This document shows, piece by piece, positions 1-64,000 of a stretch of DNA of 64,000 bases (its first letter is position 1; each line of letters starts with the position of its first letter). The position numbers were made by a program, and so were the translations under genes. The DNA is from Catenisphaera adipataccumulans (GTDB taxonomy: Bacteria; Bacillota_I; Bacilli_A; Erysipelotrichales; Erysipelotrichaceae): the NCBI RefSeq assembly GCF_014202755.1, contig NZ_JACHHK010000001.1, positions 1 to 64,000 of the forward strand, given 5' to 3'. The notes below the pieces were generated by a model. It did not search any database. It had not been told where the DNA came from and saw nothing but the letters and a program-made list of their open reading frames with translations.

Positions 1-95
1 TGCTTCGGGTTCTCACAGATCACCATGACTCTTCCCTTGCGTCGAATCACACGACACTTATCGCACATCGGTTTTACGGATGGTCTTACTTTCAT
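1..95 (-). CDS. rpmJ: 50S ribosomal protein L36 (partial, runs off the window start)
   Basis: The reverse strand encodes [20 protein letters not shown] and continues to ENPK at the window edge. This is the ribosomal protein L36 sequence, a 37-38 residue zinc-ribbon protein of the large subunit. The first Cys pair (MCDKC) is visible, and a third Cys (VICEN) lies near the edge. Only the last few codons are missing. It follows infA by 14 bases, the usual infA-rpmJ order of the ribosomal protein/rpoA operon, which should continue outside the window with rpsM, rpsK and rpoA. The gene is too short to be found by simple length filters. Confidence 0.95.
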
Positions 96-109
96 TGTGA
101 CTTCCCCCT

Positions 110-328
110 TTATTTCTTTCTGAACGTAATGCGCCCACGTGTTAAATCATACGGTGAAATTTCCACGGTCACACGGTCGCCCGGTAAAATGCGAATGTGA
201 TGCATACGGATTTTACCGGAAACGTGAGCGATGATCTCGTGTCCGTTTTCTAATTTTACCTTAAATGCCGCGCTCGGCAATGTATCGACAACAACGCCGT
301 CCAGCACGATCATATCTTGTTTTGACAT
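110..328 (-). CDS. infA: Translation initiation factor IF-1
   Basis: This is a 72-residue single OB-fold protein, the normal length for IF-1. Typical stretches are the [20 protein letters not shown] start and the [20 protein letters not shown] core. IF-1 binds the A site of the 30S subunit and helps IF-2 and IF-3 during initiation. A GGAGGG ribosome binding site lies upstream. It is the first gene of the visible infA-rpmJ unit and has its own promoter, separated from the tRNA genes upstream by a terminator. Confidence 0.97.
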
Positions 329-379
329 GAAAAACGAATCCCTCCTTCATCAGCATATGCGTACAAAATGCCAATTATT

Positions 380-408
380 ATTATAACTGATTCTGTAAAA
401 AATGAAAA
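380..408 (-). promoter_or_regulatory. Promoter of infA-rpmJ
   Basis: On the reverse strand a perfect TATAAT (380-385) lies 17 bases from a weak -35, TTTTCA (403-408). It sits between the tRNA terminator and infA, so infA can be transcribed independently of the tRNA genes. Confidence 0.6.
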
Positions 409-413
409 GCATG

Positions 414-437
414 AAAAAAAACCAACCCGAAGTTGGC
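414..437 (-). terminator. Terminator after the tRNA unit
   Basis: The reverse strand has the stem CCAAC/GTTGG with loop TTCGG, followed by eight T. It closes the Val-Thr-Lys-Gly tRNA transcript just before the infA promoter. Confidence 0.75.
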
Positions 438-446
438 TGCATACAA

Positions 447-520
447 TGGAGCAGGTGATGAGAATCGAACTCACGTAGTCAGCTTGGAAGGCTGAAGTTC
501 TACCATTGAACTACACCTGC
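447..520 (-). tRNA. tRNA-Gly(TCC), copy 1
   Basis: A 74-base cloverleaf including an encoded CCA end. The anticodon loop CTTCCAA reads TCC inside stem TCAGC/GCTGA. The acceptor GCAGGTG pairs with CACCTGC. It is identical to the copy at 808-881. It is the last gene of a four-tRNA unit and ends about 10 bases before the terminator. Confidence 0.97.
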
Positions 521-529
521 ATAAAAAAA

Positions 530-605
530 TGGTGACCCGTGGGCGATTCGAACGCCCGACCCTTTGATTAAAAGTCAAATGCTCTACCAACTGAGCTAAC
601 GGGTC
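530..605 (-). tRNA. tRNA-Lys(TTT)
   Basis: A 76-base cloverleaf with encoded CCA. Acceptor GACCCGT pairs with ACGGGTC; anticodon loop CTTTTAA reads TTT. It lies between tRNA-Thr and tRNA-Gly in the same transcript. Confidence 0.97.
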
Positions 606-608
606 ACG

Positions 609-684
<76 letters not shown>

Positions 685-685
685 A

Positions 686-761
686 TGGTGGAGGTTAACG
701 GGCTCGAACCGCTGACCCTCTGCTTGTAGGGCAGACGCTCTCCCAACTGAGCTAAACCTCC
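686..761 (-). tRNA. tRNA-Val(TAC) with C at position 33
   Basis: A 76-base cloverleaf with encoded CCA; acceptor GGAGGTT pairs with AACCTCC. The anticodon loop is CCTACAA, so the base before the anticodon (position 33, plus-strand base 729) is C. Nearly all elongator tRNAs have U there because it makes the U-turn of the loop. The other tRNA-Val at 1083-1158 is otherwise the same and has the normal U33. The copy may be poorly functional, or the base may be a sequencing error. It is the first gene of the second tRNA unit. Confidence 0.93.
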
Positions 762-772
762 GTGCAATTCAA

Positions 773-801
773 ACTATACCAATCCTGAAACCATCTGTCA
801 A
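773..801 (-). promoter_or_regulatory. Promoter of the Val-Thr-Lys-Gly tRNA unit
   Basis: The reverse strand shows a perfect -35 TTGACA (796-801), a 17-base spacer and -10 TATAGT (773-778). The predicted start is about 5 bases before the tRNA-Val. It therefore makes the second tRNA block an independent transcription unit. Confidence 0.8.
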
Positions 802-807
802 ATTAAA

Positions 808-881
808 TGGAGCAGGTGATGAGAATCGAACTCACGTAGTCAGCTTGGAAGGCTGAAGTTCTACCATTGAACTACACCTGC
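808..881 (-). tRNA. tRNA-Gly(TCC), copy 2
   Basis: Identical in sequence to the tRNA-Gly at 447-520, with encoded CCA and anticodon TCC. It is the last gene of the upstream tRNA unit. No clear terminator lies between it and the next promoter. Confidence 0.97.
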
Positions 882-901
882 ACGTTGCAGTTTCAAAAAA
901 G

Positions 902-977
902 TGGCTGGGGTAACTGGATTCGAACCAGTGGAATGCAGGAGTCAAAGTCCTGTGCCTTACCGCTTGGCTATACCCCA
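902..977 (-). tRNA. tRNA-Gln(TTG)
   Basis: A 76-base cloverleaf with encoded CCA. Acceptor TGGGGTA pairs with TACCCCA and the discriminator is G. Anticodon loop CTTTGAC reads TTG. Confidence 0.96.
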
Positions 978-991
978 ATATAAATAAAAAG

Positions 992-1075
992 TGGTGGAGG
1001 AGGGCAGATTCGAACTGCCGAACCCGAAGGAACTGAGTTACAGTCAGCCGCGTTTAGCCACTTCGCTACTCCTCC
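992..1075 (-). tRNA. tRNA-Tyr(GTA)
   Basis: An 84-base class II tRNA with a long variable arm and encoded CCA. Acceptor GGAGGAG pairs with CTCCTCC; anticodon loop CTGTAAC reads GTA. Confidence 0.96.
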
Positions 1076-1082
1076 AAAAAGC

Positions 1083-1158
1083 TGGTGGAGGTTAACGGGC
1101 TCGAACCGCTGACCCTCTGCTTGTAAGGCAGACGCTCTCCCAACTGAGCTAAACCTCC
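1083..1158 (-). tRNA. tRNA-Val(TAC), normal copy
   Basis: A 76-base cloverleaf with encoded CCA. The anticodon loop CTTACAA reads TAC and has the normal U33. It differs from the copy at 686-761 only at this base. It is the first gene of the upstream tRNA unit, about 7 bases after the predicted transcription start. Confidence 0.97.
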
Positions 1159-1171
1159 GTAGCGCTTTTAT

Positions 1172-1200
1172 ATGTTATCAAATCTGCTTATCTTTGTCAA
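1172..1200 (-). promoter_or_regulatory. Promoter of the Val-Tyr-Gln-Gly tRNA unit
   Basis: The reverse strand has -35 TTGACA (1195-1200), a 17-base spacer and -10 TAACAT (1172-1177). The -35 box and the spacer lie inside the last codons of the hypothetical gene at 1178-1633. Confidence 0.8.
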
Positions 1201-1633
1201 TTTTTTTCTCGACATTTTTCAGCAGACGCTGATACTCCCGGCGCAGCACAAACCGAAATAAATTCGCGATCCCCGTTTCGCTCATCCGACGCTGGATCAT
1301 CAAACATTTCCCCTGCTCCATCACAAACGCATAACTATAAATAATCTTCACGGTCCGGCCGAATACCGACTTATCTTTGATCACACGCATTTCTTCATAC
1401 GCGGTCCCATCCGGACACCAGACAAAGAAAAACGGCGAAAGAGAATGAAAAGGAACACGCTCCGGCGTTATAATATACACAGGTATGCGGATCTTTTCAA
1501 AATATGGCTGCCACGTCAGCCAACGGTCCAGCACCGCCTGCACCTTCGCCTTTTTCAGCGAATCCAGCAGGACCAGCACACACAAAGAATCCGGCAGCTG
1601 CACCGGATCATGATGTTCATCAAAAACGTTCAT
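1178..1633 (-). CDS. Hypothetical protein, 151 residues
   Basis: I do not recognise this protein. It is soluble-looking and predicts mixed alpha/beta, with a Lys-rich end (VEKKIDKDKQ). Aromatic segments such as SPFFFVW and IIYSYAFVMEQ occur mid-protein. It is divergent from the MreB-like gene at 1675. No good Shine-Dalgarno site precedes the chosen ATG; a TTTCAT-17-TACAAT promoter-like pair would give a leader of about 16 bases. Its 3' end carries the promoter for the tRNA genes. The even codon use supports it being real, but the start is uncertain. Confidence 0.6.
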   Translation of the reverse strand: MNVFDEHHDPVQLPDSLCVLVLLDSLKKAKVQAVLDRWLTWQPYFEKIRIPVYIITPERVPFHSLSPFFFVWCPDGTAYEEMRVIKDKSVFGRTVKIIYSYAFVMEQGKCLMIQRRMSETGIANLFRFVLRREYQRLLKNVEKKIDKDKQI

Positions 1634-1674
1634 AATTTATATACCATTTCCATTGTAGCATGACAGGAGGAAAT

Positions 1675-2604
1675 ATGAAATATTACGCATTTGATTTCGG
1701 AACCACCCACATCCGCCTATTCAACGAAAGCGAAGTCCTCTTTGATGAGCCGTCCTTGGCCGCATTAAACGACAAAGGTTCGATCATCGCCATCGGCAAG
1801 GAAGCCCGGCAGCAGCGCGGCAACCGCCGCGTCGTCAATGTCACCCGCCAGAAAAACGCCGATCTGCTCTGTCAGTACATCGACGAACTTTGCCGCCGTT
1901 ATCGTCTGTTCCGCCTGCTGACCAAAACCGGCATTCTCTTTACCGGCGGCCGATTTACCGAAGAGCTCCGCCGGCATTTCCGTGAGATCGGCGCAGCGGA
2001 TGTGTTATATGAAAAACAACTCTGGGTTGCCGCATTGGGCACCCAGATCAGCTTGAACAACGGCTATACTTGTCTGCTTCACATCGGTGCAGCGGCGACC
2101 GCTATCGGCGTCTTTGCCGACAATCAGCTGCTGCACGATGATACCAATTCTTATTCCGGCCTGCACATCGACCAAATGATCCGCACATGGATCCGCAGAA
2201 ACTATTCCTTGAATATCACCGATGAAATGGCCGATACCATCATCAAGACGATCGGACAAACCATGGCCCAGCCGCAGCCGGCCCGGATGTACGTGCAGGG
2301 ATTCGACCGTACCACGCAGCAGATCCGGACATTCTTCATGGATGAAAACCAATTTGCCTCGATCATCGATCCGATCCTGAATGAATGGGCGCGCTGGATC
2401 TATTCCTTCATCGTCCATCTGCCGTCCTTGCAGGAGCAGGAAATCACGGTCAAAGGCATTGTCTGCTGCGGCGGCGTGCTGCGCTATAAAAATTTAACCA
2501 GATCATTCCAGGAGCGGCTGCACATTCCGTTCTATACTGTCAAAAACCCGGAACAAAGTGTACCGGCCGGCCTGATGCACATCCTGCAGACATTAGAAAA
2601 CTAA
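1675..2604 (+). CDS. Divergent MreB/actin-like protein
   Basis: The 309-residue protein starts YAFDFGTTHIRLF and continues to EPSLAA and AIGKEAR, matching the phosphate-1 region and following strand of MreB (DLGTANT, EPSVVA, GKEA). The second half keeps the MreB pattern around residues 140-190. However, the phosphate-2 motif, normally DIGGGTT, reads HIGAAATA here, so the Asp and the glycines are lost. It is also about 30 residues shorter than typical MreB. It may be a filament partner or regulator without normal ATPase activity. The start at 1675 follows AGGAGG; an in-frame ATG at 1660 lies before that site and is less likely. True MreB-type polymers guide lateral wall synthesis at the membrane; this role is inferred only. 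Confidence 0.7.
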   Translation: MKYYAFDFGTTHIRLFNESEVLFDEPSLAALNDKGSIIAIGKEARQQRGNRRVVNVTRQKNADLLCQYIDELCRRYRLFRLLTKTGILFTGGRFTEELRRHFREIGAADVLYEKQLWVAALGTQISLNNGYTCLLHIGAAATAIGVFADNQLLHDDTNSYSGLHIDQMIRTWIRRNYSLNITDEMADTIIKTIGQTMAQPQPARMYVQGFDRTTQQIRTFFMDENQFASIIDPILNEWARWIYSFIVHLPSLQEQEITVKGIVCCGGVLRYKNLTRSFQERLHIPFYTVKNPEQSVPAGLMHILQTLEN

Positions 2605-2638
2605 AAAAAGCAGAGGTCAGATATTCTCAATGACCTCT
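2603..2638 (-). terminator. Terminator of the 70-residue gene
   Basis: The stem AGAGGTCA/TGACCTCT (2612-2619 with 2631-2638) is followed on the reverse strand by a T-rich run. It overlaps the last codons of the gene at 2617 and may also slow transcripts from the convergent MreB-like gene. Confidence 0.65.
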
Positions 2639-2829
2639 ACTTTTACTTTATCATCCGGTTCCAGATCATATGTGATCTTGGCAAAATCTTCCAAATGGTT
2701 CTCAATGATATCATGAACGGCCTCATAGACCTCATCTTTTGCGGTATCATCTTTACAATCGTATTCAATGGACGTTACAACATGTTTCTTGAACGACACA
2801 TCTTTCAGCTCATCTACTATATTCTTCAT
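2617..2829 (-). CDS. Small acidic hypothetical protein, 70 residues
   Basis: I do not recognise a function. The protein is acidic (many Asp and Glu) with a likely alpha/beta layout: an N-terminal helix MKNIVDELKD, a strand around HVVTSIEYD, then a helix and a C-terminal strand VKVEVIENI. It has a ribosome binding site AGAGG and its own promoter (TTGACA-17-TACACT) that starts at the end of the ABC transporter operon, so it is probably expressed separately. Confidence 0.7.
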   Translation of the reverse strand: MKNIVDELKDVSFKKHVVTSIEYDCKDDTAKDEVYEAVHDIIENHLEDFAKITYDLEPDDKVKVEVIENI

Positions 2830-2852
2830 GGTTCTACCTCTGTTTCAAATAA

Positions 2853-2881
2853 AGTGTAATCGACTTACGCACGTTTGTCAA
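2853..2881 (-). promoter_or_regulatory. Promoter of the 70-residue gene
   Basis: On the reverse strand a perfect TTGACA (2876-2881) lies 17 bases from TACACT (2853-2858). The -35 overlaps the stop codon of the ABC ATPase gene. Confidence 0.7.
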
Positions 2882-3630
2882 ACCTCATAGAAATGAATAA
2901 CATCCTCCGGCTTCAGGGCACTTTTTTCTGCACCGCTGAAATCTTTGGTGATCCGGCCGTCATGGAAGATCAGCAGCCGGCTGCCATTTTCCAGCGCATC
3001 TTTCATATTGTGGGTGATCATCAAAGCGGTGATCTGTTCCTGTTTGATCAGCTGATTGGTAATTTCTAAGATCTTGTGCGCACTTTTCGGGTCCAGTGCC
3101 GCGGTATGTTCATCCAGAAGCAGGATCTTCGGCGGATTCAGCACGGCCATCATCAATGCCACGGCCTGCCGCTGGCCGCCCGACAATAAACCAATTGGTG
3201 TCTTCAGACGGTCTTCCAGCCCCATATCCAGCGTTTTAAGATGTTCTGCAAAGAACTCCCGATCTGCATTCGTGACCGCCCGGGAAAACATTCCCCTCTG
3301 AGAGTGCGAATACGCCAATGCCAGATTCTCTTCCACGCTGAGCTCTCCGGCCGTGCCCATGGCAGGATTCTGAAACAGACGGCCGATCTGACGGGCACGG
3401 ATATGTTCTTTCTGTTCGGTAATATCCTCCTCATCCAGAAAGACTTTCCCCGATGTGACCGGGATCTTGCCGGCGATCACATTAAAAAATGTGCTCTTGC
3501 CTGCCCCATTGCTGCCGAGGATCGTCACAAAATCCCCGTCATGAATCGTAACGGAAACATCCGTCAGGGCTTTTTTCTCCAGCTGTGTGCCGGGATGGAA
3601 CGTGACCGATACGTGTTCAAGTTTAAGCAT
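2878..3630 (-). CDS. trpZ: ABC transporter ATP-binding protein (tryptophan-type importer)
   Basis: A 250-residue ABC ATPase. Walker A reads GSNGAGKST at about residue 43, the Q-loop is LFQNPAMGT, the signature is LLSGGQRQA, and Walker B is ILLLDEHTAALD. It powers import by the permease encoded just upstream, whose stop codon overlaps this start by a few bases. The ATG at 3630 is chosen because GGAGGG lies 6 bases before it; an in-frame GTG at 3636 is less likely. The three-gene set matches the T-box-regulated TrpXYZ-type systems of Bacillota. The symbol rests on this context. Confidence 0.85.
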   Translation of the reverse strand: MLKLEHVSVTFHPGTQLEKKALTDVSVTIHDGDFVTILGSNGAGKSTFFNVIAGKIPVTSGKVFLDEEDITEQKEHIRARQIGRLFQNPAMGTAGELSVEENLALAYSHSQRGMFSRAVTNADREFFAEHLKTLDMGLEDRLKTPIGLLSGGQRQAVALMMAVLNPPKILLLDEHTAALDPKSAHKILEITNQLIKQEQITALMITHNMKDALENGSRLLIFHDGRITKDFSGAEKSALKPEDVIHFYEV

Positions 3631-4489
3631 ATTCACCCCTCCGTTTCTTGCGGATATATGGAATCGAAATCGTAATGGCGACCAGCAGGGCCGAGATCAG
3701 GTTCATATCGCCCGAAGGCACACCAAACTGCAGGGCCAAAGTATACAAGACTCGATAAATACAAGCGCCTAAAATAGCCGAAAGGATCCCGAAACCAATC
3801 GTCCGTTTCTGGATGATCGCTTCACCGACAATAATTCCAGCCAGACCGATGACCATCATGCCCGTGCCGCCGGTCACATCCGCAAAGTGATTGTACTGCG
3901 CAAAGAGCGCACCGCTTAAAGCCACCAGCCCATTGGATAAACCAAACGCGATGAACTTCATCCGGTCCACATTGATACTTGACGAACGGACCATCGCTTC
4001 ATTGTCGCCGGTCGCACGGATCTGCAGGCCTAAATTTGTTTTAAAGAACCAATACAGGACCAGCGCCAGCACCGCAATCAGCGGGATCAGCACCAGCAGC
4101 GGCTGATCGACCGTATCAAACATGGAAGCACAATCTGGATCCAGTGAAAGCAGCGGCATGTTCGGCATGCTGCCCATGATCCGCAAGTTGATCGAATACA
4201 GGCCCGTCATCGTGATGATCCCTGCCAGCAGCGGCTGGATCTTCATTTTCGTCTGCAGAAACGCCGTTACCAGGCCGCAGACACAGCCGGCCAAAAAGGC
4301 CCAGCACAGCCCCAAATACGGCTGACCGGCCATGGTCGAAACCGCCACGACGGCAGCGCCGGTGGAAAAACTGCCGTCCACCGTCATATCCGGAATATTC
4401 AAGATCCGAAATGATACATATACACCTTCCGAAAGCACGGCTAAGATCAGACCTAGTTCCAATGCTTTCAATAATACATTGACTGTCAT
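3623..4489 (-). CDS. trpY: ABC transporter permease (tryptophan-type importer)
   Basis: A hydrophobic protein of about 288 residues with eight or so membrane segments, resembling the LivH-like uncharacterised permease family that partners with ABC_sub_bind proteins. Segments such as LILAVLSEGVYVSFRIL and GLAGIIVGEAI are typical. The start at 4489 follows AGGAG at suitable distance. It lies between the substrate-binding lipoprotein and the ATPase, with overlap or near contact on both sides, so the three are one operon. Substrate is inferred from the T-box and family. Confidence 0.85.
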   Translation of the reverse strand: MTVNVLLKALELGLILAVLSEGVYVSFRILNIPDMTVDGSFSTGAAVVAVSTMAGQPYLGLCWAFLAGCVCGLVTAFLQTKMKIQPLLAGIITMTGLYSINLRIMGSMPNMPLLSLDPDCASMFDTVDQPLLVLIPLIAVLALVLYWFFKTNLGLQIRATGDNEAMVRSSSINVDRMKFIAFGLSNGLVALSGALFAQYNHFADVTGGTGMMVIGLAGIIVGEAIIQKRTIGFGILSAILGACIYRVLYTLALQFGVPSGDMNLISALLVAITISIPYIRKKRRGEYA

Positions 4490-4497
4490 ATACGCTC

Positions 4498-5469
4498 CTA
4501 TTCTATCCACTGCAGCTTTGGATTGTCTGCCACCGAATCCGGCAGCGTCATGCCCAGCTGCTTCAGCACACTGCGATTCACATAAATATACAAATCTTTT
4601 TTATAGACTTTCACCGGAATGGATCCGGCTTTGGTACCGTTCAGCACCTTGTCGGTCATATCGGCTGTCTCTTTGCCCAACTGTGCATAATCGATCCCGA
4701 CCGTTGCCAGGCCGCCGTCCTTGACCATCGAATCCGCACCAACATAATACGGAATGCCCGCATCGATCGCTGTTTTGGATAAAGACGCCATCGCGCTGGC
4801 AACCGTGTTGTCATTCGGCGAAAGCAGGATATCGGCCTTCTGTGCCACGACCGATGCCGCCGTCTCCAGCTCGGTAATATCTTTGCCGGTGCCTTCAATC
4901 AATGTCAGACCATGTTCCGCACAATATTTTTTTGCCTTCTGCAAATTTGAAACCGAATTGGTCTCCGAAGCATTGTACAAAAAACCGACCGTTTTCATAT
5001 CCGGGTTCATTGCCTGTGCCAATTCAAGAATCTGATCCATCGCTACCTGATCGCTGGTGCCGGTAATGTTTCCGCCTGGATGTTTCAGATTCGATACCAG
5101 CTGCGCACCGACCGGATCGGATACAGCAGAAAAGATCACAGGAATATCCTTGGATACCCTTGCCGCCATCTGCGCCGTCGGCGTTGCGATGGCCACGATC
5201 ACATCACATTGTTTGTCTTCAAATTGATTGATGATGGAATTTAGATTCGCCATCTGTCCCGAAGCATCCGCATAATAAAATTCCGCATTCTTGCCGTCTT
5301 TATAACCGAGCTTTTTCATTTCCTTGGTGAAATTGTCCCGGATCAAATTCAAGGAAGGATGCGATACCAGCTGCGCAACACCGATCCGTACGGTTTTCTT
5401 CTGCGATGAACAGCCGACGGACGAAAGCAGCAGACAGATGCTCAGCATCCATGCAGCAATTTTTCTCAT
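4498..5469 (-). CDS. trpX: ABC transporter substrate-binding lipoprotein (tryptophan-type)
   Basis: A 323-residue protein with a lipoprotein signal: positively charged start, hydrophobic stretch and lipobox LLSSVGC, so it should be anchored outside the membrane. The body (VRIGVAQLVSHPSLNLIRD onward) matches the ABC_sub_bind family (two-lobed periplasmic-binding fold). In Bacillota this family with a T-box leader is the TrpX component of tryptophan importers. The ATG at 5469 is preferred to an in-frame TTG at 5475 since GAGAGGAG lies directly before it. Expression is expected to rise when charged tRNA-Trp is low. Confidence 0.85.
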   Translation of the reverse strand: MRKIAAWMLSICLLLSSVGCSSQKKTVRIGVAQLVSHPSLNLIRDNFTKEMKKLGYKDGKNAEFYYADASGQMANLNSIINQFEDKQCDVIVAIATPTAQMAARVSKDIPVIFSAVSDPVGAQLVSNLKHPGGNITGTSDQVAMDQILELAQAMNPDMKTVGFLYNASETNSVSNLQKAKKYCAEHGLTLIEGTGKDITELETAASVVAQKADILLSPNDNTVASAMASLSKTAIDAGIPYYVGADSMVKDGGLATVGIDYAQLGKETADMTDKVLNGTKAGSIPVKVYKKDLYIYVNRSVLKQLGMTLPDSVADNPKLQWIE

Positions 5470-5480
5470 AAGCAACTCCT

Positions 5481-5715
5481 CTCTTCAAAAGAAAACGCCC
5501 TGTGTCGCAACACAGGACGAAAATTTCGCGGTACCACCTGATTTGACATGAACCTCTCATGTCCGCTTATCATCTAACGTGTGATCACGTCCCGGTTCAC
5601 CGGGCCCTCCGAAGTCCATCACCCAACACAGATCATCCGGCTTCCACCCTCCCGGATTCGCTGCAGACTGCTTCCATGGGATCCTTCTTCTTCAGCGGTT
5701 TCAATTATTTTATCA
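5481..5715 (-). promoter_or_regulatory. T-box leader, probably tRNA-Trp responsive, with promoter
   Basis: The reverse strand carries the T-box sequence AGGTGGTACCGCG (5527-5539) followed by a terminator with stem CGTCCTGTG/CACAGGGCG and T-rich end (5491-5519). Stem I is recognisable: base GAAG-GA-TCC with GGA-CTTC, and an apical GGTGGAAG loop closed by ATCCGG/CCGGAT. The specifier loop 3' strand TGTTGGGTGAT contains TGG, the Trp codon. Uncharged tRNA would favour the antiterminator and turn on trpXYZ. An extended -10 (TGA-TAAAAT, 5707-5715) sits just before the stop codon of the transporter gene upstream. The TGG assignment is inference. Confidence 0.88.
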
Positions 5716-5717
5716 TA

Positions 5718-7082
5718 TTACGCAAACATCTGCCAATAGCCTTGAATGAAGATCAATAAAATGATCAGCGGGATCACGACACCGCAGTAGACACGGATCG
5801 ATCTTGGGAACCGAATACCTGTTCCCGTATTGGCTTCGGCCAGGAAATTCTTCCAGCCCCAGCCGTTTTTCGCCGTGCAGAAGAACACATAAAACATCGA
5901 GCCAAGCGGCAGTAAATTGTTGGAGACAATAAAATCTTCCAGATCCTGGATCGTTGAGCCTGCGCCCATGGGCTGAATAAATGACCAAAGATTAAATCCC
6001 AATGCACACGGGATCGAAAGGACGATCACCAGAACAGCGGATGTCTTCAGCGTGCGCTTCCGATCCCATCCGGTCAGTTCCTCCAACATGGTCATGATAT
6101 TCTGCAGCACAGCCAAGATCGTTGTATAAGCCGCAAAGCTCATAAACAAAAAGAACAAGGAGCCCCACAGCCGGCCGCCGGCCATATTCGCAAAAATATT
6201 CGGCAGCGAAATGAAGATCAATCCCGGACCTGAACCTGGATCGATATCATAGGCAAAACAGGCCGGGATCACGATCAAACCCGCAACCAAAGCCACGAAT
6301 GTATCTAAGCAGACAACCTGGATCGCTTCACCGGTCAGACGATGCGTCTTATCAATGAAGCTGCCGAAGATCGCCAATGCGCCGATCCCCAGACTCAACG
6401 TAAAGAACGCCTGTCCCATGGCCGCAAATACAACCTCATTCCAGCCATATTTCTGGATCTTGGAAAAATCCGGCACCAAATAATACCGCAGGCCCGCTTC
6501 TGCCCCCGGCAGCGTGACCGAACGGATCGCCAGCACGACCATCAGCACCAACAGACACACCATCATAAATTTGGATACACGTTCCAACCCATTTACCAAA
6601 CCTTTGGATAAAATATAAAAACCAACAACCACCACACCGATCATAAAACCCAGATTGACGGCCGGACTGGCAAGCATGCCTTGAAACTGGCTGAGGATCT
6701 GCGCTTGATCCGCACCGATGAACCGGCCGGTCAAATTCAAATAAAAATAGTAGAACATCCACCCACATACTGTGGTATAGAACATCATCAACAGGAAATT
6801 CCCCGCCAGGCACATGTATTTCATCCAGTGCCAATGTGTTCCTTTTGGTTCCAGTACATTAAAGGACAGGGCAGCACTTTTCTGGCTGGCACGGCCGACC
6901 GCATATTCCATGACCATGACCGGCAAGCCGAGAATGACCAAAAAAAACAAGTAAATCAGCACAAAGGTCGCCCCGCCGTATTTTCCCGTAATATACGGAA
7001 ACCGCCAAACGTTGCCCAAACCGATGGCACAGCCGGCACTGATCAAAATAAATCCGAGCCGGGAAGAAAATCGATCTCTCAT
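5718..7082 (-). CDS. Sodium-dependent amino acid transporter (NSS family)
   Basis: A 454-residue protein of the neurotransmitter:sodium symporter family. The N-terminal signature SAGCAIGLGNVWRFPYITGK (from about residue 16) is the unwound TM1 that binds Na+ and substrate in LeuT. About 11 membrane segments follow, as in MhsT-type bacterial members. Bacterial relatives move hydrophobic or aromatic amino acids, including tryptophan (TnaT, MhsT). Placement directly upstream of a tryptophan-type T-box and ABC importer fits an aromatic substrate, though the family alone does not show it. GGGAG precedes the start. It is divergent from asnA. Confidence 0.88.
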   Translation of the reverse strand: MRDRFSSRLGFILISAGCAIGLGNVWRFPYITGKYGGATFVLIYLFFLVILGLPVMVMEYAVGRASQKSAALSFNVLEPKGTHWHWMKYMCLAGNFLLMMFYTTVCGWMFYYFYLNLTGRFIGADQAQILSQFQGMLASPAVNLGFMIGVVVVGFYILSKGLVNGLERVSKFMMVCLLVLMVVLAIRSVTLPGAEAGLRYYLVPDFSKIQKYGWNEVVFAAMGQAFFTLSLGIGALAIFGSFIDKTHRLTGEAIQVVCLDTFVALVAGLIVIPACFAYDIDPGSGPGLIFISLPNIFANMAGGRLWGSLFFLFMSFAAYTTILAVLQNIMTMLEELTGWDRKRTLKTSAVLVIVLSIPCALGFNLWSFIQPMGAGSTIQDLEDFIVSNNLLPLGSMFYVFFCTAKNGWGWKNFLAEANTGTGIRFPRSIRVYCGVVIPLIILLIFIQGYWQMFA

Positions 7083-7190
7083 TTGTCTCTCCCTTTCATT
7101 TCAAACATGAAAAATTTTATCAACTTCATTGAAAAAAATCAACGTAAATGAAAAATATGATATACTGATTGAGTTATGAGGTGAACACAA

Positions 7191-8198
7191 ATGAACTTAA
7201 TCATTCCGGAACAATACAATCCGATCCTTTCCGTACGCGAAACGGAAAAAGCCATTAAATACATTCGCGATACATTTCAGGAAGAACTGTCTTCCGCATT
7301 GAATCTGACCCGTGTCTCGGCACCGTTATTCGTTACCGAGCGCTCCGGATTCAACGACAATCTGAACGGAACCGAACAGCCGGTCAGCTTCACGATGCAG
7401 TCTCTGCCCGGCGAAGAGATCCAGATCGTTCATTCCCTGGCCAAATGGAAACGATACGCCTTAGGCCATTACGGCTTTCAGATCCACGAAGGCTTATACA
7501 CAAACATGAATGCCATCCGCAAAGATGAAGATGTCGACAATTTACATTCTGTCTATGTCGATCAATGGGACTGGGAACGCGTGATTGCCAAAAACGAACG
7601 AACCGAAAACATCCTGCGCCAGCACGTACGCGAGATCGTCAAGGTGATCAAGCATATGGAACATGAAGTATGGTATAAATTTCCGCAGGCTGTTTATCAT
7701 CTGCCGGATGAAGTGACGTTCATCACTTCCCAGGAACTGCTGGACCGTTATCCGGATCTCAATGCAAAAGAACGCGAAAACGCCATCACGAAAGAATATG
7801 GCTGCGTATTTTTGGAACAGATCGGTGACCGGCTTTCGAACGGAGAAAAGCATGACGGCCGCGCGCCGGATTACGATGACTGGGCATTGAACGGCGATCT
7901 GCTGTATTGGTACGAACCCCTGCAATGTGCCTTTGAGATCAGCTCCATGGGCATCCGCGTCGACGAGAAGTCGCTGGTAACACAGCTGGAAAAAGAAAAC
8001 TGTACCGAACGTCTGAAATATCCATATCATAAGGCGATCCTGAACCAGGAACTGCCTTATACGATCGGCGGCGGCATCGGTCAGTCCCGATTGTGCATGA
8101 TGCTTTTAGGCAAGGCACACATCGGTGAAGTGCAGTGCAGCTTATGGCCGGAAGAAATGAAAAAAGCCTGCCGACAGCACAATATTCAGCTATTATAA
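7191..8198 (+). CDS. asnA: Aspartate-ammonia ligase
   Basis: A 335-residue protein of the class II aminoacyl-tRNA synthetase-like AsnA family, which makes asparagine from aspartate, ammonia and ATP. Recognised stretches are [19 protein letters not shown] (about residue 43), [12 protein letters not shown], and a C-terminal GGGIGQSR motif. The length matches the family (about 330). The ATG follows GAGGTGA. A TATACT -10 element lies at 7161-7166. A strong terminator follows the gene, so it is monocistronic. Confidence 0.96.
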
Positions 8199-8203
8199 AA
8201 AGA

Positions 8204-8231
8204 ATGGAGAACAAAAGTTCTCCATTTTTTA
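8204..8231 (+). terminator. Terminator of asnA
   Basis: Perfect stem ATGGAGAAC/GTTCTCCAT with loop AAAA, then a T run. It also faces the convergent gene at 8229. Confidence 0.9.
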
Positions 8232-8534
8232 TTGATTTACTTTTTGGATACGGCCGCCTGTTGAATGAACAAAACGGGTGATATGATCAAACATCGAAGG
8301 AGAAACTTCTTTGCCTTTGATGTAAAAGGTCAAGTCCGAGACCCTGACTTTTCCGTCGCAATGATCGACCGACGTTCCTTCCAGCACCACAGCGCCGTCA
8401 AAAATGAACGCATCCATCAGTGTCTGGGCATCCACTGTATATTCTTGATACTCAATGCCTAACGTCACCCGGTTCTTGCCGGTGATCTGACGCACATAGG
8501 TTTGGAAGCAGCGTCCCAGTGTATAGAGGCTCAT
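8229..8534 (-). CDS. Hypothetical protein downstream of rpoC, 101 residues
   Basis: I do not recognise this family. The sequence looks like a small beta-rich domain (RVTLGIEYQEYTVDA, GAVVLEGTSVDH, VRVSDLTFYIKGKEV). It starts 18 bases after the rpoC stop in the same direction and has no clear ribosome binding site. A weak hairpin (TGAGGC/GCCTCA) spans the rpoC stop. It may be co-transcribed with rpoBC at a low level. Confidence 0.6.
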   Translation of the reverse strand: MSLYTLGRCFQTYVRQITGKNRVTLGIEYQEYTVDAQTLMDAFIFDGAVVLEGTSVDHCDGKVRVSDLTFYIKGKEVSPSMFDHITRFVHSTGGRIQKVNQ

Positions 8535-8552
8535 AAGGCAAAATGAGGCAGA

Positions 8553-11500
8553 TTACTCCGCCTCATTGTTCTCCGTTTTCACTTCTTCGCGATTGGTCTC
8601 GGTCACGATCTTATGAAATTCTTCATTATCGTCCTTCTTCTGGCGTGCAATACGCTGCTCACGCAGTTCTTTGGCCTTCGCTTTGACCAGTTCATTCTGC
8701 GGACGATTGCCCTTGCAGCCAGTTCCGGCCGGAATCAATTTACCGATCATGACATTTTCTTTCATTCCCAGCAAGTGATCGACTTTTCCTTTGATCGTCG
8801 CATCCGTAAGAACTTTTGTCGTCTCCTGGAAACTTGCAGCGGACAGGAACGAATCCGTCTCAACGGAAGACTTCGAAATACCCAGCAGCACTGGTTTGAA
8901 TTTTGCCGGTGTTTTGCCTGCCAATAAGGCATCGCGGTTGATCTTCGTAATGTGGCTGCGTGAAAGCTGCACGCCTACATTCAGATCCGTATCGCCGCTG
9001 TCGACAACGATCACTTTCTTCATCATCTGTGTGATCATGACTTCCAAGTGTTTATCGCTGATATCAATACCTTGAGACTGATATACTTTCTTGACTTCTT
9101 TTAGGATATAGTCCTGTACTTCACGGACACCGGCAACCTTCAGCAGTTCTTTCGGATCCAGCGGACCTTCAGTCAGCGGGGTACCCGCTTCGATGGAAGC
9201 ACCGACCTTGACCCATGTGCGCAGCGTCTGGTTGGCGTTGACTTTATGTGAAACACTTTCCTTTTCGCTGGTAATGATGATCTCCTGACGCATCGTACCT
9301 TCAATTCGTTCAATGGAAGTGATCTCGCCGGAAATCTGTGCGATCACGGCAACACCTTTCGGGCGGCGCGCCTCGAACAATTCTTCGACACGCGGCAGAC
9401 CTTGGGTGATATCTTCGCCGCCGGCACCGGCAACACCGCCGGTATGGAACGTACGCATGGTCAGCTGTGTACCTGGCTCACCAATCGACTGTGCGGCCAT
9501 GACACCGATGGCTTCACCGACTTCGACATCTTTACCAGTTGCCATATTGCGGCCGTAGCATTTACGGCAGACACCCATCTGGCTCTTGCAGGTGAAGACG
9601 GAACGGATATACATTCCCTTGATGCCGGCTTCCACAATTTGTTTAGCAATTTCATCCGTGATGTATTCATCACTGCCGATGATCAGCTCTCCGGTATTCG
9701 GATCGATGACATCCTGTTTCGAGTAACGTCCCTGCAGACGATCCTGCAGCGGTTCGATCACCGTACCGGTCTTGCGGTCCACCAGATCTTCGACCCAGTA
9801 GCCTACATCGGTGCCGCAGTCATCTTCCTTGATGATGACACCTTGTGCAACATCGACCAGACGACGGGTCAAGTAACCGGATTCAGCCGTCTTCAACGCG
9901 GTATCGGTCAGACCTTTTCGTACACCGTGGGTCGAAATAAAGAACTCACTGACGTTCAGTCCTTCACGGAAGCACGAGTAGATCGGCACCTCGATCAAGC
10001 TTGGCACAAATTCTCCGTGGGTCGATTTGGCATGACCCGGACGGGCCATCAAACCACGCATACCGGCCAGCTGGGTAAAGTTCGAACGGTTGCCTCGGGC
10101 ACCGGAATCAGCCATCATATAGATTGGATTCTTACGGTCCATATTATCGACCAGGTTATCGGCAATCTGGTCCTTGATGTCATCCCACAGCTGATTCAAA
10201 TGGCGTTCCCATTCTTCCATCGTCAGCATGCCTTTGCGCTGTAAATATTTTAACTGGTCGGCTTTCTGCTTGCCTTCCTCGACTTTTTCTTCTTTATTTG
10301 GAGCGACCTCGATATCACTTAAGGCAACCGTGATACCGGCAACCGTCGAATACCGGAATCCCAGAGATTTGATCTGGTCCAGCACTTCGACCGTCTGATC
10401 GACCGTATAACGGCGGAATACTTCCGCAATGACTTTTCCTAAGTCTTTTTTCTTGACAGCACCCGGACGTTCACCGTTCAGATAATACTGATTCTCGGCG
10501 ATGAATGCATGCGGATCCTGTCCCGGACGGATAAAGTAACGGTCCGGTGTATTTTCAAAGTTCTCTTTTGAAACTTCCTCGATGAACGGGAAATCGTTCG
10601 GGAACATACTGTTGAAGACGATCTTTCCTGGTGTCAGCACCAAATAATCGTTGGCATGGATCGGATCAAAGGAATCCTTATGCAGACCGCGGACCGGCAC
10701 CGCAATACGCGAATGCAGATGGATCTGCTGCGTATCATATGCCTTCATGACTTCGTCCGCATCGGCATAGACATGGCCTTCATGATTGGCAAAACGACGC
10801 CACATTTCGGCTTCCTTCGGACAGTCGGCATCCTCATAACGAGCGGCTTCCTTGAGCAGTTCGTCCTTGGTCTCCTCCATGGTCAGATAGTAGTTTCCCA
10901 TGACCATATCCTGGCCCGGGGTAACGATTGGTTTGCCATCTTTTGGTCCCAGAATATTATGGGAGCCTAACATCATGACCAGCGCCTCGGCACGGGCTTC
11001 TTCGCTCAGCGGCACGTGGATGGCCATCTGGTCCCCATCAAAATCGGCATTGAACGCAGTACATACCAACGGATGCAGACGCATCGCCCGGCCTTCGACC
11101 AGCTTCGGCAAGAAGGCCTGAATACCCAGACGGTGCAGCGTCGGGGCACGGTTCAGCAGCACCGGATAGCCGTCAATGACTTTCTCGACGACATCCCAGA
11201 TGCGGGTGTCACGGCGTTCGATCATCTTTTCAGCCGTCTTCGAATTGGTTGCGACTTCTTCGTTGACCAATTCATTGATGATGAACGGCTTGAACAGATT
11301 GACTGCCATTTCACGCGGAATACCGCACTGATACATCTTCAGATCCGGTCCGACGGCAATGACCGAACGGCCGGAGAAATCGACACGTTTTCCTAACAGG
11401 TTCTGACGGAAACGTCCCTGTTTACCTTTCAGGGAGTGCGACAGTGACTTCAGCGGACGGCCGCCGGCACCGGTAATTGGTTTTGAACGGCGTCCGTTAT

Positions 11501-12389
11501 CGATCAATGCATCGACAGCTTCCTGCAGCATTCGTTTTTCGTTCTGAACGATGATGTTCGGTGTTCCCAGATCCAGCAGCTTACGCAGACGGTTGTTGCG
11601 GGTGATGACCCGACGGTATAAGTCGTTCAGATCACTGGTCGCAAACCGGCCGCCGTCCAGCTGCAGCATCGGGCGCAGATCAGGCGGGATGACCGGGATG
11701 TTCGTCAGGATCATCCATTCCGGTTTATTGTCACTGTGACGGAAGGCATTGATCGTATCCAGACGTTTGATCAGCTTTTTGCGCTTCTCGCCCTGTGCCT
11801 TCTCCAATGCTTCCTGAATGCCTTGGTATTCGGCTTCCAGATCCACATCCTGCAGCAGTTTCAGGACCGCTTCAGCACCGGTCTGAGCCGTAAAGGCATC
11901 GCTGCCGTAAATGGCAACATTCTCCCGGTATTCGCGTTCCGATAAAATTTGTTTATATTCCAATTCCGAATCCTTCGGATCCGTTACGATATAGCTGACA
12001 AAATACACAACTTCTTCCAGTTGTTTCGGTGTCACATCCAGCAGCAGCGCCATCCGGCTCGGGATTCCGCGCAGGTACCAAATATGAGCGACCGGAGCCG
12101 CCAGATGAATGTGGCCCATGCGCTCACGGCGCACGCTTGATTTTGTGATCTCAACGCCGCATCGGTCGCAGACGACACCTTTGAAGCGGACTTTTTTATA
12201 CTTTCCGCAGGCACATTCCCAATCTTTGGTCGGGCCGAAAATACGCTCACAAAATAATCCATCCCGTTCTGCTTTCTGTGAACGGTAGTTAATGGTTTCT
12301 GGTTTGGTGACTTCACCGTGCGACCATTCCAGAATTTTCTCCGGGCTCGCTAAACGAACCTGGATCGAGGCAAAATTATTGACACCCAT
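8553..12389 (-). CDS. rpoC: DNA-directed RNA polymerase subunit beta'
   Basis: A 1278-residue catalytic subunit of RNA polymerase. Near the N-terminus the zinc-ribbon [20 protein letters not shown] is seen, then the absolutely conserved active-site loop [12 protein letters not shown] holding the Mg2+ ligands, and the second zinc site [13 protein letters not shown] near residue 930. The trigger-loop region contains [20 protein letters not shown]-type sequence. Length is a little above Bacillus (about 1200). The ATG lies 6 bases after the rpoB stop; its GGAGG site is inside the rpoB end, so the two are translationally close. Transcribed from the rpoB promoter. Confidence 0.98.
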
Positions 12390-12394
12390 CTTGA

Positions 12395-16576
<4,182 letters not shown>

Positions 16577-16657
16577 GCATGCCATCCTTTCGTTTCAAAA
16601 GCTCATTCCACTCTTAAAAAAGGCGCAATCCCCCTAAAGAGTATTATGCAATTTATT

Positions 16658-16686
16658 ATAATACAGAAGTTTTACATTGATGTCAA
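16658..16686 (-). promoter_or_regulatory. Promoter of rpoBC
   Basis: On the reverse strand TTGACA (16681-16686), 17-base spacer, TATTAT (16658-16663). The 5' leader of about 75 bases contains an inverted pair ACTCTT/AAGAGT (16608-16643) enclosing G-rich and T-rich runs, which could be regulatory. Confidence 0.88.
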
Positions 16687-16692
16687 TCTGAA

Positions 16693-16717
16693 TTAAAAAA
16701 AATCTCCTTGCGGAGAT
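16693..16717 (-). terminator. Terminator of the tgt operon
   Basis: Stem ATCTCC/GGAGAT with loop GCAA on the reverse strand, followed by eight T. It lies directly after the tgt stop codon and just before the rpoB promoter. Confidence 0.88.
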
Positions 16718-17922
16718 CAAAGATGATAATAACGTTTCAGGAATTGTTCCTTAAATTCTTCATAGCAGCCGTCCAAAATTGCCTGACGGGCTTGTTCCGT
16801 CAGCCGAATGATAAAGCGCAGATTATGCACCGAAGCCAGATTGAAATAAATTTCATGATCATCGCGGTTCGGTGATTTCAGCAGATCCCGCAGCTGTCCG
16901 CGGGTCCAGCCTGCCTGACACGTCGGACAGTCGCAGCACGCATCCAGCAGTTCAGTGCTGCCGGCACACTTGCCTACATTGTAGTAGCCATCCAACGTAT
17001 AGATACGGCCATGACGGGCTTCCCGGGTCGGTGCCACACAATCAAACGTATCCGCTCCCTGTTCTACACCGATCAATATATCGTCCGGCCTCGACAGTCC
17101 AAGTAAATGCCGCGGTTTCTTTTCCGGCAGCTCTTCACAACACCAGGACAGGATCTCGCCCAGGTCTTCTTTCAGAAAAGCACCGCCTAAGCCATAGCCG
17201 TCGAAGTCCATCTGTGCATATTTTTTGGCCGTCGAACGCCGCAGATCTTCCCAGCGGCCGCCCTGTAGCACACCGTAAAGCGCTTGATAATATCCTAGGT
17301 CCATGCAATGCCGACGATGCTCCGCCAAAGAGCGCAGGGCCCACCGTTCGGTACGGGCCAAGGCTTCTTGATTGTACTCATAGGTGTCCGCCAGCGAAGT
17401 CAGTTCATCAAAAGCCATGTGGATATCGGCCCCGATGGCACACTGGATCTGCATCGATTCCTCCGGACCGATCGCATCGTCCTGATCGGTAAACGGATCA
17501 TGAAAGTGAACGGCTTCTTCTGTTACCAGGGCCAGTCGTTCTTTTTTATCGGTATTGACCACTTCTTTTTCCCGATCCATACTGACGACCTTCCCCAGAC
17601 CGGATCCCAGTGACATCACTTGAAAGCCGCCGGAATCGGTTACGGTCGGTCCGCTCCAGCCTGACCAGGCTGCCAGGCCGCCGGCCTGGGCAATTTCGGT
17701 GCAGGTATTACGCAGGTGATACGCGTTCGAAAGCATCGCCTGGGCATGAATGTTCCGCATGTCCGGATTGCTCACATAACGCACGAATCCGCGGGTGCCC
17801 ACGGTAATGAACGTCGGCGTATGAATGTCACCGTGCGGGGTATGGATCGTGCCTGCCCGGCCGAGATGGCCCGGGATGCGGGCATCGATGTCAAAAGAAA
17901 AGGCGCGTTGTTCATTCGGCAT
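16717..17922 (-). CDS. tgt: tRNA-guanine transglycosylase, possibly queuine-type
   Basis: A 401-residue TIM-barrel enzyme that exchanges G34 of GUN-anticodon tRNAs for a 7-deazaguanine. Seen are the catalytic DSGGFQVMSLG (about residue 96), the nucleophile motif DCVAPTREARHG and the zinc ligands CDCPTC with a later His (SVHNLRF). In the base pocket, the motif equal to GLAVG of Zymomonas Tgt reads GLGGA, so the position of Val233 is Gly, and the DEC position (Cys158) is Leu (FDELTS). Eukaryotic queuine-using enzymes also have Gly at the first site. This suggests queuine rather than preQ1, as shown for some gut clostridia. It overlaps the transporter gene upstream by 11 bases. Confidence 0.93.
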   Translation of the reverse strand: MPNEQRAFSFDIDARIPGHLGRAGTIHTPHGDIHTPTFITVGTRGFVRYVSNPDMRNIHAQAMLSNAYHLRNTCTEIAQAGGLAAWSGWSGPTVTDSGGFQVMSLGSGLGKVVSMDREKEVVNTDKKERLALVTEEAVHFHDPFTDQDDAIGPEESMQIQCAIGADIHMAFDELTSLADTYEYNQEALARTERWALRSLAEHRRHCMDLGYYQALYGVLQGGRWEDLRRSTAKKYAQMDFDGYGLGGAFLKEDLGEILSWCCEELPEKKPRHLLGLSRPDDILIGVEQGADTFDCVAPTREARHGRIYTLDGYYNVGKCAGSTELLDACCDCPTCQAGWTRGQLRDLLKSPNRDDHEIYFNLASVHNLRFIIRLTEQARQAILDGCYEEFKEQFLKRYYHL

Positions 17923-18547
17923 GGCCCATGCTCCTTTTCAAATGTTTCTGGATCTTGTTTTCGACCGGCGATAAAGCGCACTCGATCGCAAAACCTGCAA
18001 CATAAGCAAAAATAGCTTGATGCAAAAAATCACCGAACGGCAGGACCCCAAAGAAGGCGACCGTCTCAAAGATACCAGAGTCGATGATCCGGGCAACAGC
18101 CGATGAACCCAGGGCACGGGCAATAAAATGGTGAGTAAATACCCCGCCGCTTTCTTTCATCTGTACGAACACATGATTGTTGAAGAGGTTCGAACAGACA
18201 AACGACAGCAGCGAAGCGGCAATGATGCGCGGGGTAAAGCCGAGCACCGAAGCATATGCTTCCTGCATCGTCCAGCCCGGATAGGACGGCAGTGCGATCA
18301 CGATATAAAAGACGACAGCTGCCAGAATGTTGACGACAAGCCCCGCATAGACCACCTTTTTCGCAAGGGTCTTTCCATAGAATTCGACGATCAAATCCCC
18401 TAACATATATGTGATCGGGAAACAGACCAGACCGCCGTCGACCGGAATTCCGGCCAGATTCCACAATTTTACTGCGGCCAGATTGGAAATCAGCAGCACC
18501 CCGGCCGAAAGTGCCGTGAAATAGATTAGATATTCTTGTTTTCGCAT
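17912..18547 (-). CDS. yhhQ: Queuosine precursor transporter (YhhQ/VUT family)
   Basis: A 211-residue membrane protein with about six transmembrane segments. The start YFTALSAGVLLISNLAAVK and the central PITYMLGDLIVEFYGK are typical of the vitamin uptake transporter (VUT, COG1738) family. Members import preQ0, preQ1 or queuine. Its end overlaps tgt, so uptake and use of the base are coupled. No queuosine synthesis genes (queC, queD, queE, queF) are in this window. The start codon overlaps the end of the 18526 gene by 22 bases. Confidence 0.92.
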   Translation of the reverse strand: MRKQEYLIYFTALSAGVLLISNLAAVKLWNLAGIPVDGGLVCFPITYMLGDLIVEFYGKTLAKKVVYAGLVVNILAAVVFYIVIALPSYPGWTMQEAYASVLGFTPRIIAASLLSFVCSNLFNNHVFVQMKESGGVFTHHFIARALGSSAVARIIDSGIFETVAFFGVLPFGDFLHQAIFAYVAGFAIECALSPVENKIQKHLKRSMGHAE

Positions 18548-19071
18548 GCGTCTATTATATCATCCTGCCGGCTTTGCGCAAGTACTGTCAGTCTGCGCGC
18601 TTCCTGCAGACAGATCTTCAGGGTCGTCAGATCGGGAGCGGAATCCAGCACGGCATACACCAAGGCCATACGGTGCAGATACGCTGGATCAGCTGCCAGC
18701 CGCCGACGATCGACATGGGAAACAATATCCATTAGTTCATTTCGGATCCTGCGGATCTCATCCATACGGCGGACGGCCTGCAGCAGCTCTTTTAATGTCC
18801 AGGTGCTGTTATCGGCATTCTGCACCGCCATCAGCGGCAGTTCAATGCCGGCTTTGACGAATGCATCTGCCGCAGTCTGCAGATGCCGCTTTTCATCGAT
18901 CGTGAAATATAAAAAGGGCTGACCATGGCAGCGGGACATCTGCGGATGGGCACAAATTTCCTGCATGGTACGCGGAAGAGCCTTGGCACCGATGTATCGG
19001 TAAGTCATTCCGATCTGCTTGATCGTCGGTGCGATCCGGCGGCTGCCGTCACCTAAATATACGAGAACCAT
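18526..19071 (-). CDS. Hypothetical protein, first gene of the tgt operon, 181 residues
   Basis: Not confidently recognised. The N-terminal MVLVYLGDGSRRIAPTIKQI looks like a small Rossmann-like or thioredoxin-like strand-turn-helix, and a helical second half (KELLQAVRRMDEIRRIRNEL onward) follows. It has a good AGGGGG ribosome binding site, and its end overlaps yhhQ, so it is co-translated with the transporter and tgt. A role in base salvage is possible but only from position. Confidence 0.72.
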   Translation of the reverse strand: MVLVYLGDGSRRIAPTIKQIGMTYRYIGAKALPRTMQEICAHPQMSRCHGQPFLYFTIDEKRHLQTAADAFVKAGIELPLMAVQNADNSTWTLKELLQAVRRMDEIRRIRNELMDIVSHVDRRRLAADPAYLHRMALVYAVLDSAPDLTTLKICLQEARRLTVLAQSRQDDIIDACENKNI

Positions 19072-19122
19072 ATACTTCCCCCTTCCCGAATATGGTATAC
19101 TATCCCCAATAGGAGGAATTCT

Positions 19123-19890
19123 ATGAAAAACATTTTATCACTTTTTCTGTCCTTCTGTCTGTGCGTCGGCCTGGTCGGCTGTTCTTCGAAAAACGATGAT
19201 GACATCCTCAAATTCTTTCAGGCATTCGATCATACATTGGATGCAGATTCCGCCGAGATCATCGGTAAAGTCACCATCGACACCAACGATTCCTACGCGA
19301 TGAACCTGACTGCACAGCTGAATCAGAAAGAGGACCTGCAGCTTGCGGTCCGCCTGGGACTGGAAGCAGGAGATAACCGGCAGGATGATTATTTGGATTT
19401 TTACATCAAAGACGGAAAGACCTATTTAAATAACATGGGCACCAAGACCCAAAGCACCGCCGATAAGATCGGCATCACCGGCGATGAGAAATTATCCGCA
19501 TACAACCCGTTCCTGGATTATACCGATGACGAACTGACCGAGTTCTTTACCTCCAGTTCCCGTGACGGTGACAACTATTCATTTGATATCGATACCGGCA
19601 AACTGGCAGATGCCCTGGATTCTTTGGGCACGGTCGAAGTCAAAGAAGCTCACCTGGATGCAACGATCAAGAATAATACGATCCGCAAATTCAAGCTGAC
19701 CGTATCCGGCACCCAGAACGCCAGCGATGATTCAGCAGATTTTTCCTTCTCCATCAGCGCCCGGATCCAAAACTACAATAAAGATGTAACGGTCGATTTC
19801 CCGGATGATCTGGACAGTTATTCGACTTCCGATTCATCCGATACTTCTTCATCGGACACATCAAATTCGGATTCATCCGATGCTTCTTAA
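19123..19890 (+). CDS. Putative lipoprotein, 255 residues
   Basis: The start has a signal peptide with lipobox GLVGC (Cys at about residue 20), so it should be anchored on the outer face of the membrane. The body has alternating polar strands (AEIIGKVTID, YLDFYIKDGKTYLNN) resembling the antiparallel sheet of LppX/DUF-type lipoproteins, but no named family is certain. The C-terminal tail is Ser/Asp rich (SDSSDTSSSDTS). AGGAGG precedes the ATG and a TATACT element lies upstream. It is divergent from the tgt operon and ends at a clear terminator. Confidence 0.85.
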   Translation: MKNILSLFLSFCLCVGLVGCSSKNDDDILKFFQAFDHTLDADSAEIIGKVTIDTNDSYAMNLTAQLNQKEDLQLAVRLGLEAGDNRQDDYLDFYIKDGKTYLNNMGTKTQSTADKIGITGDEKLSAYNPFLDYTDDELTEFFTSSSRDGDNYSFDIDTGKLADALDSLGTVEVKEAHLDATIKNNTIRKFKLTVSGTQNASDDSADFSFSISARIQNYNKDVTVDFPDDLDSYSTSDSSDTSSSDTSNSDSSDAS

Positions 19891-19913
19891 CGCTGCAGAT
19901 GCAGCGTTTTTTT
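19891..19913 (+). terminator. Terminator of the lipoprotein gene
   Basis: Stem CGCTGC/GCAGCG with loop AGAT, then seven T, directly after the stop codon. Confidence 0.9.
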
Positions 19914-19917
19914 GTAC

Positions 19918-19939
19918 AAAAAAAGCCGATCGCTCGGCT
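19918..19939 (-). terminator. Terminator of the ychF-M50 operon
   Basis: Reverse-strand stem AGCCGA/TCGGCT with loop GCGA and a following T run, overlapping the M50 protease stop codon. Confidence 0.88.
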
Positions 19940-20586
19940 TAGATTCCCGTGATCATTTCGCAGATGTGCAGGAAAAACGCAAGGATCCCGACTTCGGCAT
20001 TCTGTAAGAACGTATCAAATACGCCGGTATACAAAATAATGATGAATGCGATCAAAAAAACCGGCGATCCGCGGTTGACCCGGAAATATGTTTCATCGGG
20101 CAGGAATACATACAAGACTTTGGCACCGTCCAGCGGCGGGATCGGAATCAAGTTGAAAATACCAAACCCCACCGATAATATGGCAGTACGTGACAAGACC
20201 ATGCTCAGAATGTATGCCAGGGCCGAACCGTCGGCCGCCGACAGCAGCAAAGTTCCCAGCACACAAAGAAATCCCAGCACAAAGTTCGCAGCCGGGCCGG
20301 CAAAAGCCGTCCAGGCCATGCCGCCTTTCGGATTGCGGAAATAACGCGGATCCACATCGACAGGTTTTGCCCAGCCGAACCCAAAGAACACCAGACAGAT
20401 CAAACCGAACCAATCCACATGTTCAAATGGATTCAAGGTCAGGCGGCCGTTCTGTTTCGCGGTCGGATCTCCCAATTTCCAAGCTGCCCAGGCATGTCCG
20501 GCCTCATGGACACCCATGGCCAGGATGACCGCAAGCAGGGTCGAAAGCAGATTGAGCGGCTGAAATAATTCACTGGCGCTATACAT
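19939..20586 (-). CDS. M50 family site-2-type metalloprotease
   Basis: A 215-residue membrane protease. The zinc motif HEAGHAWAAWK is near residue 27, and the second motif NLIPIPPLDGAKV near residue 150 supplies the third ligand. It has four to five membrane segments. This is the short YwhC-like S2P class found in many Bacillota; its substrate is not known. I choose the ATG at 20586, which overlaps the ychF stop codon, giving translational coupling; a longer in-frame extension reads through ychF and is not real. Confidence 0.88.
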   Translation of the reverse strand: MYSASELFQPLNLLSTLLAVILAMGVHEAGHAWAAWKLGDPTAKQNGRLTLNPFEHVDWFGLICLVFFGFGWAKPVDVDPRYFRNPKGGMAWTAFAGPAANFVLGFLCVLGTLLLSAADGSALAYILSMVLSRTAILSVGFGIFNLIPIPPLDGAKVLYVFLPDETYFRVNRGSPVFLIAFIIILYTGVFDTFLQNAEVGILAFFLHICEMITGI

Positions 20587-21682
20587 TGAATCGGAAATGC
20601 ATGATATCGCCGTCCTGTACGACATAATCTTTGCCTTCCAGGCGCAGCTTGCCGGCTTCCTTGATGGCCTGCTCGCTGCCGTAATGATCGATATCCTCAA
20701 AAGTATATACTTCGGCACGGATGAAACCTTTTTTAAAGTCAGTATGAATGATGCCGGCACAGTCCGGTGCTTTCATGCCGCGGCGGAAGGTCCATGCCCG
20801 GCATTCATCCTCGCCGGCGGTCAGGAACGTACATAGATCCAGCACCGCATAAGCTTTTTGGATCAAGGTATCCAAACCGCTGTTCGGTAATCCTAGATCT
20901 TCCAGGAATAAATCCTTTTCTTCGGTGCTCATGCCCGAGAGATCTTCTTCGATCTTAGCACAAAGCGGCACTACTTCGGCATGCTCCTTTTCCGCCACTT
21001 GTTTCAAAGCTTGAAAATACGGATCGGCTTCCGGATCCGTTATGCCGACCTCATCCATATTTGCGACATAAATTACCGGTTTTGCGGTCAGCAGATTATA
21101 ACTTTTTAAGAAGACGGCTTCCTCTTCGCTGATATCCAGTGAACGGGCCGGCTGGCCGGCTTCCAAATGCGGTTTCAGCCGTTCGAGCAGGTCCATTTCC
21201 GCGCGGGCTTCCTTATCTTTGGTCGTTTTTGCCTTCCGTTCGACCTTTGCGATCCGGTTTTCGATCGTCTGTAAATCAGCCATGATCAATTCCAGATTGA
21301 TGATTTCCGCATCACGGGCCGGGTCAATGGAATCTTCGACATGGGTGATGTTCTTATCTTCAAAACAGCGCACCACATGGCAGATGGCATCCGTCAGCCG
21401 GATGTTCGATAAAAACTGATTTCCTAAACCTTCGCCTTGGCTGGCCCCTTTGACCAATCCGGCAATATCAGTAAATTCAAATGTCGTATAGATCGTCCGT
21501 TTTGGATGAAAAAGTTCCGCCAGACGATCGATGCGATGATCCGGCACTTCGACGACACCGACATTCGGCTGGATCGTTGCGAACGGATAATTGGCAGCTT
21601 CGACCTGTGAATTGGTGATGGCATTGAACAATGTCGATTTACCGACATTCGGCAGGCCGACGATTCCAGCGGTCAACGGCAT
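20579..21682 (-). CDS. ychF: Redox-regulated ATPase YchF
   Basis: A 367-residue Obg-family ATPase with P-loop GLPNVGKSTLFNA near residue 8 and switch region DIAGLVKGAS. The motif that replaces NKxD reads NMDE, as expected for an ATPase rather than GTPase. The C-terminal TGS-like domain (TFRRGMKAPDCAGIIHTDFK) is present. It binds ribosomes and is linked to stress responses. It overlaps DUF951 by 10 bases at its start and the protease at its end. Confidence 0.97.
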   Translation of the reverse strand: MPLTAGIVGLPNVGKSTLFNAITNSQVEAANYPFATIQPNVGVVEVPDHRIDRLAELFHPKRTIYTTFEFTDIAGLVKGASQGEGLGNQFLSNIRLTDAICHVVRCFEDKNITHVEDSIDPARDAEIINLELIMADLQTIENRIAKVERKAKTTKDKEARAEMDLLERLKPHLEAGQPARSLDISEEEAVFLKSYNLLTAKPVIYVANMDEVGITDPEADPYFQALKQVAEKEHAEVVPLCAKIEEDLSGMSTEEKDLFLEDLGLPNSGLDTLIQKAYAVLDLCTFLTAGEDECRAWTFRRGMKAPDCAGIIHTDFKKGFIRAEVYTFEDIDHYGSEQAIKEAGKLRLEGKDYVVQDGDIMHFRFNV

Positions 21683-21900
21683 GATGCATCCTCCCCTTCT
21701 GTTTCATTGGCCTTGCGGACCACGCGTTTTAATTTCTTTTCAAATTTGGAACGCGGCATCAAAACACTGGCACCGCAGCCCAGGCATTTGATGCGGATAT
21801 CTGCACCCATGCGGATGATCTTCCATTCTTTGGATTTATGGCACGGATGCTCCTTTTTCATTTCCACGATATCATTTAAATCATAGTCTTTTTCAACCAT
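21673..21900 (-). CDS. DUF951 family protein
   Basis: A 75-residue protein with YDLNDIVEMKKEHPC and RMGADIRIKCLGC. This matches the small DUF951 family, which is found beside ychF in many Bacillota. Three cysteines (HPC, CLGC) suggest a metal or nucleic acid-binding domain. Function is not established. It lies between folD and ychF with overlap or near contact. Confidence 0.9.
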   Translation of the reverse strand: MVEKDYDLNDIVEMKKEHPCHKSKEWKIIRMGADIRIKCLGCGASVLMPRSKFEKKLKRVVRKANETEGEDASCR

Positions 21901-21903
21901 CGT

Positions 21904-22758
21904 CTACCCTCTTTCATGAAGCTGATACGCTTCCAACGTATTCGATAGTAACATACATACAGTCATCGGTCCAACCCCTTTCGGCACCGGACTGATCGCG
22001 GTGACTTTATCTTTGACATCATCAAAGTCCACATCGCCGCATAATTTGCCGTTTTCCATGCGGTTGATGCCGACATCGATCACGACAGCGCCCTTTTTGA
22101 TCCAGTTTGCTTTGATCATCTTCGGCCGGCCGATGGCGGCAATCAAAATATCTGCTTGTGAAGTAATGGATTCAATTTCCGGTGTACGGGAATGTACGAT
22201 GGTCACGGTCGCATTCTTATTCTGCAGAAGCAAAGCAACCGGTTTGCCGACCAGATTGCTGCGGCCGCAGACGACCGCGCGCTTACCGGACAGATCATCC
22301 AGTCCGACCGACTCCAACATCGCCATGATGCCTTTTGGCGTACAAGGCACAAAACCCTTGCGGCCGGTCAGCAGACAGCCCGCATTGACCGGATGCAGCC
22401 CGTCAACATCTTTCGACGGATCGATCGCATCGATGGCTTGATCAGCATCTAAATGTTTCGGCAGCGGCAGCTGCACGAGGATCCCATCCACAGCCGGATC
22501 GGCATTCTGTCCGGCAATGACTTCCTGCAGTTTTTCCTGGGTGATATTCGCATCCAGATGAATGGTGCGGTTTTCCATCCCGACCGCATAGCACGCTTTG
22601 GCTTTCGAGCGCACATACGACTGACTGGCCGGATTGTCTCCGACCAGGATCACGGATAAAATCGGCACACGTTTTCCCTGCGCTTTATATTGTTCCACTT
22701 CGGTTTTGATTTCCGACTTGATTTTCTTTGATAATTCGTTTCCCCAAATAATCTCCAT
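21904..22758 (-). CDS. folD: Methylenetetrahydrofolate dehydrogenase/cyclohydrolase
   Basis: A 284-residue enzyme converting 5,10-methylene-THF to 10-formyl-THF. The catalytic Lys motif is SYVRSKAKAC, followed by GILVQLPLPKHL and DPSKDVDGLHP; the nucleotide site GRSNLVGKPVA is present. Length is normal. Its stop is 3 bases from DUF951, and its start overlaps the dtd stop by a base. It supplies one-carbon units, linked to glyA and the ZTP-controlled pfl genes elsewhere in the window. Confidence 0.97.
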   Translation of the reverse strand: MEIIWGNELSKKIKSEIKTEVEQYKAQGKRVPILSVILVGDNPASQSYVRSKAKACYAVGMENRTIHLDANITQEKLQEVIAGQNADPAVDGILVQLPLPKHLDADQAIDAIDPSKDVDGLHPVNAGCLLTGRKGFVPCTPKGIMAMLESVGLDDLSGKRAVVCGRSNLVGKPVALLLQNKNATVTIVHSRTPEIESITSQADILIAAIGRPKMIKANWIKKGAVVIDVGINRMENGKLCGDVDFDDVKDKVTAISPVPKGVGPMTVCMLLSNTLEAYQLHERG

Positions 22759-23207
22759 TACTGAACCTCCTCACTGTCCAGGATGATCGTCACCGGTCCG
22801 TCATTGTATAATTCAATTTTCATATCAGCACCGAATACACCGGTTTCAACCGGAATATCATAGGTCTTGAAAGCTTCATTGAATTGTTCATAAAGCGGAA
22901 TCGCCTGATCCGGTTTTGCGGCTTTCACAAAGCTCGGCCGGTTGCCCTTTTTCGCATCCGCATACAGCGTAAACTGCGAAATAGACAGTACCGATCCGTG
23001 GACGTCCTGGATCGACACATTCATTTTACCATTTTCATCATTAAAAATGCGCAGCTTCGCGATCTTCCGGACCATTTTCGTTACGACCTCCGGCGTATCA
23101 CTTTGTGTGAAACCAACAAACAGGCAGTATCCTTGGTCGATCTGCCCAGTGACACGGCCGTCAATGGTACATTTGGCATATTTACAGCGCTGTACGACAA
23201 CTTTCAT
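22758..23207 (-). CDS. dtd: D-aminoacyl-tRNA deacylase
   Basis: A 149-residue enzyme that removes D-amino acids from tRNA. The active-site motifs SISQFTLYAD and NDGPVTIIL are intact. The proper start MKVVVQRCKYAKC at 23207 overlaps the ispF stop as ATGA; longer in-frame extension upstream runs through ispF and is rejected. It is part of the ispF-dtd-folD operon. Confidence 0.96.
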   Translation of the reverse strand: MKVVVQRCKYAKCTIDGRVTGQIDQGYCLFVGFTQSDTPEVVTKMVRKIAKLRIFNDENGKMNVSIQDVHGSVLSISQFTLYADAKKGNRPSFVKAAKPDQAIPLYEQFNEAFKTYDIPVETGVFGADMKIELYNDGPVTIILDSEEVQ

Positions 23208-23683
23208 TCTGTTTCCCCCAGTAAACAAACACAAAGGCACTGAATGCCTTCCTGGCGGCCGACAAAGCCTAGCTTTTCCCCGCGGGTCGCCTTGACAGAA
23301 ACCTGATCGATCCTGCAGTGCAGGCATGCGGCAATATTACGGCGCATCGTTTCGATATACGGCGCCATTTTCGGCCGTTCCGCCATGATCGTCGCATCCA
23401 GATTGATGATCCGATATCCTTTATCGTGCATGAGTTCATAAATATGCCGCAGTAATACCTGGCTGTCGATGCCTTTATACCGCGGATCGGTATCCGGAAA
23501 ATGATGGCCCAGATCACCTAACGCAAGCGCGCCGAGAATGCTTTCCCCGACCGCATGCAGCAGGACATCGGCATCCGAATGACCGTCGCAGCCTTTCTCA
23601 TGCGGGATCCGGACGCCGCCCAGGATCAGGTTGCGGCCATCCGTCAGCGGATGAATATCCACTGCCTGTCCGATGCGCATCAT
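23204..23683 (-). CDS. ispF: 2-C-methyl-D-erythritol 2,4-cyclodiphosphate synthase
   Basis: A 159-residue trimeric enzyme of the MEP isoprenoid pathway. Metal ligands are in VDIHPL and CDGHSDADVLLHA, and the ATRGEKLGFVGR end is typical. Its presence implies the MEP rather than mevalonate route. Start codons ATGATG overlap the preceding nitroreductase stop (TGA), so the first is at 23683. Confidence 0.97.
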   Translation of the reverse strand: MMRIGQAVDIHPLTDGRNLILGGVRIPHEKGCDGHSDADVLLHAVGESILGALALGDLGHHFPDTDPRYKGIDSQVLLRHIYELMHDKGYRIINLDATIMAERPKMAPYIETMRRNIAACLHCRIDQVSVKATRGEKLGFVGRQEGIQCLCVCLLGETE

Positions 23684-24183
23684 AGATCCCAGACCACCTT
23701 TGAGGTAATTTCTTTCTCACCAGAATGATCCTCATAGCCAAGCACGCAGTGCCCAATGGCCTGATACGACTGGGGAATGTTCCACTTTTTACGCATGTCA
23801 TTGGTTTCCTCATTTTCAAATTCTTCTCTTGCCCGATGGATCCAACAGGAACCAATATGCATCTCATGTGCCTGATTCAGCATATTGCCGATGGCCAGTG
23901 CTCCGTCCTCGATATAGGTCGGATCATTGGCATCCGCAAAGACCACAATGATGGAGGAACTGCCATAAAATGGATCCATCTCCGGTTTTCCCATGATCTG
24001 AGCATTCAGCTTTGAAAGCCGTTGAATTTCTTCCCGATCCTGCAGGACCACAAAGATCAAGTGCTGCCGGTTCATCCCGTTGGCGGCACATTGTCCCGCA
24101 TAGACAATTTTTTCTAGATCTGATTTTTTTACTGTTTTCTCATTAAAGTTCCGCACACTTCGGCGCGTTGTAAATGTGTTCAT
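23680..24183 (-). CDS. Nitroreductase family protein
   Basis: A 167-residue flavoprotein, probably FMN-binding and dimeric. The N-terminal motif TTRRSVRNFNEKTVKKSDLE is the family's FMN site, and the GMNRQHLIFVVL segment follows. The start at 24183 is set by AAAGGAG eight bases upstream; an upstream extension lies in the previous terminator. First gene of the visible ispF operon. Substrate unknown. Confidence 0.9.
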   Translation of the reverse strand: MNTFTTRRSVRNFNEKTVKKSDLEKIVYAGQCAANGMNRQHLIFVVLQDREEIQRLSKLNAQIMGKPEMDPFYGSSSIIVVFADANDPTYIEDGALAIGNMLNQAHEMHIGSCWIHRAREEFENEETNDMRKKWNIPQSYQAIGHCVLGYEDHSGEKEITSKVVWDL

Positions 24184-24196
24184 TGTGTGCTCCTTT

Positions 24197-24229
24197 CTAA
24201 AAAAAAACTTGGCTTGCGCCAAGTTTTTC
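24197..24229 (-). terminator. Terminator of the NlpC/P60 gene
   Basis: Reverse-strand stem AACTTGGC/GCCAAGTT, loop GCAA, followed by at least seven T. Confidence 0.92.
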
Positions 24230-24230
24230 A

Positions 24231-25382
24231 TTAACCGTTATACTGCAGATAAACCGGATCTGAACCGTAATACAGAGTGGCTGACGTATAAACCGTCTTG
24301 CCGTCATAGTTACCCTGTACGGCCATTCCGTTGCCTTCGTAAATAGCGATGTGGGAATAACCCGTTCCGCCGTCGGCATAATAAATCAAGTTACCTGCAA
24401 CTGCCTGATCAGCACTGACAACGGTACACATTGCCAAATACTGTTCCGGAGAATAAACTGTTCCGTCATATCCGGCTGCGGCAAGTGCTGCTGCTACAAC
24501 TTCTGTACACTGATAACCATCCGTTGTTCCGACCAGACTCATTGCTGCAGAAGCAATGGCTGCATTGTTGACGCCGTTGACATTTGTGTTCGATGTCGTA
24601 GTTGTTGTCGTCGAAGTCGATGCAGAAGTATCCGTCGCAGCTGCTGCCGTAGTTGTACTTGTATTGGTATTGGCAGCTGTGGTTGTAGTGGTATTAGTGG
24701 CTGCAGTCGTATCCGTCGCAGTTGTAGTGGCTGCCGTAGTATCAGCAGTCGTTGTCGTATCAGCCGTCTGCAGAGCAGTTGCTGCAACTTCTGTTTCCTG
24801 TGCTGCAGTCTCAACAGTTTGAGCATTAACTGTTGAAGCTTCAGTTGTGTTTGATGCGTCAGTGGTCTGTGCATCACTTGTGTTTACTAATGCGTCCACA
24901 GGATCGGTAGCAGTTGTTGCAGTTGCTGCAGTTGCTTCCGTTGATGCAGTAGTTTCCGTTGTCTGAGCGGTATCCTGTGCCGTTGTATCTTCAGCAGCGG
25001 TTGCTTCTTCTGCCTGAGCAGTGGCAGTTTCTGCTTCCGTTTGTGCATTCGCCTGATCGATACGCTGGTTTTCCGCTTCAACAGTCTCTTTTAAAGATTC
25101 TTCTACTGTTCCCTTGATATCTTTAGCGATATCCGTGGAAACGTTGGCTACGACAGCACTCTTTGTTTTCTTCTCGTTGACGGTTCCGTCTTCTTCGAAG
25201 TAATACATCTTGCTGCCGATGTTCTGCCAGCCTTTTGCTACCGTTTTATTCGCATTAACATATTTGTCACCGTGCCATCCCGGCGCTGTTCCCTGTGCGT
25301 AGATTCCTGCTACGACCGGAAAGCATGACGCCACACAGAGGATCGCGGCAACCTTTTTTCCGTTGCTTTCTACAAAATTCAT
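24231..25382 (-). CDS. Secreted NlpC/P60-type peptidoglycan hydrolase
   Basis: A 383-residue exported protein. It has an N-terminal signal-like segment (about residues 8-30), then one cell wall-binding-like repeat (GWQNIGSKMYYFEEDGTV). A helical part (residues 80-115) leads into a Thr/Ala-rich linker of about 170 residues, and then a C-terminal hydrolase domain. The catalytic Cys is in DGYQCTEVV and the His in GYSHIAIYEG, as in NlpC/P60 Cys-His enzymes. The linker composition is extreme and may be glycosylated. The gene stands alone between two terminators. Confidence 0.85.
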   Translation of the reverse strand: MNFVESNGKKVAAILCVASCFPVVAGIYAQGTAPGWHGDKYVNANKTVAKGWQNIGSKMYYFEEDGTVNEKKTKSAVVANVSTDIAKDIKGTVEESLKETVEAENQRIDQANAQTEAETATAQAEEATAAEDTTAQDTAQTTETTASTEATAATATTATDPVDALVNTSDAQTTDASNTTEASTVNAQTVETAAQETEVAATALQTADTTTTADTTAATTTATDTTAATNTTTTTAANTNTSTTTAAAATDTSASTSTTTTTTSNTNVNGVNNAAIASAAMSLVGTTDGYQCTEVVAAALAAAGYDGTVYSPEQYLAMCTVVSADQAVAGNLIYYADGGTGYSHIAIYEGNGMAVQGNYDGKTVYTSATLYYGSDPVYLQYNG

Positions 25383-25575
25383 AACATTACATACCCCCAG
25401 TCAGTAATTTTGAATACAACAATACTTTAACACGTCAATTTGTGTATTTCAAGTTTACATTTCCAATTTACCCGCAAAAAAGCTATATTTCTTTCCTATT
25501 TCACTTCAAAATCAGAATGATAACTCACAACACAACGTGTTTATGATACACAACTTTGATAGGAAATGCAAGACA

Positions 25576-25607
25576 GAAAAAAACCGCTGTGATCAGTCAC
25601 AACGGTT
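25576..25607 (-). terminator. Terminator of the pgk-tpiA operon
   Basis: Reverse-strand stem AACCGTTGTGA/TCACAGCGGTT with loop CTGA, followed by a run of T. Confidence 0.92.
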
Positions 25608-25617
25608 TTCATACATC

Positions 25618-26367
25618 TTACTTTGTTTTTTCGATGATTTCGATAAAGCTGTCAGCTTTCAGGCTGGCGCCGCCGATCAATGCACCATCGATATCCGGCT
25701 GTGCCATATACTCAACAACATTGTTCGGTTTTACGCTGCCGCCGTATTGAATGCGGACCTTATCGGCTGCTTCATCACCAAACATATCACGGACCGCATC
25801 ACGTACGGTCTTGCAGCAGTTTTCTGCAATTTCGACCGATGCGCTCTTGCCGGTTCCGATTGCCCAGATCGGCTCATAAGCGATGACCATATTCGCAACA
25901 GCTTCCGGTGCCAGGTCTTTCAAAGAACCTGCCAATTCATCGCGGATGACTTGTTCTGACTGTCCGGCATCAAATTCTGCTTCAGTCTCACCAATGCACA
26001 GGATCGGTGTGATACCGGCTTTGATCAGACGATGCGCCTTCTTGTTTACAGTTTCATTCGTATCACCGAACATCTGACGGCGTTCCGAGTGACCGATGAT
26101 GCAGTATTTCAAGCCCAGTTCTTCCAGCATCGGTACGGAAACTTCGCCCGTGAATGCACCAGCATCTTCAAAGTGGCAGTTTTCAGCCGCAACGATCAGA
26201 TTCTTTGCGTTGGCAATAGCTGTCTGCAGATCCGTAAACGGTGCACCAATTCCGTATGTCGCCGTATCTCCGGCTGCTGCTGCGTCAACCGCTTCAAAGA
26301 ATGCCTTTGTTTCGGCATTATTTTTATTCATTTTCCAGTTTCCGACAATAATAGGTTTTCTGCTCAT
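25618..26367 (-). CDS. tpiA: Triose-phosphate isomerase
   Basis: A 249-residue TIM barrel that interconverts the two triose phosphates of glycolysis. The substrate-binding NWKMNK, catalytic His in GHSERR, and catalytic Glu in AYEPIWAIGTG are all present, and GGSVKPNN binds phosphate. Normal length. It is downstream of pgk with about 20 bases between, in one glycolytic operon. Confidence 0.98.
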   Translation of the reverse strand: MSRKPIIVGNWKMNKNNAETKAFFEAVDAAAAGDTATYGIGAPFTDLQTAIANAKNLIVAAENCHFEDAGAFTGEVSVPMLEELGLKYCIIGHSERRQMFGDTNETVNKKAHRLIKAGITPILCIGETEAEFDAGQSEQVIRDELAGSLKDLAPEAVANMVIAYEPIWAIGTGKSASVEIAENCCKTVRDAVRDMFGDEAADKVRIQYGGSVKPNNVVEYMAQPDIDGALIGGASLKADSFIEIIEKTK

Positions 26368-26388
26368 TTAAATTATCTCCTTTTTCAA

Positions 26389-27576
26389 TTAGTCCTCATC
26401 TGCGATGACCGCAATACCTGGTAATGTTTTACCTTCCATGTACTCTAAGGAAGCGCCGCCGCCTGTAGAGATGTGGGAGAATTTATCGCGGAATCCCAGT
26501 TTGATGGCTGCTGCAGCACTGTCGCCGCCGCCGATCACAGTGGTCGCACCCGGTAATTCAGAAATAGCAGTGCAGACTGCCAAGGTACCTTTGGCAAATT
26601 TATCCATTTCAAATACGCCCATCGGACCGTTCCAAACGACTGTCTTAGCGCCCTGCAAAGTTTTCTTGAACAATTCAACGCTTTCCGGACCAATATCCAA
26701 TCCCTGCCATCCGTCAGGAATCTCTCCGGATGCGCAGATCTGGGTGTTGGCATCTTCGCTGAAGGCATCTGCACAAACATTATCAACCGGCAGCACGATC
26801 TTGTCGCCGCCTTTTGCCAATGTTTCCTTGGCAACTTCAATGCGGTCGTCTTCGCACAGCGAATTACCGATCTTACCGCCCTGTGCCTTCATGAACGTGT
26901 AAGCCATGCCGCCGCCGATGATGACTTTATCGGCTTTCTCCAGCATGTTGCCGATCACAGTGATCTTATCCGAAACTTTCGCACCGCCGATGATGGCTAC
27001 GAACGGATGTTCCGGCGTATCCACTGCTTTGCCCAGCATCTTGACTTCCTTTTCAACCAAGAAGCCCAATGCGTTATCTTTCAAATATGTAGGAATTCCA
27101 ACTGTGGAAGCATGTGCACGGTGAACAGAGCCGAATGCATCTTCGACAAACATATCGCCTAAGCTTGCCCAGTATTTGCCCAGTTCCGGATCGTTCTTGG
27201 TTTCGCCCGGCTCATAACGGGTATTCTGAACCAGAACGATTTCACCATCATTCAGTGCAGCAACTGCATCTTCCAGTTCTTTGCCGCGGGTAACCGGTAC
27301 GAATGTAACTTTTGTATCCGGCAGCAATTCCTGAAGGCGGTCAGCGACACACTTCAGATTATTTTTCGCCTTATCCTCTTCCTTTTTAATTTTTCCTAAG
27401 TGAGAGAACAATACGATCTTCGCTTTGTGCTCGATCAAATATTTGATCGTCGGCAAAGCCGCCTGAATACGGTTATCATTGGAAATCACACCGTCTTTCT
27501 GCGGCACGTTGAAATCGCAGCGAACCAGTACTCGTTTACCGGCAACGTCAAGATCTCTTACAGTTCTTTTTGTCAT
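26389..27576 (-). CDS. pgk: Phosphoglycerate kinase
   Basis: A 395-residue two-domain kinase that makes ATP from 1,3-bisphosphoglycerate. Conserved parts include [11 protein letters not shown] (about residue 16), GGAKVSDKI and the C-terminal GGGDSAAA loop. The start at 27576 has AGGAGG seven bases before it; a longer in-frame extension lacks support. First gene of pgk-tpiA; gap is not adjacent in this window. Confidence 0.98.
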
Positions 27577-27610
27577 TTTTTTTCCTCCTACTGTATTACT
27601 ATCAGTAGAT

Positions 27611-27619
27611 ATTATACCA
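27611..27619 (-). promoter_or_regulatory. Promoter of pgk-tpiA (extended -10)
   Basis: Reverse strand TGG-TATAAT is a perfect extended -10 element. The -35 region is poor, as is common with extended -10 promoters. Confidence 0.75.
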
Positions 27620-27652
27620 CTGGAAATTTGTATTTCATAGATAAAAAGCCAC

Positions 27653-27677
27653 GAAAAAAGCGCTTTCGGCAAGCGCT
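27653..27677 (-). terminator. Terminator of the small membrane protein gene
   Basis: Reverse-strand stem AGCGCTT/AAGCGCT with loop GCCGA, then T run. Confidence 0.85.
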
Positions 27678-27679
27678 CT

Positions 27680-27862
27680 TCATTTCTTCCGTGTTTTCAA
27701 ACAATAGAATATATCTGCTGCGCAGATGATCACCAAAAAAATATCCCCCGGCAGGCTCAGGCAGTACGTATGACTGTGCACCCACGCATATCCGATGACC
27801 TCATATAAAACAATGACTGCGACCAGAATATTGACAATCACCAATCCCCTATAGAACTTCAT
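27680..27862 (-). CDS. Small membrane protein, 60 residues
   Basis: Two likely membrane segments ([19 protein letters not shown] and [18 protein letters not shown]) with a short polar loop and a Lys/Arg end. No family recognised. The ATG at 27862 is chosen because AAGGGG lies about 6 bases before it; an in-frame start 12 codons earlier is less likely. Confidence 0.7.
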
Positions 27863-27920
27863 TTTTATCCCCTTATTACTAATGATAAAATAGCACAAAA
27901 ACCAAAGAAGTTACAATACT

Positions 27921-28394
27921 TTATTTATGATAATTTCGGCCCGCATTGATCATGAAACTTCGGTAAATTTGTTCCAGCACCAGGACCCGTGTCATCAAGT
28001 GCGTAAATGTCAGATCGGACAGTTTCCAACGCACATCAGCCCGCTGCACCAATGCTTCGCTCGGACCAAGCGAACCGGCGATCACAAATACCAGACTCGC
28101 ATGGCTGGTCTGCCATTTCTGCATTTTTTCCGCAAATTGCTCGCTCGACCACATCTGGCCGTGCAGATCCAGCAGGATCACAAAATCATCTGCTTTCAAT
28201 TTACCTAAAACGCGGACACCTTCTTTTTCCTTGATGGCGCGTGCCTGTCCGGGACGTTCTGCATGCACATCGGCCTCATCCTTGACCTGCACGACTTCCA
28301 CCTTACAAAAAGCGGACAAGCGCTTGAGATATTCCTCCTCAAGCGCCTGCAGTGAATGGTCTTTATTTTTACCGATGGCAATGATCCGGATCAA
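27921..28394 (-). CDS. rlmH: 23S rRNA pseudouridine-1915 methyltransferase
   Basis: A 157-residue SPOUT methyltransferase that acts on Psi1915 of 23S rRNA. The SAM-binding knot motif [12 protein letters not shown] and the C-terminal [17 protein letters not shown] match RlmH. Start overlaps the glyA stop as ATGA, so it is coupled to glyA. Confidence 0.96.
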
Positions 28395-29617
28395 AGAACA
28401 GCCTCCGCCGGGAACTGACGCGTCAGTTTCACGACATTTGCCTTGACCGCTGCTGCATGATCCTCATCATCATGTTTCAGCACATCCACGATCCAATGAC
28501 CGACTTGTTCAAACTCAGCGTCTTTGAATCCGCGGCTGGTCATGGCAGCCGTACCCAGACGGACACCGGATGTCACAAACGGTTTTTCCGTTTCAAACGG
28601 GATCGTATTCTTATTGACGGTAATGCCCGCCAGATCCAATAAATGCTCCGCCCGTTTTCCGGTCATGCCCAAACTGGATTTGACGTCCATCAAAATCAAA
28701 TGGTTGTCGCTGCCGCCGGAAACCATCCGGATACCGGCTTCATCAAAGATCGAAGCCAGGACCTGCACGTTCTGCAGCGTCTGTTTCATGTATTCTTTGA
28801 ACTGCGGCGTCATCGCCTCATACAAGCAGACCCCTTTTGCCGCGATGACATGTTCCAGCGGGCCGCCCTGGCAGCCTGGGAAGACGCTTGAATTGATCTT
28901 CTTGGCATATTCTTTTTTGGCGAAGATCATGCCGCCGCGCGGGCCGCGCAGGGTTTTATGCGTCGTAGTTGTCACAAAATCGGCATACGGGATCGGGCTT
29001 GGATGCAGGCCGGCTGCGACCAGGCCGGCGATATGCGCCATATCGATCATCAGATACGCACCGCATTTGTGTGCGATCTCACCGAAGCGTTTGAAATCGA
29101 TGATGCGCGGATACGCACTGGCACCGCCGACTATCAATTTCGGCTTAATTTCCATGGCCATGCGTTCCAGCTCATCGTAATCGATGCGTTCTGTTTCTTT
29201 GTTTACGTTATATTCTGTAAAATGATAAAGCTTACCGGAGAAGTTAACAGGCGAACCATGTGTCAGATGACCGCCGGACGTCAGGTTCATTCCCATGACC
29301 GTATCCCCCGGCTGCAGAATCGCATTGTAGACGGCCATATTTGCCTGCGCACCGGAATGCGGCTGCACGTTGACAAACTCGGCACCGAACAATTTCATAG
29401 CACGGTCTTTGGTCAGCTGCTCCGCCCGGTCAATATTGACACAGCCGCCGTAGTAACGTTTGCCCGGCAGACCTTCCGCATATTTATTGGTCAGTACACT
29501 GCCCTGTGCTTCCCGGACCTCAGCTGAAACAAAGTTCTCGCTGGCAATCAATTCCACATTGTCACGCTGACGATTTTCCTCGTCTTCGATGATCTTAAAC
29601 ATTTCTGTATCTCGCAT
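28391..29617 (-). CDS. glyA: Serine hydroxymethyltransferase
   Basis: A 408-residue PLP enzyme that moves a one-carbon unit from serine to THF. Seen are [10 protein letters not shown] near the start, YYGGCVNID, and the PLP-lysine segment [15 protein letters not shown]. The start at 29617 has AAAGGAG about nine bases before; an upstream in-frame codon lacks support. A TATACT element lies at 29639-29644 between it and polC. It leads rlmH. Confidence 0.98.
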
Positions 29618-29667
29618 TTTCGAATCTCCTTTTCGTCTAGTATACCGCATTTAAACGGGATTTTGCA

Positions 29668-32600
29668 TCAGAATAAACGCATTTGATTTAAATCATCCAA
29701 ATCTTCCAGCGCCCCCATCGCATCCATCGTCTGCATCAACGATTTCGAAAGCTGCGTACGCTTGAGCACATCTTCCTTGGAAAGGAACGCTTCTTCTTCG
29801 CGGGCTTTGACAATGGAATTAGCAACATTCGCTCCCAGGCCGTCAATGCTTGTGAACGGCGGCAGGATACTGTTCTCCTGATCCGGATCGATGATAAAAT
29901 CCGTTGCCTGCGAACGTTTGATGCTGATATTTGAAAAGCGGTAGCCGCGGCAGTACATTTCCAGCGCCAGCTCCAATGTGTTGTAGATGTCGTTGTCCTT
30001 TTTCTCTGCCGTGTTGTTGGACATTTTCGTTTTCAGTTCAGTCATCCGCGCCCGGATTGCTTCTTCTCCGGCAATCATCGTCTGAATATCATACGCATCA
30101 CAGCGGATGCTGAAGAACATGCAGTAGTAAGCCAGCGGCTGATGGACCTTGAACCAGGCAATGCGCACGGCCATGGTCACATAGGCGACCGCATGCGCTT
30201 TCGGGAACATATACTTGATCTTCAGACACGAATCAATGAACCATTCCGGCACATCATGCGCCCGCATTTCTTTGATCCATTCATCCTTCAGACCGCGTCC
30301 TTTCCGGACACTTTCCATGATCGTGAATGCCGTCTTTGGCTCCAGACCGTAACCCATCAAATCAACCATGATGTCATCACGGCATCCAATGACCTCGCTC
30401 AGCTTGCATGTCCCGTTGTCGATCAGCGTTTCCGCATTGCCCAACCATACATCCGTACCGTGGCTCAGACCGGAAATCGTGACCAATTCCGAGAACGTCG
30501 TCGGCCGCGTCTTTTCCAGGATGCCGCGCACGAACGGCGTACCGAATTCCGGCAGGCCGGCCGCACCAGTGATCTGATCATAACGCGTCGTGTCGATCTT
30601 GAGCGTCTCGGTCGAAGAGAAAATCGCCATCGTATCTTTATCGTTCATCGGCAGGGTCGTGACCTTGATGCCGGTGATATCTTCCAACATGCGCATCGCG
30701 GTTGGATCCACATGACCCAGAATATCGAATTTCAAAATATTATCGTGAATCTGATGGAAATCGAAATGCGTTGTTTTCCATTCCGACATCGGGTTATTGG
30801 CAGGATACTGCACCGGCGTAAAATCGTGCACATCCATATCATCAGGCACGATGACAATGCCGGCCGGATGCTGACCGGTCGTCCGTTTGACACCTTCACA
30901 GCCTTTGGCCAGATCCATCCGCTTCGCTTCGCTGAATGGCTCCAAGCCCATTTCCTCTTCATATCCTTTCACATAACCGTACGCGGTTTTTTCCGCGACC
31001 GTGCCGACCGTACCGGCACGGAATGCATGTTCTTCGCCGAATACCTCTTTACAATAATTATGGGCGACCGGCTGATATTCCCCGGAAAAGTTCAAATCAA
31101 TATCCGGCACTTTTTCGCCCTCGAAACCAAGGAACGTTTCAAACGGAATATCCTGTCCGTCGCCGCGCATCGTTGCCCCGCAGACCGGACACGTCTTGTC
31201 CTCCAGATCAAATCCGGAAGATACAGTTCCTTCCTCCAAGAACTCGTAATGATGACATTTTGGACAGATATAATGCGGGATCAGCGGATTGACCTCGGTG
31301 ATCCCGGACATCGTGGCGACGAAACTGGAACCGACCGAACCACGGGAACCGACGATGTATCCGTCTTCGTTGCTTTTTTTCACCAACAAATGCGAGATGT
31401 AGTAAACGACCGCATATCCGTTGCCGATGATGCTGTCAAGCTCACGGTTCAGCCGTTTCTCTACGAGATCCGGCAATTCTTCCCCATAGGTATGATGCGC
31501 CGTCTCGAAACAAATATCGCGCAGTTTTTGATCGGACCCTTCCATCTTCGGCGGATAGGTTCCCTTTTTCAACGGATAAATGGTTTCCGCTTGTTCCAGG
31601 ATCTTTTTTGGATTTTCCACAATGATCTGATACGCTTCTTTATCCTCCAGCCAGTCAAACTCCTTGAACATCTCATCCGTCGTACGTAGATGCTGGCTTG
31701 GTGCAGAGGTCATCTTACGCTTCTGCGCATCGTAGATATACAGCGGGTGGCGCAGGCCGCCGATAGCTTTGGCATTGATATAGATATCCCGGATCCGCTT
31801 CTCATGGGGATCGACATAATGCGCATCTCCCGTCGCTGCGACTGGTGTGCCTTTCTTTTTGGCTGCATCCATGATAAACATCAAGATTTGTTTTAAATCA
31901 TCGACTGAACGAATGGTATGCCGGTCGATTAAATTCTTGTAGCACTCCAGCGGCTGGATCTCGATGTAGTCATAAAAATCCACCGCTGCTTCCAGATCGG
32001 CTGCCGAGCGAGTCTGAGCAAGTTCGAACACTTCTCCGTTCTGGCAGGCGGAACCAAAAAGCAGATTGCCTTTATCGTGGGCCGCTTTGAGCACGGAGCG
32101 CGGAATGCGCGGTTTGCCGCTGGTCTTTGCCGAAACAGATTTCCGATTATAAGCCAGATAGTCGGTATGCGAGGCTGTGATCAGTTCATACAGTTCTTTC
32201 AGACCGTCTGCATTTTTCGCATAGACTGCAATATGATATGGATGCACCTTGCGCAGGCTGTCGCTTGAATCCACATGTTCCAGGACATCCAGCGAGGCAT
32301 CGCTAGGATATTCATTTAGCATATGACAGAAACACTGGCTGAGCACCTGAGCATCGTAATCCGCGCGGTGCGCGCCTTCCCCGTCATACGGCACATGATA
32401 AAACCGGCAGACCGAACCCAGCCGATAGGATTTCAGATCCAGCAGGCTCTGTGCCAGCGGCAGTGTATCGATCCACGGATTACGAAGTTCCGGCAGGCCG
32501 CACTGACGGCAGGCCGCATTCATGAACCCGACATCAAATGTTGCATTGTGCGCGATCAAAACCGCATCCCCGATGAACTCCAACAATTCCGGCAAGGCTT

Positions 32601-33963
32601 CTTCGATGGTCTTGGCATGTTCTACATCGGTCTGATGGATATGCGTCAAGGCAGAAATCTGCGCCGGGATCGGCATCTGCGGATTGATGAACATCTGCTT
32701 GCGGCCAATTTCCTCGCGGTTTTTCATCTTGACTGCACCAAATTCAATGATCCGGTCCAGACGATTGGAAAGACCGGTCGTCTCCAGGTCAAAAACCACA
32801 TAGGTTGCCTCCGATAAAAGGCGATGATCGTTATTATAGAGGACCTTGAACTGTTCATCGACCATGTCCATTTCACAGCCGTACATGATCTTAAATTTTC
32901 GGTCCGGATGATTTTTCAACAAACTGTCGACCTTATTCTGAGCGAACGGAAACGCCTGCACCACATCGTGATCACAGATCCCCAATCCTTCCATGCCCCA
33001 GTCAAATGCCGTCTGGATGAACTCTTCAATTTCGCACACACCGTCCATTTCTGAAAAATTGGAATGGATGTGCAGTTCGGTCCGTTTTTCAGCGGCTTCA
33101 TCCATACGCTTGGATGCGGAAATCGGTTCGATCCGATCGATCATGACACTCAGACAATGCAGAAAAGAGTCATCATCGACCCGTCCGGTGATCCGCACGG
33201 TCTGACCGTTTTGTATCGCTTCCAGCTCTTCGCGGCTGTTCCGTTTATTTTCAAATCGTTTAGCAACGATCGCATCATCATAGTCGCTGATATACAGTTC
33301 CTGCAGCAGTTTTCCGCTTTTCAGCTCCCGGTTTTCCAAAGCGAAGATATGCCCTTCAAAGCAGACATTGGTCATTCCGGCCTGAAGATCCCGGATCGGC
33401 AGCATGGTCGGCGCCTCACGGCGGTAGCTTGTGCGGGGCTGTGGCTTTTCCGGCATCGGAACGGTTTTCGGCAGATCCATCTCTTTGACTTCGATCGTAT
33501 CGTCTTCTTCAATTTTCTGACAGACCATATGCATCGTGATGCCGTAGGTTTGCAGCGCTTCGGTCAACTTCGGCATTGCCCGCTGCATCTTGGAAAAACG
33601 CTCTTCTTCCATGGTGTTAAAGACCACGGTGTCGTTTTCCAACAACGGATGCAGATACTGAAAAGGCCGCAGGACCGGCTGCCGGCCGGCGGCTGCGTTG
33701 ACATATGCATCCAGGTCGGCCAATGAGACCGTGCCCTGATCCGCAGTGATCTCCGCCTCGATCGCGACATGCAGCGCGATCTGCAGCTGATGTTTCCATG
33801 CTCGATACACATCAAAAGGAAGCGCCTGTTCCACATGCACTTTAAGTTCAAGGGTCTGCCGTGTTTTATGATACACCGGCACATCCGACCACGTAGCGGT
33901 CTTAAAATAGGAAACAATATCCTCACTTAAAATTTTCTCAAACGCTTCGTATACTTCCATCAT
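29668..33963 (-). CDS. polC: DNA polymerase III subunit alpha, PolC type
   Basis: The 1431-residue replicative polymerase of Bacillota. An N-terminal domain and OB fold are followed by the first part of the PHP domain (TELHIHSNFSEMDG near residue 296), interrupted as usual by the proofreading exonuclease (FDLETTGLS near 388, HNATFDVGF, HRADYDAQ). A zinc site (CPKCHHYEF, CPVCGATM) lies around residue 900, and the catalytic aspartates are in PDIDLNF near 955. AAGGAAG precedes the start. It is the only DNA polymerase in the window. Confidence 0.98.
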   Translation of the reverse strand: MMEVYEAFEKILSEDIVSYFKTATWSDVPVYHKTRQTLELKVHVEQALPFDVYRAWKHQLQIALHVAIEAEITADQGTVSLADLDAYVNAAAGRQPVLRPFQYLHPLLENDTVVFNTMEEERFSKMQRAMPKLTEALQTYGITMHMVCQKIEEDDTIEVKEMDLPKTVPMPEKPQPRTSYRREAPTMLPIRDLQAGMTNVCFEGHIFALENRELKSGKLLQELYISDYDDAIVAKRFENKRNSREELEAIQNGQTVRITGRVDDDSFLHCLSVMIDRIEPISASKRMDEAAEKRTELHIHSNFSEMDGVCEIEEFIQTAFDWGMEGLGICDHDVVQAFPFAQNKVDSLLKNHPDRKFKIMYGCEMDMVDEQFKVLYNNDHRLLSEATYVVFDLETTGLSNRLDRIIEFGAVKMKNREEIGRKQMFINPQMPIPAQISALTHIHQTDVEHAKTIEEALPELLEFIGDAVLIAHNATFDVGFMNAACRQCGLPELRNPWIDTLPLAQSLLDLKSYRLGSVCRFYHVPYDGEGAHRADYDAQVLSQCFCHMLNEYPSDASLDVLEHVDSSDSLRKVHPYHIAVYAKNADGLKELYELITASHTDYLAYNRKSVSAKTSGKPRIPRSVLKAAHDKGNLLFGSACQNGEVFELAQTRSAADLEAAVDFYDYIEIQPLECYKNLIDRHTIRSVDDLKQILMFIMDAAKKKGTPVAATGDAHYVDPHEKRIRDIYINAKAIGGLRHPLYIYDAQKRKMTSAPSQHLRTTDEMFKEFDWLEDKEAYQIIVENPKKILEQAETIYPLKKGTYPPKMEGSDQKLRDICFETAHHTYGEELPDLVEKRLNRELDSIIGNGYAVVYYISHLLVKKSNEDGYIVGSRGSVGSSFVATMSGITEVNPLIPHYICPKCHHYEFLEEGTVSSGFDLEDKTCPVCGATMRGDGQDIPFETFLGFEGEKVPDIDLNFSGEYQPVAHNYCKEVFGEEHAFRAGTVGTVAEKTAYGYVKGYEEEMGLEPFSEAKRMDLAKGCEGVKRTTGQHPAGIVIVPDDMDVHDFTPVQYPANNPMSEWKTTHFDFHQIHDNILKFDILGHVDPTAMRMLEDITGIKVTTLPMNDKDTMAIFSSTETLKIDTTRYDQITGAAGLPEFGTPFVRGILEKTRPTTFSELVTISGLSHGTDVWLGNAETLIDNGTCKLSEVIGCRDDIMVDLMGYGLEPKTAFTIMESVRKGRGLKDEWIKEMRAHDVPEWFIDSCLKIKYMFPKAHAVAYVTMAVRIAWFKVHQPLAYYCMFFSIRCDAYDIQTMIAGEEAIRARMTELKTKMSNNTAEKKDNDIYNTLELALEMYCRGYRFSNISIKRSQATDFIIDPDQENSILPPFTSIDGLGANVANSIVKAREEEAFLSKEDVLKRTQLSKSLMQTMDAMGALEDLDDLNQMRLF

Positions 33964-33979
33964 TTACTTCCTTTTCTGA

Positions 33980-34663
33980 TCATTGTGCCATTTTCTGAAA
34001 GGCATCTTTGGCGGCCATCTGTTCCGCCTTCTTTTTCGTGGTGCTCGTACCTACGCCAAGCAGAATATCGTCCAGATAAACGCCCATCTTAAAGGTCGGC
34101 GCATTGCTTGGACCGGTTTCTTCGAGCAATTTATATTGGATGGTCTTGCGTGAATCTGCCTGAATGACCTCCTGTAAATGGGTCTTGTAGTCGGTGACAT
34201 CGTCCCCCTTCACCTGTGTGAAGACCGGTTTCATCACTTTGGTCAGGATCTCATCGCAAAGACCGTATCCTTGATCCAGATAGATCGCACCGATACAGGC
34301 TTCAAACTGATCGGCCATGATGCTGCGGCGATGCCGGCCGCCCATCTTCTCTTCGCCGACCCCCAGCATCAAAAATTCATACCATCCAAGTTCTTCGTTC
34401 AGTTTTGCCAAGGTAGCTTCACAGACAGTCTGGGCCCGAAGCATCGTCATCTGTCCTTCATGCATTTTCGGACGCATATGCATCAGCTGATCGGCGCTCC
34501 ACACCTGCAGGACCGCATCCCCCATAAACTCCAACCGCTCATTGTTGTCGATATGCGAATGATGTTCATTGGCATACGAAGAATGTGTGCAGGCTTCCGT
34601 GTAAAGATCCGGATCACTGACCGCATACCCCTGGTTTTTCATCCAATCAATCAAAGTTTTCAT
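33980..34663 (-). CDS. rnc: Ribonuclease III
   Basis: A 227-residue double-strand-specific endonuclease. The signature ERLEFMGDAVLQVWSADQL holds the catalytic acids; the second acid cluster is in DQFEACIGAIYLDQG. A dsRNA-binding domain makes the C-terminal third (TFKMGVYLDDILLGVGTSTT, KKKAEQMAAKDAF). The ATG at 34663 follows GGGAGT and overlaps the coaD end by 17 bases. Confidence 0.96.
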   Translation of the reverse strand: MKTLIDWMKNQGYAVSDPDLYTEACTHSSYANEHHSHIDNNERLEFMGDAVLQVWSADQLMHMRPKMHEGQMTMLRAQTVCEATLAKLNEELGWYEFLMLGVGEEKMGGRHRRSIMADQFEACIGAIYLDQGYGLCDEILTKVMKPVFTQVKGDDVTDYKTHLQEVIQADSRKTIQYKLLEETGPSNAPTFKMGVYLDDILLGVGTSTTKKKAEQMAAKDAFQKMAQ

Positions 34664-35129
34664 TGTTTTTGACTCCCTTCCATACACAGTCCGGCACAAA
34701 ATGGGAAATATCTTGATGATATTTCAGCAGTTCTTTGACGTTGGAACTGGAACAATACTGGTATTCCGGGCGCGTAAAAAAACAAATCGTGTCCAGATTT
34801 TCATCGATTTCATGATTCATGAAATCCATGTTTTGTTCATAACTGAAATCATTCTCATTGCGGATGCCGCGGATCAGCACATGAACACCTGCCTGGCGGC
34901 AGGCATCTGCTGTCAGACCATGCTGAACGCGCACAGTGACATTGTCCAGATCGGCACAGGCTTCTTCGATCCACTGCCTGCGCTGTGCTTCTGAAAACAT
35001 CTGGTTTTTCAATGAATTCGGTGCCACAAAAACAACCACCTCTTCAAAGATGCGGCTGGCTCTTTTTATGACATCCAGATGACCGAGCGTGATCGGATCA
35101 AATGTTCCGCAGAAAGCAGCTTTTCTCAT
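34647..35129 (-). CDS. coaD: Pantetheine-phosphate adenylyltransferase
   Basis: A 160-residue nucleotidyl transferase of CoA synthesis. The TxGH-like motif FCGTFDPITLGHLDVI and the RGIRNENDFSYE and SSSNVKELL motifs are intact. It overlaps rsmD at its start (ATGA) and rnc at its end, giving the common rsmD-coaD order. Confidence 0.97.
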   Translation of the reverse strand: MRKAAFCGTFDPITLGHLDVIKRASRIFEEVVVFVAPNSLKNQMFSEAQRRQWIEEACADLDNVTVRVQHGLTADACRQAGVHVLIRGIRNENDFSYEQNMDFMNHEIDENLDTICFFTRPEYQYCSSSNVKELLKYHQDISHFVPDCVWKGVKNNENFD

Positions 35130-35662
35130 TCTGTTCCTTCCTTTCTATAATACGTTATTTTACAAGCCCGATAGGTCTTTTCCTTATATTTGACAAACCC
35201 GGAACAACGCTCGGGCAGAACATCTTCCGGCAGGCTTTCGATGACCACGCGGCCTTTATCCGCCACATGATCAGACAGCTTCGCAAGCAATTCAACATTC
35301 CGCTGTTTGGCATACGGCGGATCAATATAAACCACATCAAAGGCGGGCAGCTGCGGCAGGATCATAAAGATATCGCCTTGATAGACTTCACAGGCATCCT
35401 GCGCCTGCAAGGACGCAATATTCTTCTTGATCGTACGTACGGCTTTACGGTCCCGGTCGACCAGAACGACGTGATCCATGCCTCTGGACAAAGCTTCCAG
35501 CGCCATGTTTCCCGTGCCTGCATAGCAATCCAAAAACCGGCCGCTGATCGGACCGAGACTGGAGAAAACGGCGCCTTTGATTTTATCTGCTGTCGGCCGG
35601 GTCGCCTGTCCCGGCACGCTTTCCAGACGGCGGGATCGATACTTGCCGGCAATGATCCGCAT
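35126..35662 (-). CDS. rsmD: 16S rRNA (guanine966-N2)-methyltransferase
   Basis: A 178-residue Rossmann methyltransferase. RIIAGKYRSRRL opens the protein, the SAM site is FLDCYAGTGNMALEALSRG, and the catalytic motif is VYIDPPYAK. Start overlaps the stop of the FtsW/RodA gene (TAATG). Confidence 0.95.
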   Translation of the reverse strand: MRIIAGKYRSRRLESVPGQATRPTADKIKGAVFSSLGPISGRFLDCYAGTGNMALEALSRGMDHVVLVDRDRKAVRTIKKNIASLQAQDACEVYQGDIFMILPQLPAFDVVYIDPPYAKQRNVELLAKLSDHVADKGRVVIESLPEDVLPERCSGFVKYKEKTYRACKITYYRKEGTE

Positions 35663-36864
35663 TACTCTTCCTCCCGCCGGCGGATCTTACTGATGCAGTT
35701 CTGGCTGATGCCCATCGCGGCACAGATACCGATCAGACTGGAACCGCCGCTGGAAATAAACAGCAGCGGCACGCCCGTAAACGGAATGAAGCAGGCGACG
35801 CCTCCGACATTCAAGAAAAAATGCATGAACAAGTACATGGCTGTACCGCCTAATATGACACGATAGCCGGTGTCGTTGGTGACCATTGCATAATGAAACA
35901 GGCGTGATAAAATCGCGATATAGAAAAAGATAATATAGGCTAAGCCGAAAATGCCCGTTTCTTCGATGACGATCGCCAAAATGTAATCATTGTCTGCCTG
36001 GGTCAGATAGCCGTATTTCCGGCTGGAATTGCCCAGTCCGCGGCCGATGATATTGCTTGATGCGATACCATAAAGCGAGTTGGCCGGCTGATAGCCTTCG
36101 CCGTAAATATCATTATATGGATTTTTCGCATTGGCGACCCGCGTCGCAATGTGTGAAAACGGTGTCTGGGCAATGATATTGGTTCCGATATCGGTGACGC
36201 CGAACAATAAGATTGCGAGGCAGATGCCGGCTGCCAAAAGCCTCTTGATGTGTTTCTGCATCACTTTCAAAGAAGGAACCGACGGAATCAGCAGACATGT
36301 CAAAAAGATCATCAGTAAAATGACCAATGTTCCAATATCGCGCTGGGCCAAGATCAAAAGGCCGAAGACCCCCATGACGATCAGCGGAAAACGAAACAGT
36401 CTGCCAGGATGATTCAGCAGGCCCTTTTTTCTCTTTCCCTGATAAAGCGCCGCCGCAACGACCGCGATCATATAGGATTTAACGAATTCCGATGGCTGAA
36501 TGGTAATGCCGCCAGGCAATCGGATCCACGCCTGACTGCCGCCGGATGCAGAGAACAAGAATGTCGCTGCCGTCAGCAGAAAAAGAACGACCATGAAGCC
36601 GTACTGCCAAAAGGCAAAACGGCGGAAGCTGAACCATTTGGAACAAGCACACATCACACCGTAGCCCACCGCCATAAAGATCACTTGTTTGACAATATTC
36701 ATCAAAACGACCAACGGTGCCGTGCCGGTTTCTCCCATATCCGTGGAAACGATCATCAAGCTCCCGAACACCATCAGTGCCAGGACCGACAACGTAATAT
36801 AACCGTCGCTTTTCGGACGCAGTTGTATGATACGAAGCAAGCTTCGATTTTTTTTCTTTGGCAT
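35662..36864 (-). CDS. FtsW/RodA family peptidoglycan polymerase
   Basis: A 400-residue SEDS protein with about ten membrane segments. The family loops are clear: IQPSEFVKSYMI near residue 120, LAQRDIGTLVI, and GRGLGNSSRKYGYLTQADND, which includes the catalytic acid loop. SEDS proteins polymerise lipid II together with a class B PBP. FtsW or RodA cannot be told apart from sequence alone; the gene is not next to a division cluster. A promoter shared back to back with def lies upstream. Confidence 0.9.
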   Translation of the reverse strand: MPKKKNRSLLRIIQLRPKSDGYITLSVLALMVFGSLMIVSTDMGETGTAPLVVLMNIVKQVIFMAVGYGVMCACSKWFSFRRFAFWQYGFMVVLFLLTAATFLFSASGGSQAWIRLPGGITIQPSEFVKSYMIAVVAAALYQGKRKKGLLNHPGRLFRFPLIVMGVFGLLILAQRDIGTLVILLMIFLTCLLIPSVPSLKVMQKHIKRLLAAGICLAILLFGVTDIGTNIIAQTPFSHIATRVANAKNPYNDIYGEGYQPANSLYGIASSNIIGRGLGNSSRKYGYLTQADNDYILAIVIEETGIFGLAYIIFFYIAILSRLFHYAMVTNDTGYRVILGGTAMYLFMHFFLNVGGVACFIPFTGVPLLFISSGGSSLIGICAAMGISQNCISKIRRREEE

Positions 36865-36884
36865 AGATTCCCTCCGGTCCCCTT

Positions 36885-36936
36885 ATAATAACTATGAATC
36901 AAAAAAATTGTCAATGAAAACAAAATAGACTAGAAT
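36885..36936. promoter_or_regulatory. Back-to-back promoters for ftsW/rodA and def
   Basis: Plus strand: TTGTCA (36908-36913), 17 bases, TAGAAT (36931-36936) for def. Minus strand: TTGACA (36909-36914), 18 bases, TATTAT (36885-36890) for the FtsW/RodA gene. The two -35 boxes overlap almost fully, so the two promoters should compete for polymerase. Confidence 0.8.
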
Positions 36937-36954
36937 ACTCCATAGGTGATAAAA

Positions 36955-37506
36955 ATGAAAATACATGCAGAAGATATAATTCTCGACAGCAACCCGCTGA
37001 TCCGCAGACACAGCGAAAAAGTCAGCCTGCCGCTCAGCGACGAAGACCGCGGGATCCTGCAGGCGCTGCTCGACTACGTGCACCGTTCTCAGGATGAGGA
37101 GACGGCTGAAAAAGAAGGCATCCAGCCGGCAGTCGGCATTGCGGCCATTCAGATCGGCATCCCCAAACAGCTGATCGCGGTCGTTGTTCCGGAAGAAGAC
37201 GGCGTCAAGGAAGCGGCCCTGGCCAATCCGAAGATCATTTCTGAATCGGTGCAGAACAGTTATCTGCAGAACGGCGAAGGCTGTCTCTCGGTTCCGGATG
37301 AACACGAAGGACACGTGTTCCGTCATGCGCGTGTGACAGTGCGCGGCTACGATTTGATCCAGGATCAGGAAGTGAAGATCAGAGCGTCGGGTTACTTTGC
37401 GATCGCGCTGCAGCACGAGATCGATCATTTATCCGGTAAATTGTTTTATGACCGCATCGATCCGAAAGATCCATGGAAAAGCGATCCCGAAGCAGAAGTT
37501 ATTTAA
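36955..37506 (+). CDS. def: Peptide deformylase
   Basis: A 183-residue Fe/Zn hydrolase that removes the formyl group from new proteins. All three motifs are present: GIAAIQIGIP (motif 1, GxGxAAxQ-like with AVGIAAIQ), EGCLSVP (motif 2), and HEIDHLSG (motif 3 with the metal ligands). Type II length. ATG at 36955 is chosen with AGGTGA before it; a GTG at 36946 is possible. Confidence 0.95.
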   Translation: MKIHAEDIILDSNPLIRRHSEKVSLPLSDEDRGILQALLDYVHRSQDEETAEKEGIQPAVGIAAIQIGIPKQLIAVVVPEEDGVKEAALANPKIISESVQNSYLQNGEGCLSVPDEHEGHVFRHARVTVRGYDLIQDQEVKIRASGYFAIALQHEIDHLSGKLFYDRIDPKDPWKSDPEAEVI

Positions 37507-37533
37507 CTTCTGTTTTTTTTCGATACGGAAATT

Positions 37534-37541
37534 GCTATAAT
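37534..37541 (+). promoter_or_regulatory. Possible promoter of RNase J gene
   Basis: TGC-TATAAT forms an extended -10 about 25 bases before the RNase J start codon; the -35 region is only a T run. Confidence 0.55.
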
Positions 37542-37565
37542 AGGATAGAAAGAAAGAGGTTCAAT

Positions 37566-39353
37566 ATGCCAAACAAACAATACAAGAATCTTGGGCATAC
37601 GAACACCAATCGAAACACGTATCATGTCGAAAAAGGCGATACGCTCATTTATGCCTTGGGCGGCTTAGGAGAAGTCGGCAAGAACATGTACTGTTTCGAA
37701 CATGACAATGAAATATTGATTGTCGATTGCGGCGTCTTATTCCCAGGCGACGATTTGCTGGGTGTGGACTACGTTATTCCGGATTACCATCATTTGATCC
37801 GCATGAATAAAAAACGCAAAGTCCTTGTGATCACCCACGGCCACGAAGATCATATCGGCGGTATTCCGTTTTTACTGCGTCAGGTGAAGATCGACGCCAT
37901 TTACGCACCGAGATTCGCAAAAGCATTGATTCAAAAAAAATTAAGTGAACATAAAGGCTTGGAACGAACAAAGATCATTGAGATCAACGGCGATTCCAGC
38001 ATCAATATGCGCTATTTCCAAGTCGGCTTCTTTGATACGATCCACTCGATCCCCGACAGTCTGGGCGTACTGATCAACACCCCGAACGGCCGTATCGTAG
38101 AGACCGGTGATTTCAAATTTGACCTGACACCGGTCGGCACCAATGCGGATTATCAGAAGATGGCTTTTATCGGCGCATCGCACTGCGACCTGCTGATGTC
38201 CGATTCCACCAACTCCGGTGTCGAGGATTTCTCCATTTCGGAACGAAAAGTTGCCGATGAGATCCTTGAGATCATGCGCCGCACAAAAAAGCGTCTGATC
38301 GTCGCGACTTTCGCGTCGAATGTCCATCGTGTCTCGCAGATCATCGAAGCGGCCTTGAAATGTGACCGCAAAGTGATCGTCTTCGGCCGCAGCATGGAGA
38401 ATGCCGTCGACATCGGCCGGAAAATGGGTACCATCCACATCAAGAACAACCAGATGCTTTCACGTGAAGATCTGGCCCATACCCCGGATGAAAAGGTCTG
38501 CATTCTCTGCACCGGCAGTCAGGGAGAACCGCTGGCCGCTTTATCGCGGATCGCCAACGGCACCCATCGTTTCATCCATGTGAAACCGGGCGATACGATC
38601 GTCTTCTCCAGCAAGCCGATCCCGGGCAACCAGTCCAGCGTCAACCGGGTCGTGGACAATCTGTTCCGCGCCGGTGCAACGGTATTGAATAAATCGGTTT
38701 TGAACAATCTGCATACGACCGGCCATGCCAGTAAAGAAGAACAGAAGCTGATGATGCAGCTGATCGAACCAACCTATTTTATGCCGGTGCACGGTGAATA
38801 TAAAATGCTCATGCAGCACCGCATCACAGCCATGGAAGTCGGGATCCCGCCGGAAAACATCTTTGTATGCGCCAACGGCGATATCCTGATCCTGCGCAAC
38901 CATAAGGTGCTCCAAAGCAACTGGCGTTTCCAAGGCGATGATATTTATGTGGACGGCAATGATATTTCCGGTTTGTCCACCGCAGTCCTCAAGGACCGCC
39001 GCATCTTAGCGGAAAACGGTCTGGTCGCTGTGATCGTCGCCATCGATTCCAAGGCCAATTCACTGCTGGCGCAGCCGATCATCCTGTCCCGCGGGTTCGT
39101 TTTCGTAAAAAACAGCCAGGGACTGATGAAAGAAGCTTCCTTCATCGTCAATAAAGCCCTGCAGGAGCAGATGAAAGAAAAGACCACGTTCTCGGAACTG
39201 AAGAACTGTGTCCGTTCTGCACTGGAGCCTTATCTATATAAGAAGACCCACCGCAACCCGATCGTGATCCCGGTCATCATCAATTCCCGTCAGGCGATGG
39301 AAGAAATGCAGAATATGCGCCGGAACAAACGTTTCCGCAAAACAAAGTCATAA
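37566..39353 (+). CDS. Ribonuclease J
   Basis: A 595-residue metallo-beta-lactamase/beta-CASP ribonuclease acting in mRNA decay and 5' end processing. The metal motif THGHEDHIGGIP (about residue 86), the SDSTNS and ETGDFKFD motifs, and the beta-CASP parts (FASNVHRVSQI, GSQGEPLAALSR) are all seen. The C-terminal domain ends in a Lys/Arg-rich tail. ATG at 37566 follows AGAGG; a longer in-frame extension overlaps def and is rejected. Whether it is J1 or J2 cannot be told here. Confidence 0.95.
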   Translation: MPNKQYKNLGHTNTNRNTYHVEKGDTLIYALGGLGEVGKNMYCFEHDNEILIVDCGVLFPGDDLLGVDYVIPDYHHLIRMNKKRKVLVITHGHEDHIGGIPFLLRQVKIDAIYAPRFAKALIQKKLSEHKGLERTKIIEINGDSSINMRYFQVGFFDTIHSIPDSLGVLINTPNGRIVETGDFKFDLTPVGTNADYQKMAFIGASHCDLLMSDSTNSGVEDFSISERKVADEILEIMRRTKKRLIVATFASNVHRVSQIIEAALKCDRKVIVFGRSMENAVDIGRKMGTIHIKNNQMLSREDLAHTPDEKVCILCTGSQGEPLAALSRIANGTHRFIHVKPGDTIVFSSKPIPGNQSSVNRVVDNLFRAGATVLNKSVLNNLHTTGHASKEEQKLMMQLIEPTYFMPVHGEYKMLMQHRITAMEVGIPPENIFVCANGDILILRNHKVLQSNWRFQGDDIYVDGNDISGLSTAVLKDRRILAENGLVAVIVAIDSKANSLLAQPIILSRGFVFVKNSQGLMKEASFIVNKALQEQMKEKTTFSELKNCVRSALEPYLYKKTHRNPIVIPVIINSRQAMEEMQNMRRNKRFRKTKS

Positions 39354-39357
39354 ACAG

Positions 39358-39379
39358 CCGTCCGTTTGGACGGTTTTTT
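39358..39379 (+). terminator. Terminator of the RNase J gene
   Basis: Stem CCGTCC/GGACGG, loop GTTT, then six T. Confidence 0.92.
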
Positions 39380-39405
39380 GATCGGTGGCAACTTCACAGG
39401 AAAAA

Positions 39406-39414
39406 TGATAGAAT
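39406..39414 (+). promoter_or_regulatory. Extended -10 promoter of the phosphoesterase gene
   Basis: TGA-TAGAAT ends at 39414, so transcription should begin near 39421, about three bases before the ATG at 39424. Confidence 0.6.
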
Positions 39415-39423
39415 GATTGCGTT

Positions 39424-40278
39424 ATGACAAAGCTTCAAAAAAGACTCATCGTGATCCTGAGCATTCTGCTGGTGCTGGTGCTTTGTTTCGATATTTCTCT
39501 GGCCAACGCATTTTATCGGGCACCGAATCAGCTGCAGGTCAACTATATAACTTTGGAAAGTGAAGACATTCCCGAGTCGATGAATGATGTTTCGATCCTG
39601 TATTTCACCGATCTGCAGTACGGAACATTCGAAAATAAAGAACGTCTGGAAACGCTGGAAAAAGAAATCGACTATCTGGAACCGGACATCTGCATCTTCG
39701 GCGGTGACTTGTTCGATACCGATACCGTCTTGGACAGTCAGACAAAGAAAACGATCCGGAGTTTCTTAAGCAACATCGATGCACCGCTGGGCAAATTTGC
39801 GGTCCTCGGCGAGAAAGACACGCAGGACAGCGCCCGGAAACAGGCGGTTCTGAAAATCTACAAACAGTCACAAGTGGAAGTACTGACCAATCAGTCGGTC
39901 CTGCTGACCAATCGCTCCAGCGATGGGATCCATTTGGTCGGTCTGCAGTCTTCGGCACACATTGCCAAGGCGACCGCACATACTTCCGGTAAGACATACG
40001 ACCTGCTGGTCTGCCATAAACCGGATCTGCTGACGGATGAAAGCCTGGCCGACCGTTCGATCGACTTCGCTTTGGCGGGACATTCCCACGGCACGCAGAT
40101 CACCTATCCGTTCTTCGGCGGCTATCGGACCGAGAAAGGCGCGGAGAAGCTGAACCGCAGCGAAAGTCAGGATCTTTCCTTTGATTATGAAATCAGCGCC
40201 GGAGTCGGCTGTACGCGGGTCAATGCCCGCTACAATGCGGATCCGGAAGTCGATTACATCATTTTGCAGCACAAATAA
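39424..40278 (+). CDS. Membrane-anchored metallophosphoesterase-like protein with altered motifs
   Basis: A 284-residue protein with one N-terminal membrane anchor (residues 8-28) and an external calcineurin-like fold. GGDLFD, CHKPD and AGHSHGTQ are normal motifs. Two others are changed: the usual DxH reads FTDLQYG, and GNH(D/E) reads LGEKDT, so two metal or catalytic residues are missing. Either it uses another metal set or has lost classic phosphodiesterase activity. Related YkuE-like proteins act on cell envelope substrates. No ribosome binding site is seen before the ATG, which sits almost at the predicted transcript start. Confidence 0.82.
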   Translation: MTKLQKRLIVILSILLVLVLCFDISLANAFYRAPNQLQVNYITLESEDIPESMNDVSILYFTDLQYGTFENKERLETLEKEIDYLEPDICIFGGDLFDTDTVLDSQTKKTIRSFLSNIDAPLGKFAVLGEKDTQDSARKQAVLKIYKQSQVEVLTNQSVLLTNRSSDGIHLVGLQSSAHIAKATAHTSGKTYDLLVCHKPDLLTDESLADRSIDFALAGHSHGTQITYPFFGGYRTEKGAEKLNRSESQDLSFDYEISAGVGCTRVNARYNADPEVDYIILQHK

Positions 40279-40281
40279 CAC

Positions 40282-40306
40282 AACGGGCAGAAACTTTCTG
40301 CCCGTT
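40282..40306 (+). terminator. Terminator-like hairpin after the phosphoesterase gene
   Basis: Perfect 9-base stem AACGGGCAG/CTGCCCGTT with loop AAACTTT. The following T run is short, and its end overlaps the -35 of the thiT promoter. Confidence 0.7.
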
Positions 40307-40334
40307 TGCATTTAGATGCCGGCTGACGTATAAT
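40306..40334 (+). promoter_or_regulatory. Promoter of the TPP riboswitch and thiT
   Basis: TTGCAT (40306-40311), 17 bases, TATAAT (40329-40334). The predicted start lies just before the riboswitch. Confidence 0.82.
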
Positions 40335-40345
40335 ATCCACTGTCA

Positions 40346-40472
40346 AGACAGGGGCGCCTTCGGGCTGAGATGCACATGCTGTCCCTTATGACCTGATCTA
40401 GGTAATGCTAGCGTAGGGAGTTCTGAAAATCTTAGTATTCTCTTTACGCACCTAATTTGGAGGTGTTTTTTT
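40346..40472 (+). promoter_or_regulatory. TPP riboswitch with terminator/RBS-blocking hairpin
   Basis: The thi-box aptamer is clear: GGGGCGCC, then GGGCTGAGATG, then ACCTGATCTAGGTAATGC and GCGTAGGGA (40351-40419). It binds thiamine pyrophosphate and should shut off thiT when TPP is high. A hairpin CACCT/AGGTG (40449-40453 with 40461-40465) is followed by seven T and then the ATG. The same 3' arm contains the GGAGGTG ribosome binding site, so the hairpin could act both as a terminator and as a translation block. Confidence 0.95.
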
Positions 40473-41033
40473 ATGAAAAATCAAAATCAGATCAGATGGA
40501 TCACGTATTTGGCATTATATGCCGCGTTATCCGTTGTATTAAAGTATGCGTCGCAGATGATTCCATTTCTGCAGATGCCGCAGGGCGGTTCCATCGAGCT
40601 GGAATATTTGGCGATCTTCATCGCTTCGTATCACCTAGGATGGAAAAACGGCATCATTGTCGGCTTGCTGGCATGGCTGCTGGGCTTTATTTTCGGCTTC
40701 AACAACTGGTTCTTAAATCCAATGCAGTATTTGCTGGATTATATTATTCCTGTGCTCGTCTGCGGTGCGGCTTCCGCATTGTGCCCGTCTAAGAACGAAA
40801 AGGTCCGTCTGTACGGCGGCGTGACGATCGCAATGATCCTGAAATATGCCAGCACCGTATTAAGCGGTGTTTACTATTGGCCGCCGGAAGGTTCCGTTGC
40901 CGGCACTTCTGCAGCTTGGTTATATTCCTTATCCTATAATGCCTGGTACAACTTGGCGACATTGATCGTCTGCATCATTCTGGTGCCGCTGTTATATAGA
41001 GCACTGGCACCGGTCATTCGAAGAAACGCATAA
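40473..41033 (+). CDS. thiT: Thiamine ECF transporter S component
   Basis: A 186-residue membrane protein with six segments. MPQGGSIELEY, the NPMQYLLDYIIPV segment and the YNAWYN motif are hallmarks of ThiT thiamine binding. It works with a shared energising module (EcfA, EcfA', EcfT) encoded elsewhere. TPP control directly upstream supports the substrate. Monocistronic, ending at a strong terminator. Confidence 0.95.
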   Translation: MKNQNQIRWITYLALYAALSVVLKYASQMIPFLQMPQGGSIELEYLAIFIASYHLGWKNGIIVGLLAWLLGFIFGFNNWFLNPMQYLLDYIIPVLVCGAASALCPSKNEKVRLYGGVTIAMILKYASTVLSGVYYWPPEGSVAGTSAAWLYSLSYNAWYNLATLIVCIILVPLLYRALAPVIRRNA

Positions 41034-41056
41034 CGCAAGGAAACTTGCGTTTTTTT
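41033..41056 (+). terminator. Terminator of thiT
   Basis: Stem ACGCAAG/CTTGCGT, loop GAAA, followed by six T. Confidence 0.92.
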
Positions 41057-41061
41057 CTGAC

Positions 41062-41082
41062 AAAAAAAACGACTTACGTCGT
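41062..41082 (-). terminator. Terminator of corA
   Basis: Reverse-strand stem ACGAC/GTCGT with loop GTAA, then eight T, directly at the corA stop codon. Confidence 0.85.
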
Positions 41083-42021
41083 TCATTTAAATCGTTTGTT
41101 GCGCGAAAATACGATCCAGGCAATGATACAGCTGATCAAGCAGACCAACGTCGGGAACCAAACATACGGCACCGGCAGTTTGACGTTCATGCCATAGAAC
41201 GCAAAAATAATATTCGGAATGGACATGATGATCGTGATGATCGATAAAAACTTCATGACATCATTCATATTGTTGTTGATGACACTGCTGAAGGCATCGC
41301 GCATGCCCGATAAAATACCCGAATAGATGGAACACATCTCAACGCCCTGCCGGATCTCGATCAAGATATCTTCCAGCAGATCGTCGTCTTCTTCGTATAA
41401 TTTAATAGCCTTGCCCCGGCGGATCCGGTTCAGCGTCGCTTCATCAGATTTCAGTGAAGTTGAAAAATAAACCAGAGATTTTTCCAGGTCCAGCAGCTGC
41501 AGCAGTTCTTTATTGCGCACCTGCTCCAGTAATTGATTTTCGATCCGGTTGGTCAGCTGATCAATTTCCCGCAGGCATAACAAGAATCGCTGTGAAATGC
41601 GCAGCAGGATCATCAACGTAAAACGGGTCTTCAGCCGCGTGTCGATTCCCTTGAACTGACCGCGCATCAACTCCGAAATGGTCCAGCTTTCATACAAGCT
41701 GATCGTGACCACAAAGCCTTTGATGATCACGATGCCCAGCGGATACGTAAAATATTCATAGATATTCGGTTCACTGCGTTTGTTGTCCAAGCTCGGGTAA
41801 TCGACAATGACCAAAGTTTGATGCAGTTCATCATCAAAGTCAATATGTGAGCTTTCTTCCGGGTCCAGTGAAGATTTCACGAATTCCGGCAGCACACCGA
41901 TCGTATCGATCAGATAGTTACGTTCATTTTCGGTCGGAGCGATGACATTGATCCAGCAGCCTGTTTCCGGCTCAGAAATCTTGATCGTTCCAATATCGGT
42001 CGTTTTATAAAATTCAATCAT
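41083..42021 (-). CDS. corA: CorA family divalent metal transporter
   Basis: A 312-residue protein with a large cytoplasmic domain and two C-terminal membrane helices. The signature FAFYGMNV before the last helix is the GMN selectivity filter. CorA proteins are pentameric channels for Mg2+ (some Co2+ or Zn2+). AAAGGAGG lies seven bases before the ATG and directly after the stop codon of a 23-codon reading frame. No clear separate promoter is seen between the rnpB terminator and this small reading frame, so rnpB readthrough or a promoter inside rnpB is likely. Confidence 0.9.
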   Translation of the reverse strand: MIEFYKTTDIGTIKISEPETGCWINVIAPTENERNYLIDTIGVLPEFVKSSLDPEESSHIDFDDELHQTLVIVDYPSLDNKRSEPNIYEYFTYPLGIVIIKGFVVTISLYESWTISELMRGQFKGIDTRLKTRFTLMILLRISQRFLLCLREIDQLTNRIENQLLEQVRNKELLQLLDLEKSLVYFSTSLKSDEATLNRIRRGKAIKLYEEDDDLLEDILIEIRQGVEMCSIYSGILSGMRDAFSSVINNNMNDVMKFLSIITIIMSIPNIIFAFYGMNVKLPVPYVWFPTLVCLISCIIAWIVFSRNKRFK

Positions 42022-42033
42022 AGGTTTCCTCCT

Positions 42034-42105
42034 TTAATCGAAGGAAACACTTCCTTCGATGATCGCGGCAATAAAAAAATCGTGACTGTAGGGATCTTCT
42101 TTCAT
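42034..42105 (-). CDS. Possible 23-codon leader peptide before corA
   Basis: The reverse strand reads ATG at 42103-42105, then 22 more codons to a TAA at 42034-42036. The peptide begins MKEDPYSHDFF and ends EGSVSFD. An AGGAG lies 10 bases before its ATG, and its TAA touches the AAAGGAGG of corA. The Glu-Asp-Pro run near the start resembles peptides that destabilise ribosomes at low Mg2+ (as in MgtL of Salmonella), and Salmonella corA also has a leader frame (corL). These parallels are suggestive only; it has not been shown to be translated. Confidence 0.5.
   Translation of the reverse strand: MKEDPYSHDFFIAAIIEGSVSFD
42037..42060 (-). promoter_or_regulatory. Hairpin at the end of the corA leader
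   Basis: A perfect 10-base stem ATCGAAGGAA/TTCCTTCGAT with loop GTGT lies in the last codons of the leader frame. Its right part also can pair otherwise: GTTTCC (within the loop and right arm) with GGAAAC at the corA ribosome binding site. The two structures exclude one another, so ribosome position on the leader could set corA translation. Confidence 0.5.
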
Positions 42106-42125
42106 GTCCGATCATCTCCTCTCAT

Positions 42126-42157
42126 TTAAAAACAGGCAAGGGACAAACCCTTGCCTC
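42126..42157 (-). terminator. Terminator of RNase P RNA gene
   Basis: Reverse-strand stem AGGCAAGG/CCTTGCCT with loop GTTTGT, then GTTTTT. Confidence 0.85.
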
Positions 42158-42159
42158 AT

Positions 42160-42490
42160 TTCCGAATTCATAAGCCATGTTCTGTAACTAGCAGCCATTT
42201 ATCTATAACCGAAGTTATCCAGTCTTCCTTTCAATTCATTCCGACCGGCTCCCCTACCAAATTTGGGTTTCTCGCTTGCGGGGTTTACCCGTTCCACCCG
42301 GCTGTTTTCACAGCCGGCTCGTCTCTGTGGCACTTTCAAGTTCGCTTCCTTAGTTTCCCTTAGGATCAGAACTGCCGTCAGCTTACGCTGCCCGGACTTA
42401 TGACTTCGTCCGGCACAAACACTACGGTCATCGCAGACCGTGCGAGCATGGACTTTCCTCTGGCAAAAGCCAGCGACTGCGTTTTCGGAA
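42160..42490 (-). ncRNA. rnpB: RNase P RNA
   Basis: The reverse strand carries the universal RNase P RNA core: GAGGAAAGTCCATGCTCGCA near the 5' end and ACAGAACATGGCTTATGAAT near the 3' end. The ends pair as helix P1, TTCCGAA (42484-42490) with TTCGGAA (42160-42166). It is the catalytic RNA that trims tRNA 5' leaders. Length of about 331 bases is slightly short. It follows gpsB directly, the same order as in Bacillus; the gpsB stop nearly touches P1. Confidence 0.96.
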
Positions 42491-42943
42491 TTAGTTTTCC
42501 TGCGGTTTTGCGGATTCCGTATGCGGCGCATTGTCGCGGCGCTGATTCGAGTGGTTCTTCGAATACGGCTTCTTCTGCCGGTAACCCCGGCGGCCATTGT
42601 ACGTGCCCTGATTGCCGAAGACCGCTGCCTCCAGACGGGACAGACGTTTCAGGATATCGACCTGATCGGTATTCGGTGCTTCGATGTATCCAGCTTTTAA
42701 TTTTTCCTGTAATTTTTTATTTTCATTATTTAATGTAAAGATCTGCTTCTGCAGTTCTTTGATCTTTTCTTCATAACGCAGGATCGCCTGATTGCGGCTT
42801 TCCAGTTCATCATCATAGTTCTGATAATCCTCGATGACTTGATCCAAATATTCGTCGACTTCTTCCGGCGCATAGCCCTTCAGATCGACATGGAATTCTT
42901 TTTCATAAATATCCTGAGCGGTCAGGTTCATATTATTTGCCAT
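42491..42943 (-). CDS. gpsB: Cell division protein GpsB
   Basis: A 150-residue DivIVA/GpsB-type protein. The N-terminal LTAQDIYEKEFHVDLKGYAP and EEVDEYLDQVIEDYQ form the membrane-curvature binding and coiled-coil domain; a heptad stretch follows (residues 40-85). The C-terminal part is Gly/Arg/Asn rich and disordered. GpsB links PBP1 and division proteins. It is divergent from recU-ponA and directly followed by rnpB. GGGGG serves as the ribosome binding site. Confidence 0.93.
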   Translation of the reverse strand: MANNMNLTAQDIYEKEFHVDLKGYAPEEVDEYLDQVIEDYQNYDDELESRNQAILRYEEKIKELQKQIFTLNNENKKLQEKLKAGYIEAPNTDQVDILKRLSRLEAAVFGNQGTYNGRRGYRQKKPYSKNHSNQRRDNAPHTESAKPQEN

Positions 42944-43005
42944 GGTCTATTCCCCCAATACTATTCAGTATTATGACTTGTTTAAGTCAAAAAATCAACA
43001 CCAAT

Positions 43006-43034
43006 TTGATTGTTCGCATGAATTCATATATAAT
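43006..43034 (+). promoter_or_regulatory. Promoter of recU-ponA
   Basis: TTGATT (43006-43011), 17 bases, TATAAT (43029-43034). Transcription should begin near 43041, one base before the recU ATG. Confidence 0.8.
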
Positions 43035-43041
43035 TATTCCG

Positions 43042-43620
43042 ATGAGTACGATTAAGTATCCGACTGCTGTAAAAAGCCGAAAAGTATCGAATATACAGGA
43101 CTTTCACAGCGGCCGCGGCATGAACCTTGAAAACGAAATTAACGAATCCAACAAGTTCTATCGTGCCGGCGATTATGCGCTGATCTACAAGAAACCGACG
43201 CCGGTCCAGGTCGTGCGTGTGGACTATCCGGAACGCCGCCGCGCCAAGATCGTCGAAGCATACTACCGTACCCCTTCCACAACGGATTACAACGGTGTTT
43301 ACCGCGGAAAATATATCGATTTTGAAGCAAAGGAAACAAAAAATAAAACCAGTTTTCCGATCTACCTGATCCATCCGCATCAAATCGAACATTTGAAAAA
43401 AGTGAAATTCCATGGCGGAATTGGTTTTTTTATCATCCGCTTCACATCACACAACGAAACCTATCTGGTAGATGCACCGTTATTAATTGAGAAAATAGAG
43501 ACCATCAAACGGGAATCGATTCCGTATGATTGGTTTCGTGAAAACGGTCATATAATAAAAGAAGGATATCAACCGCGGCTTCAATATCTGAAGGTCGTGG
43601 ACAAACTTTATTTTTCTTAA
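43042..43620 (+). CDS. recU: Holliday junction resolvase RecU
   Basis: A 192-residue nuclease that cuts Holliday junctions. RGMNLENEINESNKFY, KKPTPVQVVRVDYP, the catalytic TTDYNGVYRGKYIDFEAKET and the KNKTSFP motif align with Bacillus RecU over its full length. The ATG at 43042 is chosen by homology (start near IKYP). There is no Shine-Dalgarno site, and the promoter predicts a transcript that begins at the ATG, so the mRNA is probably leaderless. It precedes ponA, as in many Bacillota. Confidence 0.94.
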   Translation: MSTIKYPTAVKSRKVSNIQDFHSGRGMNLENEINESNKFYRAGDYALIYKKPTPVQVVRVDYPERRRAKIVEAYYRTPSTTDYNGVYRGKYIDFEAKETKNKTSFPIYLIHPHQIEHLKKVKFHGGIGFFIIRFTSHNETYLVDAPLLIEKIETIKRESIPYDWFRENGHIIKEGYQPRLQYLKVVDKLYFS

Positions 43621-43632
43621 GGAGGAGCCCCT

Positions 43633-46038
43633 ATGGCACGTAAAACAAATAAGTCTGCCCGGCCGCCGCGAGTGAAACACCGGCGCCTGGATATATGGAA
43701 CCGGATCGCGATCGTGATTCTTTCACTGTTTCTGATTGCCTGCATCACCGTGTTCTTTGTCCTGGTCAACGTCATCAACGACCCGGAAGGTATGCGTTTT
43801 TCGGAAGATGGGCTGACCACTGCTTCTTCAACGCGCATTTACGACACAAACGGCAAGCTGGTTTATGAAGTCGGCGATGAAATTCGCGATGATGTATCCT
43901 ACGATGAAATTCCGCAGAGCGTGATTGATGCGTTCTTATCCATCGAAGACTCGCGCTATTTTGATCATAACGGATTTGACCTGCCGCGTTTTCTTGCGGC
44001 CGCCATGGCCAACCTGCGTTCCGGTTCTTTTGCGCAGGGCGGTTCGACTTTGACGATGCAGATGATCGATAATGCATTTACGAAAAACCAGGAGCAGAAG
44101 ATCATCAATGAAAAAGGATCGGAAAGCACGTTCGATCAGGTGCGTCTGAAGATCCAGGAAATTTATTTGTCGCTGGTTGCGGAACAAAGCTTGACCAAGG
44201 AACAGATCTTCGAAAATTATGTCAATCGAATATGGTTCGGTTCCGGCAACAATACCCGCGGCATCGAGAAAGCTTCAGAATACTACTTTAATAAGAAAGT
44301 CTCACAGCTGAATTTGGAGGAAGCCGCCTTCCTGGCCGGCGCGGTCAATGCGCCAGGTACATATAATCCAATGGCCAATAAATATGATACCGAAACAGAC
44401 CACCTGGCCGCGGCGACCAACCGAAGGAATACGACACTGAAGCTGATGAAGCAGCATGGCTATATCACGCAGGAAGAATATGATCTGGCATCGAACCAAA
44501 AGCTGGAATTCAGTCTGAAATATACCGAAGATACGTCGGAAGACCCGAACCAGGCCTACATCGATCAGGTGCTGGAAGAAGTCAAAACGCTGACCGGTCA
44601 GGATCCGACGGTCATTCCGATGGATATCTACACCTGCCTCAATACCAAAGTGCAGAAACAGGCAGATAAGATCTGCAACGGCGATATCATCGACTTCCCG
44701 AATGATGCCTTCGATGTCGGTTTCGCGGTCGAGGACAATTCCAACGGTGAGATCATTGCGGTCGGACCAGGACGACGATATCATACCGATTCGGTGAAAG
44801 TGGATAACTCGACTGACCGTAAGCAGCCAGGTTCCAGTATGAAACCGCTGCTGGCTTACTGTTCGACCTTCGACTTGCTTGGATGGTCAACGGAACATAC
44901 GGTCGTCGATGAGAAGAAAGACTATTTCGGAACAGGTTCTTATGTCAATAACTCAGACGGAACTTTCTCCGGCCGGATCAGTCTGAAGTATGCGTTAGGT
45001 GTTTCTAAGAACGCCCCGGCAGCAGCCGCCATGGTGGAACTGATCGATGAGAAAGGCACCGATTACTGGGTCAACTTCTGTAAGAAGCTCGGCTATGATG
45101 ATGATGTCGCAGAGAACTTCAATGCCCAGTATGCGATCGGCGGTTCCGATATGTATGCGTCCCCGATCCAGCAGGCCAATGCCTATTCGATCTTTGCCAA
45201 CGGCGGCAGCCGTGTCAACGCGCATACCGTGCGTTACACGATCCGACGCAGCGATAAAAAACGAACGACGACTGATACATCGTCGACAGAAGTCATCAGC
45301 GATGACGCAGCATTTATGATGTCTTATTTACTGTACGACGTCGTTCACGGCGGTTATCAAAACTTCAACAACATTCTGGAATCGGATTATCCGGTTTATG
45401 GTAAATCCGGTACCTCCGACTGGGGCACGGCCGGTCTGCAGTATGGTATCCCTTCCGGTGCCATCAAGGATGAATGGTCATTGGGCTACACAAGCAAATA
45501 TGTCGTCGCCTGCTGGTCCGGCTACACCAAGCAGTATCAGCAGATGGGCTACTATATCCCGACGTCTTCCGTTTCCTCGTATACGCAGGCGTTCCAGATC
45601 ACGCATTATCTGTTGGATTACTGTGAGAAATACGCTGATTATGAAGAAATCAAGAAGACGGACGGTGTATCCAGCTACAAAGGCGGCTACATTGAAACGA
45701 AGTATCTGTCGGAAGGTGATTCAAGTTCTTCATCGTCCAGCAAATATGACTACGATGTAGAATCGTATTGTGATTCCATCGGCGGAACCTACGATTCCTC
45801 GACGGATCAGTGCTACCGCAGCTCGACAACCACCGATACGACCACCGATACAACAACGGATACCACGACCGATACGACCACCGACACGACCACGGATGGT
45901 TCAACGGACACAACGACCGATACCACGACGGATGAGTCAACGGATCAATCCAATGGTCAGTACGACAGCGGTGATGCCTACTATAACTGGGGATTCATTG
46001 ATTTGTACAATGCATTCCTGCGGAAATGGCTGAGATAA
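43633..46038 (+). CDS. ponA: Class A penicillin-binding protein 1A-like
   Basis: An 801-residue bifunctional wall synthase. One membrane anchor lies at residues 23-45. The glycosyltransferase domain has SIEDSRYFDHNGFD and QGGSTLTMQMIDNAFT; the transpeptidase has SSMK (catalytic Ser), SKN and KSGTSDW. A tail of TDTTTDTTTD repeats is followed by a short aromatic/basic C-terminus (YNAFLRKWLR). AAGGAGGAG precedes the start. It is downstream of recU by 12 bases and near gpsB, a known PBP1 partner. Confidence 0.95.
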   Translation: MARKTNKSARPPRVKHRRLDIWNRIAIVILSLFLIACITVFFVLVNVINDPEGMRFSEDGLTTASSTRIYDTNGKLVYEVGDEIRDDVSYDEIPQSVIDAFLSIEDSRYFDHNGFDLPRFLAAAMANLRSGSFAQGGSTLTMQMIDNAFTKNQEQKIINEKGSESTFDQVRLKIQEIYLSLVAEQSLTKEQIFENYVNRIWFGSGNNTRGIEKASEYYFNKKVSQLNLEEAAFLAGAVNAPGTYNPMANKYDTETDHLAAATNRRNTTLKLMKQHGYITQEEYDLASNQKLEFSLKYTEDTSEDPNQAYIDQVLEEVKTLTGQDPTVIPMDIYTCLNTKVQKQADKICNGDIIDFPNDAFDVGFAVEDNSNGEIIAVGPGRRYHTDSVKVDNSTDRKQPGSSMKPLLAYCSTFDLLGWSTEHTVVDEKKDYFGTGSYVNNSDGTFSGRISLKYALGVSKNAPAAAAMVELIDEKGTDYWVNFCKKLGYDDDVAENFNAQYAIGGSDMYASPIQQANAYSIFANGGSRVNAHTVRYTIRRSDKKRTTTDTSSTEVISDDAAFMMSYLLYDVVHGGYQNFNNILESDYPVYGKSGTSDWGTAGLQYGIPSGAIKDEWSLGYTSKYVVACWSGYTKQYQQMGYYIPTSSVSSYTQAFQITHYLLDYCEKYADYEEIKKTDGVSSYKGGYIETKYLSEGDSSSSSSSKYDYDVESYCDSIGGTYDSSTDQCYRSSTTTDTTTDTTTDTTTDTTTDTTTDGSTDTTTDTTTDESTDQSNGQYDSGDAYYNWGFIDLYNAFLRKWLR
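45826..45945 (+). repeat. Thr-Asp codon repeats in the ponA tail
   Basis: Imperfect tandem 12-base units coding TDTT make a run of about 35 residues. The unit count could vary between strains by replication slippage. The stretch is in frame and not a CRISPR array. Confidence 0.85.
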
Positions 46039-46045
46039 AAAAATG

Positions 46046-46073
46046 AGGCTTGATCGATGATCAAGCCTTTTTT
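46046..46073. terminator. Bidirectional terminator of ponA and pflA
   Basis: Perfect 10-base stem AGGCTTGATC/GATCAAGCCT with loop GAT and T or A runs on both sides, placed between convergent genes. Confidence 0.92.
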
Positions 46074-46795
46074 AATGCTTCCTTTACCCGTTCGACATCT
46101 TCTTCTCCGGCCGGCCGTACACCTTCCAGCGGATAAGGCAGTCCTAATTCTTTCCATTTATAAGCGCCCAGCGTATGATATGGCAGCACATCGATCCGTT
46201 CGACATTATGCAGCGTCTTGATGAACTGACCAAGTTCCTGCAGCTCCGCATCGCTGTCATTGATGCCCGGCACGGTGACATGCCGGATCCAGACAGGCAC
46301 GTTCTGTTCGGACAGATACTGTGCAAAATCAAGAATGTTCGTATTTGGATGTCCGGTCAGATCACGATGTTTCTCATTGCGGATCTGCTTGAGATCCAAA
46401 AGCACCAGATCTGTGACGGCCAGCAGCTGCTTTATCTTGGAAAAAAATGGTTCCTTTCGGGAAAAAGGCTGCCCGCTCGTATCCAAAGCCGTATGGACAC
46501 CTTGTTCATGTGCCAGCGTAAATAAATCAATCAGGAAGTCGATCTGCAGAAGCGGTTCCCCGCCGCTGACGGTGATACCGCCGCCGTTTTTCCAGTACGG
46601 ACGATAGCGAAGCGCTTTGTGCAGCACTTCATCGGCCGGCTGATCGGCTTCTTTTCTTTCCCACGTATCGGCATTATGGCAGAACGCACAGCGCATCACA
46701 CAGCCTTGCAGGAAAATGACATAACGGACGCCGGGTCCATCCACCGAGCCAAAGGTCTCGATGGAGTGGACGGCGCCTTTTTTATAAGCGGTCAT
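46061..46795 (-). CDS. pflA: Pyruvate formate-lyase activating enzyme
   Basis: A 244-residue radical SAM enzyme. The cluster motif [14 protein letters not shown] (CxxxCxxC) and SGGEPLLQ are clear. It makes the glycyl radical on PflB with S-adenosylmethionine and a reduced flavodoxin. I choose the ATG at 46795, overlapping the pflB end by 14 bases; an in-frame ATG at 46816 is also possible. It shares the pflB transcript. Confidence 0.95.
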
Positions 46796-49019
46796 GGCAC
46801 GTTCTCGCAATGACATCCAGCTGCTGTTCCCGCGTCAAATCGATGAACTTCACCGCATAGCCGGATACCCGGATGGTGAAGTTTTGGTACTCTTCTTTTT
46901 CCGGATGTTCCATCGCATCTTTTAGTTTTTCGGTACCGAACACATTGACATTCAAATGATGCGCGCCCTGTACAAAATATCCATCCAGCACACGGACCAG
47001 ATTGTCTGCTCGTTCTTCATCGTTGTGGCCCAATGCATTCGGATTCATCGTCTGCGTGTTGGAAATGCCGTCCAATGCGTATTCATACGGCAGTTTGGCC
47101 ACGGAATTCAAAGACGCCAGCAGGCCGTTTTTCTCGGCTCCATAGGCTGGGTTGGCTCCCGGTGAAAGCGGTTCGCCAGCCTTGCGGCCGTCCGGCAGCG
47201 CACCAGTTGCCTTGCCGTAAACAACGTTGGAGGTAATCGTTAAAATGGATGTGGTCGGTTCACTGTTGCGGTAAGTCGGATGCTTACGGATCTTGGTCAT
47301 GAATGTTTTCAGCAGCCAAACCGCAATTTCATCGGCGCGGTCGTCATCGTTGCCGTAGCGCGGGAAGTCTCCTTCGATCTCATAGTCTTTGACGATGCCG
47401 TCCGCATCCCGGATGGTTTTTACTTTCGCATATTTGATCGCTGATAAGGAATCTGTCACATGCGAGAAGCCGGCAATGCCGGTCGCAAAGGTCCGGCGGA
47501 CATCGGTATCGATCAAGGCCATCTGGGCCGCTTCATAATAATATTTATCATGCATATACTGGATCGCATTCAGCGTATTGACATAAATGTCAGCCAGCCA
47601 GTCCATCATCCGATCATACGCCTGCATCACTTCATCATAATCCAGATACTCGGATGTGATCGGACGATAAGCCGGGCCGACCTGTTCGCCGGTCTTCTCA
47701 TCGATACCGCCGTTGATCGCATAAAGCAGACATTTTGCCAAGTTGGCACGTGCCCCGAAGAACTGCATCTCCTTTCCTGTCTGAGTGGCGCTGACGCAGC
47801 AGCATACGCTGTAGTCATCGCCCCATACCGGACGCATCACATCATCGTTTTCATACTGGATGCTTGAGGTTTTGACAGAGATCTTTGCCGCATAGCGTTT
47901 GAAGGTTTCCGGCAGCCGATCGGAATACAATACAGTTAAATTTGGTTCCGGGCTCGGTCCCATATTTTCCAGTGTATGCAGGAAACGGAAACATGTCTTA
48001 GTCACCTGATGGCGGCCGTCGCTGCCCAGTCCGGCTACATCGACCGTTGCCCAGACCGGATCGCCGGAAAACAGCTGATTGTAGCTTGGGATCCGCGCAA
48101 ATTTGACCATGCGGAATTTCATCGTGATATGATCGATCAGTTCCTGTGCTTCGGTTTCAGTCAGTACGCCTGCTTTCAGATCCCGTTCCATATAAATATC
48201 CAGGAAGGTAGAGATACGGCCGACGCTCATCGCCGCCCCATTTTGTGTCTTGATCGCTGCCAGATAGCCGAAATAGAGCCACTGCACCGCTTCTTTCGCA
48301 TTGGCCGCCGGTTTACTGATATCAAAACCATAATCTGCAGCCATTTCCTTCATTTGTTTCAGGGCTTTGATCTGCTCCGCAATTTCTTCACGCAGACGAA
48401 TGATTTCTTCGTTCATCATCCGATCTGTCGTATTGGTAAAATCTTTTTGTTTCTGTGCGATCAAATAGTCAATACCGTACAATGCCACCCGGCGATAATC
48501 ACCGACGATGCGGCCGCGGCCGTACGTATCCGGCAGACCGGTCAAGATCTTATTGTGACGGCATTTCTTCATTTCCGGGGTATATACCTGGAAAACAGCG
48601 TCATTGTGGGTCTTGTGGTATTTCGTAAAGATTTCGTGGATCTTTTCGCTTGGTTGATAGCCGTACGTTTCACAGGCTTCTTCGCTCATGCGAATACCGC
48701 CGTACGGCATGAAAGCACGCTTCAGCGGTTTGTCCGTCTGCAGACCGACGATTTGTTCCAAGTCTTTGTCCATATAAGCAGCTGGATAGGCCGTAATGCC
48801 GGAAACGACCTCTGTTTCCATGTCCAGGACACCGCCCTTGCGGCGTTCTTCTTTCTGCAGTTCCTGCAGCTGGGCCCATAATTGATTGGTCGCATCGGTC
48901 GGTCCGGCTAAGAAGCTCTCATCGCCGTCATACGGTGTGTAGTTGTTCTGAATAAAATCACGTACATCGACTTCTTCCTGCCACTTTGTGCCTTTAAAAC
49001 TTTTCCATTGTTCTTTCAT
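46782..49019 (-). CDS. pflB: Formate C-acetyltransferase (pyruvate formate-lyase)
   Basis: A 745-residue glycyl radical enzyme that splits pyruvate with CoA to acetyl-CoA and formate. The active-site cysteines are in [10 protein letters not shown] near residue 405 and the radical glycine is in [10 protein letters not shown] near residue 723. Normal length. It needs strict anaerobiosis. GGAGG lies seven bases before the ATG, downstream of a ZTP riboswitch and terminator. Confidence 0.98.
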
Positions 49020-49049
49020 TTCTTTTCCTCCTGGTTGACCCGGAGGGAC

Positions 49050-49149
49050 AAAAAAACGACCGTCCGGGTCTTATCAGCCCAGACGGTCGGCTCTTTACTT
49101 TCTTATACTCCCATGTGGTAGGCTCCACAATACCGTCAGTCATATAAGA
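49050..49149 (-). promoter_or_regulatory. ZTP (pfl motif) riboswitch with terminator
   Basis: On the reverse strand, P1 is TCTTATA/TATAAGA (49143-49149 with 49101-49107) and P2 is TGTGG/CCACA (49125-49129 with 49114-49118). Between them are GACTGACGG and ATGGGAG, matching the conserved pfl-motif core. The 3' domain has CCGTCTGGGC, the conserved CCGCCTGGGC-like segment. A 12-base stem CGACCGTCTGGG/CCCGGACGGTCG followed by seven T (49050-49089) is the expression platform. ZTP and ZMP build up when 10-formyl-THF is low, and should prevent termination and turn on pflB. Confidence 0.93.
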
Positions 49150-49156
49150 TACTCAC

Positions 49157-49185
49157 ACTTTAACAAACTTTAGTTGAACCGTCAA
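49157..49185 (-). promoter_or_regulatory. Promoter of pflB-pflA
   Basis: Reverse strand TTGACG (49180-49185), 17 bases, TAAAGT (49157-49162). A GTTGA/TCAAC inverted repeat (about 49173-49186) overlaps the -35, a possible operator. Confidence 0.6.
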
Positions 49186-49194
49186 CCATCATTT

Positions 49195-49428
49195 TTAGTC
49201 TTTTGGCATTCCAAATAAAGCTTCCACATCTTTCCAATATTTCTGCGTATCGTTTTCTAACAGAATGTTAAAAACCTGCTCATCGATCTGATCCAGAACC
49301 GATGAAATTTTTGCTTTGGAAATATGAAACTCATTATCATCGACAGAAACGACCAGTTCCCTGTCATTGTTTTCGACCGTATAACCAGAGGCTTTCAGGA
49401 ATGCGGTCAATGCTTCCGTCCGCTCCAT
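49195..49428 (-). CDS. Hypothetical protein, 77 residues
   Basis: Not recognised. A compact alpha/beta sequence (MERTEALTAFLKASGYTVEN, LVVSVDDNEFHISKAKISSV) ending in a helix. The ATG at 49428 overlaps the stop of the nitroreductase gene (TAATG), so it is translationally coupled to it. Confidence 0.72.
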   Translation of the reverse strand: MERTEALTAFLKASGYTVENNDRELVVSVDDNEFHISKAKISSVLDQIDEQVFNILLENDTQKYWKDVEALFGMPKD

Positions 49429-49964
49429 TAAAACCACTTCGTGATTTCATCGACGGTCTTGCGTTTCGGCATGGCTGGATCAATATCCGGGATCCCGACC
49501 GAAATCACAGCGGTCACTACTTCATTTTCCGGGATGGCAAGCAGTTTACGGCAGGCATCGGCATCACGAATGCCCATCACCAGCGTGCCATAGCCCATAT
49601 CCTCCGCTTTGAGCAGCAGGTTCTCACTGGCCAGTCCCAGATCGTAGAAACCCCAGGCATCTCCTAATTCATTGTCCTGTGATCCGTCGCGGGAGAAACC
49701 GGCCAGACCTTTTTCAAATGTCATCACAAAGTAACAAACCGCATTCACACAGTTTGCGGGGTTGTGATTGAGCAGAACTTCGGTGCGAAGCTTCTCTTTC
49801 ATGTCCTCACTGTATACGACATAATAGCGTGGGCACTGGGAATTTTTCCAGGACGGTGCCAGATTCGCAGCCCGGATCATTTCCGTAATTTCTTCTTTCG
49901 AGATGGTTCCTTCCTTATATTTTCGAATGCTTCGGCGTTTTTCCATGACCGTGTTTACATCCAT
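49428..49964 (-). CDS. Nitroreductase family protein
   Basis: A 178-residue flavoprotein. VMEKRRSIRKYKEGTISKEE is the typical FMN-binding N-terminus, and PSWKNSQCPRYYVV follows. The C-terminal region reads VVTAVISVGIPD. The ATG at 49964 is chosen with GGAGG seven bases before; another ATG at 49970 is too close to that site. Substrate unknown. Confidence 0.88.
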   Translation of the reverse strand: MDVNTVMEKRRSIRKYKEGTISKEEITEMIRAANLAPSWKNSQCPRYYVVYSEDMKEKLRTEVLLNHNPANCVNAVCYFVMTFEKGLAGFSRDGSQDNELGDAWGFYDLGLASENLLLKAEDMGYGTLVMGIRDADACRKLLAIPENEVVTAVISVGIPDIDPAMPKRKTVDEITKWF

Positions 49965-50002
49965 ATCCATTCCTCCTTTTTCCTCATTATACACCAAATG
50001 AT

Positions 50003-50024
50003 AAAAAACCCGGCGGACCGGGTT
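50003..50024 (-). terminator. Terminator of the MMPL operon
   Basis: Reverse-strand stem AACCCGG/CCGGGTT with loop TCCG, then TTTTT. Confidence 0.92.
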
Positions 50025-50028
50025 TTGT

Positions 50029-52440
50029 TTATTTTGTCTGCAGTACGAAGTTGACTTTGCATTCCGCCCCTGTTGGTGCACCCGCAAAATCGCTGTTGGC
50101 ATTTGTCATCGACTTGATGCCGTTGAACGTATCGGTCAGCACAGTGACTTCTTCGGAAGTCAGGTCAGCCATTTCTTTCAAAGGGGCCATCGCTTCGGCA
50201 GAGAACTGCTGCTCACCGCTGTACAGTTCGGCTGCACCGCTGTTCAGCTGATCCAGCGCCGTACCGACTTGCGTCAGTCCGGAGCCCATGGAATAGAGCG
50301 TTTCTTGTTCAGCTGCCAATGACGAAGTACCGTCTGCTAACTGCTGCGTACCGTTCACTAGACTGGAACTATTGCTGGAGAGCTTCGAAGTGCCCTCATT
50401 GATCGCATCAATACCGGCTTTTGACTGCGTTGAAACCTCTGTCATGCTTGTGTTCAGCGTCTGAATGCCGGCTGTCAGCTGCTGTGAGCCTTCATCCAGC
50501 TGTTTTGCATAAGTCTGCAGTTGTTTGACGGCATCCGAATAGTCGACTGTACTGCTGGCTTGGTATGCCTGGATGGTTTGATCCATTTTATCCAATGTAT
50601 CAATGGCGTTATTCAAATCTGTATTCATATCATCCATACTTGTTTTCGCATCGGTCAACTGTGTATTTAAACCACTCAGTGTTGTAGACAATGTCGAGAT
50701 CGTCGTGCTCAGCGTTGATAAATCTTTGCTGACGGCCGATGTATCCAGTTTCGACAGTTCCTCCAGCTGCAGATCATCGGCACTGATCGTGGAGATCGTC
50801 TGCTTGTTATTGCTTAGATTGGTACGGGCGGTTTCAATTGCCGCTTTGGCCGTTTCATCATCGGTCGCTTCCTCGGCACTGGCCAAGGCAGTATCAGCCG
50901 TACTGTATGCACTGTTGATCTGACTGTTGATCGTGTTGATCTGATTGTTGATGCTGTTGACTTCGTTATTGATCTTTTCGTTGTCGGCCGTTACCGTACT
51001 GTTGTTGGTATCAATATCTGAATTCAAATCTTGGACATCACTATTCAACTGATTCAGTTCTTTTGTCAATGTTTCATCTTTTTCCAAATTGCTTAAAGCC
51101 GTTGACGCGGCACTCAAGCTGGACTGAAGACTTTTCAAAGAATCCTTATCATCTTTTAATGTTTTCTGCATCGCTGTCAGCGTTTCCTTATTCTGTTTGA
51201 TCTGCTTATCCAGCTTCTCAAAACTATCCGGATCCACATTCTGCAGCTGCTGATTCAATGCATCCAGACCGCTCTGCAGCTGGGTCGCTCCGCCCAATAA
51301 ACTGGTTGAAGTCGCTTGCTGCATCTGATCCAGCGCGGTCGTGATACCATACAATGAACTTGTATTCGCCGCCAGCAGATCCACACCATTTGTATATGTC
51401 TTCACACCATATAGTAAGCTCTGCGTACCATCGTTCAGCGTCACCAGCGCATCGGCCAGCTGCATCACAGAACTGGATGCACCTGTCAGCGGCAGGCTTG
51501 CAGAACGCAGCGCGGAAGTACCTTCATACAATTCTCTGGCACCTTCGGTCAGTTGATCCTGCGCTGCAACGATCTTATCGACACTGCTGGCCAGATCACT
51601 GATCGAGTCGACCTGAGTGATCTTATTCAAATCGAAATCATTGGTGACACCGATCATGATCGAGCCCAGATCAAAGTTTTCGCAGTCGGCTTCGATGACA
51701 CAGTCATCATAGGCACTCAATTGATCCGACACGGCGCTTAAACCAGCTGAATTCAATGTATCCTGCAGGCCTGGGATCGAAGCAAACGTCAAAATCTGAT
51801 TGGATCCATCCGCAATGACCTTGCCCGTATTGCATGTGACATTACTGTAGTTTCCGGTTTTTAAATTGAGCACGCCGCCGGCTAAATAAGCCGGATGGAC
51901 GACGACGCTCCGGCCGCCGGCTTGAATGGTCTCGGACTCTTTGCTTGTGAACGATACGGAAATTTTGACATGACCGCTCTTGCCGGCCATCTGTTCGGCA
52001 GTCATTTGTTTGCCGTCCAGCTCATAAGTGATATTTACACCGATCGGCAGATCCTTATGCACATCGCCTTGGTAGTAAACATCGTTGCCGCTGACGTTCC
52101 ATGTATAAGTCTTGCCCTTGACGGTTGGTTCTTCATCGGTCTTGACATTCTCGACATTGGTCAGATCCAGTTTTTCAGAAATGTTATGAATGCCGTCGTC
52201 ATTGTGGAGCCAGCTGGAGTCGACGACTTTTCCGGTCTGGGTGCCGTCGGAATCGATATTGGCATAGACGGTCTCGGTTTTCTGCGTCAGGCTCGTGCTC
52301 GTGGTCTCATCGGCGAATACCGGGCAGGTACACAAACTGGAGGCCATGGTCGTGGAAACCAGAATACTGCCCACAATGTTCAATGTATTTTTCATGGTCA
52401 ATTTATTGTTCATCTTCATCGTGAATTTATTCTTCAACAT
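50029..52440 (-). CDS. Secreted coiled-coil heptad-repeat protein (YhgE/Pip-like)
   Basis: An 803-residue exported protein with a signal peptide (about residues 20-45). A beta-rich N-terminal domain is followed by long helical stretches with LxxG-type heptads (GARELYEGTSALRSAS, QLQSGLDAL, GSQQLTAGIQTL, GTQQLADGTSSL), typical of YhgE/Pip-like proteins. A strongly coiled middle (SNLEKDETLTKELNQLNSD) lies between. Unlike YhgE no membrane helices are seen at its ends. It is the second gene of the MMPL operon, overlapping it by 14 bases, and may be an extracellular partner. Confidence 0.8.
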   Translation of the reverse strand: MLKNKFTMKMNNKLTMKNTLNIVGSILVSTTMASSLCTCPVFADETTSTSLTQKTETVYANIDSDGTQTGKVVDSSWLHNDDGIHNISEKLDLTNVENVKTDEEPTVKGKTYTWNVSGNDVYYQGDVHKDLPIGVNITYELDGKQMTAEQMAGKSGHVKISVSFTSKESETIQAGGRSVVVHPAYLAGGVLNLKTGNYSNVTCNTGKVIADGSNQILTFASIPGLQDTLNSAGLSAVSDQLSAYDDCVIEADCENFDLGSIMIGVTNDFDLNKITQVDSISDLASSVDKIVAAQDQLTEGARELYEGTSALRSASLPLTGASSSVMQLADALVTLNDGTQSLLYGVKTYTNGVDLLAANTSSLYGITTALDQMQQATSTSLLGGATQLQSGLDALNQQLQNVDPDSFEKLDKQIKQNKETLTAMQKTLKDDKDSLKSLQSSLSAASTALSNLEKDETLTKELNQLNSDVQDLNSDIDTNNSTVTADNEKINNEVNSINNQINTINSQINSAYSTADTALASAEEATDDETAKAAIETARTNLSNNKQTISTISADDLQLEELSKLDTSAVSKDLSTLSTTISTLSTTLSGLNTQLTDAKTSMDDMNTDLNNAIDTLDKMDQTIQAYQASSTVDYSDAVKQLQTYAKQLDEGSQQLTAGIQTLNTSMTEVSTQSKAGIDAINEGTSKLSSNSSSLVNGTQQLADGTSSLAAEQETLYSMGSGLTQVGTALDQLNSGAAELYSGEQQFSAEAMAPLKEMADLTSEEVTVLTDTFNGIKSMTNANSDFAGAPTGAECKVNFVLQTK

Positions 52441-54526
52441 TTTCAAGTCTTCCTTTCTCTACGACCGCTTTCGGCCAGTTCTTTGTGGTTTTTTCAATAA
52501 ATTTATGGAATGTCAGCAGGAACGACGGCAGCACGATCAAGATACATGCAACAGAGATCAATGCACCGCGGGCCAGCAGGAAGCACATGCTTTTCAGCAG
52601 GTCCATGTCCGCCACGGCCGCCACACCAATGCAGGCAGCGAAGAAAGAGAAGCCGCTGGTCATGATCGACGTACTGGAATGCTTCATCGCCGAACCAATG
52701 GCCCGTTTGGCTTCCTTGCCCTTCTCCAGTTCTTCACGGAACCGGGTCGTCAGCAGGATCGCATAATCGACCGTAGCGCCTAACTGAATGGTACCGATGA
52801 CGATGCCGGCTATAAACGGCAGCACCGTTCCGGTAAAATATGGAATACCCATATTGATATTGATCGCAAATTCAATGGTCAGCACCAAGATGATCGGCAG
52901 GGAGAATGATTTAAAGGTAAATGCGATGATGATAAAGATCAGGACGATCGACAGGACGTTGACCACTTGGAAATCGACATCCGTCGTTGTGATCAGATCG
53001 CGTTCCATCGCACCTTCACCGCCGATGACCGCGTTCTTATCGTATTTCTTGATGATCTTATCAATTTGATCCAGCTGCTTGTTTTCCTTGCTTGTAGCAC
53101 CTTTGTAGTCACTGTTGGCAATGATCAGCTTATAGTGACCGTTGTGGAAGATCTTCTCGACGGCTTCCGGTTCAAAGGCATTGGAGACCGCCGGACCGAC
53201 GATTTGTTCATAGGCGATCGTGTTCCGGATGCCGTCGACATCATCGATCTCATCACAGATTTTTTCAATATCTTTGGCTTCCACACTGTCATCGACCAGG
53301 ATGAAATGCGTCGTGGTCATATGAAATTTTTCTTTCAGCTGATTGGTGCCGATGATACTGTTGAAATTCTGCGGCATATTATCGATCAAATTGTAGTATT
53401 TTTTCGTATTCGCCTGGGCGTACGTCATCGGGATCATGACGCAGATAAAACCAATCAAGATCTGTTTCCGATGGTTGATGACCCAACGCGGCAGCCGTGT
53501 CATCGGACGGATCAGCACTTTATGCTTCCTGCGTTCGATTTGTTTATCGAAAATCATCAGCAGGCTCGGCAGAACGATGATCGTTGAAACGACACCGAGC
53601 ACGACCCCTTTGGCCATGACGATACCGATATCCCGTCCCAGTGTCAGCTGCATGACACATAAAGCAACGAACCCGGCGATCGTCGTGATCGAACTGGAGG
53701 AAATGGAAACGAATGTTGCCTGGATGGCTTTCGACATCGCTTTCTCATTCGAATCATTCTTTTGTTTTTCTTCTTGGTAACGATGCAGCAGGAAGATGGA
53801 ATAATCCATCGTGACCGCCAGCTGCAGGACCATCGCCAGTGCCTTGGTAATATAGGAAATCTGACCGAGGAATACGTTGGTGCCGAAGTTGTAGATAATT
53901 GGGAACATGATGCCCAACATGAATACAAACGGCGCAAAATTGGATTCCAGGCCCAGCCACAGGACCACCAGGACCAACGCCACCGCAATGGCACTGAAGA
54001 CCGGCATCTCCCGGTCGACCATATCTTTTGTATCTTCACTGATTGCGGATGTACCCGCTAAGTAACAATCCTTTGACGCTGTTTTTTTGATCTGTGTGAT
54101 CGCGTCCATCGTCCGCGTCGATGATGTCCCTTCCTTAAATGTGATGATCATCATGGTCGCACCGTCCGAATATAACGCATCCTGCACCTTCTGCGGCAGG
54201 GCCTCTTTCGGGATCGTGATGTCGACCGCATCATCCCGCCAATAGACTTCGTCCACACCGTCAATTTTCTGGATCTTCTCTTCCAGCTTCGCCACATCTT
54301 TATCTTTCATGCCGTTCACGACCAGAAAATCAACACTGGCTAGATTGAAATCATCGCCCAGTATTTTCTGCGCCTTCATCGACTCGGAGCTCTGCGGCAA
54401 ATATGACAGTAAATCATAATTGACCTTCGTGTTCACATAACCGAAATAGCTTGGGATCAGCAGCAGAATGGCCAATACCAGGATCTGGTTACGGAAACGC
54501 ACGATAAAATCCGAGATTTTCTCCAT
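52427..54526 (-). CDS. RND/MMPL superfamily transporter
   Basis: A 699-residue membrane protein with about 12 membrane helices in two similar halves. Each half has a large outer domain, and motifs typical of the MMPL family are present: GQISYITKALAMVLQLAVTM DYSIFLLHRYQEE in the first half and QLGATVDYAILLTTRFREE in the second. Members export lipids, drugs or peptides by proton motive force. Start at 54526 follows GAGGTGA. The promoter overlaps an inverted repeat likely bound by the divergent TetR regulator. Confidence 0.9.
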   Translation of the reverse strand: MEKISDFIVRFRNQILVLAILLLIPSYFGYVNTKVNYDLLSYLPQSSESMKAQKILGDDFNLASVDFLVVNGMKDKDVAKLEEKIQKIDGVDEVYWRDDAVDITIPKEALPQKVQDALYSDGATMMIITFKEGTSSTRTMDAITQIKKTASKDCYLAGTSAISEDTKDMVDREMPVFSAIAVALVLVVLWLGLESNFAPFVFMLGIMFPIIYNFGTNVFLGQISYITKALAMVLQLAVTMDYSIFLLHRYQEEKQKNDSNEKAMSKAIQATFVSISSSSITTIAGFVALCVMQLTLGRDIGIVMAKGVVLGVVSTIIVLPSLLMIFDKQIERRKHKVLIRPMTRLPRWVINHRKQILIGFICVMIPMTYAQANTKKYYNLIDNMPQNFNSIIGTNQLKEKFHMTTTHFILVDDSVEAKDIEKICDEIDDVDGIRNTIAYEQIVGPAVSNAFEPEAVEKIFHNGHYKLIIANSDYKGATSKENKQLDQIDKIIKKYDKNAVIGGEGAMERDLITTTDVDFQVVNVLSIVLIFIIIAFTFKSFSLPIILVLTIEFAININMGIPYFTGTVLPFIAGIVIGTIQLGATVDYAILLTTRFREELEKGKEAKRAIGSAMKHSSTSIMTSGFSFFAACIGVAAVADMDLLKSMCFLLARGALISVACILIVLPSFLLTFHKFIEKTTKNWPKAVVEKGRLENVEE

Positions 54527-54549
54527 ATCTTTCACCTCATATCGACGGT

Positions 54550-54578
54550 AGTATAAAACAAAACTGACCATCAGTCAA
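54550..54578 (-). promoter_or_regulatory. Promoter and likely TetR operator of the MMPL operon
   Basis: Reverse-strand TTGACT (54573-54578), 17 bases, TATACT (54550-54555). The inverted repeat TGAC/GTCA (54565-54577) covers the -35 end and spacer, a common TetR-family position. Confidence 0.78.
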
Positions 54579-54647
54579 TTATTTTACGTGAATAAACCTC
54601 AAAATTCATACAAAAAAGGCCATATAACCAAATTTTCAAAAATATAT

Positions 54648-54677
54648 TTGACCAATCGTTCAATTTACATTTATATT
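54648..54677 (+). promoter_or_regulatory. Promoter of tetR with imperfect palindrome
   Basis: TTGACC (54648-54653) with TATATT (54672-54677) at 18 bases. TTGACCAATCGTTCAA overlaps the -35 and is partly palindromic (TTGA/TCAA ends), resembling the operator at the MMPL promoter. The predicted start is at the ATG. Confidence 0.65.
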
Positions 54678-54683
54678 ATAAAT

Positions 54684-55304
54684 ATGAAATCAAAGATTAT
54701 CGAAAACAAAAAAGAAAAGGAAAAAAAGATCCTCAGCGCATCCTTTGATTTATTCACGCAGAAAGACATTCATCAAGTCTCTGTGTCTGAGATCGCCCGC
54801 AAAGCCGGTGTCGCCAAAGGCACGATCTATCTCTATTTCAAAGATAAGTACCAGATCCGCGATGTATTGATCTCACAGGAAAGCGTTCGGATCTTCTCCG
54901 ATGCACAGAAAAAACTGGAAGAAAACGACATCCGCAGTCTGGAAGATTCTCTGGTCTTTTTGATCAACCAGATCCTGATCACATTGGAAAACAATCCGGT
55001 CCGTCTTCGGTTCATCGAAAAAAACTTATCGCTGGGTGTGTTCTCCAGTCATCTGCATTCAGCGATCGATGACAATACAATGAATATCAAGAACATCTTC
55101 CGAGAGAAGGCAAAAGAAAACAATTATCAATATCAAGACCCGGACACGGTATTATACATGATCGTTGAATTGGTCGGCAGCACGTGCTACAACAGTATTC
55201 TCTATAACAATCCCCTGCCAATTCAAGAATATAAACCCTATTTATTTGAGGCCATTCGCTCGATCTTAAAAGGTCTGCGCATAAATAAAGAATTCGCAAA
55301 ATAA
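54684..55304 (+). CDS. TetR/AcrR family transcriptional regulator
   Basis: A 206-residue repressor. The N-terminal helix-turn-helix is clear (SVSEIARKAGVAKGTIYLYF, residues 35-55); the C-terminal ligand domain is helical and unspecific. It is divergent from the MMPL operon and probably represses it and itself. No Shine-Dalgarno site lies before the ATG, and the promoter would start transcription at the ATG, suggesting a leaderless mRNA. A longer in-frame start upstream is AT-rich and unlikely. Confidence 0.9.
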   Translation: MKSKIIENKKEKEKKILSASFDLFTQKDIHQVSVSEIARKAGVAKGTIYLYFKDKYQIRDVLISQESVRIFSDAQKKLEENDIRSLEDSLVFLINQILITLENNPVRLRFIEKNLSLGVFSSHLHSAIDDNTMNIKNIFREKAKENNYQYQDPDTVLYMIVELVGSTCYNSILYNNPLPIQEYKPYLFEAIRSILKGLRINKEFAK

Positions 55305-55307
55305 TGC

Positions 55308-55336
55308 TTGCGTTTCAGATAAGGAAATGCTATTAT
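55308..55336 (+). promoter_or_regulatory. Promoter of tRNA-Asn
   Basis: TTGCGT (55308-55313), 17 bases, TATTAT (55331-55336). Confidence 0.75.
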
Positions 55337-55340
55337 AAAT

Positions 55341-55378
55341 AAGCGCTAAGCAAATGCCTAAGCGCTAAGCAAATGCCT
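55341..55378 (+). repeat. Perfect 19-base tandem duplication running into tRNA-Asn
   Basis: AAGCGCTAAGCAAATGCCT occurs at 55341-55359 and again at 55360-55378. The second copy includes the first four bases of the tRNA (GCCT). The repeat makes up nearly all of the predicted pre-tRNA leader. Confidence 0.95.
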
Positions 55379-55450
55379 CAATAGCTCAGTCGGTAGAGCA
55401 TCCGGCTGTTAACCGGCAGGTCACAAGTTCGAGTCTTGTTTGAGGCGCCA
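55375..55450 (+). tRNA. tRNA-Asn(GTT)
   Basis: A 76-base cloverleaf with encoded CCA. Acceptor GCCTCAA pairs with TTGAGGC, discriminator G. Anticodon loop CTGTTAA reads GTT. The outer pair of the anticodon stem (position 27-43) is a U-C mismatch. Confidence 0.96.
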
Positions 55451-55462
55451 TTTTAAAAAGAA

Positions 55463-55488
55463 AACTGCGGAACTTCCGCAGTTTTTTT
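55463..55488 (+). terminator. Terminator of tRNA-Asn
   Basis: Stem AACTGCGG/CCGCAGTT with loop AACTT, then five T. Confidence 0.9.
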
Positions 55489-55494
55489 CTATAC

Positions 55495-55525
55495 CCAAAT
55501 CAAAAGGCTCTGCATGGCAGAGCCT
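55495..55525 (-). terminator. Terminator of the iorA-iorB-ligase-ACT operon
   Basis: Reverse-strand stem AGGCTCTGC/GCAGAGCCT with loop CAT, followed by TTTGATTT. Confidence 0.78.
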
Positions 55526-55528
55526 CTC

Positions 55529-55963
55529 TTACATATCCGCTATCTCATCCTGGGTCAGGATGATCAAATCATGTGCACGCAGCGCTTTTTCTGCTGCTTT
55601 GACATCATCAACCTTAAAGATCATCGTCGCACTGTGATCTTCCGGTGCATCCAACATCGCATACATATATTCGACATTGACCGATGCCGCTTTGAACATC
55701 TGCAGCACACGATTCAGACCGCCCGGTTCATCCGGGATCGGTACGACAACGACCGGGATCATCCGGCAGATGTAGCCCTCATCTTTCAGGACCGTGGCTG
55801 CTTCATAGACATCGTTGACAATAATGCGGCAGATGCCGAAGCCTTCGGTTTCAGCTAAAGACAGCGCCCGTAAATCAATCTGATGATCGGACAGTTTCTG
55901 CGTCATTTCCTGCAGCGTGCCCGGTTTATTTTCCAAAAATATTGAAAGTTGTTTTACACTCAT
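55529..55963 (-). CDS. Tandem ACT-domain protein
   Basis: A 144-residue protein with two ACT domains (residues 1-70 and 72-140). Segments such as LSIFLENKPGTLQEMTQKL and VPIPDEPGGLNRVLQMFK show the amino-acid-binding loop twice. ACT domains sense amino acids; such proteins often sit beside aryl-CoA ligases and indolepyruvate oxidoreductases. Here it is the last gene of that operon. A regulatory role for aromatic amino acids is inference. Confidence 0.88.
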   Translation of the reverse strand: MSVKQLSIFLENKPGTLQEMTQKLSDHQIDLRALSLAETEGFGICRIIVNDVYEAATVLKDEGYICRMIPVVVVPIPDEPGGLNRVLQMFKAASVNVEYMYAMLDAPEDHSATMIFKVDDVKAAEKALRAHDLIILTQDEIADM

Positions 55964-55978
55964 AGAAAATCCCTCCTG

Positions 55979-57286
55979 CTAATCCAGCAGTTTTCGTTTA
56001 TCAATGACACGGACCGCCTTGCCTTCGCTGCGCGGAATGGTCCGCGGCGCAACCAGCTTCACATTAGCCTTGATTCCCAGCATCGACTTCAGATCCGCAA
56101 CCAGATCTTTCTGTCGGCGTGATACTTCACCGACATTATCCGTAAACATTTCCGGCGTCATTTCAACCAAAATATCCAGCGTATCGGAGTTGTTGACGCG
56201 GTCGACGACCAGTTGATAGTTGGCCGGATAGCCATTGTTCATCAATACGGTTTCGATCTGCGACGGGAAGACATTGACACCGCGGATGATCAACATGTCA
56301 TCCGTACGGCCGCGCGGCTTGCACATCTTCATGAACGTCCGGCCGCAGGAACATGGCTTTGTGCTCAGGGAGCAAATATCCCGTGTGCGGTACCGCAGCA
56401 GCGGGAACGCTTTTTTATCCAGCGAGGTAAAGACCAGCTCGCCTTCCGATCCTTCCGGCAGCACTTCCCCAGTTTCCGGATCGATGATTTCCGCAATAAA
56501 ATGATCCTCATTGATATGCATACCATCCTGCGCCGAACAATCATACGCGACGCCCGGACCGGATAATTCCGTCAGACCATAAATATCGTAAGCTTTGATT
56601 CCTAAGGTCGCTTCAATATCATCACGCATTTCCTTGGTCCATGCTTCCGCACCAAGGATACCGGCTTTTAAAGAAATGTCCTCAGGACCTAGACCCATGC
56701 CTTTCATTGTCTCAGCCAGATACGCCGCATACGACGGCGTACAGCACAATACCGTTGCCTTCAGATCCTGAATGAACATGATCTGCCGCTCGGTATTGCC
56801 GCTGGATGTCGGTACGGTCAGGCTGCCCAGTTTTTCCGAACCGCCGTGCAGACCCATACCGCCGGTAAATAAACCATAGCCATAAGAAATCTGTACAACA
56901 TCCTCCGGTGTCGTGCCGGCAGCTGCCAGCGCTCTGGCGCAGCAGTCTGACCACAGATCCAGATCTTCCTGCGTATAGAACGCAACGACGCGTTTGCCGG
57001 TCGTGCCGGAAGTAGAGTGGATCCGGACACAATCTTTCAGCGGCGCACCAAGCAGTCCATACGGATAGGATTCTCTTAAATCCGCCTTTGAAATAAACGG
57101 CAGTTTATAAAGGTCTTTGGTAGAACGGATGTCCTCCGGCTTCACGCCTTTCTGTTCCATTTTTTTCCGATAATACGGCACGTTGTCCCACACATGCTGA
57201 ACCTGCTTCACCAATTTTTCATTCTGCAGATTCTCGATTTCATTGCGGGATGCACATTCGATTTCCTTTTGAAAATATTGACTCAT
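55979..57286 (-). CDS. Phenylacetate-CoA ligase-type enzyme
   Basis: A 435-residue adenylate-forming enzyme. IHSTSGTTGKRVVAFYT is the P-loop, GLTELSGPGVAYDC the adenine motif, and RTDDMLIIRGVNVFPSQIE the hinge. The PaaK family links aryl acetates to CoA. Beside iorA and iorB the reverse reaction would give ATP from indoleacetyl- or phenylacetyl-CoA during amino acid fermentation, as known in archaea and some clostridia. Direction here is inference. Confidence 0.9.
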   Translation of the reverse strand: MSQYFQKEIECASRNEIENLQNEKLVKQVQHVWDNVPYYRKKMEQKGVKPEDIRSTKDLYKLPFISKADLRESYPYGLLGAPLKDCVRIHSTSGTTGKRVVAFYTQEDLDLWSDCCARALAAAGTTPEDVVQISYGYGLFTGGMGLHGGSEKLGSLTVPTSSGNTERQIMFIQDLKATVLCCTPSYAAYLAETMKGMGLGPEDISLKAGILGAEAWTKEMRDDIEATLGIKAYDIYGLTELSGPGVAYDCSAQDGMHINEDHFIAEIIDPETGEVLPEGSEGELVFTSLDKKAFPLLRYRTRDICSLSTKPCSCGRTFMKMCKPRGRTDDMLIIRGVNVFPSQIETVLMNNGYPANYQLVVDRVNNSDTLDILVEMTPEMFTDNVGEVSRRQKDLVADLKSMLGIKANVKLVAPRTIPRSEGKAVRVIDKRKLLD

Positions 57287-57295
57287 ACTCTTCCC

Positions 57296-57868
57296 CTAGG
57301 CATTCTTTCCTAACTCGAATGCGACTTTATTCATGGCCAGGAATTTCTTCGGCACGACAGTTTCTAAAGCTTTCTGCCATACTTCTTCCGGGAAGTCAAA
57401 GTAATGCGAGAGCCGGCCCATCAACACGATGTTGACGGCTTTCGGTGAACCAGCCTGTTCAGCCAGCGACAAGCAGTCGATCGCATCGACCTTCGCGCCG
57501 GCCGCTTTCATTTTTTCTTCGAGATTTTCCGGATACTGCATCGCACCGGTGATGACCGGCATCGGATCGATCTGCTGCGTATTGGTCACGACCTGGCCGT
57601 CCTTGCGCAGATACGGCAGCCAGCGGGCTGCTTCCAGCAGTTCAAACGAAACGATAAAATCCGCTTCGCCTTTATCGATGATCGGACTGGCTACATGATC
57701 GCCGTAACGCACATACGTAACGACGCTGCCGCCGCGCTGCGACATACCATGCACTTCCGAAACTTTCACATCATAGCCTTCGTCCAAAAACGCTTGGCCT
57801 AATAGTTTACTTGCCAGCAGTGAACCTTGTCCGCCCACGCCGACGATCATGATATTCTTGGTTTCCAT
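57296..57868 (-). CDS. iorB: Indolepyruvate:ferredoxin oxidoreductase, beta subunit
   Basis: A 190-residue gamma-domain-like subunit (MIVGVGGQGSLLASKLL, SQRGGSVVTYVRYG). It works with IorA to turn aryl pyruvates and CoA into aryl acetyl-CoA, CO2 and reduced ferredoxin. The start overlaps the iorA stop (TAATG), so both are made together. Confidence 0.92.
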   Translation of the reverse strand: METKNIMIVGVGGQGSLLASKLLGQAFLDEGYDVKVSEVHGMSQRGGSVVTYVRYGDHVASPIIDKGEADFIVSFELLEAARWLPYLRKDGQVVTNTQQIDPMPVITGAMQYPENLEEKMKAAGAKVDAIDCLSLAEQAGSPKAVNIVLMGRLSHYFDFPEEVWQKALETVVPKKFLAMNKVAFELGKNA

Positions 57869-59613
57869 TATGCGGTCTCCTTTCCTGTACGTTCAAACGC
57901 ACCGAATTTACACATCTGCTCACAGACACCGCAGCCGACACATAATGTTTCATCCACATGTGCATGACCGTCCTTGAAGGAAATCGACGGACAGCCGATC
58001 TGCATGCAGGAGCGGCAGCCCACACATTTTTCCGGGTCGACGCGCAGCGGTTTATCATGCTTGACATATTTCAACAGCGTGCACGGCCGGCGGGAAATGA
58101 TGACCGACGGCTCATCGGCAGCCAGTTCTTCTTTGACCACGCGGTCGCAGGCAGCCAGATCATATGGATCGACCACAACGACACGATTAAAGCCCATCGC
58201 CCGGCATAATGCCTCCAGATCGATCTTGCCGGCCGGATCGCCTTTGATATTGTATCCAGTCGTCGGATTCTGCTGATGGCCAGTCATACCGGTAATGGAG
58301 TTATCTAAAATGATGACCGTAGAATTGGACTGGTTATACGCAATATTGGCCAATCCGGTCATACCAGAATGACAGAAGGTAGAATCACCGATCACGGCAA
58401 CGGTCTTATGTTCATTTTCACCGTCGCCGGCTTTATTGAAGCCGTGGATCGAGCTGACGGAACCGCCCATGCATAAGGTCATATCCATCGCATTCAACGG
58501 TGCAGCAGCACCTAACGTATAACATCCGATATCACCCAATACCGTACACTTATTTTTCTTTAAGGTGTAGAACAGTCCGCGGTGCGGGCAGCCCGAGCAC
58601 ATAGCCGGCGGCCGGTTCGGGATCTCATCCGCTATAGCCGGTCCAGTTTCAGTTTTCTTGCCGAACGCTTCCGCAACGATATTCTGTGAGAATTCATCAC
58701 ACATCGGCAGCACATCTTTGCCGTGGACCTTCAGGCCTAACTGTTTACAATGGTTTTCAAAGATCGGATCCAATTCCTCTACCACATACAGTTCGTCTAC
58801 CTGATCGGCAAATGCTTTCAGCAGGCGATCCGGCAGCGGATTGACCATGCCTAGTTTCAGGATCGAAACGGTATCGCCGAACACTTCTTTGACATATTGA
58901 TAGGAAGTGGATGACGTGATCACACCAATATGTTTGCCGCCGTTTTCAATGCGGTTGATCGGCGCTGTCTCTGCCCATTCAGCCAATTTTTTCGTACGCT
59001 CTTCAACGATCGGATGGCGCTTTTTGGCAAATGCCGGCATCATGACATATTTCGGTGCATTCTTTTCATACACTTTGCGTGCCGGCACCACGCGTTCATT
59101 GGTTTCAACGATGGACTGAGAATGAGAGACCCGCGTACACATTTTCAAAATGACCGGTGTATCAAATTCTTCGGAAATTTCAAAAGCAAGCTTCGTGAAA
59201 GCCAGCGCTTCAGCGGAATCCGAAGGTTCGAGCATCGGCACTTTGGATGCGATCGCATGATGGCGGGAATCCTGCTCATTCTGCGAGGAATGCATACCGG
59301 CATCATCTGCCACACCGATGACCAGACCGGCATTGACGCCGGTATACGACATCGTGAACAGCGGATCGGCCGCAACGTTCAGACCGACGTGTTTCATGCC
59401 GCAGAACGAACGGCGTCCTGCCAGCGAAGCACCGAACGCCGCTGCCATTGCGACCTTCTCATTCGGTGCCCATTCACAATAAATTTCATCATATTTGGCC
59501 GCCTCTTCCGTGATTTCCGTACTCGGCGTGCCTGGATAACTGGATACAAAACAGCATCCGGCTTCATACAATCCACGGGCTGCCGCCTTGTTTCCAAGCA
59601 TCAATTGTTTCAT
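57868..59613 (-). CDS. iorA: Indolepyruvate:ferredoxin oxidoreductase, alpha subunit
   Basis: A 581-residue TPP enzyme with fused alpha and beta domains. YPGTPSTEITE opens the pyrimidine domain; the TPP-Mg site is GDSTFCHSGMTGL with the following QSNSTVIILDNS. Two 4Fe-4S sites lie at the C-terminus (CVGCRSCMQIGC, CVGCGVCEQMC). It oxidises indolepyruvate and other aryl pyruvates without oxygen. Promoter TTTACA-18-TACAAT lies upstream, and GGAGG precedes the ATG. Confidence 0.95.
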   Translation of the reverse strand: MKQLMLGNKAAARGLYEAGCCFVSSYPGTPSTEITEEAAKYDEIYCEWAPNEKVAMAAAFGASLAGRRSFCGMKHVGLNVAADPLFTMSYTGVNAGLVIGVADDAGMHSSQNEQDSRHHAIASKVPMLEPSDSAEALAFTKLAFEISEEFDTPVILKMCTRVSHSQSIVETNERVVPARKVYEKNAPKYVMMPAFAKKRHPIVEERTKKLAEWAETAPINRIENGGKHIGVITSSTSYQYVKEVFGDTVSILKLGMVNPLPDRLLKAFADQVDELYVVEELDPIFENHCKQLGLKVHGKDVLPMCDEFSQNIVAEAFGKKTETGPAIADEIPNRPPAMCSGCPHRGLFYTLKKNKCTVLGDIGCYTLGAAAPLNAMDMTLCMGGSVSSIHGFNKAGDGENEHKTVAVIGDSTFCHSGMTGLANIAYNQSNSTVIILDNSITGMTGHQQNPTTGYNIKGDPAGKIDLEALCRAMGFNRVVVVDPYDLAACDRVVKEELAADEPSVIISRRPCTLLKYVKHDKPLRVDPEKCVGCRSCMQIGCPSISFKDGHAHVDETLCVGCGVCEQMCKFGAFERTGKETA

Positions 59614-59652
59614 AAATGCTTTACCTCCATGTTTTTCTGTAATCTATTTAAT

Positions 59653-59682
59653 ATTGTAAGGCTTTTCTATGATTTTTGTAAA
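59653..59682 (-). promoter_or_regulatory. Promoter of the ior operon
   Basis: Reverse strand TTTACA (59677-59682), 18 bases, TACAAT (59653-59658). Confidence 0.7.
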
Positions 59683-59717
59683 TAACTTCCTGAACCGTTG
59701 TAATTTTCTGAAACCAA

Positions 59718-59765
59718 TTGACATCCTTTTTAAAAAGCTGTACCTTTTTTTTAGTACGTTATAAT
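59718..59765 (+). promoter_or_regulatory. Promoter region of the acyl-CoA ligase gene
   Basis: A perfect TTGACA (59718-59723) has only TACCTT at 17 bases (59741-59746). A perfect TATAAT lies at 59760-59765 without a -35. One or both may be used. Confidence 0.5.
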
Positions 59766-59789
59766 ATATTTGTATACTTGGAGGTTAAC

Positions 59790-61424
59790 ATGCCGATTAC
59801 TTACTTACTTGAGCGCAATGCGCGGCTCTACGGTGATGAGACCGCATTAGTCGAGATCAACCCCGAAGTCACCGAACCGCAGCGCGTCACCTGGAAAGAA
59901 TACGAACTGATCCAGCCGACTTCGACATCGTACTACCGCCGGGAAATCACCTGGTCGGTCTTCGATGAAAAAGCCAACCGGGTCGCTAATTTATTACAGA
60001 AAAAAGGCATTCAGAAAGGACAAAAATGCGCGATCCTGCTCATGAACTGCCTGGAATGGCTGCCCATTTATTTCGGAATTCTAAAATGCGGCGCCATTGC
60101 CGTACCGCTGAACTTTCGTTATACAGCGGATGAGATTGCCTACTGCATCGATAAAGCAGATGTCGATGTGCTCTTTTTTGGAGAGACATTCATCGGCCGG
60201 ATCGAGTCGATCGCTGATGAAATTGGCCAAAAACGGCTGCTCTTCTATGTCGGCAATGATTGTCCGTCCTTTGCGGAAGACTATCAGGAATCCACTGCCA
60301 ACTGTTCCAGTCTGGCACCGAAGGTGCTGATCGAAGATGAAGACTATGCAGCCATCTATTTCTCATCCGGAACCACCGGTTTCCCGAAAGCAATTTTACT
60401 GCGCCATCAGGCGCTGATGCAGTCGGCGCACATGGAACAGATCCACCATGAAACGACGCATGACGATGTGTTCCTGTGCATTCCGCCGCTTTACCATACC
60501 GGCGCCAAGATGCACTGGTTTGGTTCGCTGTATACCGGCAGCAAGGCCGTCTTGTTGAAGGGAAACAAGCCAAAAGCCATTTTCCGTGCCGTTTCCAACG
60601 AACGCTGCACCATTGTCTGGCTGCTGGTCCCATGGGCACAGGATATCCTGACGGCCCTGGATTCCGGCGAACTGAAAAAAGAAGATTACCATCTGGATCA
60701 ATGGCGCCTGATGCACATCGGTGCGCAGCCCGTACCGCCGAGTCTGATCCGTCATTGGCAGCGCTACTTCCCGGGCCAGAAATACGATACAAACTACGGT
60801 CTGTCCGAATCGACCGGACCGGGCTGTGTCCATTTGGGCATGGATCACATTGATAAAGTCGGTGCCATCGGCCTGCCAGGTTTCGGCTGGAAAGCAAAGC
60901 TGATCAATGAAGACGGCTCCCCGACGGCCGACGGTGAAGTCGGAGAACTCTGTGTCAAGGGGCCGGGCGTCATGGTGGAATACTATAAAGATCCGCAGGC
61001 AACGGCAGAAACGCTGGTCGACGGCTGGCTGCATACCGGTGATATGGCCCGCCAGGATGAAGACGGTTTCTATTATCTGGTCGACCGGAAAAAAGACGTC
61101 ATCATTTCCGGCGGCGAAAACCTTTATCCGGTACAGATCGAAGATTTCCTGGCTGCCTATAATAAGATCCAGGATGTTGCCGTCATCGGTACACCGGATC
61201 CGCGCTTAGGCGAGATCGCTACCGCTATCATCGAAATCAAACCAGGCATGACCTGCACCGAGGATGAGATCAACCAATTCTGCATGAAGCTGCCGCGTTA
61301 TAAACGGCCGCGCCGCATCATCTTTGCGGATGTACCGCGCAATGCGACCGGCAAGATCGAAAAACCAAAACTGCGTGAGACCTATAACGCAGTTCGGCTG
61401 GTCGAAGAAGAAAGCAAAAGCTAG
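59790..61424 (+). CDS. AMP-dependent acyl-CoA synthetase/ligase
   Basis: A 544-residue class I adenylate-forming enzyme. The P-loop reads [14 protein letters not shown] near residue 190, the adenine motif [10 protein letters not shown] near 330, the hinge [16 protein letters not shown], and the C-terminal catalytic Lys NATGKIEK. It probably activates a fatty, branched or aromatic acid to its CoA ester; the substrate cannot be told. The ATG at 59790 follows GGAGG. It is divergent from the ior operon, whose pathway also uses aryl-CoA esters. Confidence 0.88.
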
Positions 61425-61439
61425 TCATCCTGCTTTTCA

Positions 61440-61462
61440 AGCGGACCGATATCCGCTACAAT
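61440..61462 (+). promoter_or_regulatory. Promoter of rubredoxin with inverted repeat in the spacer
   Basis: TACAAT (61457-61462) has TTTTCA 17 bases upstream. The spacer holds a perfect inverted repeat AGCGGA/TCCGCT (61440-61445 and 61452-61457), a possible operator. Confidence 0.55.
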
Positions 61463-61489
61463 AGAATTGTATTTACAGGAGGAACAAAA

Positions 61490-61648
61490 ATGAAATACGT
61501 ATGTAAATTATGCGGCTGGGAATACGATGAAGCAGCCGGCGATCCGGATAACGGCATTGCACCGGGCACCAAATTCGCTGATCTCCCGGCAGACTTTACC
61601 TGCCCGCTGTGCGGCGCCGGCAAAGACGATTTCGAACCACAGGCATAA
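61490..61648 (+). CDS. Rubredoxin
   Basis: A 52-residue protein with the two iron-binding pairs [11 protein letters not shown] and [14 protein letters not shown], the full rubredoxin fold. It carries single electrons, probably to the reverse rubrerythrin encoded nearby or to another oxygen or peroxide reductase. AGGAGG precedes the ATG. It is too short for many automatic gene calls. Confidence 0.97.
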
Positions 61649-61655
61649 CGAAAAA

Positions 61656-61679
61656 AGATCGCAGATGCGATCTTTTTTT
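61656..61679. terminator. Terminator of rubredoxin, also serving the convergent gene
   Basis: Stem AGATCGCA/TGCGATCT with loop GA, followed by seven T on the plus strand and six T on the minus strand. Confidence 0.88.
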
Positions 61680-62268
61680 ATAGATATTTTTTCGATTCCG
61701 CTTCATATTTTTCGGCATTCTTTTCATCGCCGCGATTGCGGTATTGTTCCGCGATCAAGTATGCATACATGCCGCGGTTCAGCGCATCGGCATCCTTTGA
61801 AGCTTCTTTTAGTTCATTGATATGATTGGACTTTTTCAAAATGAAGATGTCCCAGATCAGCTCAGCATGGGCCTGCGCTTCCGGCACATTCAGCATCCGG
61901 ATCTCATCTAACAGCGGTTCGCTGCGCTCTTTATTGCCGTTCATCGCATAATATTCAAACGCCCGGGTATAAATATCCAGTCGGGCCTGCTTGGTTCGTG
62001 CCAGATTGATCAGTTTGTCATACTGTTCTCCTAGTTTATCGTCTTCGCCTTTGACCAGATACTCGTTCAGCCGCGCGTATTCGATGTTGTAAGGGGTGAA
62101 GACCCAGCGGCTCATCGGGGACTCCAGATCTTTCTCAAAGTTTTCAAACTGTCCGTACTGCAGTTCATTCTGCAGCCGATTCAGCCGCATCCTGCGGAAC
62201 GGAACTTTCAGCAGCGGATAGATACCAAAAAGAATGCAGATAACAGCCAATAGGATATAGATGTTCAT
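61678..62268 (-). CDS. Membrane-anchored TPR-like protein, 196 residues
   Basis: One N-terminal membrane segment (YILLAVICILFGIYPLLKV) is followed by a helical cytoplasmic or external part with TPR-like repeats (RLNEYLVKGEDDKLGEQYDK, AFEYYAMNGNKERSEPLLDE, AYLIAEQYRNRGDEKNAEKY). No specific family recognised. No ribosome binding site precedes the ATG, and an extended -10 (TGG-TAGTAT) predicts transcription starting at the ATG itself, so it may be leaderless. Confidence 0.78.
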   Translation of the reverse strand: MNIYILLAVICILFGIYPLLKVPFRRMRLNRLQNELQYGQFENFEKDLESPMSRWVFTPYNIEYARLNEYLVKGEDDKLGEQYDKLINLARTKQARLDIYTRAFEYYAMNGNKERSEPLLDEIRMLNVPEAQAHAELIWDIFILKKSNHINELKEASKDADALNRGMYAYLIAEQYRNRGDEKNAEKYEAESKKYL

Positions 62269-62274
62269 AGGTGT

Positions 62275-62283
62275 ATACTACCA
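62275..62283 (-). promoter_or_regulatory. Extended -10 promoter of the TPR-like gene
   Basis: Reverse strand TGG-TAGTAT with the ATG starting exactly seven bases after the -10 box. Confidence 0.6.
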
Positions 62284-62312
62284 AAAAAAAAGATCTGTCA
62301 CAAGGACAGATC
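62283..62312 (-). terminator. Terminator of the rubrerythrin gene
   Basis: Reverse-strand stem GATCTGTC/GACAGATC with loop CTTGT, then eight or more T. Confidence 0.92.
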
Positions 62313-62320
62313 CTAAATTT

Positions 62321-62893
62321 TTATTCACCAAAATAGCGTTTCAGCAAGCCGGCAAATGCTTTGCCATGACGAGCTTCATCACGAGCCATTTCATGAACGG
62401 TATCATGGATGGCATCCAGGTTGGCAGCCTTAGCACGTTTTGCCAGATCTGTCTTTCCTGCCGTTGCGCCGTTTTCAGCTTCTACACGCATTTCCAAGTT
62501 CTTCTTTGTGGAATCCGTGATCACTTCGCCCAATAATTCAGCGAATTTCGCAGCGTGCTCTGCTTCTTCATGCGCTGCTTTCTCGTAATATAAACCAACT
62601 TCCGGATATCCTTCGCGGAACGCTACACGGCTCATTGCCAGATACATTCCGACTTCCGAGCACTCTCCGGTAAAGTTTGCACGTAAATCTTCTTTAATAT
62701 CTTCCGGAACATCCGATGCGATTCCCACAACGTGTTCTGCTGCCCAGCTCAATTCTTCTTCGACCGGAACAAACTTCGACTTCGGCTGACCGCAAGTCGG
62801 GCATTTCCAATCTTCTGGTAAATCTGCGAATTTAACTCCTTCTTTTTCTTCGTCATAAATATGACCGCATACTGTACATCTGTATTTCATCAT
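62321..62893 (-). CDS. Reverse rubrerythrin
   Basis: A 190-residue protein with an N-terminal rubredoxin domain ([17 protein letters not shown]) and a following diiron four-helix bundle with Glu/His motifs ([30 protein letters not shown]). Domain order is the reverse of classic rubrerythrin. Such proteins reduce hydrogen peroxide and oxygen in anaerobes. AAAGGAG precedes the start, with promoter TTGACT-16-TAATAA upstream. A second in-frame ATG follows directly. Confidence 0.95.
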
Positions 62894-62930
62894 TCAGTCT
62901 CCTTTCTCTTATTGACTTTTGACATCTTCA

Positions 62931-62958
62931 TTATTAACAAAACCATATGGAAAGTCAA
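62931..62958 (-). promoter_or_regulatory. Promoter of the rubrerythrin gene
   Basis: Reverse strand TTGACT (62953-62958), 16 bases, TAATAA (62931-62936). No clear PerR box is visible. Confidence 0.6.
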
Positions 62959-62976
62959 AAACGATGCTCAAGTTTT

Positions 62977-63004
62977 AAAAAAAATTGTCCGCACAAGTGC
63001 GGAC
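62977..63004 (-). terminator. Terminator of the macro-like gene
   Basis: Reverse-strand stem GTCCGCAC/GTGCGGAC with loop TT, followed by AATTTTTTTT. Confidence 0.85.
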
Positions 63005-63015
63005 TCTGGATCGTG

Positions 63016-63471
63016 TCAATTCATCAAAATGTCAAATGTCTGTTTGGCAGCCGTATCAGGAAAGATCCAAATGATTTTCTCAAACGAACCCGGATGCTGC
63101 ATCAAAAAATCCTCTACTGCACCCTGTGCCACCAACGCTGCCATTTTATCCGGAAAGCCGCTGATCTTCGACGGAAGCCCGATGGTTCGGATCTCATTTT
63201 GCTTCGCCATCGCCAGGACATCCTGGTAGCAGCGATACAGCCGCAGTGCTTCATTTTGTTTTCCGCCGCTCCAGATCGGACCGGCAGCGAGGATCGTGTA
63301 CCGGCAAGGCACTACATTTGCCGGATCGCCGGGACCGTCGTATGTTTCCAAAGAGCAGGAATTCGTACGATCGGTATTTTCGTCTGTGGAAAATCGCACT
63401 ATAGCAGCTTTGTCAGCCCGCTTGATCAGCTCACTCAGCTGTGTCGTCATTACAGTCCCGTGCTTGTTCAT
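63016..63471 (-). CDS. Macro domain-like protein, short
   Basis: A 151-residue protein. Its C-terminal two-thirds resembles a macro (ADP-ribose-binding) domain: RYTILAAGPIWSGG, LYRCYQDVLAMAKQNEIRTI, GLPSKISGFPDKMAALVAQG. The usual first part with the NAAN motif is not seen. It may be a divergent or shortened binder. GGGGGG precedes the start and TTGAAA-16-TATAAT is the promoter. Confidence 0.6.
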   Translation of the reverse strand: MNKHGTVMTTQLSELIKRADKAAIVRFSTDENTDRTNSCSLETYDGPGDPANVVPCRYTILAAGPIWSGGKQNEALRLYRCYQDVLAMAKQNEIRTIGLPSKISGFPDKMAALVAQGAVEDFLMQHPGSFEKIIWIFPDTAAKQTFDILMN

Positions 63472-63519
63472 AACTACACCCCCCTGTAAATGAATCTTGA
63501 CACCATCCTTTCTGTTTTC

Positions 63520-63547
63520 ATTATAAACTGTGTGCTTTACATTTCAA
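63520..63547 (-). promoter_or_regulatory. Promoter of the macro-like gene
   Basis: Reverse strand TTGAAA (63542-63547), 16 bases, perfect TATAAT (63520-63525). Confidence 0.7.
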
Positions 63548-63567
63548 GTCAATTATTTTCAGAAAAT

Positions 63568-64000
63568 CTATGCTTTTTTCGTCATCTCGACCATATGATG
63601 AATGACCGAATGTGTCTCAAACGGACCGACGGTATAATTGGCGGCCGCGATCGCTGAGGGGCTCGCATTACTTGGGGCATACGAATGATCAAATGCCTTC
63701 AGCATCTCGATATCATTGCCGCCGTCGCCGTATACGGCCACCTCATCGCTGCGAAAATGCAGGCGGTGCGCCAGCCATTGGATCGCTGTCGCTTTATTGA
63801 CATCGGCCCGGGTCAGTTCGCAGAAATGCTTCGCATACGGCGCGTTGCAGATATCTGGATGCGCCGTCACAAAACGATCGATCTTTTCCTGCAGCGGATC
63901 ATTGCGCACGCTCCAGTTAATTTTGCATACATTGATCCCCTTCAGCTGATCGGGGGAATCCAAAAATTTCACGAACTGCCGTTTATACGTCAGAAACTTC
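63568..64000 (-). CDS. Cof-type HAD hydrolase (partial, runs off the window end)
   Basis: The C-terminal part of a Cof-like HAD phosphatase, open to the window edge, so the N-terminus is missing. The metal-binding motif VYGDGGNDIEMLKAF is near the end, preceded by NKATAIQWLAH (the HAD Lys). Such enzymes remove phosphate from sugar or nucleotide phosphates. A GTG within the frame at 63972 is not a real start. Confidence 0.85.
   Translation of the reverse strand, partial: KFLTYKRQFVKFLDSPDQLKGINVCKINWSVRNDPLQEKIDRFVTAHPDICNAPYAKHFCELTRADVNKATAIQWLAHRLHFRSDEVAVYGDGGNDIEMLKAFDHSYAPSNASPSAIAAANYTVGPFETHSVIHHMVEMTKKA

Follow-up and report, generated by a model that had tools for sequence, protein, structure and literature searches.

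A putative leader-peptide attenuator of corA, resembling MgtQ, in Catenisphaera adipataccumulans and related bacteria of its order

The corA Locus and Its Leader

The window, which is the whole stretch of DNA analysed, comprises 64,000 nucleotides from Catenisphaera adipataccumulans (contig NZ_JACHHK010000001.1, positions 1 to 64,000). On its minus strand, the RNase P RNA gene rnpB is followed by a terminator-like hairpin, the Shine-Dalgarno (SD) sequence AGGAG, an ORF of 23 codons, a second SD sequence AGGAGG, and the Mg2+ transporter gene corA (Table 1). The short frame with its preceding AGGAG and its end at the corA ribosome binding site (RBS) had been pointed out in a preliminary description of this DNA, as had the Glu-Asp-Pro motif at residues 3 to 5, and both were confirmed. 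The TAA stop codon of the leader (42036-42034) directly adjoins AGGAGG, and the ATG of corA is located at 42021. A 33-amino acid ORF starting at 42115 was rejected as the leader frame, because AGGAG directly abuts its start. The predicted CorA protein matches TIGR00383 with an E value of 8e-28 and a score of 97.7 bits, which lies under the cut-off of 200.75, and shares 58-64% identity with most of the leader-bearing CorA proteins of the order.

Three helices can form in this region. Stem 2:3, a perfect helix of 10 bp at the end of the leader (ATCGAAGGAA with TTCCTTCGAT, or, written as the pair, AUCGAAGGAA/UUCCUUCGAU), agrees with the hairpin noticed previously. The pairing of GTTTCC with GGAAAC, which had been proposed to cover part of the corA RBS, is present and does cover the SD sequence; its length had been understated, since stem 3:4 (GUUUCCUUC with GGAGGAAAC) extends over 9 bp, including one G-U pair. 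Stem 3:4 masks the corA SD and is mutually exclusive with 2:3. To these is added stem 1:2, a perfect 8-bp helix of GAUGAUCG and CGAUCAUC not listed before, which closes off the start region of the leader itself. In the window, 1:2 and 2:3 overlap by merely 3 nt, and both are present together in the minimum free energy (MFE) fold.

When the stretch from codon 5 to the SD was subjected to 3000 dinucleotide-preserving shuffles, an equally long helix was obtained in 0.07% of them for the 10-bp stem 2:3, in 2.4% for the 8-bp stem 1:2, and in 15% for the 9-bp stem 3:4; all three jointly were found in none of the 3000. The 166-nt fold of the window has a z-score of -3.5. A terminator scan, which did detect the rnpB terminator, revealed no intrinsic terminator (i.e., a stem with a U-run) on the minus strand between 42133 and 42021; the terminator hairpin between leader and gene that would define a trp-type attenuator is lacking.

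Table 1. Features of the rnpB-corA region in the window (positions of the whole stretch).
Feature	Position	Strand	Basis or remark
rnpB, RNase P RNA class B	42166..42488	-	RF00011, 260.8 bits
rnpB terminator-like hairpin, immediately 5' of the leader	42134..42156	-	9-bp stem, then GTTTTT
Leader ORF Shine-Dalgarno AGGAG	42116..42120	-	sequence; 10-nt spacing to ATG
Leader ORF, 23 codons, MKEDPYSHDFFIAAIIEGSVSFD	42034..42105 incl. stop	-	translation; D4-P5 at the mostly [E/D]4-P5 site of the relatives
Leader codons 3-5, Glu-Asp-Pro	42091..42099	-	sequence; early acidic/Pro motif shared with relatives
Segment 1, GAUGAUCG, partner of segment 2	42109..42116	-	8-bp perfect helix; present in MFE fold
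Segment 2, portion pairing with segment 1, CGAUCAUC	42058..42065	-	only 3 nt (42058-42060) in common with stem 2:3
Segment 2, 5' arm of 2:3, AUCGAAGGAA	42051..42060	-	10-bp helix, -12.3 kcal/mol
Segment 3, GUUUCCUUCGAU	42037..42048	-	3' arm of 2:3 (42046-42037) and 5' arm of 3:4 (42048-42040)
Segment 4, GGAGGAAAC	42024..42032	-	3' arm of 3:4 over corA SD; 3:4 hairpin -10.9 kcal/mol
corA Shine-Dalgarno AGGAGG	42028..42033	-	sequence
corA, CorA-family Mg2+ transporter, 312 aa	41083..42021	-	TIGR00383 match and identity to relatives

Distribution and Conservation of the Leader

In a search for CorA, 316 genomes of the order were covered, 55 of which contain a close CorA. When the upstream DNA was read, leaders built to a single plan were recognised at 43 further corA loci of the order, which makes 44 with the window. 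The shared plan consists of a promoter, an SD of the GAAAGAAGGTG type, and a short ORF, followed by segments 2 and 3 and the corA SD; the segments of the relatives pair as 1:2, 2:3, and 3:4, the last of which hides the corA SD, and 1:2 is exclusive with 2:3 in most of them. The leader ORFs of the relatives have a length of 12-31 codons and mostly start with MSPEPE, MSPDP, MAPEPE, MSSDP, or MSLDxD. A model of the leader, R1, matches in 46 of the 316 genomes, and every strong match is located 5' of corA, the few weak extra ones resembling chance; a class-wide search added weak matches only, which fell mostly into coding sequence or ordinary terminators and were discarded as chance.

The most constrained part of the peptide is its beginning. 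Residue 4 is Glu or Asp in 41 of the 44 leaders and residue 5 is Pro in 42, while an acidic residue occupies position 4 or 6 in all 44; both leaders devoid of Pro5 carry a D-x-D motif (MSLDADG and MSLDSDG). D4-P5 of the window occupies the conserved positions, and a rough estimate based on usual amino acid frequencies predicts an acidic residue 4 with Pro directly behind it in <1% of random frames. Across the 44 leaders, the entropy of codons 4 and 5 is 0-0.36 bit at the first and second codon positions and 1.57-1.70 bit at the third. Since the first two positions are near-fixed and the third is variable, it is the amino acids that are selected and not the RNA alone; by this codon pattern, residues 4 and 5 of the leader peptide are under selection in the relatives. 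Past about codon 7, the peptide is unconstrained.

Conservation of the stems was assessed on alignment A1. Stem 1:2 has 91.7% of its cells paired, 23 double-sided changes, and a covariation of 0.257 compared with 0.156 in shuffles, which ignore relatedness, and with at most 0.114 for slid partners. For stem 2:3, 91.7% of the cells are likewise paired, double-sided changes occur at all seven of its pairs, and the covariation is 0.415 against 0.220 in shuffles of the same kind. The two stems share columns 81-85 of A1, yet both covary strongly. Because the shuffles are blind to relatedness, an independent comparison was made, in which duplexes between the segments of one sequence (cognate) were set against duplexes with the segments of all others (non-cognate). 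Cognate duplexes were preferred for 1:2 (z -10.8), 2:3 (z -10.2), and 3:4 (z -7.9), and the control duplexes 1:3, 1:4, and 2:4 gave no such preference, which indicates that both alternative folds are maintained. Stem 3:4 was assessed in this way and the window by the shuffles described above, since MAFFT had misplaced the last segment in part of A1 as well as segment 2 of the window.

The alignment in related genomes, which had been suggested as a check, thus lends support to the class of leaders as a whole, with 43 further corA genes preceded by an early acidic/Pro ORF, mutually exclusive stems, and compensatory changes, whereas none of the genomes searched contains a close relative of the window sequence and its sister loci are without a leader. 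For the order, these comparisons give good support to control of corA by a leader-peptide attenuator.

When 392 genomes were searched with the pattern GGTG-N-ATG-x-Pro-[D/E]-Pro, seven known corA leaders and the loci L123 and L124 were retrieved. The match at L123 is antisense and was rejected as chance. At L124 (about position 1500, genome G657), a leader-like ORF, MAPEPSSYSS..., follows GGGGGTGAG and lies 5' of a P-type ATPase frame; this is a code-4 genome, in which TGA encodes Trp. Thirty further MgtA loci from the same family showed no leader of the L124 type.

Proposed Mechanism and Alternative Explanations

A folding model in which the ribosome footprint is blocked was used to read out the unpaired fraction of the corA SD. 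Its median is 0.005 when the RNA is free; a ribosome placed at the start raises it to 0.32 and one at codon 5 to 0.33, and with a ribosome in mid-ORF it is 0. The corresponding values for the window are 0.32, 0.28, 0.32, and 0.06. From these values, a ribosome held at the start of the leader would open corA, while one that has moved on would not. The window SD is already partly open in the free RNA, so that only a small range of regulation is predicted for this copy. In the window as in the relatives, 3:4 is predicted to cover the RBS and to exclude 2:3.

The following sequence of events may be envisaged. At low Mg2+, ribosomes would be expected to be held or lost at the early acidic/Pro codons; with the start region occupied and the downstream segments free, 2:3 would form, the corA SD would be open, and CorA would be made. 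If ribosomes passed easily, or if there were none, 3:4 would form and the SD would be closed. In the relatives, a ribosome on segment 1 would release segment 2 from its pairing in 1:2. In the window, where 1:2 and 2:3 are compatible, the switch would be that between 2:3 and 3:4, set by whether or not ribosomes proceed beyond Glu-Asp-Pro into segment 2. Translation of the leader and ribosome loss at Glu-Asp-Pro are what we infer from this arrangement, and Mg2+ is proposed as the signal by analogy, because the controlled gene is that of an Mg2+ importer and because of the MgtQ and MgtL precedents. Taken as a whole, a leader peptide that acts on corA as a translational attenuator in the manner of MgtQ appears rather probable. 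The earlier idea of an attenuator that senses Mg2+ by translation is partly supported, by the class of leaders in the relatives and by a layout that matches MgtQ; it fares less well in the window itself, where 1:2 is not exclusive with 2:3, no promoter is recognisable, and the sister loci have no leader. Also counting against the attenuator is the fact that several relatives, those of the MSPDP types, have just one early acidic residue, which is weaker than the EPDP of MgtL.

The same attenuator might respond to a signal other than Mg2+, with stalling at Asp/Glu-Pro being governed by EF-P, an ABCF factor, or the supply of prolyl-tRNA. Ribosomes of B. subtilis do stall at Asp-Pro motifs and are relieved by EF-P or YfmR (PMC11381351), and Pro5 is roughly as frequent in the leaders as the acid at residue 4. 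This reading is nevertheless held to be unlikely: the two leaders without Pro5 have two acids one apart, every leader has an acid at 4 or 6, and the gene concerned encodes an Mg2+ importer, Mg2+ transporters also being the targets of the acidic leaders MgtL and MgtQ.

A second objection concerns the window alone, the leader of which could be the decaying remnant of an ancestral one that has lost its regulation. The CorA tree places the window together with L001 and L045 (100/99) amid leader-bearing lineages, in a topology with open forks and long branches; inspection of the upstream DNA showed no leader at the sister loci L001/L009 and L045. This would fit the loss of an ancestral leader from the sisters and its divergence in the window, where segment 1 has been shifted from the start codon to the SD spacer of the leader and where R1 fails to detect the copy. 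Moreover, the leader-bearing genomes with the order rnpB-corA carry, between the terminator of rnpB and the leader, an extended -10 element of the TG-TACAAT type; no such promoter is found between rnpB and the leader of the window, which may rely on read-through from rnpB. Decay would not be expected, however, to leave D4-P5 in place together with a perfect 10-bp stem 2:3 and a 9-bp stem 3:4, both built from the window's own sequence and matched to its own SD flank, with the three stems unequalled in the shuffles. Loss of regulation is therefore regarded as improbable, and attenuator function of the window copy as probable on these sequence features.

Adjacency of rnpB and corA is not confined to the window; rnpB lies just 5' of corA in eleven loci examined (the window, L045, L009, L035, L039-L041, L047, L050, L058, and L066). 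At L045, the corA SD comes straight after the T-run of rnpB and leaves no space for a promoter, so that corA may be read through from rnpB, the gene of an Mg2+-dependent ribozyme.

Plain translational coupling, in which ribosomes terminating on the leader would melt 3:4 and thereby allow corA to start, finds some footing in the window: the loop of 3:4 contains the stop codon, 15 nt ahead of corA, and in the folding model 3:4 is opened by a ribosome on the last leader codon. Among the relatives, however, the distance between stop and corA ranges from 13 to 49 nt, and at L048, L057, and L058 the stop even precedes segment 2, which speaks for the absence of a conserved link between termination and the corA start, unlike the N-terminal codons, and renders coupling quite unlikely. 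Direct binding of Mg2+ or some other ligand by a riboswitch, with an incidental ORF, is highly improbable, although alternative stems masking an SD are typical of riboswitches and an M-box exists elsewhere in the genome, since residues 4 and 5 are conserved codon-wise, alignment A1 shows nothing like a conserved aptamer core between the stems, and no Rfam 15 family matched the leader of the window or of ten relatives at the gathering score or at E up to 5.

Relation to Known Mg2+ Control Systems

The closest counterpart of the attenuator proposed here is mgtQ, an intergenic ORF between mgtC and mgtB of Salmonella, the acidic codons of which lower mgtQ translation and raise that of mgtB through a choice between 1:2/3:4 and 2:3 (PMC8092293). 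The corA leaders share with it the short ORF with a strong SD and early acidic codons, the opposition of 3:4 and, in most relatives, of 1:2 to 2:3, the masking of an Mg2+ transporter RBS by 3:4, and, as proposed, an output at the level of translation; a short SD-led ORF before an Mg2+ transporter gene and early acids selected as peptide were both found. Differences are that corA is controlled instead of mgtB, that the ORFs have 12-31 codons and not 8, that the phylum is another one, that the leader of most relatives follows its own promoter while mgtQ follows an operon gene, and that 1:2 of the window is not exclusive with 2:3. With mgtL (upstream of mgtA) and corL (upstream of corA) of Salmonella and E. 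coli, the leaders have in common a leader ORF before an Mg2+ importer gene and mutually exclusive structures (PMC11552253, PMC11282234); in E. coli, corL starts with UUG (PMC11552253, PMC11282234). An early acidic/Pro motif is shared with MgtL, in which the destabilising EPDP causes a loss of ribosomes that is countered by EttA (PMC11282234). Unlike here, where a competing stem masks the SD, mgtL and corL use Rho-dependent transcription termination, and the predicted anatomy of the corA leaders points to RBS masking rather than to a Rho output.

Sensing of Mg2+ by destabilisation of the ribosome on a leader peptide has so far been reported for Salmonella and E. coli. Searches of the open-access literature and of Rfam 15 yielded no instance of such control in Bacillota, where it is apparently undescribed. 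That Bacillota of this order use the ribosome as Mg2+ sensor for corA, with drop-off at acidic/Pro codons at low Mg2+ and subsequent exposure of the RBS by an alternative fold, is given even chances. If true, it would constitute a counterpart, possibly of independent origin, of enterobacterial MgtL/MgtQ with RBS masking in place of Rho as output; ribosome-destabilising leader peptides would then be a general bacterial Mg2+ sensor, and the same peptide logic combined with RBS masking at corA of another phylum would show that this is not an enterobacterial oddity. The 44 natural variants could be used to learn which residues and stems matter.

For the Mg2+ importers of Bacillota, this would add a second route of control beside the M-box (ykoK, RF00380), which also acts in cis on such importers, albeit as a ligand-binding aptamer without a leader ORF. 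RF00380 was not detected at the corA leader at the gathering score or at E up to 5. The only M-box of the C. adipataccumulans genome (G000:C3:256795-256957, L155; RF00380, 91.8 bits) precedes a 445-residue ORF that looks like mgtE, and with the corA leader two Mg2+ importers thus seem to be cis-controlled. M-box and leader do not clearly exclude each other in 60 genomes of relatives, in which they occur in 9 and 9 with 2 shared. Further RNA elements of the window are a TPP riboswitch (40340-40436, plus strand, 63.8 bits) that precedes the gene of a ThiT-like thiamine transporter (40473-41033, plus strand), a ZMP/ZTP riboswitch (49070-49153, minus strand), a T-box leader (5510-5704, minus strand), and a cluster of eight tRNA genes (450-1158, minus strand).
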